Positions 1 through 32,121 of a stretch of DNA of 32,121 nt are shown here, in pieces. The translations under genes and the position numbers were made by a program. Under the pieces are notes generated by a model that worked only from the letters and a program-made list of their open reading frames with translations, was not told the origin of the DNA and did no database searches. Where the stretch lies: NCBI GenBank assembly GCA_023485405.1, contig JAMCZU010000027.1, forward strand, positions 1-32,121, read 5' to 3'. The first letter of the stretch is position 1. Every line of letters begins with the position of its first letter. The stretch is from Patescibacteria group bacterium. GTDB taxonomy: Bacteria; Patescibacteriota; UBA1384; UBA12157; JAENIV01.

Positions 1-771
1 GCGACCTTGGTTGATTTGGCTATTCGTGGTTTTATTTTAATTATCAATAAAGGAAATGGGGAATTTAGTTTTGGCAAACTCCGGGCCAAAGATATTGAAA
101 AAACTACTGGTTTAGAGCCTTTTGAAAGAGATTTACTTTCAAAAATATTTTTAACACCAGCCTATAAGAGCACTCTTGGTGATGTGGAGATGCGGATTGG
201 TCGCCATATTTTTTCGCGCAAGATTGCGCAATTTTATTTAGGAGTTTATAACTTTGCCACCAAAAAAGGTTATTTTGTCCGCAATCCAGCCAAAGTTCAT
301 TTAGTTTATAAATATATGGGAGTAGCGCTGTTATTTTTATCTCTAGTTGGTTTTGCGATCGGAGCCATTACCGGCGCTGATCCGAAATTTGGTTTGCTTT
401 TTTGGGTTGGTGGGATGATTGCCGCCTTTTTTATCATTAAACTCTCGCCTTTTATGCCAGCAAGATCAGATTTAGGTGCCGCGGAACTGAAAAAATGGTT
501 AGCTTTTCGTAAGTATTTGTCGAGTCGAAAATCGCTTCAAGCCAAAGACGTTTTACAGGGTAAATTTGAAGCATATTTGCCCTACGCGGTGGTTTTAGGG
601 GTGGAAGTTGACTGGGCTCACAAATTTTTGAAAGAACCTTTTGCGGCTCCTTCCTGGTATGAATCAGGTGAAAAAACAGTGACTTTAGAAAATTTTATTG
701 GCGAATTTTTCCCTTTCATTGGTTATGTCGCCGAAAATTTAGCTCGTTCTCACGAACCAACAGTGGAATAA
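1..771 (+). CDS. DUF2207-like membrane protein, C-terminal part (5' partial)
   Basis: The open frame runs in from the window edge (codons ATLVDLAIRGF), so the TTG at 7 offered by the ORF track is not a real start. 'LVDLAIRGFI' followed by a small winged-helix-like segment, then two hydrophobic segments (about residues 103-122 and 128-148 of the visible part) and a soluble tail, resembles the C-terminal half of DUF2207 predicted membrane proteins, whose N-terminal extracellular domain would lie upstream. The tail motif 'YLPYAVVLGVEVDWAHKF' is typical of that family. Function is not established for the family; a membrane location is clear. The stop is followed directly by short tandem repeats that precede the four-helix-bundle gene. 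Confidence 0.75.
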   Translation, partial: ATLVDLAIRGFILIINKGNGEFSFGKLRAKDIEKTTGLEPFERDLLSKIFLTPAYKSTLGDVEMRIGRHIFSRKIAQFYLGVYNFATKKGYFVRNPAKVHLVYKYMGVALLFLSLVGFAIGAITGADPKFGLLFWVGGMIAAFFIIKLSPFMPARSDLGAAELKKWLAFRKYLSSRKSLQAKDVLQGKFEAYLPYAVVLGVEVDWAHKFLKEPFAAPSWYESGEKTVTLENFIGEFFPFIGYVAENLARSHEPTVE

Positions 772-838
772 TTACGAAGTAATTAAGTACGAAGTACGAA
801 ATGAAAAGTACGAAGTACGAAATGAAATAATAAAAAAT
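771..838. repeat. Short tandem repeats (GTACGAA units), left flank of four-helix-bundle gene
   Basis: The unit 'aagtacgaagtacgaaatg' occurs in succession between the DUF2207-like stop and the next ATG. A diverged inverted counterpart lies downstream of the next gene (about 1201-1266), so that gene sits between imperfect inverted repeats. This suggests a palindromic or MITE-like insertion carrying one gene. Confidence 0.6.
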
Positions 839-840
839 AA

Positions 841-1200
841 ATGATAAAAAACTATCAAGATATTGAAGAAAGATCATTTGATTTTGCAGTACGAATCATT
901 AAAATGGTTTTAAAGTTACCAAGCAATCCTGCTACTTGGACTATTGGAAAACAATTAATTGACTCCTCGACATCAATAGACTCTAATATTGTTCAGGCGC
1001 GTTCAGGACTTTCGAAAAAAGATTTCATTAATCATATGAAAATTGCCCGTAAAGAGGCAAAAGAAACATATCGATGGATTGAGATGGTCGTTGCTGTTGG
1101 AGTAATAGCACCAAATCAAACAGAATCTCTACTAAAAGAAAATGAGGAAATTATTAAGATATTAGTCACTATTATCAAAAACTCTCTTAAATCTTCTTAA
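841..1200 (+). CDS. Four-helix bundle protein (S23 / rRNA intervening-sequence type)
   Basis: This 119-residue, all-helical protein has the usual family landmarks: an aromatic/basic start 'YQDIEERSFDFAVRII', the central 'QLIDSSTSIDSNIVQARSG', then 'FINHMKIARKEAKETYRWIEM'. Family members are often encoded in 23S rRNA intervening sequences or scattered as orphan genes in CPR genomes, and they are structurally related to Avd, the accessory protein of diversity-generating retroelements. No reverse transcriptase or variable repeat is seen here. The ATG at 841 has no Shine-Dalgarno sequence. The gene lies between GTACGAA-type repeats on the left and their inverted, diverged counterpart on the right, so it may have arrived as a unit. 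The molecular role is unknown. Confidence 0.8.
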   Translation: MIKNYQDIEERSFDFAVRIIKMVLKLPSNPATWTIGKQLIDSSTSIDSNIVQARSGLSKKDFINHMKIARKEAKETYRWIEMVVAVGVIAPNQTESLLKENEEIIKILVTIIKNSLKSS

Positions 1201-1266
1201 CTAATTTTTTGTACTTAAATTACTTTGTAATTTGTACTTCTTATTTATTTCATACTTATTACTTAG
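1201..1266. repeat. Right flank inverted repeat of four-helix-bundle gene
   Basis: Read on the minus strand this segment contains 'aagaagtacaaattac' and 'aagtaatttaagtac', which resembles the left flank (771-838) in inverted orientation. The match is imperfect and A+T-rich, so the pairing is suggestive rather than exact. Confidence 0.45.
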
Positions 1267-1269
1267 TCC

Positions 1270-1842
1270 TTAATTTTTTACTTTCCCTAAAAACTGGATT
1301 GGCCAGAGGACGTAGTAAGGTTTGCCAATAATATCGCGTTTTGGGCAGATCCCCCAAACGCGGGAATCAGAGGAATTAAGACGGTTATCACCCATTAAAA
1401 AATAATCTTCTTTACCTAATTGTTTAGTCATACTGGGGTAAGTCAGCGTGCCGGGGGGGAGATACGGTTCCGCTAATTTTTGATCGTTGATATAAACTTC
1501 GCCTTTAGAAATAGTGACTTTTTCGCCAGGAAGGCCGATGACTCTTTTAATGTATTTGACATGTTCCGGGTCACCGGGAAACCTTAAAATAACGGGGTCG
1601 CCTCGCTGTGGTGCGCCAAAAAGATAATGCCAGCGATCGGCAATAATATATTCACCCGAATGAAAATTTGGTTCCATACTTTGGCCATCAACAATTGAAA
1701 GGGTGCCAATATAAAAATGAACTAAAGTGCCGAGCACAATTAAAACAATTAACCATTTGGTTAATTCATAAACACAACCCGTGCCGTAAAAAACTTTTTG
1801 CCAAGGTGAAAGTTTTGGTGGAATATTAGAACTGTTATCCAT
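1270..1842 (-). CDS. lepB: Signal peptidase I
   Basis: This 190-residue membrane serine protease removes signal peptides from exported proteins. An N-terminal cytoplasmic stretch is followed by one transmembrane segment (about residues 30-48). Next come the catalytic serine motif 'VDGQSMEPNF' (Ser55), the catalytic lysine motif 'YIKRVIGLPG' (Lys99) and the conserved 'MGDNRLNSSDSRVWG' box. Length and motif spacing are normal for a short, single-anchor type I peptidase. It starts 22 nt after the rpsT stop with 'AAGGAAGGG' before the ATG, so it is probably the second gene of an rpsT-lepB transcript. No terminator was seen after it. The opposite-strand repeat at 1201-1266 abuts its 3' end. Confidence 0.95.
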   Translation of the reverse strand: MDNSSNIPPKLSPWQKVFYGTGCVYELTKWLIVLIVLGTLVHFYIGTLSIVDGQSMEPNFHSGEYIIADRWHYLFGAPQRGDPVILRFPGDPEHVKYIKRVIGLPGEKVTISKGEVYINDQKLAEPYLPPGTLTYPSMTKQLGKEDYFLMGDNRLNSSDSRVWGICPKRDIIGKPYYVLWPIQFLGKVKN

Positions 1843-1864
1843 TCCCTTCCTTTAAAAAAACAGT

Positions 1865-2182
1865 TTATTTTTTAGTTTTAGGACTTGTTTTGGTTTTGGT
1901 AGCCGTTTTTTTAACGGCTGTTTTTTTGGCGACAGGTGCAACTTTTTTTTCTGCTTTTGGCGTTCCGAACTTCTTCGCAATACTTGATTTCAAATGTCCA
2001 GCTTTATTTTTAGAAATAATGTGTCGTTTGGCCATTTTGTCAATGACAGAAATTGTTTCATTAGTATTTTCTTTATTTACTTTTTTCAAAGAAAGTTTGA
2101 GTTTTTTTTCTAACTCAACATTATGAGCGCGTTTGCGCTCTGATGAAACATAAGCTTTTTTAGCTGATTTAGTAATAGGCAA
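1865..2182 (-). CDS. rpsT: 30S ribosomal protein S20
   Basis: The N-terminus 'MPITKSAKKAYVSSERKRAHN' and 'SVIDKMAKRHIISKNKAGHLKSSIAKKF' are typical of S20, which binds 16S rRNA in the small subunit. After about residue 75 the protein carries a Lys/Ala/Thr-rich low-complexity tail, giving 105 residues instead of the usual 85-90. The start codon is TTG, set by 'GGAGG' five bases upstream. The gene diverges from the DHH phosphoesterase; a TATGAT (plus-strand 2241-2246) is a candidate -10 but lacks a clear -35. It is followed by lepB. Confidence 0.93.
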   Translation of the reverse strand: MPITKSAKKAYVSSERKRAHNVELEKKLKLSLKKVNKENTNETISVIDKMAKRHIISKNKAGHLKSSIAKKFGTPKAEKKVAPVAKKTAVKKTATKTKTSPKTKK

Positions 2183-2257
2183 GGGAACCTCCGTAAATGA
2201 CTAATTAGAAATTTTAAATTAACTATTTCCGTTTCACTTTATCATAACTCTTTACCC

Positions 2258-2287
2258 TTGACAAGAGCTTAACTATTTTGTTATTCT
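2258..2287 (+). promoter_or_regulatory. Promoter of DHH phosphoesterase, leaderless layout
   Basis: TTGACA at 2258-2263, an 18-bp spacer and TATTCT at 2282-2287. The ATG at 2296 begins nine bases after the -10, so transcription would start within about two bases of the start codon. No Shine-Dalgarno sequence is present. Confidence 0.65.
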
Positions 2288-2295
2288 ATAAAGCT

Positions 2296-3459
2296 ATGGA
2301 ATTAACACCGAAACAACAAACAACCGAACAAATTAAAGCAGCGAAAAAAATTTTGCTGTTGACTCATACCAGCCCAGATGGTGATGCTCTCGGGTCACTT
2401 TTGGCTTTGTCTTTAGTTTTAAAACAACTTGGCAAAGAAGTCACCGCGGTAGTACCAGATCAAATTGCGGCTTCACTAAAATTCTTGCCTAACATCGGTG
2501 AAATCTTAAAAAGCTTTTCTTCGGCTAAAGATTTTATTATTACGATTGATACTTCTAAAGTTCAAATTGATCGTTTGGGTTACAAACATATTCCTCAAGA
2601 AAGTAAACTCAATATTGTCATTACTCCCATTGGCGGCACTTTTGAAGAAAAAGATGTCGCTTTTTCTCACGGTTCACCTAAATTTGATTTAATGATCGTC
2701 TTGGATTCACCGGATCTAGAACGACTCGGCTCGCTTTATGACAGCCAAAGCGCGCTTTTTTATGAAACGCCGGTGATTAATATTGATCATCACGCTGGCA
2801 ATGACTTTTTTGGTAAAATTAACTGGGTTGATTTAACCGCCACTTCCACGGCGGAAATTTTGGTTTCACTGGTTGAATCATTGTCACGAGAAAAAAGTTT
2901 GCTCAATGAAGATGTGGCGACAGCTTTACTGACTGGCATTATTACCGATACTGGTAGTTTTCAGAATGTAAATACTACTCCTAAGTCTTTAACAGTAGCA
3001 GCGCAATTAGTCGCGGCCGGTGGTCGTCAACAAGAGATTATCCGTCATATTTTTAAGACCAAACCTTTATCAACGTTAAAACTTTGGGGTAAGATTTTAG
3101 CCAAAGTTCAATCCGAACCAGAGTTTCGTTTTGTTTGGTCAAAAATTGAAAGAAATGATTTTACTGAAACTGGGGCGGAAGAAGCGGAAACAACAGGTAT
3201 TATTGATGAGCTTCTAAAAACCGCGCCGAATATTGATTTTGCAATGCTCATTACTGAGCGCCAAGATGGTGTTCACGGGTCACTTCGGGCTGTTTCACCC
3301 GGTGTTGATGTTTCAGCGATTACTAAGTTGTTTGGTGGGGGTGGTCACGAAGCTGCCGCCGCTTTTCAAATGTATGGTGCTAATTTGGCCGAAAAAGAAT
3401 CGGAAATTTTGGCAAAAATTCGTGATTATCAACAAAAAAGAGCGGGAAGCTTGATCTAA
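2296..3459 (+). CDS. DHH-family phosphoesterase (nano-RNase / pAp phosphatase type)
   Basis: The protein has the DHH/DHHA1 layout: 'HTSPDGDALGSLLAL' (metal-binding D-x-D) near the N-terminus, 'MIVLDSPD', 'NIDHHAGNDFFG' carrying the DHH triad, 'LTGIITDTGSF', and the C-terminal DHHA1 substrate loop 'KLFGGGGHEAAAAF'. Relatives such as NrnA degrade oligoribonucleotides of 2-5 nt and dephosphorylate pAp. At 387 residues it is longer than typical NrnA (about 310-340); the extra residues lie between the first motif and 'MIVLDSPD' (about 85-130). The ORF track start (TTG 2278) lies inside the promoter spacer; ATG 2296 is preferred because a good promoter places transcription there. It would complement PNPase and RNase J in this window for RNA turnover. 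Confidence 0.88.
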   Translation: MELTPKQQTTEQIKAAKKILLLTHTSPDGDALGSLLALSLVLKQLGKEVTAVVPDQIAASLKFLPNIGEILKSFSSAKDFIITIDTSKVQIDRLGYKHIPQESKLNIVITPIGGTFEEKDVAFSHGSPKFDLMIVLDSPDLERLGSLYDSQSALFYETPVINIDHHAGNDFFGKINWVDLTATSTAEILVSLVESLSREKSLLNEDVATALLTGIITDTGSFQNVNTTPKSLTVAAQLVAAGGRQQEIIRHIFKTKPLSTLKLWGKILAKVQSEPEFRFVWSKIERNDFTETGAEEAETTGIIDELLKTAPNIDFAMLITERQDGVHGSLRAVSPGVDVSAITKLFGGGGHEAAAAFQMYGANLAEKESEILAKIRDYQQKRAGSLI

Positions 3460-3483
3460 ATTAAATAAATTCTTAACCTCAAA

Positions 3484-3506
3484 TGATACACCTCGGAGGT
3501 GTATCA
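3484..3506. promoter_or_regulatory. Perfect 23-bp palindrome, possible operator
   Basis: Two 11-base arms ('tgatacacctc' and its exact complement) surround a single central base. No T-run follows on either strand, which argues against an intrinsic terminator. It lies 40 bp upstream of the strong promoter of the orphan gene at 3632, so a protein-binding site is a reasonable inference. Confidence 0.5.
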
Positions 3507-3545
3507 ATGGTTTATCAAAATAGTTGTGGTCAGCCTATAGACAGG

Positions 3546-3574
3546 TTGACTTTTTTAGGTTTATTTGGTATAAA
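3546..3574 (+). promoter_or_regulatory. Promoter of orphan gene 3632
   Basis: TTGACT (3546-3551), 17-bp spacer, TATAAA (3569-3574) with an upstream TGG (extended -10). This is one of the best sigma-70-like promoters in the window. It gives a 5' leader of about 50 nt. Confidence 0.75.
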
Positions 3575-3608
3575 TTAAATAACTTCAAGGCAATAGGGCC
3601 TTAAGCAC

Positions 3609-3627
3609 CTTTCCAATAGGAGGAAAG
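3609..3627 (+). promoter_or_regulatory. Hairpin over the ribosome binding site of gene 3632
   Basis: CTTTCC (3609-3614) pairs with GGAAAG (3622-3627). The Shine-Dalgarno AGGAGG (3618-3623) falls in the loop and 3' arm, so folding would hide part of it. The start codon is nine bases downstream. Confidence 0.5.
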
Positions 3628-3631
3628 AATA

Positions 3632-4486
3632 ATGGATGAGCGAAAAGTAGCGGAAGTAATGGTTATTAGCGCGATGGCATTCAAGCAGCCAACTCGGGTA
3701 GTGAGGCATTTCTTGAATTTGGCTGATACGGTGCCAGGTATTACAGACGATCTTATCCACGACGCCGTGGGTCAGCTTCAACACAAACTGGGCGAAAGTC
3801 CAACTGATGCTCCAAGATTGTTGCTTGGAATCGAGCTTGTCTTGGCTATGTGTGGTCAAGACGAAAAGCAAGTGGCAATAACCTCTAGAGTTGAAAAGGT
3901 GTTGAAGCAATATGCCAAAATTCTGACGGAGATGATCTTAGAAAACGATAGTGTCACCTTTGCTAATTGCGGAAGATTCAAACCATTTTCTAGAGATGAT
4001 TATGAGTTGGTGCTGGACATTGCCCAGTTTATCGCGGTCAGTGCTGGGCAAGATTCTGCCGGGGCAGTTAACACTTTGATTCGGACGATTGTGGCGAGAG
4101 CGCCGGAAGAAGTATTGGAGGCAAAAATCTGCCAACTTGAGTCGCCTGATTTTTGTAGAGATAGAAAAGAAAACCGTGAAAGGTTTCACGAGGTTTTTGC
4201 TGTAGAGTATCTGAAGCGATCTTATGGCATGTGGCAAGTACTGATGCGACTAAGGCATCCTCAGTCGACGAAATTGGTAACTCGAGACGATTGGGAGCAT
4301 TTTGCTTCGATGCATGAAGAACAACTTTGGGAGACACTCAGACGGATTTGTGAAGTAACTGAGCCAACCTCCAGTCAGTTGGTAAAACGTCAACTTATTA
4401 CCAGTGAGTTGATGAGGCGATATCATGATGATAATTTAGTAATAAATTGGTATAGAGAGAATTTTCCTCATTTAGTCAGGATTTAA
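3632..4486 (+). CDS. Uncharacterised helical protein, 284 aa
   Basis: I do not recognise this protein. It is soluble, rich in charged helices and without signal peptide, membrane segment or an obvious catalytic motif. The cysteines are scattered and not in a metal-binding pattern. The start at 3632 is fixed by 'AGGAGG' and a strong promoter. It is a monocistronic unit with its own promoter, a leader hairpin over the Shine-Dalgarno sequence and a perfect GC-rich terminator, unlike its neighbours. Its codon use looks more GC-rich than the flanking rpsO and DHH genes, which hints at separate origin. The 23-bp palindrome upstream may be its operator. Function cannot be inferred from the sequence alone. 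Confidence 0.7.
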   Translation: MDERKVAEVMVISAMAFKQPTRVVRHFLNLADTVPGITDDLIHDAVGQLQHKLGESPTDAPRLLLGIELVLAMCGQDEKQVAITSRVEKVLKQYAKILTEMILENDSVTFANCGRFKPFSRDDYELVLDIAQFIAVSAGQDSAGAVNTLIRTIVARAPEEVLEAKICQLESPDFCRDRKENRERFHEVFAVEYLKRSYGMWQVLMRLRHPQSTKLVTRDDWEHFASMHEEQLWETLRRICEVTEPTSSQLVKRQLITSELMRRYHDDNLVINWYRENFPHLVRI

Positions 4487-4491
4487 CAAGT

Positions 4492-4514
4492 AGCCCCGCC
4501 ATGGCGGGGCTTTA
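4492..4514 (+). terminator. Intrinsic terminator of gene 3632
   Basis: Perfect 9-bp stem AGCCCCGCC / GGCGGGGCT separated by two bases and followed by 'ttta'. The T-run is short. It lies directly upstream of the rpsO promoter and contains the ATG that the ORF track used as a false rpsO start. Confidence 0.8.
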
Positions 4515-4521
4515 TAAAATC

Positions 4522-4550
4522 TTGCAAAAAAATAAAACCTGTGCTAAACT
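4522..4550 (+). promoter_or_regulatory. rpsO promoter, leaderless layout
   Basis: TTGCAA (4522-4527), 17-bp spacer, TAAACT (4545-4550) preceded by TGC (extended -10). The ATG at 4558 is the eighth base after the -10, so the mRNA would begin at the start codon. No Shine-Dalgarno sequence is seen. Confidence 0.7.
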
Positions 4551-4557
4551 TAAAATA

Positions 4558-4809
4558 ATGAATAAAGACTTAATTAAAAAATACCAAACTCATGCCAAGG
4601 ATACCGGCTCGACCGAAGTTCAAATTGTTCTTTTAACTGAACGATTAATGGAATTGGCCAAGCACTTAAAGAAATTTCCGAAGGACGCTGATTCACGCCG
4701 CGGTCTTTTAATTATGGTGGGCAAACGTCGCCGACTTTTAAATTACTTGCGCAAAAATGATCTAAAATCCTACGAAAAATTAATTAAAGATTTAGGACTA
4801 AAGAAATAA
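4558..4809 (+). CDS. rpsO: 30S ribosomal protein S15
   Basis: 'DTGSTEVQIVLLTERLMELAKHLKK' and 'SRRGLLIMVGKRRRLLNYLRKND' are the signature helices of S15, which binds the central domain of 16S rRNA. The true start is ATG 4558 (MNKDLIKKYQ), giving 83 residues, close to the usual 89. The longer frame starting at 4501 would include the upstream terminator and is rejected. The promoter ends eight bases before the ATG, so translation is probably leaderless. The rpsO-pnp order is the classic bacterial arrangement, although here an AT-rich palindromic repeat of about 90 bp separates the two. Confidence 0.95.
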   Translation: MNKDLIKKYQTHAKDTGSTEVQIVLLTERLMELAKHLKKFPKDADSRRGLLIMVGKRRRLLNYLRKNDLKSYEKLIKDLGLKK

Positions 4810-4902
4810 TTTCAAATTTAAAATTCTAAATTTCAAATCAATTTCAAAATTCGAATTTTAAAATTTAATTAAAATTGAAAATTTAAAATTAAAAATTCGA
4901 AG
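4810..4902. repeat. AT-rich palindromic intergenic repeat (copy A)
   Basis: The left half, built of 'tttcaaatttaaaattctaa'-like units, is mirrored on the opposite strand by 'aaaattgaaaatttaaaatt' in the right half. Four other intergenic copies in the window share this style (12806, 18214, 19646, 20857). Confidence 0.7.
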
Positions 4903-4993
4903 GATTGACGGGTGTATGGCGGATAAGAAAATGAAAGATATTTTTATCTTCTTACTTGCTTTACACGCTCTCACCTTCGATTAGAAAGGTAAA

Positions 4994-7102
4994 ATGAAAG
5001 AGGAAATCTTTACGACCAAATTTGGAGGGCGGGATTTAATTATTTCTAAGGGAAAGTTAGCCCAACTAGCATCTGGTTCAGTGACGGTTCGTTATGGCGA
5101 TACAGTTGTATTGGCCACGGCGGTAGTGGCGGCAGAACCTCGCGAAGATATTGATTTTTTCCCTCTTTTGGTTGATTACGAAGAGCGGCTTTATGCCGCC
5201 GGCAAAATTTCTGGCAGCCGATTTATCAAACGTGAGGGTCGTCCTTCGGAAGCGGCGATTTTAACTTGTCGGTTAATTGATCGGCCGATTCGACCTTTGT
5301 TTCCTAAAGGTTTTAAAAATGATGTCCAGGTAGTGATTACAGTTCTTTCTTTTGACAGCGAAAATGATCCAGATATTATCTCCATTATTGCTGCGTCTGC
5401 TGCCCTGTCGCAATCATCAGCTCCTTTTGAGGGACCAGTCGCGGCTGTCAGAGTAGGACAAATTGATGGTCAATTTATTGCCAATCCACCACTTGGTGAA
5501 CTTGAAAAATCAACTTTGGATTTAGTCGTGGCGGGTACTTATGATAAAGTTTTGATGTTAGAAGCAGGCGCTTTGGAAGTTGATGAAAAAACCATGGCTG
5601 AAGCCATTAAATTTGGTCTTGAGGCAATGAAACCGGCTCTGGAGATTCAGAAAAAAATTATTGCTGAAGATAAGCAAACAGTTGAAAAAATTGAAGAGCC
5701 AGAAATTATTAAAGAAGTAAAAAAATATCTGGGTAAAAAATTAGCCCAAGTAGTTTATGAAGTTGACAAAGCTAAAAGAGAAGAACAAATTAGTGCTTTT
5801 GAAAAAGAAGTTTTGGAAAATTTTGAAGGCAATTATAAGCAAATTGATCTTCGCAGTGCTTTTGGTCAAATTTTGGAAAAAGAAGTCCGTCAGGCGGTGA
5901 TTGAAAAAGAAATACGTCCTGATGGCCGTAAAATTGATGAGATTCGGGAAATTAAGATTGAGGTGGCTTTATTGCCACGGACGCATGGTTCCGGTCTTTT
6001 TAGTCGCGGTCAAACTCAAGTTTTATCTATTGTGACTTTAGGTCCACCTTCAGAAGAACAAATTATTGAAACAATGGAAGAAGAAGGCACCAAGCGTTAT
6101 ATGCATCACTATAATTTCCCGCCGTTTTCCACCGGTGAAGTTCGACCAATGCGGTCGGTTTCGCGGCGTGAAATTGGTCATGGGGCTTTAGCGGAACGAG
6201 CACTTCTTCCTGTTTTGCCATCGCGTGAAGACTTTCCTTATACCATTCGAGTTGTTTCTGAAGTTTTGTCTTCAAATGGTTCAAGCTCAATGGCTTCCAC
6301 TTGTGGTTCAACTCTGGCTTTGATGGATGCGGGTGTACCAATTAAAACACCAGTAGCGGGGATTGCCATGGGCTTAATGACAGCAGAAGATGGTAAAAAA
6401 TACAAGGTTTTAACCGATATTGCGGGGATTGAAGATTTTGCTGGCGATATGGATTTCAAAGTCACAGCCACTAAAAAAGGGATTACGGCAATTCAGTTAG
6501 ATACCAAGCTGAAAGGTCTGAGAGCTGAGATCTTAGAAGAAGCATTAGTGCGCGCTCGCAAAGCTAATGATCAAATTTTAGAGAAAATTGCGAAAGTAAT
6601 TGAGATGCCTCGAGCAGAGCTTTCAGCTTATGCGCCGCGAATTCAATCAATTACGATTCCTCAAGATAAAATTGGGGAAATCATTGGTCCAGGCGGTAAA
6701 AATATCCGTAAGATTATTGAAGATTGTGGTGGTAAAGAATTAATTAGTATTGATATTGAAGATGATGGTACCGTGACAATTGCTTCAACTGACGCGGCGA
6801 TGGCCAAAAAAGCGATGGACTACGTGGCTGGGGCGACTCGCGAAGCCAAAGTGGGTGAAATTTACGAAGGGCCGGTCACTGGTATCGTTAAAGATCGAAT
6901 GCGGGGCAATGAAATTGGGGCGATTGTGCAAATTTTACCTAATCAAGATGGCATGGTGCATATTTCCCAAATTGCCAATGAACGGGTTAACAATATTGAA
7001 GATGTGCTAAAAATTGGTCAAACGGTAAAGGTTAAAGTAATGGAAGTAGACAAAGAACGCGGTCGAGTTTCGCTCTCAATCAAAGACGCCAAAGAAAGAT
7101 AA
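4994..7102 (+). CDS. pnp: Polyribonucleotide nucleotidyltransferase (PNPase)
   Basis: This 702-residue 3'-to-5' phosphorolytic exoribonuclease has the full family layout: a first RNase PH domain (residues 1-210, '[13 protein letters not shown]'), an all-helical linker, a catalytic second RNase PH domain ('[16 protein letters not shown]', '[20 protein letters not shown]', '[19 protein letters not shown]' with the metal-binding aspartates), a KH domain ('[14 protein letters not shown]') and a C-terminal S1 domain. The start at 4994 follows 'GAAAGGTAAA' and gives a normal N-terminus. It is the core of RNA decay here together with RNase J (10036) and the DHH phosphoesterase. A diverged second copy of its last 23 codons lies at 7834, on the far side of the nucleotidyltransferase gene. 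Confidence 0.97.
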
Positions 7103-7134
7103 AATTTTTATAGAAATTAAATATAGGAGATTAA

Positions 7135-7830
7135 ATGGAATCGAGCCATGAATTTAGCCCGGAGCCATTTGACAACGAATTATCTGACCAAGATCAGGAG
7201 TTAGAAAGCCGAGAGGATATTTTAGCTTTTGCCAAGGAAATTTCTCAAGAATTTGACAAAAAAGGTAATATTAAAAAGATTGGAATTACTGGAAGTGTTG
7301 CTCGCGGTAAAGAATATCCAAATGATGCAGATTTAATTTTTATTATTGATGAAAAAGCTTTTTTTGAATATAATACCTCAACAATTTTTGATACCAAGAA
7401 ACAATATTCTTTTTTAGCGCAAGTACGAGAAATGCTCAAAAACAAGGATGAAAAAAAAGAAAATTTTCTTTTTCAAAAAGTGCTTGGTCTTAACAACAAA
7501 GATGCGAAAAATATGGCTTTACTTATAGGATTGAAATCTCTCTCGATCGGTGTGGATATTATTTTACTACCCGATAAAATTTATGAAGAGGAAACTGATT
7601 TTCTGATATCGACTCAAACTGACCCGACTTTTTTATCAAATCTTGCTAAGGACTATCAAGAGCTTGATCCTGAAAGTGATAATTTTAAACCTGCACAAAT
7701 GTATTCCGAAGAAGAAATGGATCAAATTAGAAAAATAGAATTTGATGCGCTTAAAAAAATCTCTACTGATCCAAATCATTTTATGTATAAAATTTATGAA
7801 GAACATCCTGTTAAAAAACATTATAGATAA
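7135..7830 (+). CDS. MNT-type nucleotidyltransferase-domain protein
   Basis: Residues about 45-75 carry the minimal nucleotidyltransferase signature 'GITGSVARGKEYPNDADLIFI' (GS, then D-x-D in 'DAD'), with a third acidic position possible in 'IGVDIILLPD'. The N-terminal 35 residues are acidic and probably disordered. The C-terminal half is helical with no recognised domain. Proteins of this fold transfer nucleotides to proteins, RNA or small molecules; the substrate is not predictable. 'AGGAG' before ATG 7135 supports the start. The gene lies 32 bp after pnp and is followed within 4 bp by a degraded copy of the pnp 3' end, which suggests it was inserted there. Confidence 0.75.
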   Translation: MESSHEFSPEPFDNELSDQDQELESREDILAFAKEISQEFDKKGNIKKIGITGSVARGKEYPNDADLIFIIDEKAFFEYNTSTIFDTKKQYSFLAQVREMLKNKDEKKENFLFQKVLGLNNKDAKNMALLIGLKSLSIGVDIILLPDKIYEEETDFLISTQTDPTFLSNLAKDYQELDPESDNFKPAQMYSEEEMDQIRKIEFDALKKISTDPNHFMYKIYEEHPVKKHYR

Positions 7831-7833
7831 GTG

Positions 7834-7905
7834 ATTAAGGTTAAGGTGGTTGAAATAGGTCGCAAATATAGCCGAGTTTCTCTTTCAATCAAAGACGCCA
7901 AGTAA
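7834..7905 (+). pseudogene. Degraded duplicate of the pnp 3' end (S1 domain tail)
   Basis: In frame, this stretch reads 'IKVKVVEIGRKYSRVSLSIK' plus 'DAK' and a stop. PNPase ends '[20 protein letters not shown]' plus 'DAKER'. By hand count 48 of 69 bases match, and many differences are synonymous. No start codon or complete domain goes with it. It is best read as the relic of a duplication or insertion event that placed the nucleotidyltransferase gene (7135-7830) between two pnp ends. Confidence 0.75.
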
Positions 7906-7914
7906 TGAGATTTG

Positions 7915-7923
7915 TGGTATAGT
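7915..7923 (+). promoter_or_regulatory. Extended -10 promoter of gene 7930, leaderless layout
   Basis: TGGTATAGT (extended -10) lies just after the pnp relic, with no good -35. The ATG at 7930 is the seventh base after the -10, matching the leaderless pattern seen at rpsO. Confidence 0.55.
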
Positions 7924-7929
7924 AGAAAT

Positions 7930-8103
7930 ATGAAAACCATCACGGCACAGGAAAGACAAAATCAAATTTATCGTAAAATGTCGGCGCAAAAAAAGGCGGA
8001 AATAACCTTTGCTTTTTATCGTGTTGGCAAATATTTGGATAGTTTAAAAAATGGAAAAATATCCCGAATTAAAAAACCTGGTAAAAATAGCCAAAGTTCT
8101 TGA
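7930..8103 (+). CDS. Small basic protein paired with nucleotidyltransferase
   Basis: This 57-residue protein contains 'YRKMSAQKKAEITFAFYRVG', resembling small proteins encoded directly upstream of MNT-type nucleotidyltransferases in toxin-antitoxin-like pairs ('...sPeeRl...a..ls...'). That resemblance is from memory of the family style and should be tested. The ORF track start at 7912 is upstream of the predicted transcription start; ATG 7930 fits the promoter. Its 3' end overlaps the start of the nucleotidyltransferase gene by 53 bases in another frame, which implies coupled translation. Confidence 0.6.
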   Translation: MKTITAQERQNQIYRKMSAQKKAEITFAFYRVGKYLDSLKNGKISRIKKPGKNSQSS

Positions 8104-8617
8104 CGGGTTAAAAATTCCTTATTATATTACCGGTGGTTTTGCTGTTTCAATTTATGGCCGACCTCGTTTTACCGCCGATATTGATATGGTAATAAAAATG
8201 TCGCATCCAACAGTGAGAGATTTTACCACAAAATTACAAGAAATATTTCCGAAAGGTTATGTTGATGAAAATCAAATCAATGATGCTTTGGCTTGGCGGG
8301 GGGAATTTAATATTATTGACCCAGAAAGTGGCCTAAAAGTTGATTTTTTTATCACTAAAGATGATGAATTTGAAAAAGAATGTTTTAAGAAAGCTCGCCC
8401 ACAAGATATTGGGTATAAAGTCAATTTTACTAACCCCGAAAATTTAATTATTTCAAAGCTTATATGGTATCGAAATTCGGAATCAACTAGACAGTTGGAA
8501 GATATCGCCTCAGTGGTAGATATTCAAAAAAAATTAGATCAGCAATATCTGACTTTATGGATTAGTAAACTTGGCCTAGAGCAAGAATGGCGAAAATCGA
8601 GGAAGCTAAACAAATGA
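8051..8617 (+). CDS. Nucleotidyltransferase of a two-gene module
   Basis: This is a 188-residue protein with 'IPYYITGGFAVSIYGRPRFTAD' immediately followed by 'IDMVI': the GG and D-x-D active-site motif of minimal nucleotidyltransferases, with 'LKVDFFI' supplying the third acidic residue. This subtype commonly follows a small partner protein (here 7930-8103) and is considered toxin-antitoxin-like or a nucleotide-modifying enzyme. ATG 8051 lies inside the upstream small gene, and the TGA stop overlaps the MBL gene start (ATGA), so the three genes probably form one operon. No membrane segment or extra domain is seen. Confidence 0.8.
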   Translation: MEKYPELKNLVKIAKVLDGLKIPYYITGGFAVSIYGRPRFTADIDMVIKMSHPTVRDFTTKLQEIFPKGYVDENQINDALAWRGEFNIIDPESGLKVDFFITKDDEFEKECFKKARPQDIGYKVNFTNPENLIISKLIWYRNSESTRQLEDIASVVDIQKKLDQQYLTLWISKLGLEQEWRKSRKLNK

Positions 8618-9387
8618 AACTAACTATTTTAGGCTCGGGAACTTATCAGCCGGAATTGAAGCGGCATTCGTCTGCCTATCTTTTGGAGGTAGGCAAAGAA
8701 AAGATTTGCTTTGATTTTGGACGAGGAGCAACTGATCAGCTTTTAAAGCTTGACATTAGAATTACCGAAATTGATGCATTATTTATTTCTCATTGGCATG
8801 GTGATCATGTGGCTGATTTAATTGCGCTTTTACATTACACAACTGCGCCGCTATCAAATGACGTTTCACTTTTAAGGCCAATCAGAACGAAACCGCTTAA
8901 AATTTATGGACCAAAAGGAACGGTTGAAAATATCAGAGCATTTTTAAATATTATTCGATATGGTAAGAACGAGCTTGCTAATCTCGAAGTTGAGGAACTA
9001 TCTGAAGATGAAATTGGTTCTAATCATTGGACAGTCCATTCCTACTTAACAGATCATAAGCCAAATGCTCTTTGTTTTCGATTGGAGGCTGAAAATAAAA
9101 TTTTTGCTTACTCTGGCGATACTCTCGAATCTGAAGGTCTTAAGAAAGCTATCAAAAATGCCAATTTAGCGATTATCGAAGCTGGTTGGCCGGAAGAAAT
9201 TAATCCAAAAACGCATATGACTGGCCAAAAAGCAGGTAGAATCGCGCAGGAGCAAAATGTTGAAAAGTTGATTTTAACTCATATGTCGCCACTTTATCTA
9301 AAGAATTTTGATCCCGCACAAGATGCTCAAAAGCATTTTCGAGGCGAGATTATTTTAGCCAAAGATTTGATGAAATTTGAGATCTGA
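8614..9387 (+). CDS. MBL-fold metallo-hydrolase (RNase Z-like)
   Basis: The 257-residue protein starts 'MKLTILGSGTYQPELKRHSS' and holds the di-metal motif 'ISHWHGDHVADLI', a later 'AYSGDT' aspartate and the C-terminal 'LILTHMS' histidine. The arrangement matches RNase Z/arylsulfatase-like metallo-beta-lactamase proteins; the long flexible arm of tRNase Z is not obvious, so tRNA 3' processing is possible but unproven. ATG 8614 overlaps the preceding stop (ATGA), replacing the longer track start at 8587. It ends shortly before the promoter of the uracil-DNA glycosylase gene. Confidence 0.85.
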   Translation: MKLTILGSGTYQPELKRHSSAYLLEVGKEKICFDFGRGATDQLLKLDIRITEIDALFISHWHGDHVADLIALLHYTTAPLSNDVSLLRPIRTKPLKIYGPKGTVENIRAFLNIIRYGKNELANLEVEELSEDEIGSNHWTVHSYLTDHKPNALCFRLEAENKIFAYSGDTLESEGLKKAIKNANLAIIEAGWPEEINPKTHMTGQKAGRIAQEQNVEKLILTHMSPLYLKNFDPAQDAQKHFRGEIILAKDLMKFEI

Positions 9388-9390
9388 AAT

Positions 9391-9419
9391 TTGACAATTT
9401 TATACAATTATGTTATGAT
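9391..9419 (+). promoter_or_regulatory. Promoter of UDG-rnj operon
   Basis: TTGACA (9391-9396), 17-bp spacer, TATGAT (9414-9419). The leader of about 45 nt carries 'GAAGGA' ahead of ATG 9472. Confidence 0.8.
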
Positions 9420-9471
9420 ATAATCAACATCAAAACAGGATCTCTTTTAATCGAAGGAAATTTTAATTTCA

Positions 9472-10035
9472 ATGACTTTAGACGAAATTGCGATCGAAGT
9501 TCGCAAATGTACTAAATGCGCTCTTTCAAAAGGGCGAAAAAATGCCGTTCCGGGCGAAGGAAATTCCAAGGCTGAGATTCTTTTTATTGGTGAAGGGCCC
9601 GGTCAAAACGAAGATGCCCAAGGTAAACCCTTTGTCGGAGAAGCCGGTAAATTTTTAGAAGAAATGCTCTCTCTAATTAATTTTAAAAGAGAAGATGTTT
9701 TTATTGCCAATGTGGTTAAATGTCGCCCGCCTCATAACCGAGATCCGCTTGAAGAAGAAGTTGACGAGTGTGTTCGCAACTATTTATACGGTCAAATTAA
9801 AGCCATTAAACCAAAATTGATTGTGACTTTAGGTCGTCACTCGATGAGAGTCTTTTTTCCCCAAATTAAATCAATCTCATCGGTTCATGGCAAAGCTTAT
9901 AAAAAAGCTGACCAGGTCTATTTAATTCTTTATCATCCCGCGGCCGCTTTGTATCAAAGAAGTCTCGCCGAACAAATGAAAGAAGATTTTAAACAAATCC
10001 CAGAGATATTAGAAAAAATTAAAAAAGGAAATTAA
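9472..10035 (+). CDS. Uracil-DNA glycosylase, family 4 (iron-sulfur)
   Basis: This enzyme removes uracil from DNA to start base excision repair. Visible motifs are 'GEGPGQNEDAQGKPFVGEAG' (uracil binding and catalysis), 'VVKCRPPHNRDP', and 'YHPAAALYQRS' near the C-terminus. Four cysteines for a [4Fe-4S] cluster are in place: CTKC at residues 13-16, one in 'KCRPP' and one in 'ECVRN'. At 187 residues it is normal for family 4. Its TAA is directly followed by the rnj ATG, so the two are co-transcribed from the promoter at 9391. Confidence 0.95.
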   Translation: MTLDEIAIEVRKCTKCALSKGRKNAVPGEGNSKAEILFIGEGPGQNEDAQGKPFVGEAGKFLEEMLSLINFKREDVFIANVVKCRPPHNRDPLEEEVDECVRNYLYGQIKAIKPKLIVTLGRHSMRVFFPQIKSISSVHGKAYKKADQVYLILYHPAAALYQRSLAEQMKEDFKQIPEILEKIKKGN

Positions 10036-11754
10036 ATGAATATTACAACTTTGCCCAGTAACGGGCCACAAACAAAACCCTTAAAAGTTTTTCGCGCTTT
10101 TACCCCGCGATTACGCATTATCCCCTTAGGTGGTAATGGTGAAATCGGTAAAAACATGATGATCTACGAATACGGTGATGATATTATCATTGTTGACTGT
10201 GGCATCATGTTCCCGCGCGGCGAAATGCTCGGGATTGATTTTATCATTCCTAACATCGCTTATTTAGAGGAACGAAAAGACAAAATTCGTGGGATTGTCT
10301 TTACTCATGGTCATGAAGACCATATTGGAGCTATACCTTATATTTGGCCGAAACTGCAAGCGCCAATTTTTGCGACCAAACTGACCGCTGGTTTTATTGA
10401 AGCGAAAATGACCGAATTTGGTCAACAACCAAATATTCGGGTAGTTACCGCTGGTGACAAGATTCAATTAGGAGTTTTTAAAATTGAATTTATCCCATTT
10501 TCTCATACTTTCTTAGATGACGTTGGGTTAGCAATTAATACCCCGGAAGGGATGGTTGTCCATATTGCTGACTTTAAGTTAGATCCGCAAAAACTCGAAT
10601 CCCAAAAAGTAATTGAAAAATTGGCACAGATGGGAGAACAAGGTGTCAAATGTTTATTACTTGAATCTACTAATGTGGAATATAAAGGCACACCAGTTTC
10701 CGAAAGTGTGGTTCACGACACGATTTCAGCGATTTTTAAACGGGCAAAGGGCCGACTAATTGTCACTTCTTTTGCTTCGTCTTTAGACCGAATTCAAGGT
10801 GTTTTGAACTCGGCGGCACGGACTCACAAAAAAGTAGCCATTTCCGGTCGTTCGATGGATAAAGCCATTAATATTGCGATGAATTTAGGTTATCTTAAAG
10901 TGCCGCGAGGGATTTTAGTAGACTTAAGACGAATCGAGCATATTCCGGACAATCAATTGATCATTCTTTGTACTGGTTCTCAAGGAGAAGAATATTCTGC
11001 CTTAGTCAGAATGGCCAGTGGTGAACACAAACAAGTTAAAATTAAAAAAGGCGACACAGTGGTGATTTCCGCTTCCGCTATTCCTGGTAATGAGCGCACA
11101 ATTTCCGATACCGTCAATAACTTATTTAAAGAAGGTGCCGATGTCTTTTATGGCAGTGAAGCGCAACGAATTCACTCTTCAGGGCATGCCAAACGGGATG
11201 AATTGCAGTTAGTGATTGAAAAAGTTAAACCAGAATATTTTATTCCAATTCATGGTGAATATCGTCATTTAGTTTTGCATACTCGGTTAGCCGAATCTTT
11301 AAACGTCAAAGAAGGTAACGCGGTGGTGTTGGAAGATGGTCAGATTTTTGAAATTCAAAGTGGCACTGGTCGCATTGCCAACGAAAAGACCGATGCTTCG
11401 TATGTTTTAGTTGATGGCTTAGGTGTAGGTGATGTGGGCAATATTGTCCTTCGTGACCGCCAGGCAATGGCTAAAGACGGTATTTTTGTGGTGATTCTGA
11501 CGGTTGATCACGAAAACGGTAAGATTGTGACTTCGCCTGATATTATTTCGCGCGGTTTTATTTATATGCGTGAACGAGAAGATTTGGTTTACAAAGCACG
11601 TCAAGAAGTCAAAAGAATGTTTACCCGTCACAACGAAAAATATCCAGCTAACTGGGACTTTATTAAGAAAGCCATTCGTCAGGAAATGGGCGAATTTCTC
11701 TATAAAGAAACCGAACGCCGCCCAATGATCATTCCGGTGATTATCGAGGTCTAA
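10036..11754 (+). CDS. rnj: Ribonuclease J
   Basis: This 572-residue MBL/beta-CASP endo- and 5'-to-3' exoribonuclease has 'IPLGGNGEIGKNMMIYEYGD', the metal motif 'FTHGHEDHIGAIPY' (His91, His93, Asp95, His96), 'PFSHTFLDDVG', 'HIADFKLD', the beta-CASP block 'IVTSFASSLDRIQ', and 'PIHGEYRHL'. The C-terminal RNase J domain is complete ('ISRGFIYMREREDL'). A 20-residue N-terminal extension precedes the catalytic domain. With PNPase and the DHH enzyme it completes an RNA decay set. A strong terminator follows 17 bases after the stop. Confidence 0.96.
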   Translation: MNITTLPSNGPQTKPLKVFRAFTPRLRIIPLGGNGEIGKNMMIYEYGDDIIIVDCGIMFPRGEMLGIDFIIPNIAYLEERKDKIRGIVFTHGHEDHIGAIPYIWPKLQAPIFATKLTAGFIEAKMTEFGQQPNIRVVTAGDKIQLGVFKIEFIPFSHTFLDDVGLAINTPEGMVVHIADFKLDPQKLESQKVIEKLAQMGEQGVKCLLLESTNVEYKGTPVSESVVHDTISAIFKRAKGRLIVTSFASSLDRIQGVLNSAARTHKKVAISGRSMDKAINIAMNLGYLKVPRGILVDLRRIEHIPDNQLIILCTGSQGEEYSALVRMASGEHKQVKIKKGDTVVISASAIPGNERTISDTVNNLFKEGADVFYGSEAQRIHSSGHAKRDELQLVIEKVKPEYFIPIHGEYRHLVLHTRLAESLNVKEGNAVVLEDGQIFEIQSGTGRIANEKTDASYVLVDGLGVGDVGNIVLRDRQAMAKDGIFVVILTVDHENGKIVTSPDIISRGFIYMREREDLVYKARQEVKRMFTRHNEKYPANWDFIKKAIRQEMGEFLYKETERRPMIIPVIIEV

Positions 11755-11771
11755 TTATATTTATCGTTAAT

Positions 11772-11804
11772 CCAAAAAAGCTCTTTAAAACGGGGCTTTT
11801 TTGG
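11772..11804. terminator. rnj terminator (symmetrical)
   Basis: CCAAAAAAGC pairs with GCTTTTTTGG (10 bp) around a 13-base loop, with a T6 run on each strand. It terminates rnj on the plus strand and could also stop minus-strand read-through from the ncRNA. Confidence 0.85.
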
Positions 11805-11807
11805 TAT

Positions 11808-12003
11808 CAAAAAAGCGCAATCGGAAATCGGCCCAAATTTACTTTAAATTATTGACCGTTCGTTGCGCTTTTTTGTTATAGACTCGAGTCCGTCCCTACC
11901 TTCCGGAAATCGGAGAGTAAGAATGGGAGTCTGTTCCAATCCCTTCCTTGTGAGGTGCTTGGACAACCTGCTTTCGCGAGTTATCCACAATTTGTTAAGG
12001 GAT
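11808..12003 (-). ncRNA. Candidate structured non-coding RNA, about 196 nt
   Basis: A minus-strand promoter (TTGACA, 17 bp, TATGAT) and a minus-strand terminator hairpin followed by TTTTTT bound a gene-free stretch. Inside, the 5' end AATCCCTT pairs exactly with AAGGGATT 60 bases on, enclosing GGATAAC/GTTGTCC. A second domain pairs TTCTTAC with GTAGGGA and AGACTC with GAGTCT. Three of these pairs are G-U only when read on the minus strand (they would be A-C on the plus strand), which supports minus-strand transcription. The final stem is 13 bp (plus-strand 11808-11820 with 11863-11875) and ends in the U-run. I do not recognise a known family: it lacks the conserved strings of RNase P, tmRNA and SRP RNA. 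6S RNA cannot be excluded. Confidence 0.7.
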
Positions 12004-12009
12004 TATAAT

Positions 12010-12038
12010 ATCATAATATATTAATTTTAGTTTGTCAA
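12010..12038 (-). promoter_or_regulatory. Promoter of the minus-strand ncRNA
   Basis: On the minus strand, TTGACA (plus 12033-12038), 17-bp spacer, TATGAT (plus 12010-12015). This is near consensus, with predicted transcription start around 12003. Confidence 0.8.
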
Positions 12039-12121
12039 GCGTCTAACCAGTTATTGATGAATTAAGATAGAAAAGTTATGAAATTTTTTTATCGAATAAC
12101 CTTAAATATTAGTAAAGCGCA

Positions 12122-12191
12122 GATCCCGCAGACGACGCTTCTGCAATAACAGGACGTAGTCCGTTTTGCAGAAAGGAGTTATGCTGGGATC
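12122..12191. ncRNA. 70-nt nested hairpin, unknown class
   Basis: GATCCCGCA pairs with TGC-T-GGGATC (9 bp, one bulge). After an 8-by-8 internal loop, TTCTGCAA pairs with TTGCAGAA. The helix continues through AAC/GTT to GGAC-GTA-GTCC. Transcribed strand is not settled because there are no wobble pairs. A weak plus promoter (TTGATG, 17 bp, TATGAA at 12077-12082) could drive it. The internal loop holds AAGGAG followed by ATG at 12181 and 12 codons, so a leader peptide is possible. Confidence 0.5.
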
Positions 12192-12232
12192 AATAGCTAA
12201 ACCAGTAATTAGTGACTAAAATATAAAAAAGC

Positions 12233-12261
12233 TTGACGTAAAGTCAAAAATAGTGTAGACT
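12233..12261 (+). promoter_or_regulatory. Promoter of the LuxR-type HTH gene
   Basis: TTGACG (12233-12238), 17-bp spacer, TAGACT (12256-12261), followed by a leader of about 35 nt with GAGGAGG before the GTG at 12302. Confidence 0.7.
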
Positions 12262-12301
12262 ACTAAAGTGTCTGATTATTCTGATTGAAAGAGGAGGAAG
12301 T

Positions 12302-12505
12302 GTGTTAGCAGATAATAAACTAACAAAAAGAGAGCGGGAAGTACTTTCCCTGATATTTGAAGGGAAGAGTAGTCAAGAAGTAGCTGATGATTTGTATGTG
12401 AGCAAACGAACGGTCGATTTCCATCTTAGTCGAGCCTATGAAAAGCTAGGTGTGTGCAACCGTTTTCAGGCTTTCAACAGACTGGCTCCCGCTTTGTCCC
12501 TCTAA
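12302..12505 (+). CDS. Stand-alone LuxR/GerE-type HTH protein
   Basis: The 67-residue protein is almost entirely one DNA-binding domain: 'LTKREREVLSLIFEGKSSQ' then 'EVADDLYVSKRTVDFHLSRA' then 'YEKLGVCNRFQAFNRL'. This is the four-helix GerE fold with the recognition helix at 'SKRTVDFHLSRAYEKLGV'. It has no receiver or ligand-binding domain, as in small regulators such as GerE. The GTG start is fixed by 'GAGGAGG' six bases upstream. It has its own promoter and terminator. The terminator is identical over 29 bases to that of gene 23918, whose C-terminus also resembles this protein ('AFNR' followed by a proline two residues later). A histidine kinase and receiver protein lie downstream, but no direct link is visible. 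Confidence 0.88.
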   Translation: MLADNKLTKREREVLSLIFEGKSSQEVADDLYVSKRTVDFHLSRAYEKLGVCNRFQAFNRLAPALSL

Positions 12506-12531
12506 AACAGAGCTCTCGTTCCAACTTTTGC

Positions 12532-12562
12532 GCCCCCTGTAAATTTACAGGGGGCCTTTTTC
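12532..12562 (+). terminator. Terminator of the HTH gene
   Basis: GCCCCCTGTAAA pairs with TTTACAGGGGGC as a perfect self-complementary block, followed by CCTTTTT. The same 29 bases recur at 24169. Confidence 0.92.
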
Positions 12563-12591
12563 TTGACTTGGACTTAAATTTATGATATACT
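12563..12591 (+). promoter_or_regulatory. Promoter of 47-residue protein gene
   Basis: TTGACT (12563-12568), 17-bp spacer, TATACT (12586-12591) with TGA directly upstream (extended -10). Confidence 0.75.
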
Positions 12592-12636
12592 AGTTTAATA
12601 TCAGATAAATCCGCTAACCGCGGACAAAGGAGAGGT

Positions 12637-12780
12637 ATGAACACCGAAAATATTGGGGAAATTTCACGGGAAATCAATCAGGAAGCTAAAGCCGAAGTAA
12701 TTGAAGTGCAAACCGATCCGGAAACTGGCAAATTGGTTGAGTTTCATCGTGAATCTTTAGAGCCTGAAAAAACCGCCTAA
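12637..12780 (+). CDS. Small acidic protein, 47 aa
   Basis: This gene was too short for the ORF track. It reads MNTENIGEISREINQEAKAE, then a region containing 'QTDPETGKLVEFHRESLEPE', and stops at TAA. It has its own near-consensus promoter, 'AGGAGAGG' before the ATG, and a terminator whose stem begins in the last codons and whose loop contains the stop codon. The protein is acidic, soluble and without a recognised domain. The signals leave little doubt that it is transcribed and translated, but no function can be assigned. Confidence 0.75.
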   Translation: MNTENIGEISREINQEAKAEVIEVQTDPETGKLVEFHRESLEPEKTA

Positions 12781-12797
12781 CAAGCGGTTTTTTGGAA
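12767..12797 (+). terminator. Terminator overlapping the stop codon of gene 12637
   Basis: AAAAAACCGC pairs with GCGGTTTTTT (10 bp) around CTAACAA, which contains the TAA stop. Termination and translation end are thus physically overlapped. Confidence 0.88.
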
Positions 12798-12805
12798 CAA
12801 AAAAC

Positions 12806-12948
12806 CGCAATTTTACAATTTACAATTCTCAATTTCCAATCAATTTTCAATGACCCAATGTCTAAATGTTTGCTGTCTTTAATTTGTAAATTAATAAATT
12901 TAAGTCATTTATTGAAAATTAGAAATTAAAAATTGAAAATTTTAATCT
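12806..12948. repeat. AT-rich palindromic intergenic repeat (copy B)
   Basis: Left half 'caatttacaattctcaattt' and similar units, right half 'ttgaaaattagaaattaaaa' in inverted order. The centre carries 'cccaatgtctaaatg', which recurs in part in copy C. Confidence 0.7.
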
Positions 12949-12958
12949 ATTTTTTGAT

Positions 12959-12988
12959 TTGAACCTTTGTATATTAAAATGCTATAAT
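12959..12988 (+). promoter_or_regulatory. ftsK promoter
   Basis: TTGAAC (12959-12964), 18-bp spacer, TATAAT (12983-12988) preceded by TGC (extended -10). The leader carries AAGGAG before ATG 13023. Confidence 0.75.
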
Positions 12989-13022
12989 ATAATTAAATTA
13001 GTCTGATACAAGGAGTGGATTT

Positions 13023-15167
13023 ATGGCCAAAAGAAAATATCGTCGAAAGGGCCAGAGGCTTTCTATTTGGGAAGAATTAGACTGGACCATGAATCCCGAC
13101 ACCACGCGTGATGTGGTGGCGGTTATTTTAATTATTTTAGGTTTTATTATCTTTTTAGGGATGTTCAATTTAGCTGGCTCGTTTGGCCGCTTTTTTATTC
13201 GCTGGTCGGTTGATTGGTGGGGACTAATTGGCTATTTAGTGCCTTTTATCTTTCTTGGCTATGGTGTTGTCCTCTTGATGCCCAATCGCTTTCAACTCAA
13301 ACCCACTTCCGTCATCGGCGCCGTGCTTTCTTTGATTTTTGTGCCGGCCATGATCAGCCCCTTGGGTGGCATGATTGGCTCTGGTATCCGCTCGCTTTTT
13401 GCCAGTTTTTTGGGACCATACGCTTCGCTGATTTTAGTTTTTGCCCTGGCGATTATTTCGCTTTTGATTACTTTTAACACTTCTATTCGCGCTTTGTGGC
13501 AGCGTTTAGGGGCGGGCGGGGCTGAAGGCGGCATTAAAATCAATGAACCGCGCGCTTCGGTTTTTACGACCTTACAAGGCCGAAATCTGCCGGCAAAATA
13601 TCCTCAAGCTTCAACCGGCGATGTGGCGTGGGAATATCCATCGTCAGATTTGTTAGAGGACAATGCTTCCAAGGCGACCCCCGGCAATATTGCCAAAAAT
13701 GTGGAAATTATTCAGAAAGCGTTGAAAGATTTTAGTGTGGAGGTGACGATGGGCGATGTCAATGTTGGCCCGACGGTGACGCAATATACTTTAAAACCGG
13801 CGCCGGCGGTCAAGTTAACTCAAATTACCGCTCGAACTAACGATCTGTCGCTGGCCTTAGCCCAACATCCGATTAGAATTGAAGCACCGATTCCGGGTAA
13901 AGCGGCAGTGGGGATTGAAATACCAAATAAAGTGGGGGCGGTGGTTTCGATGAAAGAAATTTTGCAGTCCGAGGAATTTAAAGGAAAAAAGTCAAATTTA
14001 ACCTTGCCTTTGGGTCGCGATGTGGCTGGCAATCCTTACATTGCTGATTTGAAAAATATGCCTCATCTTTTGATCGCGGGGGCGACCGGGGCGGGAAAAT
14101 CGGTTTGTATTAATAGTATGATTATTTCGCTTTTATACCAGAATTCACCGCAAGATCTAAGGTTGATTTTGGTTGATCCGAAACGGGTGGAATTTACGCA
14201 CTACAACGGTATTCCTCATCTTTTATCGCCGGTGGTTCACGATGTTGACAAAACCATCTCGGCGCTCAAATGGACGGTGGCGGAAATGGATCGTCGTTTT
14301 CGACTTTTTCAAGAAACTAATCGGCGCAATATTGAAGCTTACAATGCTAACCCCACTAATGGTCGCATTCCTTATATTGTCGTTTTTATTGATGAATTGG
14401 CTGATTTAATGGCTCAAGCAGCCAACGAAGTAGAAGCAGCGATTGTCCGTTTAGCTCAAATGGCTCGAGCCACTGGTATTCATTTGGTGATGGCGACTCA
14501 AAGACCATCAGTTGATGTGATTACGGGATTAATTAAAGCTAATATTACTAACAGGATTGCCTTTGCGGTCGCCTCTCAAGTTGACTCTCGGACTATTTTG
14601 GATTTGTCCGGTGCGGAAAAATTACTGGGTCACGGTGACATGCTTTATATTGGTAATGAATTAGGTAAGCCAAAACGGGTTCAAGGAGTGTTGATCACGG
14701 ATAAAGAAATAACTAAAGTGACGGAATTTTTGAAAGCCAAAAGCGCGCCTCAATATGATGAGACTATTCTTGACTATCGGCCAAATACCGGTCACGGCGT
14801 GGGTGGCGAATTAATGGCTGAAGATGAACTTTACAATGATGCCAAAGAAACCGTGGTGATGGCCGGCAAAGCCTCGGCTTCGCTTTTGCAACGGCGTTTG
14901 CGGGTTGGCTACGCTCGGGCCGCTCGACTCTTAGATATTTTAGAGCAAGAAGGCGTGATTGGTCCGCCCGATGGGGCCAAGCCTCGTGATGTGATGATTG
15001 ATCCGATTGCGTTAGAGCACGAACGTCAACAGGTCAGAGCGCCTTTAAATCAAGCACCTAATTACCCGCGATTTCAAAATACGATGCCGTCTTCACCACC
15101 GACTCAACCACCTGCTTATCCTTTATCAGAAAATAGGGATAATCAACCTCAAGAATACCAAGAATAA
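13023..15167 (+). CDS. ftsK: DNA translocase FtsK/SpoIIIE
   Basis: This 714-residue septal motor clears chromosome ends into daughter cells. Four hydrophobic segments lie between residues about 30 and 155. They are followed by a short linker, the alpha/beta motor with Walker A 'GATGAGKSVC' (about 353-362), Walker B 'IVVFIDELADLM', and 'RATGIHLVMATQRPSVDVIT'. The C-terminal winged-helix gamma domain is present ('AGKASASLLQRRLRVGYARA'), so it can read KOPS-like polarity sites. The final 50 residues are Pro/Gln-rich. The linker is short compared with E. coli, as in other small-genome FtsK proteins. The kinase gene begins one base after its stop, so the two are probably co-transcribed. Confidence 0.96.
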   Translation: MAKRKYRRKGQRLSIWEELDWTMNPDTTRDVVAVILIILGFIIFLGMFNLAGSFGRFFIRWSVDWWGLIGYLVPFIFLGYGVVLLMPNRFQLKPTSVIGAVLSLIFVPAMISPLGGMIGSGIRSLFASFLGPYASLILVFALAIISLLITFNTSIRALWQRLGAGGAEGGIKINEPRASVFTTLQGRNLPAKYPQASTGDVAWEYPSSDLLEDNASKATPGNIAKNVEIIQKALKDFSVEVTMGDVNVGPTVTQYTLKPAPAVKLTQITARTNDLSLALAQHPIRIEAPIPGKAAVGIEIPNKVGAVVSMKEILQSEEFKGKKSNLTLPLGRDVAGNPYIADLKNMPHLLIAGATGAGKSVCINSMIISLLYQNSPQDLRLILVDPKRVEFTHYNGIPHLLSPVVHDVDKTISALKWTVAEMDRRFRLFQETNRRNIEAYNANPTNGRIPYIVVFIDELADLMAQAANEVEAAIVRLAQMARATGIHLVMATQRPSVDVITGLIKANITNRIAFAVASQVDSRTILDLSGAEKLLGHGDMLYIGNELGKPKRVQGVLITDKEITKVTEFLKAKSAPQYDETILDYRPNTGHGVGGELMAEDELYNDAKETVVMAGKASASLLQRRLRVGYARAARLLDILEQEGVIGPPDGAKPRDVMIDPIALEHERQQVRAPLNQAPNYPRFQNTMPSSPPTQPPAYPLSENRDNQPQEYQE

Positions 15168-15168
15168 T

Positions 15169-17247
15169 ATGGATAATAATCAAGCACAATCAAATTTAGA
15201 GGCTTTGTATTCGATTTCCCAAATTGCCGCTGGGGCTGAAGATTTACCAAATCTTTGGGGTCCTTTATTGGATGAAGTTTTGGCGGCTTTAAAAGTTGAT
15301 GCTGGTTCTTTAATGATTTTAGAGGGGGATTTTTTAGTCAGAAAAGCAGCCCATGGTTTAGGTGATATTTTAAAAGAGCCCCCCATTCCTTCGGATCAAG
15401 GTGGTATTTCTTGGCGAGTAGTTAAAACTCGTAAACCAGCCGTGGTTACAGACTTAAAAGTCGAAAAAGTGGCTTCCCAAGTACTTTTGGAAGGAAATTT
15501 TCATTCCTTAATTGCCATGCCGATGATGGTTCACGATCAAATAATTGGGGTAATGAGTGTTTTTACGCGCAAAGAGAGGCAATTTAGTCAAACGGATCTT
15601 AATTTTTTCGGGGTGATTGCTAATCAAGCGGCTTTAGCAATTATTTCAATTCAATCAGCCGAACTTTTACGCGAAAATCGTAAGCGTTTAGATGAGTTGG
15701 AAGCCTTAAATCAAATTTCTCAAAGTATTACGACTTTATTTGATTTTGAAGGAACACTTTATTCAATCCTAGTCTCTATTGTGAAAATGTTTCATGGAGA
15801 TATTGGGTTGGTGGCTTTATTTGATCATAAGAGCCATCTTCTTCATGGCGCAAGTCCGGCTTTTGGCTTAAATGCTCGTCAGATCAACGATTTTCGTTCG
15901 CGCAGTGACGAAGGGGTGATGGGAGAAGCCTTTTGCAAAAGCATCCCTATTTTGGCAAACAAAGTTGACCAAGAAACAGCTACTGTTCTTAAGAGGGCAA
16001 GAATTAATGGGATCAAAAGTATTATCGCTGCGCCTTTAAAAGTTAAATCGCAAACTTTAGGGGTGATTCAAGTTTTTTCTCAAAAAGAAAATAATTTTCA
16101 TTTGACCGATTTAAGACTGGCTTCAATTTTAGCCTCGCAAGCAGCGATTATTGTTAATTCTTCAACTATGTATCGTCAAATTGAGGAAGAACGAAAAAAA
16201 GACGAAGCCTTATTGATTTCTATTGGCGATGGTGTGCTGGCGATTGATCAAAACCAAAAAGTTATTCATTTTAATAAAGCAGGCGAGGAAATCACTGGTT
16301 TTTTAACGGAAGAACTCTTTGGTAATTATTTTAGAGAAACTTTAGGTTTATTTAATAAAGAAAAACTGCTGGTCGAAGCCAAAGATTCTCCTCTGGACAA
16401 AGTTTTAAAAACTGGTGAACCGATTGTTTCGAAAGAATATTTTTTGCGCAAACGGGGAGGTACTTTTTTCCCAGTTTATCTTTCATTGGCGGCTATCCGT
16501 GATGTCGAAGATAAGATTATTGGGGCGATTGTGGTTTTTAGAGATATCACTTCGGAAATTGAGCTTGAGGAGATGAAACAAGAACTTATTTCTTTATCTA
16601 CTCATGAACTTCGCGCCCCGATTACCGCGATTAAGGGTTATTTATCAATGATTTTAGATGGTGACACAGGGGGAGTGAACGGTAAAACCAAAGAAATGCT
16701 TGAACAATTAACAATTATCAATCAAAGGTTGGCTGATCTAGTGGATGATTTACTTAACGTTGATCGAATTGAGCAAGGGAGGATAAAAATTGGTTTACAA
16801 CCAGTTGATTTGGCGATGATGATCACTCAAACAGTCCGGGAATATCAACCTCAGGCTCATGAAAAAAAACTGGCTCTGACTTTTGATGATAAACCAATTC
16901 CTTATGTTAAAGCTGATCCGACGCGTTTGTGCCAAGTTTTAAATAATTTAGTCAGTAACGCTCTTAAATATACTAAACAAGGTTCAGTTGGAATTATGGT
17001 TCAGCGAAACGAAAAAGAAGTAATTTGTTGCGTCAAAGATACAGGGGTGGGTATTAGCGAGCCTGATCAAAAAAGGCTTTTTGAAAAATTTTATCGAGTA
17101 AAGACACCGGAAACAATCGAAGTCACTGGAACAGGTCTCGGACTTTGGATTACACGGAAATTATTGGAGATGATGGGTGGAAAAATTTGGTTTGAGTCGG
17201 TTGGAGGTAAAGGTTCAAGCTTTTACTTTAGCTTGCCCGTTGCTTGA
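15169..17247 (+). CDS. GAF-GAF-PAS sensor histidine kinase
   Basis: This 692-residue protein has no membrane segment. Two GAF domains (about 10-165, 'SLIAMPMMVHDQIIGVMSVF', and 185-335, 'KSIIAAPLKVKSQTLGVIQV') precede a PAS domain (345-465, 'DGVLAIDQNQKVIHFNKAGE'). The HisKA helix pair follows with phospho-acceptor His479 in 'LSTHELRAPITAIKGYL', then the HATPase domain with N box 'NNLVSNALKYT', 'DTGVGI' and 'GTGLGL'. It would be a cytoplasmic sensor of a diffusible or redox signal. The single-domain response regulator 40 bp downstream is its obvious partner. ATG 15169 lies one base after the ftsK stop. Confidence 0.93.
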   Translation: MDNNQAQSNLEALYSISQIAAGAEDLPNLWGPLLDEVLAALKVDAGSLMILEGDFLVRKAAHGLGDILKEPPIPSDQGGISWRVVKTRKPAVVTDLKVEKVASQVLLEGNFHSLIAMPMMVHDQIIGVMSVFTRKERQFSQTDLNFFGVIANQAALAIISIQSAELLRENRKRLDELEALNQISQSITTLFDFEGTLYSILVSIVKMFHGDIGLVALFDHKSHLLHGASPAFGLNARQINDFRSRSDEGVMGEAFCKSIPILANKVDQETATVLKRARINGIKSIIAAPLKVKSQTLGVIQVFSQKENNFHLTDLRLASILASQAAIIVNSSTMYRQIEEERKKDEALLISIGDGVLAIDQNQKVIHFNKAGEEITGFLTEELFGNYFRETLGLFNKEKLLVEAKDSPLDKVLKTGEPIVSKEYFLRKRGGTFFPVYLSLAAIRDVEDKIIGAIVVFRDITSEIELEEMKQELISLSTHELRAPITAIKGYLSMILDGDTGGVNGKTKEMLEQLTIINQRLADLVDDLLNVDRIEQGRIKIGLQPVDLAMMITQTVREYQPQAHEKKLALTFDDKPIPYVKADPTRLCQVLNNLVSNALKYTKQGSVGIMVQRNEKEVICCVKDTGVGISEPDQKRLFEKFYRVKTPETIEVTGTGLGLWITRKLLEMMGGKIWFESVGGKGSSFYFSLPVA

Positions 17248-17287
17248 AATCAGTAAATAAAAATATATACTAAAAAGAGAGGCGTTT

Positions 17288-17674
17288 ATGCCAAACAAAG
17301 GAAAAATTCTTCTAATTGAAGACGACATCACACTATCGCGTATGTATGAAAAGAAATTTCAGAGTGATGGGTACGAGGTAGTGACGGCTTATGACGGTTG
17401 GGATGGTTTAAAAAAAACAGTGAGTGAAAAGCCAGCTCTGATTTTGTTAGACATTATCCTGCCAGGATTAGATGGTTTAGCTGTTTTTAAAAAGATGCGC
17501 TCACAAACAGAGACCTTCAACACGCCGGTCATACTTTTGACTAACATTGGCGAAGAAGACGCGATTTACGAGAGTTTCAAACTTGGTGCGGTAGACTATT
17601 TGGTGAAATCCGAAGTGACACCGGCTCAAGTAGTGGAAAAAGTAGAAGGTTTTCTGAAAGAAAGAAAAAAATAA
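17288..17674 (+). CDS. Single-domain response regulator (CheY-like)
   Basis: The 128-residue receiver domain has acidic pocket 'LIEDD', phospho-acceptor Asp55 in 'LILLDIILPGLDG', Thr85 in 'ILLTNIG' and Lys107 in 'YLVKSE'. No output domain follows, so it must signal by protein contact. It is probably phosphorylated by the kinase just upstream. 'AGAGAGGCG' before ATG 17288 supports the start. The next gene (pilin-like) starts 27 bases after it, so a link between the pair and surface structures is an inference from position only. Confidence 0.93.
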   Translation: MPNKGKILLIEDDITLSRMYEKKFQSDGYEVVTAYDGWDGLKKTVSEKPALILLDIILPGLDGLAVFKKMRSQTETFNTPVILLTNIGEEDAIYESFKLGAVDYLVKSEVTPAQVVEKVEGFLKERKK

Positions 17675-17701
17675 TTCGTTAACCACGGAGTGGAGGGTGT
17701 A

Positions 17702-18214
17702 GTGCAAAAATCTGCAAAAGGTGGCTTTAGTTTTGTACAAATTTTGATTATTTTAACTCTTGTGGCGCTCTTAATTGCGGGAGTTATTTTCATTATTAAA
17801 CCTTCTAAAGTGCTTGAGAAAAGTCGTGATAGTCAACGGTTTAGCGATATGAAAAATCTTTCAACAGCGATCAATCAATATTTAGCTGATAGTCACGATT
17901 TTAAGGGATTAGTGGGGCCATATTCTTCGATTGATACTGGTTTTAAAGATGATTCAGTGCGTCAAAAAATTGACGGGACTGGTTGGGTTCCAATAAACTT
18001 TAAATTAATTTCGACGGGTGCGCCTTTTGATACTTTACCGCTTGATCCTTTAAATAGCGCCATCTACAATTATCGTTTGGGTGTTTCGGTTAGTAGTAAA
18101 ACCTATGAAATTGATTGTGTCTTTGAAAGTCCGGAAAATATTTCTCGTCACTCGACCGATGGTGGCAACAATCCTAATGCTTATGAACTCGGCACCGATT
18201 TGACAATCCTGTAA
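17702..18214 (+). CDS. Type IV pilin-like (pseudopilin-type) protein
   Basis: A short basic leader 'KSAKGG' is followed by 'FSFVQILIILTLVALLIAGV', a prepilin-type signal with one N-terminal hydrophobic helix. A prepilin peptidase would cut after the glycine. Position +5 is Gln rather than the usual Glu, which is common in some minor pilins. The globular part ends with 'SPENISRHSTDGGNNPNAYE', a pattern often seen in CPR pilin-like proteins. GTG 17702 is chosen because GGAGGG lies four bases upstream; the track GTG at 17690 overlaps that site. No other pilus gene is in the window. Confidence 0.8.
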   Translation: MQKSAKGGFSFVQILIILTLVALLIAGVIFIIKPSKVLEKSRDSQRFSDMKNLSTAINQYLADSHDFKGLVGPYSSIDTGFKDDSVRQKIDGTGWVPINFKLISTGAPFDTLPLDPLNSAIYNYRLGVSVSSKTYEIDCVFESPENISRHSTDGGNNPNAYELGTDLTIL

Positions 18215-18350
18215 GCCAATTTCTAAATCCTAATTTCTAATGTCGAATCAAATCCCAATGCCCAATGATCAAATGTCTAAAAGTTTGACATTTAACATTT
18301 AAACATTTAAATTTTTATTAGACATTTGGATTTTAGATTTAGGATTTTTT
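18214..18350. repeat. AT-rich palindromic intergenic repeat (copy C)
   Basis: The left half contains 'ctaaatcctaatttctaatg' and the right half 'gattttagatttaggatttt', an inverted match. The centre contains 'aaatgtctaaaagtttgaca'. It abuts the start of the next gene, so its right end may form part of that gene's leader. Confidence 0.7.
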
Positions 18351-18352
18351 TT

Positions 18353-18955
18353 ATGTCTTTATTTACTAATTTACTTTTTTGGGTCCCGTTAGTGCTTTCA
18401 AGCCTGATCATTTTATGGCTTTTTTATTTAGAGTTAAGATCGAAAGTTTCTTCTAAAACAGCTGGTCGAGCCCTAACCGCCATTATTTTAATTTATTTTT
18501 TGCAAATTGCCACCCAGGCAGTTTATATTTACATTAAATTTAAAGGTGATCAATTCGGCAAATATCTTTTGCCGCCAAAAAGTAATTATTTCTATCAAAT
18601 TATTTGGCAAATGAGTTCTTCTTACGTTTTTGCTTTGGCCATTGGTCTTGTTTTAGTCTTGGTATTATTGCTTTTGCGTCAAGTTTTTAAAGCAGAAATA
18701 TTAGATCGCGCTGATTTTTTTATTTTGCTTTTAACTGTTTCTGTGGTAGGTGCTTCAAGTGTGCTTGTTTTAATTTTGGGCAGCTTTTTTCTGATGACTT
18801 TCTTTCTATTTGGTTTTAGCTTAAAACAAAAAAAGCTTAGTACGCGGGCAAGATTAACCTTGGCGCCTTTTTTACTCATTACTGCTTTTGCGATCTTAAT
18901 TTTAAATAATTTTGATTTTTATGTTAAATTTTTGCAATTGCTCCGTTTGACCTAA
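18353..18955 (+). CDS. Multi-pass membrane protein, unknown function
   Basis: The 200-residue protein is nearly all hydrophobic, with about five predicted membrane helices: residues 8-25, 41-60, 88-112, 122-150 and 165-185. Basic stretches between them ('LKQKKLSTRARL') suggest orientation. I do not recognise a family. ATG 18353 is preferred to the track TTG at 18326, which lies within the palindromic repeat and would add a basic non-conserved leader. It sits between the pilin-like gene and the RodZ-like gene, both envelope-associated, which hints at an envelope role only by position. Confidence 0.65.
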   Translation: MSLFTNLLFWVPLVLSSLIILWLFYLELRSKVSSKTAGRALTAIILIYFLQIATQAVYIYIKFKGDQFGKYLLPPKSNYFYQIIWQMSSSYVFALAIGLVLVLVLLLLRQVFKAEILDRADFFILLLTVSVVGASSVLVLILGSFFLMTFFLFGFSLKQKKLSTRARLTLAPFLLITAFAILILNNFDFYVKFLQLLRLT

Positions 18956-18981
18956 ACCATTTCCTTTGTTTTAATTAAACC

Positions 18982-19644
18982 GTGGCAAAATTTATAAAAA
19001 AAATTCTCAGTGAAAAAACTTTAGGTGAAAAACTGCGAACTCTTCGGAAACGCAAACACTTAAGTTTAGAACAGACTGAAGAACAGACAAAAGTTAGGAT
19101 CAAATATCTCGATGCTTTAGAGCGTGGAGCTTATGGCGAGTTACCGGCTAATGTTTATATTTTAGGTTTTCTGGCGAAATATGCCGAGTTTTTGGATGTA
19201 CCGAAAGAAGAATTAATTGATGCTTTTCATCGTGAAAGAGGAACAACTAACTTGCCCAAAGAAATTGCGCCAGAAACTCAGATTAAGGAAAGAAAAGCCT
19301 ATTTGACCCCGCGAATGGTTGTTTTAGCGGTGATTATTTTGATTTTAGCTGGGTTTGTGGGTTATATTTTTTATGCGGTGGAAAATTTTACTTCCCCACC
19401 AAATTTAGAGATTCAATCTCCTTCGACTGAAACTGTTATCCGTCAAGACAGAGTTGAGGTTGTGGGCAAAACTGACGAAGGTGCTTCTTTAAAAATTAAT
19501 GATCAAGTTGTATTTTTAGATGACAGAGGAAATTTTCGTGAAACAGTCAAACTTCAGGCTGGTTTGAATAATATTGAACTTCGAGCGACCAATCGAACTA
19601 AAAAAGAAACAGTTAAAATTATAAAAATTTTAGCAGAATATTAG
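18982..19644 (+). CDS. RodZ-like HTH membrane protein
   Basis: The 220-residue protein has a Cro/C1-type HTH_25 domain ('LGEKLRTLRKRKHLSLEQTE' then 'VRIKYLDALERGAYGELPA', residues 13-85), a transmembrane helix (about 111-131) and an extracellular beta-sandwich ('LEIQSPSTETVIRQDRVEVV', 'LNNIELRATN') like the Big/glucodextranase-B-like domains of CPR RodZ proteins. RodZ links MreB to the cell wall in rods; mreB is not in this window. GTG 18982 has no Shine-Dalgarno sequence, but TGTTTTAAT ends seven bases before it, which again would give a leaderless message. Confidence 0.82.
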   Translation: MAKFIKKILSEKTLGEKLRTLRKRKHLSLEQTEEQTKVRIKYLDALERGAYGELPANVYILGFLAKYAEFLDVPKEELIDAFHRERGTTNLPKEIAPETQIKERKAYLTPRMVVLAVIILILAGFVGYIFYAVENFTSPPNLEIQSPSTETVIRQDRVEVVGKTDEGASLKINDQVVFLDDRGNFRETVKLQAGLNNIELRATNRTKKETVKIIKILAEY

Positions 19645-19645
19645 T

Positions 19646-19765
19646 TTAAAAATTTTCAATTTCTAATTTTCAATTTTCAATGAATTTTAAATGATTTAAT
19701 GTTTTAAAATTATTTCACTTGAAATTGATTTGAAATTTAAAATTTAAAATTTAAAATTGGTAATG
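19646..19765. repeat. AT-rich palindromic intergenic repeat (copy D)
   Basis: Left half 'tttctaattttcaattttca', right half 'aaatttaaaatttaaaattg' in inverted order, between the RodZ-like gene and recA. It ends about 23 bases before the recA start, leaving a free Shine-Dalgarno sequence. Confidence 0.7.
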
Positions 19766-19787
19766 TACGGAGGGCAGAAAGGAAACT

Positions 19788-20810
19788 ATGGCGACGGAGA
19801 ATACTAAGGGAGGAGACGGAAATAACAAAGCCAAGAAGGAAGCTTTAGAAATGGCTTTGGGGCAGATCGAAAGACAGTTTGGTACTGGCGCAATTATGCG
19901 TTTTGGCCAAAAGGAAAAGTTACAAGTTGAATCTATTTCGACTGGTTCAATCTCATTAGATTTAGCTCTTGGTGTTGGTGGTTTCCCCCGGGGTCGAATT
20001 GTAGAAATTTATGGGCCGGAATCAACTGGTAAATCAACCTTAGCCATCCATGCGATTGGTCAAGCTCAAAAAAGTGGTGGCATTGGTGCTTTTATTGATG
20101 CTGAACATGCTTTTGATCCCGATTACGCGCGAAGGTTGGGGGTCAATGTCGAGGAACTTTTAATTTCTCAACCAGATACGGGCGAACAGGCGTTGGAGAT
20201 CGCTGAAACCTTAGTCCGGTCTAACGCAGTTGATGTCATTGTGGTGGACTCTGTTGCCGCTTTAGTGCCACGAGCAGAAATTGAAGGCGAGATGGGTGAC
20301 GCTCAAATGGGGATGCAAGCCAGATTAATGTCTCAAGCTTTAAGAAAATTAACCGGGGCTATTTCTCGTTCTAAAGCGGTGGTTATTTTTATCAATCAGC
20401 TCAGGATGAAAATTGGGGTAATGTTTGGTAATCCCGAAACCACCGCTGGTGGGATGGCCTTGAAATTTTACTCTTCAGTTCGTTTGGATATTCGTCGGGT
20501 TGAACAAATTAAAGATGGCGATATCCCGATTGGCAATCGAGTTAAAGTTAAAGTGGTTAAAAATAAAGTGGCGCCACCGTTTCGCACGGCCGAATTTGAT
20601 TTGATGTTTAGTGAAGGTATTTCGAAAGAAAGTGACTTGATTGATCTAGGAACAAAATTAGGCGTGGTTTCAAAAGCGGGCTCGTGGTATCAATTTGGGA
20701 CTGAAAAGTTGGGTCAAGGCCGAGAAGGAGCCAAACAGTTCTTGCGTGAAAATCCTAAAATTGCCAAAGCAATTGAGGAAAAGATAACTGAGAAAGTGGA
20801 AAAAGAGTAG
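19788..20810 (+). CDS. recA: Recombinase A
   Basis: This 340-residue strand-exchange ATPase has Walker A 'GPESTGKST' (76-84), '[17 protein letters not shown]', Walker B '[14 protein letters not shown]', DNA-binding loop L1 '[20 protein letters not shown]', '[20 protein letters not shown]' and loop L2. Length and motif spacing are normal, with no intein. 'GGAGGGCAGAAAGGAA' precedes ATG 19788. recX follows after a hairpin and a palindromic repeat, the usual recA-recX order. No LexA-type operator was recognised upstream. Confidence 0.98.
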
Positions 20811-20819
20811 CGTTCGCAA

Positions 20820-20851
20820 GTATCCGTCAAAAGAGTTACTTTTGAGGATAC
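20820..20851 (+). other. Stem-loop after recA
   Basis: GTATCC, a bulged G, then TCAAAAG pairs with CTTTTGA and GGATAC around AGTTA (13 bp). No U-run follows immediately, so it may be a weak terminator or a 3'-protecting hairpin that lowers recX expression relative to recA. Confidence 0.6.
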
Positions 20852-20856
20852 ATTGC

Positions 20857-20923
20857 TCACTTTGAAAATTTAATCATTGAAAATTGATTGAAAATTTAAA
20901 ATTAAAAATTGAAAATTGGTAAT
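20857..20923. repeat. AT-rich palindromic intergenic repeat (copy E, short)
   Basis: 'ttgaaaatttaatcattgaa' and 'aatttaaaattaaaaattga' units like those of copies A and D, ending three bases before recX. Confidence 0.6.
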
Positions 20924-20925
20924 CT

Positions 20926-21348
20926 ATGTCAGATCCTTTTAAAATTGCTCTTCATTTTTTAAAATTTCGGCCACGAAGTGTTTTTGAAATAAGGGAAAAA
21001 TTACGAAGTAAGAAGTACGAAGAAAAAGAAATTGATAAAGTTATTAATGTTCTAAAAAAGAATCAATTGTTGGATGATAAAAAATTTGCTAAAATGTGGG
21101 TAGCGGATCGAAATCTCTTAAAGCCGAAAGGATCGTATCTTTTAAAATTGGAGCTTAAAAAATTAGGAGTTTCGAAAAGTATTATTGAAACAGTTTTAAA
21201 ATGTCAAAATGAAGAAGAATTGGCGCGAAAAGCTTTACAAAGTAAAAGCCGATTAGAAAATGCAGATTTCCAAAAAAAAGCAGCCTTTTTACAGAGAAGA
21301 GGGTTTGGGACAAGCGTAATATACAAAGTTTTAAGAGATAAGAAATAA
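20926..21348 (+). CDS. recX: Regulatory protein RecX
   Basis: The 140-residue all-helical protein shows the three-helix repeats of RecX: 'ALHFLKFRPRSVFEIREKLR', 'EIDKVINVLKKNQLLDDKKF', 'KGSYLLKLELKKLGVSKSII', and a C-terminal 'FLQRRGFGTSVIYKVL'. RecX caps and limits RecA filaments. Position after recA supports the call. The start ATG 20926 lacks a good Shine-Dalgarno sequence. Codons 26-34 contain 'ttacgaagtaagaagtacga', nearly the same as the GTACGAA repeats at 771, but the protein shows no insertion there. Confidence 0.9.
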   Translation: MSDPFKIALHFLKFRPRSVFEIREKLRSKKYEEKEIDKVINVLKKNQLLDDKKFAKMWVADRNLLKPKGSYLLKLELKKLGVSKSIIETVLKCQNEEELARKALQSKSRLENADFQKKAAFLQRRGFGTSVIYKVLRDKK

Positions 21349-21422
21349 GAGAGAAGAGAAACCGGGTTGCCGTAATTCATATATCTTATTTCATATTTCT
21401 TCAAACTTATTGAGGAGGGGTC

Positions 21423-23750
21423 ATTAGTAATATTGTTTGGTTTCGCGATGTTTCTAAAGAAGATGTCGCCATTGCCGGTGGCAAAGGGGCAAATTTAGGT
21501 GAACTCACCCGCGCTGGTTTACCGGTCCCACCCGGTTTTATTGTCACTTCCACGGCTTATTTTAATTTTTTAAAAAAGACTGGCCTCGATAAAAAAATCA
21601 GGAGAATTTTATCGGGCATTGATGTTGATAACAGTAAAAGGCTTAACAAGATTGCTTTAGAAATTCAAAATGAAATTTTGGCTAAGCCAATGCCAGCAAT
21701 TTTGTCAAAGGAAATTTCCGCTGCTTATCAAAAACTTTATACCACTTCTTCTTCGGCCATTTTTGTGGCCGTGAGATCTTCCGCTACCGCGGAGGATTTG
21801 CCGACCGCTTCTTTTGCCGGTCAACAAAAAACTTTTCTCAATATTTCAGGTTCAGATGGAGTAATTAAGGCAGTGCGGCAAGCTTGGGCTTCACTTTTTG
21901 AGGCACGAGCAATTTACTATCGGGCAGTGCATAACTACGATCATCTGAAAGTGGGTATCGCAGTACCAATTCAAAAAATGATTCAGTCGGAAAAGTCGGG
22001 TATTATGTTTACGCTCGATCCAGTCACCTCAAACAAAGAAAAAATTGTCATTGAGGCCGGCTGGGGGTTGGGAGAAGCCATTGTTAGTGGTAGCGTCACG
22101 CCCGATCGTTATGTTGTTCAAAAAAGTGATTTAGAAATTTTAGAAAAAAATATTGAAGCTCAAGCCTGGAAAATTGTTAAAGTAGATAAAGAAAATAAAC
22201 ACATTACTTGTACCAAAGAAGAACAAAAAGCTCAAAAACTAACTGACGAAGAAATTAAAAAAATAGCCGAATTTGGTAAAAAAATTGAGGAGCACTATAA
22301 ATTTCCTCAAGACACCGAGTGGGCCATTGAAGGAAATAATATTTATTTTGTGCAGAGCAGACCAGTCACGACGATTAAAAAAGAACTTAGTACTGAGAAC
22401 TTAGAACTTAGTAATGAGACTCTCAGTTCTCAGACCTCAGCTCTTAGTTCTAATAAGGGTAAACTCGAAGTAATTTTAAAAGGGATTGCCGCTTCTTTAG
22501 GAATTGCCTCAGGACCAGTGAAAATTATTCATTCGCCTAGTGAAATTGATCAAGTTTCAGAAGGTGATGTTTTGGTAACTGAAAAAACCAGTCCTGACTA
22601 TGTGCCGGCAATGAAAAGGTCAGCCGCGATTATTACGGAAACTGGCGGTCAAACTTCACATGCCGCGATTGTTTCAAGAGAACTGGGTATTCCTTGTGTA
22701 GTTGGTACGGGTACTGCCACCCATGTTCTAAAAATGGGTCAAATTGTTTCTGTTGATGGGGCGAAAGGTTTTGTTTATAAAGGTAAAGTTTCGCGTCAGG
22801 AAGCACCACCAGGCAAAGAAGATGGCGGCGGTTTTACGGAAGAAGTGCCCGTGACCGCGACTAAAGTTTATGTCAATTTAGGTGAACCGTCAGCGGCGGA
22901 AAAAACAGCCAAACTGCCTTGTGATGGGGTAGGATTAATGCGAGCGGAATTTATGATTGCCGAAATTGGTGAGCACCCACGCGCTTTGGTTAAGGCTGGC
23001 AAATCAGAAATATATGTTAATAAACTAGTTGAAGGTTTAAGCGAAACTTGCAAAGCTTTTTCGCCTCGACCGGTAGTTTATCGGGCGACCGATTTTAAAA
23101 CCAATGAATATCGTAATCTTAAAGGTGGTCAAGATTTTGAACCACAAGAAAATAACCCGATGATTGGTTATCGGGGGGCTTTTCGTTATGTCAAAGAGCC
23201 GGATTTATTCAAATTAGAGTTAGAAGCAATTAAACGTGTTCGCGGAATGTATGAAAATTTATATCTAATGATTCCGTTTGTTAGAACAGTTGAGGAATTT
23301 GAAAAAGTTCTTGATTTGGTTGAAGAGTCAGGTCTTCGCCGTGGTCCGGATTTTAAACTTTGGATGATGGTTGAAGTACCTTCGAACGTAATTTTGATTA
23401 ATCAGTTTTGTGAATTAGGGATAGATGGTGTCTCGATTGGTTCGAATGATTTGACTCAACTTATTTTAGGGACTGATCGAGATAATGAGAATTTAGCGGA
23501 AGAATTTGATGAGCGTAACGAGGCGGTTAAAATTGCCATAACTCATGTGATTAGAAACTGTCGAGCTCGGCATATTAGTGTTTCTATCTGTGGTCAGGCA
23601 GCTACCACTTATCCGGAAATTGCGGAATTAATGGTCAAGGAAGGAGCGACCTCTGTTTCAGTTTCGCCTGACTCAGTGGTGGCGACCAGACGTTTAATTG
23701 CTTCCGTCGAAAAGAAAATAATGCTCTCAAAGATTATTGATGAGGTTTAG
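21423..23750 (+). CDS. ppsA: Phosphoenolpyruvate synthase, ATT start
   Basis: This enzyme makes PEP from pyruvate and ATP (AMP and phosphate released) and supports gluconeogenesis. The ORF track begins at 21678, but the conserved N-terminus 'NIVWFRDVSKEDVAIAGGKG' and 'LPVPPGFIVTSTAY' lies upstream in the same frame. An in-frame TGA at 21411 and the absence of ATG, GTG or TTG leave ATT 21423 as the only plausible start, four bases after AGGAGG, giving 775 residues. The ATP-grasp domain (1-320) is followed by the phosphohistidine domain with His413 in 'GGQTSHAAIVSRELGIP', and a TIM barrel with catalytic Cys723 in 'SICGQA'. The linker between the first two domains contains an in-frame palindromic repeat (22383-22454). 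Confidence 0.93.
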   Translation: MSNIVWFRDVSKEDVAIAGGKGANLGELTRAGLPVPPGFIVTSTAYFNFLKKTGLDKKIRRILSGIDVDNSKRLNKIALEIQNEILAKPMPAILSKEISAAYQKLYTTSSSAIFVAVRSSATAEDLPTASFAGQQKTFLNISGSDGVIKAVRQAWASLFEARAIYYRAVHNYDHLKVGIAVPIQKMIQSEKSGIMFTLDPVTSNKEKIVIEAGWGLGEAIVSGSVTPDRYVVQKSDLEILEKNIEAQAWKIVKVDKENKHITCTKEEQKAQKLTDEEIKKIAEFGKKIEEHYKFPQDTEWAIEGNNIYFVQSRPVTTIKKELSTENLELSNETLSSQTSALSSNKGKLEVILKGIAASLGIASGPVKIIHSPSEIDQVSEGDVLVTEKTSPDYVPAMKRSAAIITETGGQTSHAAIVSRELGIPCVVGTGTATHVLKMGQIVSVDGAKGFVYKGKVSRQEAPPGKEDGGGFTEEVPVTATKVYVNLGEPSAAEKTAKLPCDGVGLMRAEFMIAEIGEHPRALVKAGKSEIYVNKLVEGLSETCKAFSPRPVVYRATDFKTNEYRNLKGGQDFEPQENNPMIGYRGAFRYVKEPDLFKLELEAIKRVRGMYENLYLMIPFVRTVEEFEKVLDLVEESGLRRGPDFKLWMMVEVPSNVILINQFCELGIDGVSIGSNDLTQLILGTDRDNENLAEEFDERNEAVKIAITHVIRNCRARHISVSICGQAATTYPEIAELMVKEGATSVSVSPDSVVATRRLIASVEKKIMLSKIIDEV
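22383..22454 (+). repeat. In-frame palindromic repeat inside ppsA
   Basis: GAACTTAG recurs twice in the left half ('gagaacttagaacttagtaa'), and the right half ('ctcagttctcagacctcagc' then 'tcttagttcta') is its imperfect reverse complement. It adds about 24 Ser/Leu/Glu-rich residues (ELSTENLELSNETLSSQTSA...) between the ATP-grasp and phosphohistidine domains without breaking the frame. Confidence 0.75.
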
Positions 23751-23753
23751 GTC

Positions 23754-23782
23754 TTGACAGCTGGTTTTTATTTTGTCATAAT
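23754..23782 (+). promoter_or_regulatory. Promoter of gene 23918
   Basis: TTGACA (23754-23759), 17-bp spacer, CATAAT (23777-23782), starting a few bases after the ppsA stop. It gives a leader of about 128 nt. Confidence 0.75.
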
Positions 23783-23853
23783 AAATAACATCAGATTGTA
23801 TGTACCTCGCAAGGAAGGGAGGTGGGCAGGTTGCTAAATAGTGGTTGAAAAAG

Positions 23854-23906
23854 CCTTTGTTCTTGAAGTGTAGGGCAGTACAGTAATACAAACACAAGAA
23901 CAAAGG
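23854..23906 (+). promoter_or_regulatory. Leader hairpin abutting the ribosome binding site of gene 23918
   Basis: CCTTTGTTCTTG (23854-23865) pairs perfectly over 12 bp with CAAGAACAAAGG (23895-23906). The last three bases of the 3' arm are the first three of the Shine-Dalgarno AGGAGG (23904-23909). The 29-base loop has a small inner TGTA/TACA pairing. This can plausibly control ribosome access; an upstream ACCTC/GAGGT stem adds to the structured leader. Confidence 0.65.
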
Positions 23907-23917
23907 AGGGCACAGAA

Positions 23918-24133
23918 GTGGTTTCGCTGAAAGAGATCGGACTGAATGGAAGGGTAAAGCTTTCAGGTGCCGAGCGCCGGCATGTAAGGCGACTTTGCCA
24001 AAGTGATAGCTATGGGGCAGAGATGGCTATCATCGGGATCATCCGTTCCGCAATGTCTCGCAATGGCAACGGGCACAAGCACAAGATGCCGTCTCGTGTA
24101 GCGGCGTTCAACCGGGTTTCACCTGTCTGCTAA
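23918..24133 (+). CDS. Small basic protein, divergent relative of the LuxR-type HTH protein
   Basis: The 71-residue protein starts with GTG eight bases after AGGAGG. It resembles the HTH protein at 12302 in the first helix ('KLSGAERRHVRRL' against 'KLTKREREVLSLI') and at the C-terminus ('SRVAAFNRVSP' against 'NRFQAFNRLAP'), while the recognition-helix region differs. The two genes also share a 29-base identical terminator, which argues for a common origin of the expression unit. A nucleic-acid-binding role is likely, but the HTH core is not clear. Its GC content is higher than the surroundings. It is monocistronic with a 128-nt structured leader. Confidence 0.65.
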   Translation: MVSLKEIGLNGRVKLSGAERRHVRRLCQSDSYGAEMAIIGIIRSAMSRNGNGHKHKMPSRVAAFNRVSPVC

Positions 24134-24168
24134 GTAGGCAATCTCATCTCTTTGTTCGTTTTTATCAG

Positions 24169-24197
24169 GCCCCCTGTAAATTTACAGGGGGCCTTTT
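24169..24197 (+). terminator. Terminator of gene 23918, identical to that at 12532
   Basis: The same GCCCCCTGTAAA/TTTACAGGGGGC block plus CCTTTT as at 12532-12560, 29 of 29 bases identical. Confidence 0.92.
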
Positions 24198-24213
24198 CAG
24201 TTATAGAAAGAAT

Positions 24214-24222
24214 TGGTACAAT
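24214..24222 (+). promoter_or_regulatory. Extended -10 upstream of tRNA-Ser duplicate
   Basis: TGGTACAAT (extended -10) with a weak TTTTCA -35 (24194-24199). Transcription would start about 24229-24231, exactly at the upstream partial copy of the tRNA 5' end rather than at the real tRNA 108 bases later. Confidence 0.55.
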
Positions 24223-24230
24223 ATAGTTCA

Positions 24231-24353
24231 TGGAGAGGTCGCATAAGCAAAGCTTGTTATCCTGACGAATAATAACAACCTGCTGACGCAGAACGTTTTG
24301 TGCTCTTTACAATTAATATTCGTTTGACAACTAGTTTGTGGAGAGGTCGCATA
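24231..24353 (+). repeat. 15-bp direct repeat of the tRNA-Ser 5' end, 108 bp apart
   Basis: 'tggagaggtcgcata' occurs at 24231-24245 and again at 24339-24353, where it forms the 5' end of tRNA-Ser. The intervening 93 bases hold no ORF. Only the upstream copy is correctly placed relative to a -10 element, suggesting an insertion or slippage duplication between promoter and gene. Confidence 0.75.
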
Positions 24354-24429
24354 GTGGCCGAGTGCGCTCGCTTGGAAAGCGAGTAGGTCCGCAAGGGCCT
24401 CGCGAGTTCGAATCTCGCTCTCTCCGCCA
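24340..24429 (+). tRNA. tRNA-Ser (anticodon GGA), CCA encoded
   Basis: The acceptor GGAGAGG pairs with TCTCTCC (one G-U), followed by discriminator G and an encoded CCA. The D stem is CGCA/TGCG, and the anticodon stem CTCGC/GCGAG encloses TTGGAAA (anticodon GGA). A long variable arm 'TAGGTCCGCAAGGGCCTC' is typical of serine tRNA. The T arm is GCGAG-TTCGAAT-CTCGC. The gene decodes UCC and UCU. It is followed by an intrinsic terminator at 24490. Confidence 0.96.
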
Positions 24430-24434
24430 GCAGC

Positions 24435-24610
24435 AGTTTGGAACTTTTCTTAAGGTGTGGAACAGAGTAAAAGATGAGGTAAAAGCGAGAAGAACCGTTT
24501 AAGGTTCTTTTTGTTGTTAAATGGACCCGTTTTGGTGCTTTTCTACAACCACGAGGAAGGGATTCGAACTTTTTTCTAAACCTTGAAAAGTGCCTTAGTT
24601 TGGAACTTTT
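24435..24610. repeat. 14-bp direct repeats and tRNA-like fragment beside recombinase (candidate attachment site)
   Basis: 'agtttggaactttt' occurs at 24435-24448 and 24597-24610, between tRNA-Ser and the 3' end of the serine recombinase gene. Between them, the minus strand of 24549-24569 reads GTTCGAATCCCTTCCTCGTG, which looks like the T-loop and 3' half of another tRNA whose 5' T-stem no longer pairs. This is the expected look of a recombination junction within a tRNA, but no intact partner tRNA is in the window. Confidence 0.5.
24490..24513 (+). terminator. Terminator after tRNA-Ser
   Basis: AAGAACC pairs with GGTTCTT around GTTTAA, followed by a T-run (TTTTT). Confidence 0.85.
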
Positions 24611-24623
24611 TGAGTAGAATGAG

Positions 24624-25994
24624 CTATTTGATGATGAGTTCTCGGTTTTTGAGATAAATTGTGATATTTAAGCAGCCGATCAGCTCTCGTTTTTGATCTT
24701 TGGTGCCATCTTGGAAAATATAGCGTATGAATCCTGAAAGATCGATATTTTGTTCAATTTCGCTGTTATTAGGTTGGTAATCCTGTAAAGTCGTCTTAAT
24801 AACCATGAATTTGTCTAATTCCGGCTTAAGAATCTCTTTGGACCGGATTTCTTTAATTGAAACGTTCTTAAGCAAACAGGAAAGTTGCTCGACAAGTTTT
24901 TCTTCTCTTAGATAACGTTCATTGCAATCAAAGTTGTTAAACTGAGTGCAATGATAGTAAACATACCTTTTAATTTCACCGCTTTTGTAACGTTTGAACT
25001 TTTCTTGGGCGCTAATACCAGAATTACAGCTACCACATCTAAAGATTCTCGTAAAATCAAATTGTTTCGTTCCCGGTTTAGATTTAGGGGCGACTGTCAT
25101 CTTTTTTTGAACTGCATCAAAAAGCTCCCGGGAAATTATTGGTTCGTGCGCTCCTTTATACCACTTACCACTGCCTTGAGGAAATTCAAATAGCGAGCAA
25201 TAAAAAGTATTGTTTAGCATCCTGTAAATGACACTTAAGTTAAGAACATTGCCATTCCTACTTCGCAAATCAGTTTCGTTTTTCAACCATTCATAGACAT
25301 CACGACCGGAATATTTTTCATAGGCTACTTTTTCAAATATCTGTTTAATGATGGGAGCTCTTGCTTTATCAACAAAAACCTTTTTCATCCCTTTGCCCGA
25401 ATAGTGATCGTTTTCGTATCCTAAAGGCGTTAAGTTCGGTCTAAAACCCATTTCGCATTTGGCTCGGAACCCTCTTTTAACATTGATGCCCCTATTGTCG
25501 TTTTCCAATTTTGCCTGCGAGCAGAGAATCATAAGAAGAAATTTATCGTTTGGGCTATTGGTAAAAATTTGACCGTGAGTTCTAATTTCCTTTAGATAGC
25601 CGTTATCCATAAGGTCGATGATTGAACCCAGATCACCGGCATTTCTCGATAACCTGTCTGGTGCCCAACTAATAACTCCTTGGAATAAACCGTTCCTAAT
25701 ATCGGCCATCAATTGATTTAAGACTGGTCTTGTGCCGGTCATTTTGGCTGAATGGCTCTCTTTTTTGATATCAGTTACTAAAAGTCCTTCATTTTGAGCA
25801 TATGTGGCCATTTCTTTGATTTGGGAGTCGATTGAAAGGGCTTGGCGTTCGTCGTCTTCGGTACTTTTGCGCGCGTAAAGACAGTACTGAATTGTCGCTT
25901 TTTCTGCTTGAACTGCCTCAACAGGCCTCCCATTTTCTTCTTTAGGCAGCAAAATTGGCGAAGTATTGGTTAAATTTACTCCTTGAGTGTCCAT
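24624..25994 (-). CDS. Large serine recombinase (site-specific integrase)
   Basis: The N-terminal resolvase domain starts 'IQYCLYARKSTEDDERQALS' with the nucleophilic serine in 'ARKS', followed by 'GVISWAPDRLSRNAGDLGSI'. The recombinase domain ('PLGYEND', 'IIKQIFEKVAYEKYSGRDVY') and a zinc ribbon ('FRCGSCNSGI', 'YYHCTQFNNFDC') follow, then a short helical tail. At about 456 residues it is a compact member of the family that integrates phages and mobile elements. ATG 25994 is preferred to GTG 26000 because AAGGAG lies five bases before it. It lies at the tRNA-Ser end of the accessory block, facing the tRNA, as expected for an element boundary. Its promoter spacer holds a CCCC/GGGG inverted repeat. 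Confidence 0.95.
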   Translation of the reverse strand: MDTQGVNLTNTSPILLPKEENGRPVEAVQAEKATIQYCLYARKSTEDDERQALSIDSQIKEMATYAQNEGLLVTDIKKESHSAKMTGTRPVLNQLMADIRNGLFQGVISWAPDRLSRNAGDLGSIIDLMDNGYLKEIRTHGQIFTNSPNDKFLLMILCSQAKLENDNRGINVKRGFRAKCEMGFRPNLTPLGYENDHYSGKGMKKVFVDKARAPIIKQIFEKVAYEKYSGRDVYEWLKNETDLRSRNGNVLNLSVIYRMLNNTFYCSLFEFPQGSGKWYKGAHEPIISRELFDAVQKKMTVAPKSKPGTKQFDFTRIFRCGSCNSGISAQEKFKRYKSGEIKRYVYYHCTQFNNFDCNERYLREEKLVEQLSCLLKNVSIKEIRSKEILKPELDKFMVIKTTLQDYQPNNSEIEQNIDLSGFIRYIFQDGTKDQKRELIGCLNITIYLKNRELIIK

Positions 25995-26025
25995 TTTCAC
26001 TCCTTTACCTTATAGGTCAAGGGAG

Positions 26026-26053
26026 ATGATACCGCCCCTGTTGGGGAAGTCAA
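26026..26053 (-). promoter_or_regulatory. Recombinase promoter with inverted repeat in the spacer
   Basis: On the minus strand, TTGACT (plus 26048-26053), 16-bp spacer, TATCAT (plus 26026-26031). The spacer contains CCCC-AACA-GGGG (plus 26035-26046), a possible repressor site. Confidence 0.6.
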
Positions 26054-26166
26054 GGCCTAATTTTTTGAAATCAGCCATAATGCCATTAAACCAGTAAAAA
26101 GCTTCCAAATTCATTTTACTTATGTTAAAATCAGAGTAGAAATTGCACATTATTTAATTTGGCCTA

Positions 26167-26301
26167 ACCCTTAAGTTTTCTTAAGGCATGGCAATAAAAC
26201 CTATAAGAGATTTTAAGCTCGTCGTCAGAGCACTCTTATAGGTCGTATCTCGAAAGGGATATGGGTGATCGCAAGATCATCGCTGGCGGCGGGCTTTTTG
26301 T
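26167..26301 (+). ncRNA. Structured RNA with two GNRA-loop hairpins
   Basis: Successive elements on the plus strand are a CCTTAAG-TTTT-CTTAAGG hairpin; an 11-bp stem ACCTATAAGAG/CTCTTATAGGT (26199-26243) enclosing GCTC/GAGC; TATCTC-GAAA-GGGATA (26246-26261); GTGATC-GCAA-GATCAT (26265-26280); then a GC-rich stretch and TTTTT. Two pairs are G-U on the plus strand only, supporting that strand. A TGTTAAAAT extended -10 lies near 26118. Family not recognised; it could be a small RNA or the leader of gene 26332. Confidence 0.6.
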
Positions 26302-26331
26302 ATTCCGACGTCCTAAATTCGATCAAAAAAA

Positions 26332-26730
26332 ATGAATATTGAAACCGTAGAACAATTTATCAAAAGAAAAAACGATTCATTCACAAAGAAAAATACTATT
26401 AATGTCAAAGATATTGGCAGAAACGGTAGGCATTTTTTTGTGCGAGAAGCTTGGACATTTATGCCTCAAGGAAACATGTCGGATAAGGTTTTTGTTATTG
26501 AGCGTCTAAGAAAAGATTCATATGAGGGCGAATTGTCTTATAAAGATAGTTGGAACAGGGGTGATATTGAGTATCGAGTTGGATATTATATTGTTGGTAA
26601 AATTGGTCGAGCCAACGGACGCTGGATTTGGGGTCAATTCTGTCCCATCATCCCAGCGGAAGATTTTATTAAATTATTAGAAAAAGCCAAAGAAGAAGGC
26701 ACAATAAAATTTGATAGAAAGGAAACATAA
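26332..26730 (+). CDS. Uncharacterised small protein, 132 aa (mobile-element cargo)
   Basis: I do not recognise this protein. It is soluble and mixed in charge, with a central aromatic-rich segment ('VREAWTFMPQGNMSDKVFVI', 'NGRWIWGQFCPIIPAEDF') and no obvious catalytic motif. There is no clear Shine-Dalgarno sequence before ATG 26332; a structured RNA ends about 30 bases upstream. Its TAA overlaps the next ATG by one base (TAATG), so the two genes are translationally coupled. Both run opposite to the recombinase and packaging genes that flank them. Confidence 0.65.
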   Translation: MNIETVEQFIKRKNDSFTKKNTINVKDIGRNGRHFFVREAWTFMPQGNMSDKVFVIERLRKDSYEGELSYKDSWNRGDIEYRVGYYIVGKIGRANGRWIWGQFCPIIPAEDFIKLLEKAKEEGTIKFDRKET

Positions 26731-27290
26731 TGAGCGAACAAAAAAAGGGGATGTCAACTTTAGCAAAATTCGGCATTGGTTGCGGAGGCTTTATAGTTTT
26801 AATCATTATTATCGCTGTGATTTCTTTCAGTGGATCTTCAACTACGACACCAAGCTCTAATGGCAATCAAAACCAAAATAAACAAACGGAAGCTAAAAAA
26901 GAGTTTGCCCTCGGAGAGACAATTAATCTTAAAGACCATCAATTAGTGGTGAGCAATTTAGATGCCAATTATCAAACCGGTAATCCATATGAAAAGCCCC
27001 AAAGCCCAGATAACAGTTTTGTAATAGTAGATATTGCTGTTACCAATACAGGAAATAGGGATTTATTGGTTAATGATTGGGGTTTCAAATTGGAAGATGA
27101 AACGGGTACTCAAAGAAACACGTCATGGTTTTCTGGCGTTGATGGGCTATTACAATCAGTTACTCTTTCGCCGAATGGTAAAACATCGGGAAAGCTGGCT
27201 TTTGAAGCTAAAACGGGTAGTAGCAAATTAATCCTCCACTATTCTGGAAATATATCAAGCGGTGGTGAAATAACAATTAAATTAAAATAA
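26730..27290 (+). CDS. DUF4352-like membrane-anchored protein
   Basis: This 186-residue protein has a short basic N-terminus, one membrane helix (about residues 14-34, 'IGCGGFIVLIIIIAVISFSG'), a Ser/Thr/Asn/Gln-rich linker, and an extracellular beta-sandwich with 'FVIVDIAVTNTGNRDLLVND' and 'LSPNGKTSGKLAFEA'. This layout matches DUF4352, a telomere-protein-unrelated immunoglobulin-like family of Gram-positive and CPR secreted proteins and phage-encoded surface proteins. The ligand is unknown. Being coupled to gene 26332 within a mobile element, it might be a surface-modifying cargo such as superinfection exclusion; that is speculation from context. Confidence 0.8.
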   Translation: MSEQKKGMSTLAKFGIGCGGFIVLIIIIAVISFSGSSTTTPSSNGNQNQNKQTEAKKEFALGETINLKDHQLVVSNLDANYQTGNPYEKPQSPDNSFVIVDIAVTNTGNRDLLVNDWGFKLEDETGTQRNTSWFSGVDGLLQSVTLSPNGKTSGKLAFEAKTGSSKLILHYSGNISSGGEITIKLK

Positions 27291-27303
27291 TCCATAAATC
27301 TTA

Positions 27304-28785
27304 TTATCTTGGACCGGCGTACCAAGGAGGTGGACCGTCGATAATAGTTAATCTTGGCTCAGATTTGGAGTTTTCTTCAATAATTTTTATCACAACCATG
27401 GTGAAGGCGTCGACCATGTCGTCATGAGGCACGCTGCCAAAATATACCATTTGATCAACAAATTCCACGGCGCCATATCTAGGAATAAGAACAACGCCAT
27501 TAAATATTACGGGAATTGTTCGTTTTAGACGGATATCTTTTCCCTCATGAATCGGTACTTCCTCAGCTTCTACTCCCTCATGTCTTAACTGTTCTATAAT
27601 CGAGCTTTGATAACCAACTGATTCGATATATTTGGTAATATATTCACCGGAATTTGCGTCCCGATCTAGTGTTTTTAATCTTTCAATACTTTCTCTGAAA
27701 TCTAACTTTTCGTTGATAATATATGGCAAGACGAAGATCCTCATATTCTCGTCATAACCATAAACTCTACAGATTATAACCGCAGTGTAATCATTTTTCC
27801 CACCTTTTTTAAGAGCCAGATCGACTCCACAATAGGTGCCCCGGTAGGGCATATCAGGATCGTCGTTTCTGGGTAGCTCGTCATAACGGTGAATCCATTC
27901 GGGATGAATTATTTGATCAACCTCAGGCAAAATGTGGAGTAAATATTCTTGTTCGAAAACGCGATCGCCAACACTATGACGTAATTCTTCAATTGATTCT
28001 GGATTTGGATACATCCCCGGCCACATACATTTTTCTTCCTCATCAATTAAAGGAAATTCTTTATATAAACCACCTCGCTTATTTTTTAGTATTTCCTCAT
28101 TTAACCGACGAACTAGACAATCTTCGTGTAATAGATTTGATATTACAATAATCTTGGTATTTAAATTACCCATTGGTACTATATCTCGGCAAAACCAGTT
28201 GAACATTTTATCTCTATTATCCGGGTTTTTCACACCCTCTAAATCCTCAAGATCGTCGCAAACTACAACATCGGGTCGGTGAGAACCGTGAATCATTCCG
28301 CGTAAACTCTGACCAGAGGAAACACACATTATTCTTGCTTTGTATCTTGCAACAACCACGGTTAACGCACCCCATTTGTCGTCGCCGTAAAGTGGCCCAA
28401 AATCTTTTTTTAATAACTCATTATTTTCAAGTTCTTCTCGGATATTTGCCATTCGCATTTCTGCTTGTTGTTGATCTTTGCAAATGATTAAAATAAATTT
28501 CTTCTTCTGCTCGCCAATAATACTCCATATAGGGTAAACCAAATCCATCATTGTGGTCTTACCTGATTGACGGAAACTAACAATTAAGGCAAGTTTAATC
28601 GACTCATCGCGGGCAATTTCTAAGATTTCTTTTTGGAAAGGAGCGATTTCAAATTGAGGGTCACGAGGGAGATAAATATAGAAAAACCAATAGGGGCTTT
28701 GCATTGCTAAATGGATTCTAAAGTTCCTATCTTTAATAATCCGTTCGTTTATTTCTTCATTTGGCGTTTTCATCCTTGTCCTCAT
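27304..28785 (-). CDS. Phage terminase large subunit
   Basis: The 493-residue packaging motor has an N-terminal ATPase with Walker A 'VSFRQSGKTT' (69-78) and Walker B 'VVVCDDLED' (173-181), a coupling segment 'KIIVISNLLHED', and a C-terminal RNase H-like nuclease with 'GTYCGVDLALKKGGKNDYTA' (Asp322) and 'HDDMVDAF'. All key residues are present, so the gene looks intact. It overlaps the TerS-like gene (29 bases from the first ATG, 17 from the second at 28773; the choice is uncertain). No portal or capsid gene follows; instead the next gene is on the other strand. Confidence 0.93.
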   Translation of the reverse strand: MRTRMKTPNEEINERIIKDRNFRIHLAMQSPYWFFYIYLPRDPQFEIAPFQKEILEIARDESIKLALIVSFRQSGKTTMMDLVYPIWSIIGEQKKKFILIICKDQQQAEMRMANIREELENNELLKKDFGPLYGDDKWGALTVVVARYKARIMCVSSGQSLRGMIHGSHRPDVVVCDDLEDLEGVKNPDNRDKMFNWFCRDIVPMGNLNTKIIVISNLLHEDCLVRRLNEEILKNKRGGLYKEFPLIDEEEKCMWPGMYPNPESIEELRHSVGDRVFEQEYLLHILPEVDQIIHPEWIHRYDELPRNDDPDMPYRGTYCGVDLALKKGGKNDYTAVIICRVYGYDENMRIFVLPYIINEKLDFRESIERLKTLDRDANSGEYITKYIESVGYQSSIIEQLRHEGVEAEEVPIHEGKDIRLKRTIPVIFNGVVLIPRYGAVEFVDQMVYFGSVPHDDMVDAFTMVVIKIIEENSKSEPRLTIIDGPPPWYAGPR

Positions 28786-29215
28786 CTTTCATTTCTTGTA
28801 GGTCAGGTACCGGAACCATGACCGGTTCTGGCGCTGCTAATTCCAAAGCTTTTTTAATCAAATCTTCTTGCTCAGCTGTTAAAGACAGGGGTTCATTACT
28901 TTTAGCCGACACTTCAAGTTTATTAATAAATTTGGGATTTCTGTGATTTAACCAGTAGAAAACTGCTTGGAGATTGCCATTTTGAATTGCGGCCAGTAGT
29001 TGACTTTCGGCCAAGTCTGAAACAATACCGGCGCCTTCTTCGATAGCCACTTCGACGCTCAAAGCAAATTCCTCATCCTCATGAATCCAGCGATAGTATG
29101 TCGATCGACCAACCTCACATTTCTTACAAGCGATTTCGACAATTGGTGTTTGTTTGAGCTGCTCGATGATCTGATTTTTTTGTTTTTGTTGACGGTGTTC
29201 AATAGTATTACTCAT
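28757..29215 (-). CDS. Terminase small subunit-like HTH protein
   Basis: The 152-residue protein has an N-terminal HTH ('VEIACKKCEVGRSTYYRWIH', residues 26-45) of the phBC6A51/TerS type, a helical oligomerisation region containing 'LQAVFYWLNHRNPKFINK', and an acidic tail 'DLQEMKDEDKDENAK'. TerS proteins recognise the packaging site and load DNA on TerL. 'AAAGGGG' precedes ATG 29215. The overlap with terL downstream and the 13-base gap from the methyltransferase gene upstream indicate one transcript. Confidence 0.82.
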   Translation of the reverse strand: MSNTIEHRQQKQKNQIIEQLKQTPIVEIACKKCEVGRSTYYRWIHEDEEFALSVEVAIEEGAGIVSDLAESQLLAAIQNGNLQAVFYWLNHRNPKFINKLEVSAKSNEPLSLTAEQEDLIKKALELAAPEPVMVPVPDLQEMKDEDKDENAK

Positions 29216-29228
29216 TTCAAACCCCTTT

Positions 29229-30563
29229 CTAATTCATTTTTATTGGTTTAGTGTGGGTTAGTATCTCGATGCGTCGTAGGATTACCTGCGCATAAGTTGG
29301 ACTTTTCTCAATTAGATAACAACGGCGTTTCATTTTAAGCGCGGCGGCTGCCGTGCTGCCTGAACCCCCAAAGGGTTCAATAATTAAGTCATTTCTTCGA
29401 GTTAAAACCTTGATGTATGGTATGAGAATTTCCAACGGTTTTACGCCGAAAATGATCGATTGCCCCGAAGATTTTTCGTCAGCTGCATTATATTCAATGA
29501 AATCTGTGGGACAAATCGCTTTTCCTTTTCCGTAATTTTCCCAGTGTGGTTTTCCGGAAATTGCGTAAAGAGCGGTAGAATACTCTTCCTGAAGCCCATC
29601 TTTTTCAATTTCTAGGTTGTACTTGATATCTTGACCCTTAGAAGCTCCAACCATGGCTATATCATGCTTTGAAAAGAACCTATATTTTGAAGCAAAAGCC
29701 TGATTGCGATTAGGCAAATGCCAGACAATCATGTTTTTTACGGACCAATGTTTCTCAATTTCGCCCCAAATGTTTCGGAGGTTGCGCCAGTTTTCGTAGA
29801 CTATAATGCTAAATGATTCTTTTTGAATCTTAGCGACATTTTTCATCCAAAGTTCGGTAAAGTTTTCCGGCAAAACGTCAGTCTCTAAATATCTTCTATT
29901 TCGTTTCGAGCCAAAACCCAAAGTTGGTTTACCGTGACGCTTGGCGTTTAAGTAATCGAGCTGATATGGGGGATCGGTGAGGCAAAGATCGGCGCGTTCG
30001 TTCCCCATAAGTTTTAAGACATCGGCTTCAATGGTGCTGTCGCCGCAAAGTAATTTGAATTGATTCTCACCGATAGTGTAAATATCTCCTTTTTGCACTG
30101 TGATTTTTTGAATGTCTAATTTTTTCAATTCTTTTTCCAAATCCCAATTTTCCGGTGTATTTTCAATGCCAAAGATGTCGTCAAGTGCCTCTGAATCAAA
30201 CCCAATATCAGTGAGAAGATTCTCATCAAAAGCCTTAAGCAAATCAAAATCAAACTCTCCTAAATTTTTATTGAGACGAATATTAAGTTCTTTCTCTTTT
30301 TCAATATCTGGAATTTGGATGTAAACTACCGGAACTTCGGTATAGCCCAAATCCTTAGCTATTTTTAACCTGAAATGGCCGCCAATTACAATGTTTTTGC
30401 GATTCTCGGCACCATTTACCAGTAGGGCATCGACCAGCCCATACTTTTTGATACTCTCGGTCAGATCACTGACTGCCTTGTCTGACCACCGGCGTGGATT
30501 GTATACGCTCGGTTTTAAGTCTTTAACCGGCACATACACAACCTTCAGTTGTTCTTGAGGCAT
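29229..30563 (-). CDS. ParB-domain DNA methyltransferase (phage-type)
   Basis: The 444-residue protein has an N-terminal ParB/Srx-like domain (about 10-105, 'YNPRRWSDKAVSDLTESIKK' and 'IVIGGHFRLKIAKDLGY'). The methyltransferase follows, with motif IV 'DLCLTDPPYQLDY' (DPPY 197-200) upstream of the AdoMet motif 'EPFGGSGSTAAAA' (396-408), the beta-class order. DPPY implies N6-adenine or N4-cytosine methylation. Such ParB-MTase fusions are common next to terminase genes in phages and may mark DNA against host restriction. Expression appears controlled by a leader with an intrinsic terminator and by a palindrome spanning the Shine-Dalgarno sequence and start codon. Confidence 0.92.
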   Translation of the reverse strand: MPQEQLKVVYVPVKDLKPSVYNPRRWSDKAVSDLTESIKKYGLVDALLVNGAENRKNIVIGGHFRLKIAKDLGYTEVPVVYIQIPDIEKEKELNIRLNKNLGEFDFDLLKAFDENLLTDIGFDSEALDDIFGIENTPENWDLEKELKKLDIQKITVQKGDIYTIGENQFKLLCGDSTIEADVLKLMGNERADLCLTDPPYQLDYLNAKRHGKPTLGFGSKRNRRYLETDVLPENFTELWMKNVAKIQKESFSIIVYENWRNLRNIWGEIEKHWSVKNMIVWHLPNRNQAFASKYRFFSKHDIAMVGASKGQDIKYNLEIEKDGLQEEYSTALYAISGKPHWENYGKGKAICPTDFIEYNAADEKSSGQSIIFGVKPLEILIPYIKVLTRRNDLIIEPFGGSGSTAAAALKMKRRCYLIEKSPTYAQVILRRIEILTHTKPIKMN

Positions 30564-30571
30564 AATGCCTC
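30557..30571 (-). promoter_or_regulatory. Palindrome covering ribosome binding site and start codon of ParB-MTase
   Basis: On the minus strand, GAGGCAT-T-ATGCCTC: the left arm contains most of the Shine-Dalgarno GGAGG and the right arm starts with the initiation ATG. A GCGAGC-TTT-GCTCGC hairpin lies 10 bases upstream (plus 30582-30596). Confidence 0.6.
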
Positions 30572-30621
30572 CTTTCTTTTGGCGAGCAAAGCTCGCAATT
30601 ATTACTTACTTTTTAAAACAC

Positions 30622-30667
30622 AAAAAAATCCGATGTTTTCATTCGGGCCTCAAAGGGCCTCATCGGA
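30622..30667 (-). terminator. Intrinsic terminator in the ParB-MTase leader (attenuator)
   Basis: On the minus strand TCCGATG pairs with CATCGGA, enclosing GGCC repeats, and is followed by TTTTTTT. It lies between the strong promoter at 30733-30762 and the gene start at 30563, so most transcripts would end here unless the hairpin is prevented. Confidence 0.8.
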
Positions 30668-30732
30668 CTTCAAAGAGTCTTAATTTAATATTTTATTGTT
30701 GAAATTACGAGTTATCTTCTAACCTTGCTTAC

Positions 30733-30762
30733 ATTATACCATATTTCTTGTTATATTGTCAA
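30733..30762 (-). promoter_or_regulatory. Strong promoter of the MTase-TerS-TerL operon
   Basis: On the minus strand TTGACA (plus 30757-30762), 18-bp spacer, TATAAT (plus 30733-30738) preceded by TGG. Both hexamers match consensus fully. The leader to ATG 30563 is about 163 nt. Confidence 0.85.
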
Positions 30763-30877
30763 ATCTTGGGGCATTAAATCTTATAGCCATACCAAATAGT
30801 TGATTGTAATTGACAAATATAATAGGTGTAATTACAGGTATTAAATTACAATAAATGACAAGAACTGACAGAAGGTA

Positions 30878-30906
30878 TTGACAAAATATATATAGTATGC
30901 TATGCT
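30878..30906 (+). promoter_or_regulatory. Promoter of the structured leader and gene 31188
   Basis: TTGACA (30878-30883), 17-bp spacer, TATGCT (30901-30906) preceded by TGC (extended -10). Predicted transcription start is about 30913. Confidence 0.75.
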
Positions 30907-30912
30907 TATTCA

Positions 30913-31187
30913 TTGCCGTAAAGTTTTTGCTGGTCTTCTCACTGTTAAGGACCAAAGCTCTGGCGAGGACAGAGTCTCCGATATTAAATCGGAGGAGACG
31001 TAAGATTGACCCTTGTGGTCTATATCCCAAGTTTCTCCTTTAAGGATGGATCGGTTAAGCTTTATGCGAATGGTTTAAAGTAACAAAATCGGGAATAAAT
31101 TTAAGATTATAAGCCCGCGTTATTACTTTAAGGCATCCACTTGGGAAGGGCTGGGTGCCCAGTGAGCCGAAATAAACTTTCGACTTA
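30913..31187 (+). ncRNA. Long structured leader or ncRNA upstream of gene 31188
   Basis: Stem-loops in series on the plus strand are TGGTCT/GGACCA, CTCTG/CAGAG, CTCCGAT/ATCGGAG, GACC/GGTC, a long hairpin pairing 31075-31084 with 31119-31131 (TTAAAGT/ACTTTAA) enclosing CGGG/CCCG, CTGGG/CCCAG and CGAAA/TTTCG. One pair is a G-U only on the plus strand. No ORF of note occupies it. It resembles no RNA family I can name; RNase P and tmRNA signatures are absent. Confidence 0.55.
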
Positions 31188-31646
31188 GTGGAGCATCTTA
31201 TCGCAAAGGTGGTGAAAACAATACAACCAGTCGAAAAACGAATAAAGCAAAGAATGGACAAGGCGTTTGCCATAATCCAACGTCTTAACGTCCGTATGCC
31301 AGTAAAAGGCAGACGTGACGAAAAGATAATCAAGGAGTTATGGAACGACTTGTTTCTTCTCAAAGAGGACGTTCTTCGTGAATACAAGCCAGCTTTCAAG
31401 AGGGCGAAACGGCTCTTTGATGAAGGGTGGCGCATCGAAGATACATCCAAAGAAGAGTATTACGGGGTTAAATGCACCCTGTATCACAACGGCGACACTT
31501 ACGAAGTCTACGATGACGGCTGCAATGTGTTTGGGTACTGGGAGCAAATCTTCAAGCACCTGGGCATAGAGGGCATCAAGTCCGGCTTCTATGGCATCGC
31601 CTGTGTCCGCTATCTCTTCGACCTCACGGCTGAGGAGAAGAAGTAG
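31188..31646 (+). CDS. Uncharacterised protein, up to 152 aa
   Basis: I do not recognise this protein. The N-terminal half is basic and helical ('KVVKTIQPVEKRIKQRMDKA', 'FKRAKRLFDEGW'), and the C-terminal half is an alpha/beta-looking domain ('GVKCTLYHNGDTYEVYDDGC', 'SGFYGIACVRYLFDL'). The start is uncertain: GTG 31188 has no Shine-Dalgarno sequence and lies at the end of the structured leader; GTG 31209 or 31212 near 'AAAGG' are alternatives. Base composition is visibly more GC-rich than the neighbours, suggesting transfer. It has its own promoter and a strong terminator. It may be the last gene of the accessory block. Confidence 0.6.
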   Translation: MEHLIAKVVKTIQPVEKRIKQRMDKAFAIIQRLNVRMPVKGRRDEKIIKELWNDLFLLKEDVLREYKPAFKRAKRLFDEGWRIEDTSKEEYYGVKCTLYHNGDTYEVYDDGCNVFGYWEQIFKHLGIEGIKSGFYGIACVRYLFDLTAEEKK

Positions 31647-31653
31647 TGGCTTT

Positions 31654-31684
31654 GGGGCTCGGTTTCTGCCGTGCCCCTTTAATT
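31654..31684 (+). terminator. Terminator of gene 31188
   Basis: GGGGC-T-CGG pairs with CCG-T-GCCCC around TTTCTG, then TTTAATTT. Confidence 0.85.
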
Positions 31685-31737
31685 TAAAAAATGTTGTAGC
31701 TATAATAATATTAAGAGGGAAACTATTGGGAGGCAAA

Positions 31738-32121
31738 ATGCTTTCGATTTTAGAAAAATTAGGGCTATCGGAAAAAGAAGCTAAAGTTTATTTAGCTACT
31801 TTAGAATTAGCCCAAGATACAGTTCAAAACATTGCTAAAAAAGCAGGTGTTAATCGTCCGACCACCTACTTTATTTTAAAGAAATTAATGCAATTAGGTC
31901 TAATTAGTACTCTTGAGAAGGGTAAAAAAACGTTGTTTATCGCTGAAAATCCTAAAGAATTGGAGAATTTATTAGATGAGAGGGTGCGAGATATTGAACG
32001 TGGTAGAAAAGAATTAAAAGACAATATGAATCAGTTGCTAGCGATTTATAATATTAAGCAAGGAAAACCGATAGTGAAATATTTTGAAGGGCTTGATGGT
32101 TTAGAAGCAATGGATAGATAT
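31738..32121 (+). CDS. TrmB-family transcriptional regulator (3' partial)
   Basis: This gene was missed by the ORF track because it runs off the window edge. It reads MLSILEKLGLSEKEAKVYLA, then 'VNRPTTYFILKKLMQLGLIS' and 'ENPKELENLLDERVRDIERG': the winged-helix TrmB domain followed by the start of a coiled-coil and a sensor region. Members in CPR and archaea regulate sugar or other metabolic genes; the ligand is unknown. 'GGGAGG' lies six bases before ATG 31738 and a TATAAT at 31701-31706 is a likely -10 with a poor -35. At least 128 codons are present; the family usually has 230-260. Confidence 0.88.
   Translation, partial: MLSILEKLGLSEKEAKVYLATLELAQDTVQNIAKKAGVNRPTTYFILKKLMQLGLISTLEKGKKTLFIAENPKELENLLDERVRDIERGRKELKDNMNQLLAIYNIKQGKPIVKYFEGLDGLEAMDRY

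What the first reader, a model, noticed from the sequence alone, without database searches (positions are those of the whole stretch)
30878..31684. 275-nt structured leader followed by an orphan gene
At least six stem-loops lie in series between a good promoter and a GC-richer orphan gene without a Shine-Dalgarno sequence. Either the RNA is the functional product and the ORF is part of it, or the leader replaces normal initiation. The unit has its own terminator and sits at the far side of the mobile block.
Basis: partly seen in the sequence, partly recalled or inferred. Interest (0 to 1): 0.65.

Follow-up and report, generated by a model that had tools for sequence, protein, structure and literature searches.

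The report
Structured orphan gene in ultra-small bacterium
A short stretch with its own start and stop signals encodes a protein seen nowhere else, and its whole messenger RNA, not only the front part, is predicted to fold unusually tightly; it is a striking single case of a gene type common in this bacterium, and no relative was found that could show what the folding is for.

Summary
The unit is real in outline: promoter (30878-30906), structured leader, GC-rich orphan ORF (31188-31646), 3' hairpin (31654-31677). Two points change its meaning. First, the leader alone is not exceptional: it folds with z about -3, but 15 of 56 promoter-leader-ORF units in the same genome reach z <= -3. Second, the strongest folding signal lies inside the ORF (z -6.8 at 31280-31519) and covers the whole transcript (z -8.1). 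It survives shuffles that keep protein, codon counts and near-constant dinucleotides (z about -4.5), and is stronger than in any of 96 random genes. The ORF still looks coding: codon-position GC 0.53/0.29/0.60 (p 1e-7), and the codon usage of this genome's GC-rich genes in one frame only. Coding signal rises from ATG 31254, so GTG 31188 is probably not the start. Gene and leader are singletons in every collection searched. The neighbouring mobile block is a Patescibacteria-wide element; none of 80 other copies carries the unit. Best reading: a lineage-specific protein gene with a structured mRNA; RNA control of translation is inferred. A dual RNA-and-protein role is possible. An RNA-only product is unlikely.

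The parts
30878..30906 (+). sigma-70-type promoter, TTGACA-17-TATGCT with TG extension
   Evidence: 10 of 12 consensus positions
30913..31069 (+). leader domain 1: multibranch fold closed by 30917-30936 / 31048-31066, with inner hairpins 30957-30975, 30976-30994 and 31008-31020
   Evidence: predicted; closing helix probability 0.93-0.95 in the full transcript, but 0.03-0.99 in truncated ones
31006..31083 (+). possible 25-codon upstream ORF, TTG start, 8 nt after GGAGGAG; the SD lies in a predicted stem
   Evidence: sequence and ORF listing; no test of translation
31074..31132 (+). leader hairpin 2, TTTAAAGTAA / TTACTTTAAG with inner CGGG / CCCG
   Evidence: pair probability 0.97-0.99
31132..31232 (+). 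initiation region with two mutually exclusive helices: A 31132-31138 / 31153-31159, B 31149-31154 / 31227-31232; SD-like AAGGTGGTGA at 31206-31215 is mostly paired
   Evidence: constrained folding, B favoured over A by 2.6 kcal/mol once 31240 is transcribed
31188..31646 (+). orphan ORF, 152 codons from GTG 31188; codon statistics favour ATG 31254 (130 aa) as the start
   Evidence: codon-position GC, one-frame codon usage, cumulative coding score
31220..31649 (+). structured part of the ORF, including helices 31526-31536 / 31558-31568 and 31607-31619 / 31637-31649 (the last holds the stop codon)
   Evidence: z -5.7 and -6.8 in 240-nt windows; synonymous and dinucleotide controls; helices
31654..31677 (+). 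3' hairpin followed by TTTAATTT, a weak intrinsic terminator
   Evidence: pair probability 0.99; not called by the scan

Best explanation
An independent transcription unit that encodes a lineage-restricted (orphan) protein of about 130 aa, one of a group of GC-rich, mostly unassigned genes in this Patescibacteria genome. Its 5' leader and coding sequence form one extensively folded mRNA. The most likely role of the fold is in cis: the leader holds the ribosome-binding and start region in competing helices (A or B) so that initiation depends on refolding, and the folded coding region stabilises the message or slows its translation. Shown: promoter match, coding signal, excess predicted folding beyond composition, codon use and protein. 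Inferred: that the structure forms in the cell, that it acts on translation or stability, and which start codon is used.
For: Promoter. Coding: GC by codon position 0.53/0.29/0.60, chi-square p 1e-7; codon score in frame z 5.5 with the other sense frames negative; open frame in 0.04% of mononucleotide shuffles; score rises from 31254. Structure: whole unit z -8.1, ORF z -5 with synonymous shuffles, -4.3 to -4.6 when dinucleotides are also held. Similar layout (promoter, leader, GC-rich ORF, GC-rich hairpin) in other units of the genome, with leader z averaging -1.9. Start region paired or in competition.
Against: No homolog, so no covariation and no dN/dS: everything about structure is single-sequence prediction. 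The first 22 codons from GTG 31188 do not look coding. Domain 1 is unstable in some truncated transcripts (P 0.03 at end 31262). Excess folding rises with third-position GC in other genes too (rho -0.36), so part of the signal may be a by-product of what makes these genes GC-rich. The orphan was examined because it looked structured.
Confidence: 0.5

Rival explanations
1. Dual-function RNA: the roughly 775-nt transcript works as a folded RNA (scaffold or regulator) and also encodes the protein, with selection on both.
For: Folding runs through the whole unit including the stop codon and 3' hairpin; ORF structure exceeds synonymous and dinucleotide-preserving controls and all 96 random genes.
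Against: No homolog or covariation; weaker but similar excess in other GC-rich genes of the genome (L053:3597 z -3.2, L031:13958 z -2.3) suggests a class trend rather than a special RNA.
Confidence: 0.17
2. No selected RNA function: the folding is a by-product of foreign, GC-rich origin or of the mutation process that made these genes, and the leader is an ordinary 5' UTR.
For: Third-position GC correlates with excess folding in 132 ORFs of relatives; structured leaders are common here; the leader has no homolog in 380 phylum genomes.
Against: Shuffles hold protein, codon counts and nearly all dinucleotides, also locally; recA and the orphan at 3632 show no excess under the same test.
Confidence: 0.25
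3. Long noncoding structured RNA, like GOLLD or ROOL; the open frame is incidental.
For: Size (about 775 nt), GC-rich and highly folded in an AT-rich genome, next to a phage-like block.
Against: Codon-position bias and one-frame codon usage; open frame expected in 0.04% of mononucleotide shuffles; no Rfam match at E up to 10 beyond two chance hits.
Confidence: 0.06
4. Cargo of the adjacent mobile element, with the leader as part of the element's regulation.
For: It lies just beyond the divergent promoter of the element's ParB-methyltransferase gene, where other copies carry varied cargo.
Against: None of 80 copies from other Patescibacteria encodes the protein or matches the leader by BLAST or covariance model; codon composition differs from the element's genes. 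The element's right boundary was not found.
Confidence: 0.15

Closest known systems
cis-regulatory structured leaders (riboswitch-like or attenuator-like 5' UTRs)
   Same: Long folded leader between promoter and ORF; competing helices at the start region; possible upstream ORF.
   Different: No Rfam family matches; no ligand, no conservation; folding continues through the coding region.
GC-rich orphan genes of this genome (for example L031:13958, L053:3597, L067:10977)
   Same: Own promoter, leader, third-position GC 0.56-0.63, GC-rich hairpin after the stop, mostly no recognised relative; mild to moderate excess folding.
   Different: Unrelated in sequence; the window's unit has the strongest ORF folding of the set and an unusually long leader.
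Large structured bacterial RNAs (GOLLD, ROOL, OLE; PMC12286853)
   Same: GOLLD and ROOL are long, highly folded and carried by phages and prophages; GOLLD members often exceed 800 nt, near this unit's size.
   Different: Not matched by Rfam models; carries a coding-like ORF over 59% of its length; single known copy.

Membership tests
Known Rfam RNA family (riboswitch, ribozyme, large ncRNA) | covariance-model score above the curated cut-off | tested here: not met
   No match on 30700-31760 at gathering score; at E <= 10 only two chance hits, 14.8 and 12 bits against cut-offs 114 and 70.
Conserved structured leader | covarying base pairs in homologs | not testable with these tools
   No homolog of the leader by blastn or covariance model in 380 phylum genomes or 80 element loci.
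Protein-coding gene | codon-position bias and frame-specific codon usage | tested here: met
   GC 0.53/0.29/0.60, p 1e-7; in-frame score z 5.5.
Protein-coding gene | homologs under purifying selection | tested here: inconclusive
   No homolog found; hits at E 0.008-0.05 were fragments in unrelated proteins, the best in a MurB-like reductase.
GC-rich orphan gene class of this genome | third-position GC far above the genome mean, own promoter and 3' hairpin | tested here: met
   GC3 0.60 against 0.30 +/- 0.07; promoter; hairpin.
Component of the ParB-MTase/terminase/serine-recombinase element | present in other copies of the element | tested here: not met
   Absent from 80 loci.

The most novel reading that the evidence does not exclude
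A single transcript of about 775 nt that is at once a compactly folded functional RNA and the message of a new protein, with selection for pairing across the whole coding sequence, as the extreme member of a Patescibacteria class of GC-rich genes whose coding sequences are selected to fold.
Probability: 0.15. Interest if true: 0.7.

Novelty: new member of a known kind. Interest (0 to 1): 0.33.

Why it matters
Genes with no known relatives are common in ultra-small Patescibacteria and almost nothing is known about how they arise or are controlled. If the tie between high third-position GC and folded coding sequence holds, it would give a measurable signature of this gene class and a testable idea about how such genes are kept or born. 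For this single locus alone, the value is modest because no relative allows an evolutionary test.

Tried and rejected
(1) Known RNA: Rfam at gathering and relaxed thresholds, nothing. (2) Homologs of the protein: Pfam, PHROGs, NCBIfam, PDB sequences, phages, plasmids, viral and genome contigs, 195 relatives and 380 phylum genomes; all negative or chance. The best weak hit was a MurB motif in a 320-aa frame. (3) Homologs of the leader: blastn and a single-sequence covariance model; hits of 20-35 nt lie in unrelated coding or AT-rich DNA. Two exact leader words in viral contigs gave none and one, the latter without other similarity. (4) Paralogs in the own genome: none. (5) Structure of the protein: AlphaFold without alignment, pLDDT 62, helices then a beta hairpin; no fold match at E <= 0.001. 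(6) Unit as part of the mobile element: rejected as a conserved component. (7) Attachment-site repeats to set the element's right end: no shared word of 10 or more bases and no second copy of the tRNA end. (8) Antisense ORFs 31055-31450 and 31338-31736: scored below the sense frame.

Full report
WHAT WAS CLAIMED. A 275-nt leader with at least six stem-loops between a good promoter and a GC-richer orphan gene without a Shine-Dalgarno sequence, with its own terminator, at the far side of a mobile block.

WHERE IT IS. The window is one whole contig (G000:C20, 32,121 bp) of a 0.83-Mb genome, 95% complete. A genome of the same order has a contig whose length equals that of a record titled Candidatus Berkelbacteria (88,438 bp), so this is a Patescibacteria (CPR) genome near that group. 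That step rests on matching contig lengths.

ANATOMY. The promoter TTGACA-17-TATGCT at 30878-30906 matches 10 of 12 consensus positions with TG before the -10. The leader up to GTG 31188 folds at -87.5 kcal/mol, z -3.3, better than all 200 dinucleotide shuffles. It is not six hairpins in a row. Helices 30917-30936 / 31048-31066 close a multibranch domain with three inner hairpins, followed by a long hairpin 31074-31132 and then the start region. There, helix A (GGCATCC / GGGTGCC) and helix B (GGCTGG / CCAGTC, 31149-31154 / 31227-31232) exclude each other; A dominates when the transcript ends at 31170-31187 and B once it reaches 31240, with 2.6 kcal/mol between them. Domain 1 also loses its closing helix in the transcript ending at 31262 (P 0.03), so the predicted fold depends on length. 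A 25-codon TTG frame at 31006-31083 follows GGAGGAG at 8 nt, but that motif is in a stem.

IS THE LEADER UNUSUAL? Only mildly. In the same genome 56 ORFs of at least 100 codons have a strong promoter 60-420 nt upstream. Their leaders average z -1.9; 15 reach -3 or lower; this one scores -2.9 in that test. Its length (275 nt) is in the upper part: the median is 135 and 15 of 56 are 250 nt or more. Lack of SD is also ordinary: by a crude test 61% of 589 ORFs lack an SD-like 4-mer before their longest start.

THE SURPRISE IS IN THE ORF. In a scan of 240-nt windows the lowest values in this region fall inside the ORF: 31220-31459 z -5.7 and 31280-31519 z -6.8, 30 shuffles each. The whole unit folds at -270.9 kcal/mol, z -8.1 with 20 shuffles. 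Shuffling synonymous codons, which keeps the protein and codon counts, still gives z about -5. Keeping dinucleotides nearly constant as well gives -4.6, or -4.3 when swaps are local. Of 96 random genes of at least 152 codons in this genome the mean is -0.46, sd 1.17, lowest -3.1. Other GC-rich genes of the genome tend the same way (L031:13958 -2.3, L053:3597 -3.2, L067:10977 -1.7 to -2.6), while recA and the orphan at 3632 do not. In 132 ORFs from relatives third-position GC correlates with excess folding, rho -0.36; some of the lowest values come from one odd GC-rich stretch of L101. So the ORF is the extreme of a trend, not a lone exception. A genome-wide scan covered 1,249 of 6,614 windows; 20 were below -5, so such values are uncommon but not unique.

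IS THE ORF A GENE? Probably. GC by codon position is 0.53/0.29/0.60 (chi-square p 1e-7). A codon model trained on ten other GC-rich genes of this genome scores the frame at +0.22 per codon and the other two sense frames at about -0.25; no mononucleotide shuffle of 2,000 reached it, z 5.5. The cumulative score reaches its minimum just before ATG 31254 and rises from there; the first 22 codons from GTG 31188 look non-coding. The likely product is therefore about 130 aa, MDKAFAIIQRLNVRMPVKGRRDEK... to ...LTAEEKK. An SD-like AAGGTGGTGA (one mismatch to AAGGAGGTGA) stands before an in-frame ATA at 31221; a start there cannot be excluded.

RELATIVES. None. Family libraries, PDB, phages, plasmids, viral contigs, genome contigs, 195 relatives and 380 phylum genomes gave no credible hit; the weak ones were checked and dismissed. 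The contig scans use exact peptide words, so they find close relatives only. Leader DNA and a single-sequence covariance model of domain 1 gave only the window itself. A structure prediction without alignment has pLDDT 62 and no fold match.

THE MOBILE BLOCK. The ParB-methyltransferase (29229-30563) is 61-71% identical to proteins in 80 loci; every titled group is Patescibacteria and the rest are titled only bacterium. A small terminase-like gene is found beside it in 77, a terminase large subunit in 41 and the serine recombinase in 48. Many loci are cut short, so these are minimum counts. None of the 80 carries the orphan or its leader. The unit is thus next to the element, not a conserved part of it. 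Whether it lies inside this particular insertion is open because the right end was not found.

MECHANISM. Most likely the fold acts in cis on initiation and message stability. Promoter match, coding signal and excess predicted folding are shown by computation; that the fold exists in the cell and regulates anything is inference. A dual RNA-and-protein role is not excluded (about 0.15-0.17). A purely noncoding RNA is unlikely (0.06). A by-product of GC-rich origin without RNA function is a serious rival (0.25).

VERDICT. It is filed as a new member of a known kind, a lineage-specific gene with a structured mRNA, with modest interest because it is a singleton.

Noticed in passing
window 26161-26281; L104 5441-5557; L136 11714-11828; L158 11985-12103: LOOT RNA (RF03000, called an sRNA in Rfam) lies divergently and close upstream of the serine recombinase of the Patescibacteria element in these four loci. 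It occurs in 8 of 24 element loci scanned besides the window, against 9 copies in 61 whole genomes and none in 14 control genomes. This suggests that LOOT belongs to this mobile element.
   Followed up: partly
window 24340-30563; L127-L206: Patescibacteria-wide element: ParB-N6/N4 methyltransferase, terminase small and large subunits, serine recombinase, variable cargo (restriction-modification genes in L103 and L104); in the window and L103 the recombinase end lies about 200 nt from a tRNA gene.
   Followed up: partly
window 30563-30762, minus strand: Perfect promoter (TTGACA-18-TATAAT) for the methyltransferase, then in its 5' UTR a hairpin TCCGATG...CATCGGA followed by TTTTTTT: an attenuator-like arrangement.
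   Followed up: no
window 12001-12240, plus strand: Intergenic stretch with the lowest z of the non-overlapping window scan (-6.6, 30 shuffles) and no Rfam hit; contains CAGATCCCGCAGACGACGCTTCTGC...GCAGAAAGGAGTTATGCTGGGATC.
   Followed up: no
L053 3267-3597 and 4904-5170: Leaders of two GC-rich genes hold repeated short hairpins each followed by GGATTA or similar (e.g. TATCCGTAAGGATTGAGG, TATCCATTAAGGATTAGG).
   Followed up: no
own genome, e.g. L030:14539, L031:13958 and 14780, L053:3597 and 5170, L067:10977; window 3632, 12302, 23918: A group of genes with far higher third-position GC than the genome mean (or GC-rich overall), often with own promoter and GC-rich hairpin, mostly without recognised relatives; excess mRNA folding in several.
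   Followed up: partly
L101 705-6342: Run of GC-rich ORFs with extreme folding (synonymous-shuffle z -3 to -11.6), perhaps inverted repeats or a foreign insert.
   Followed up: no
L031 upstream of 18721 (minus strand): Leader of a MetK-like gene folds well (z -3.2); not checked against SAM riboswitch families.
   Followed up: no
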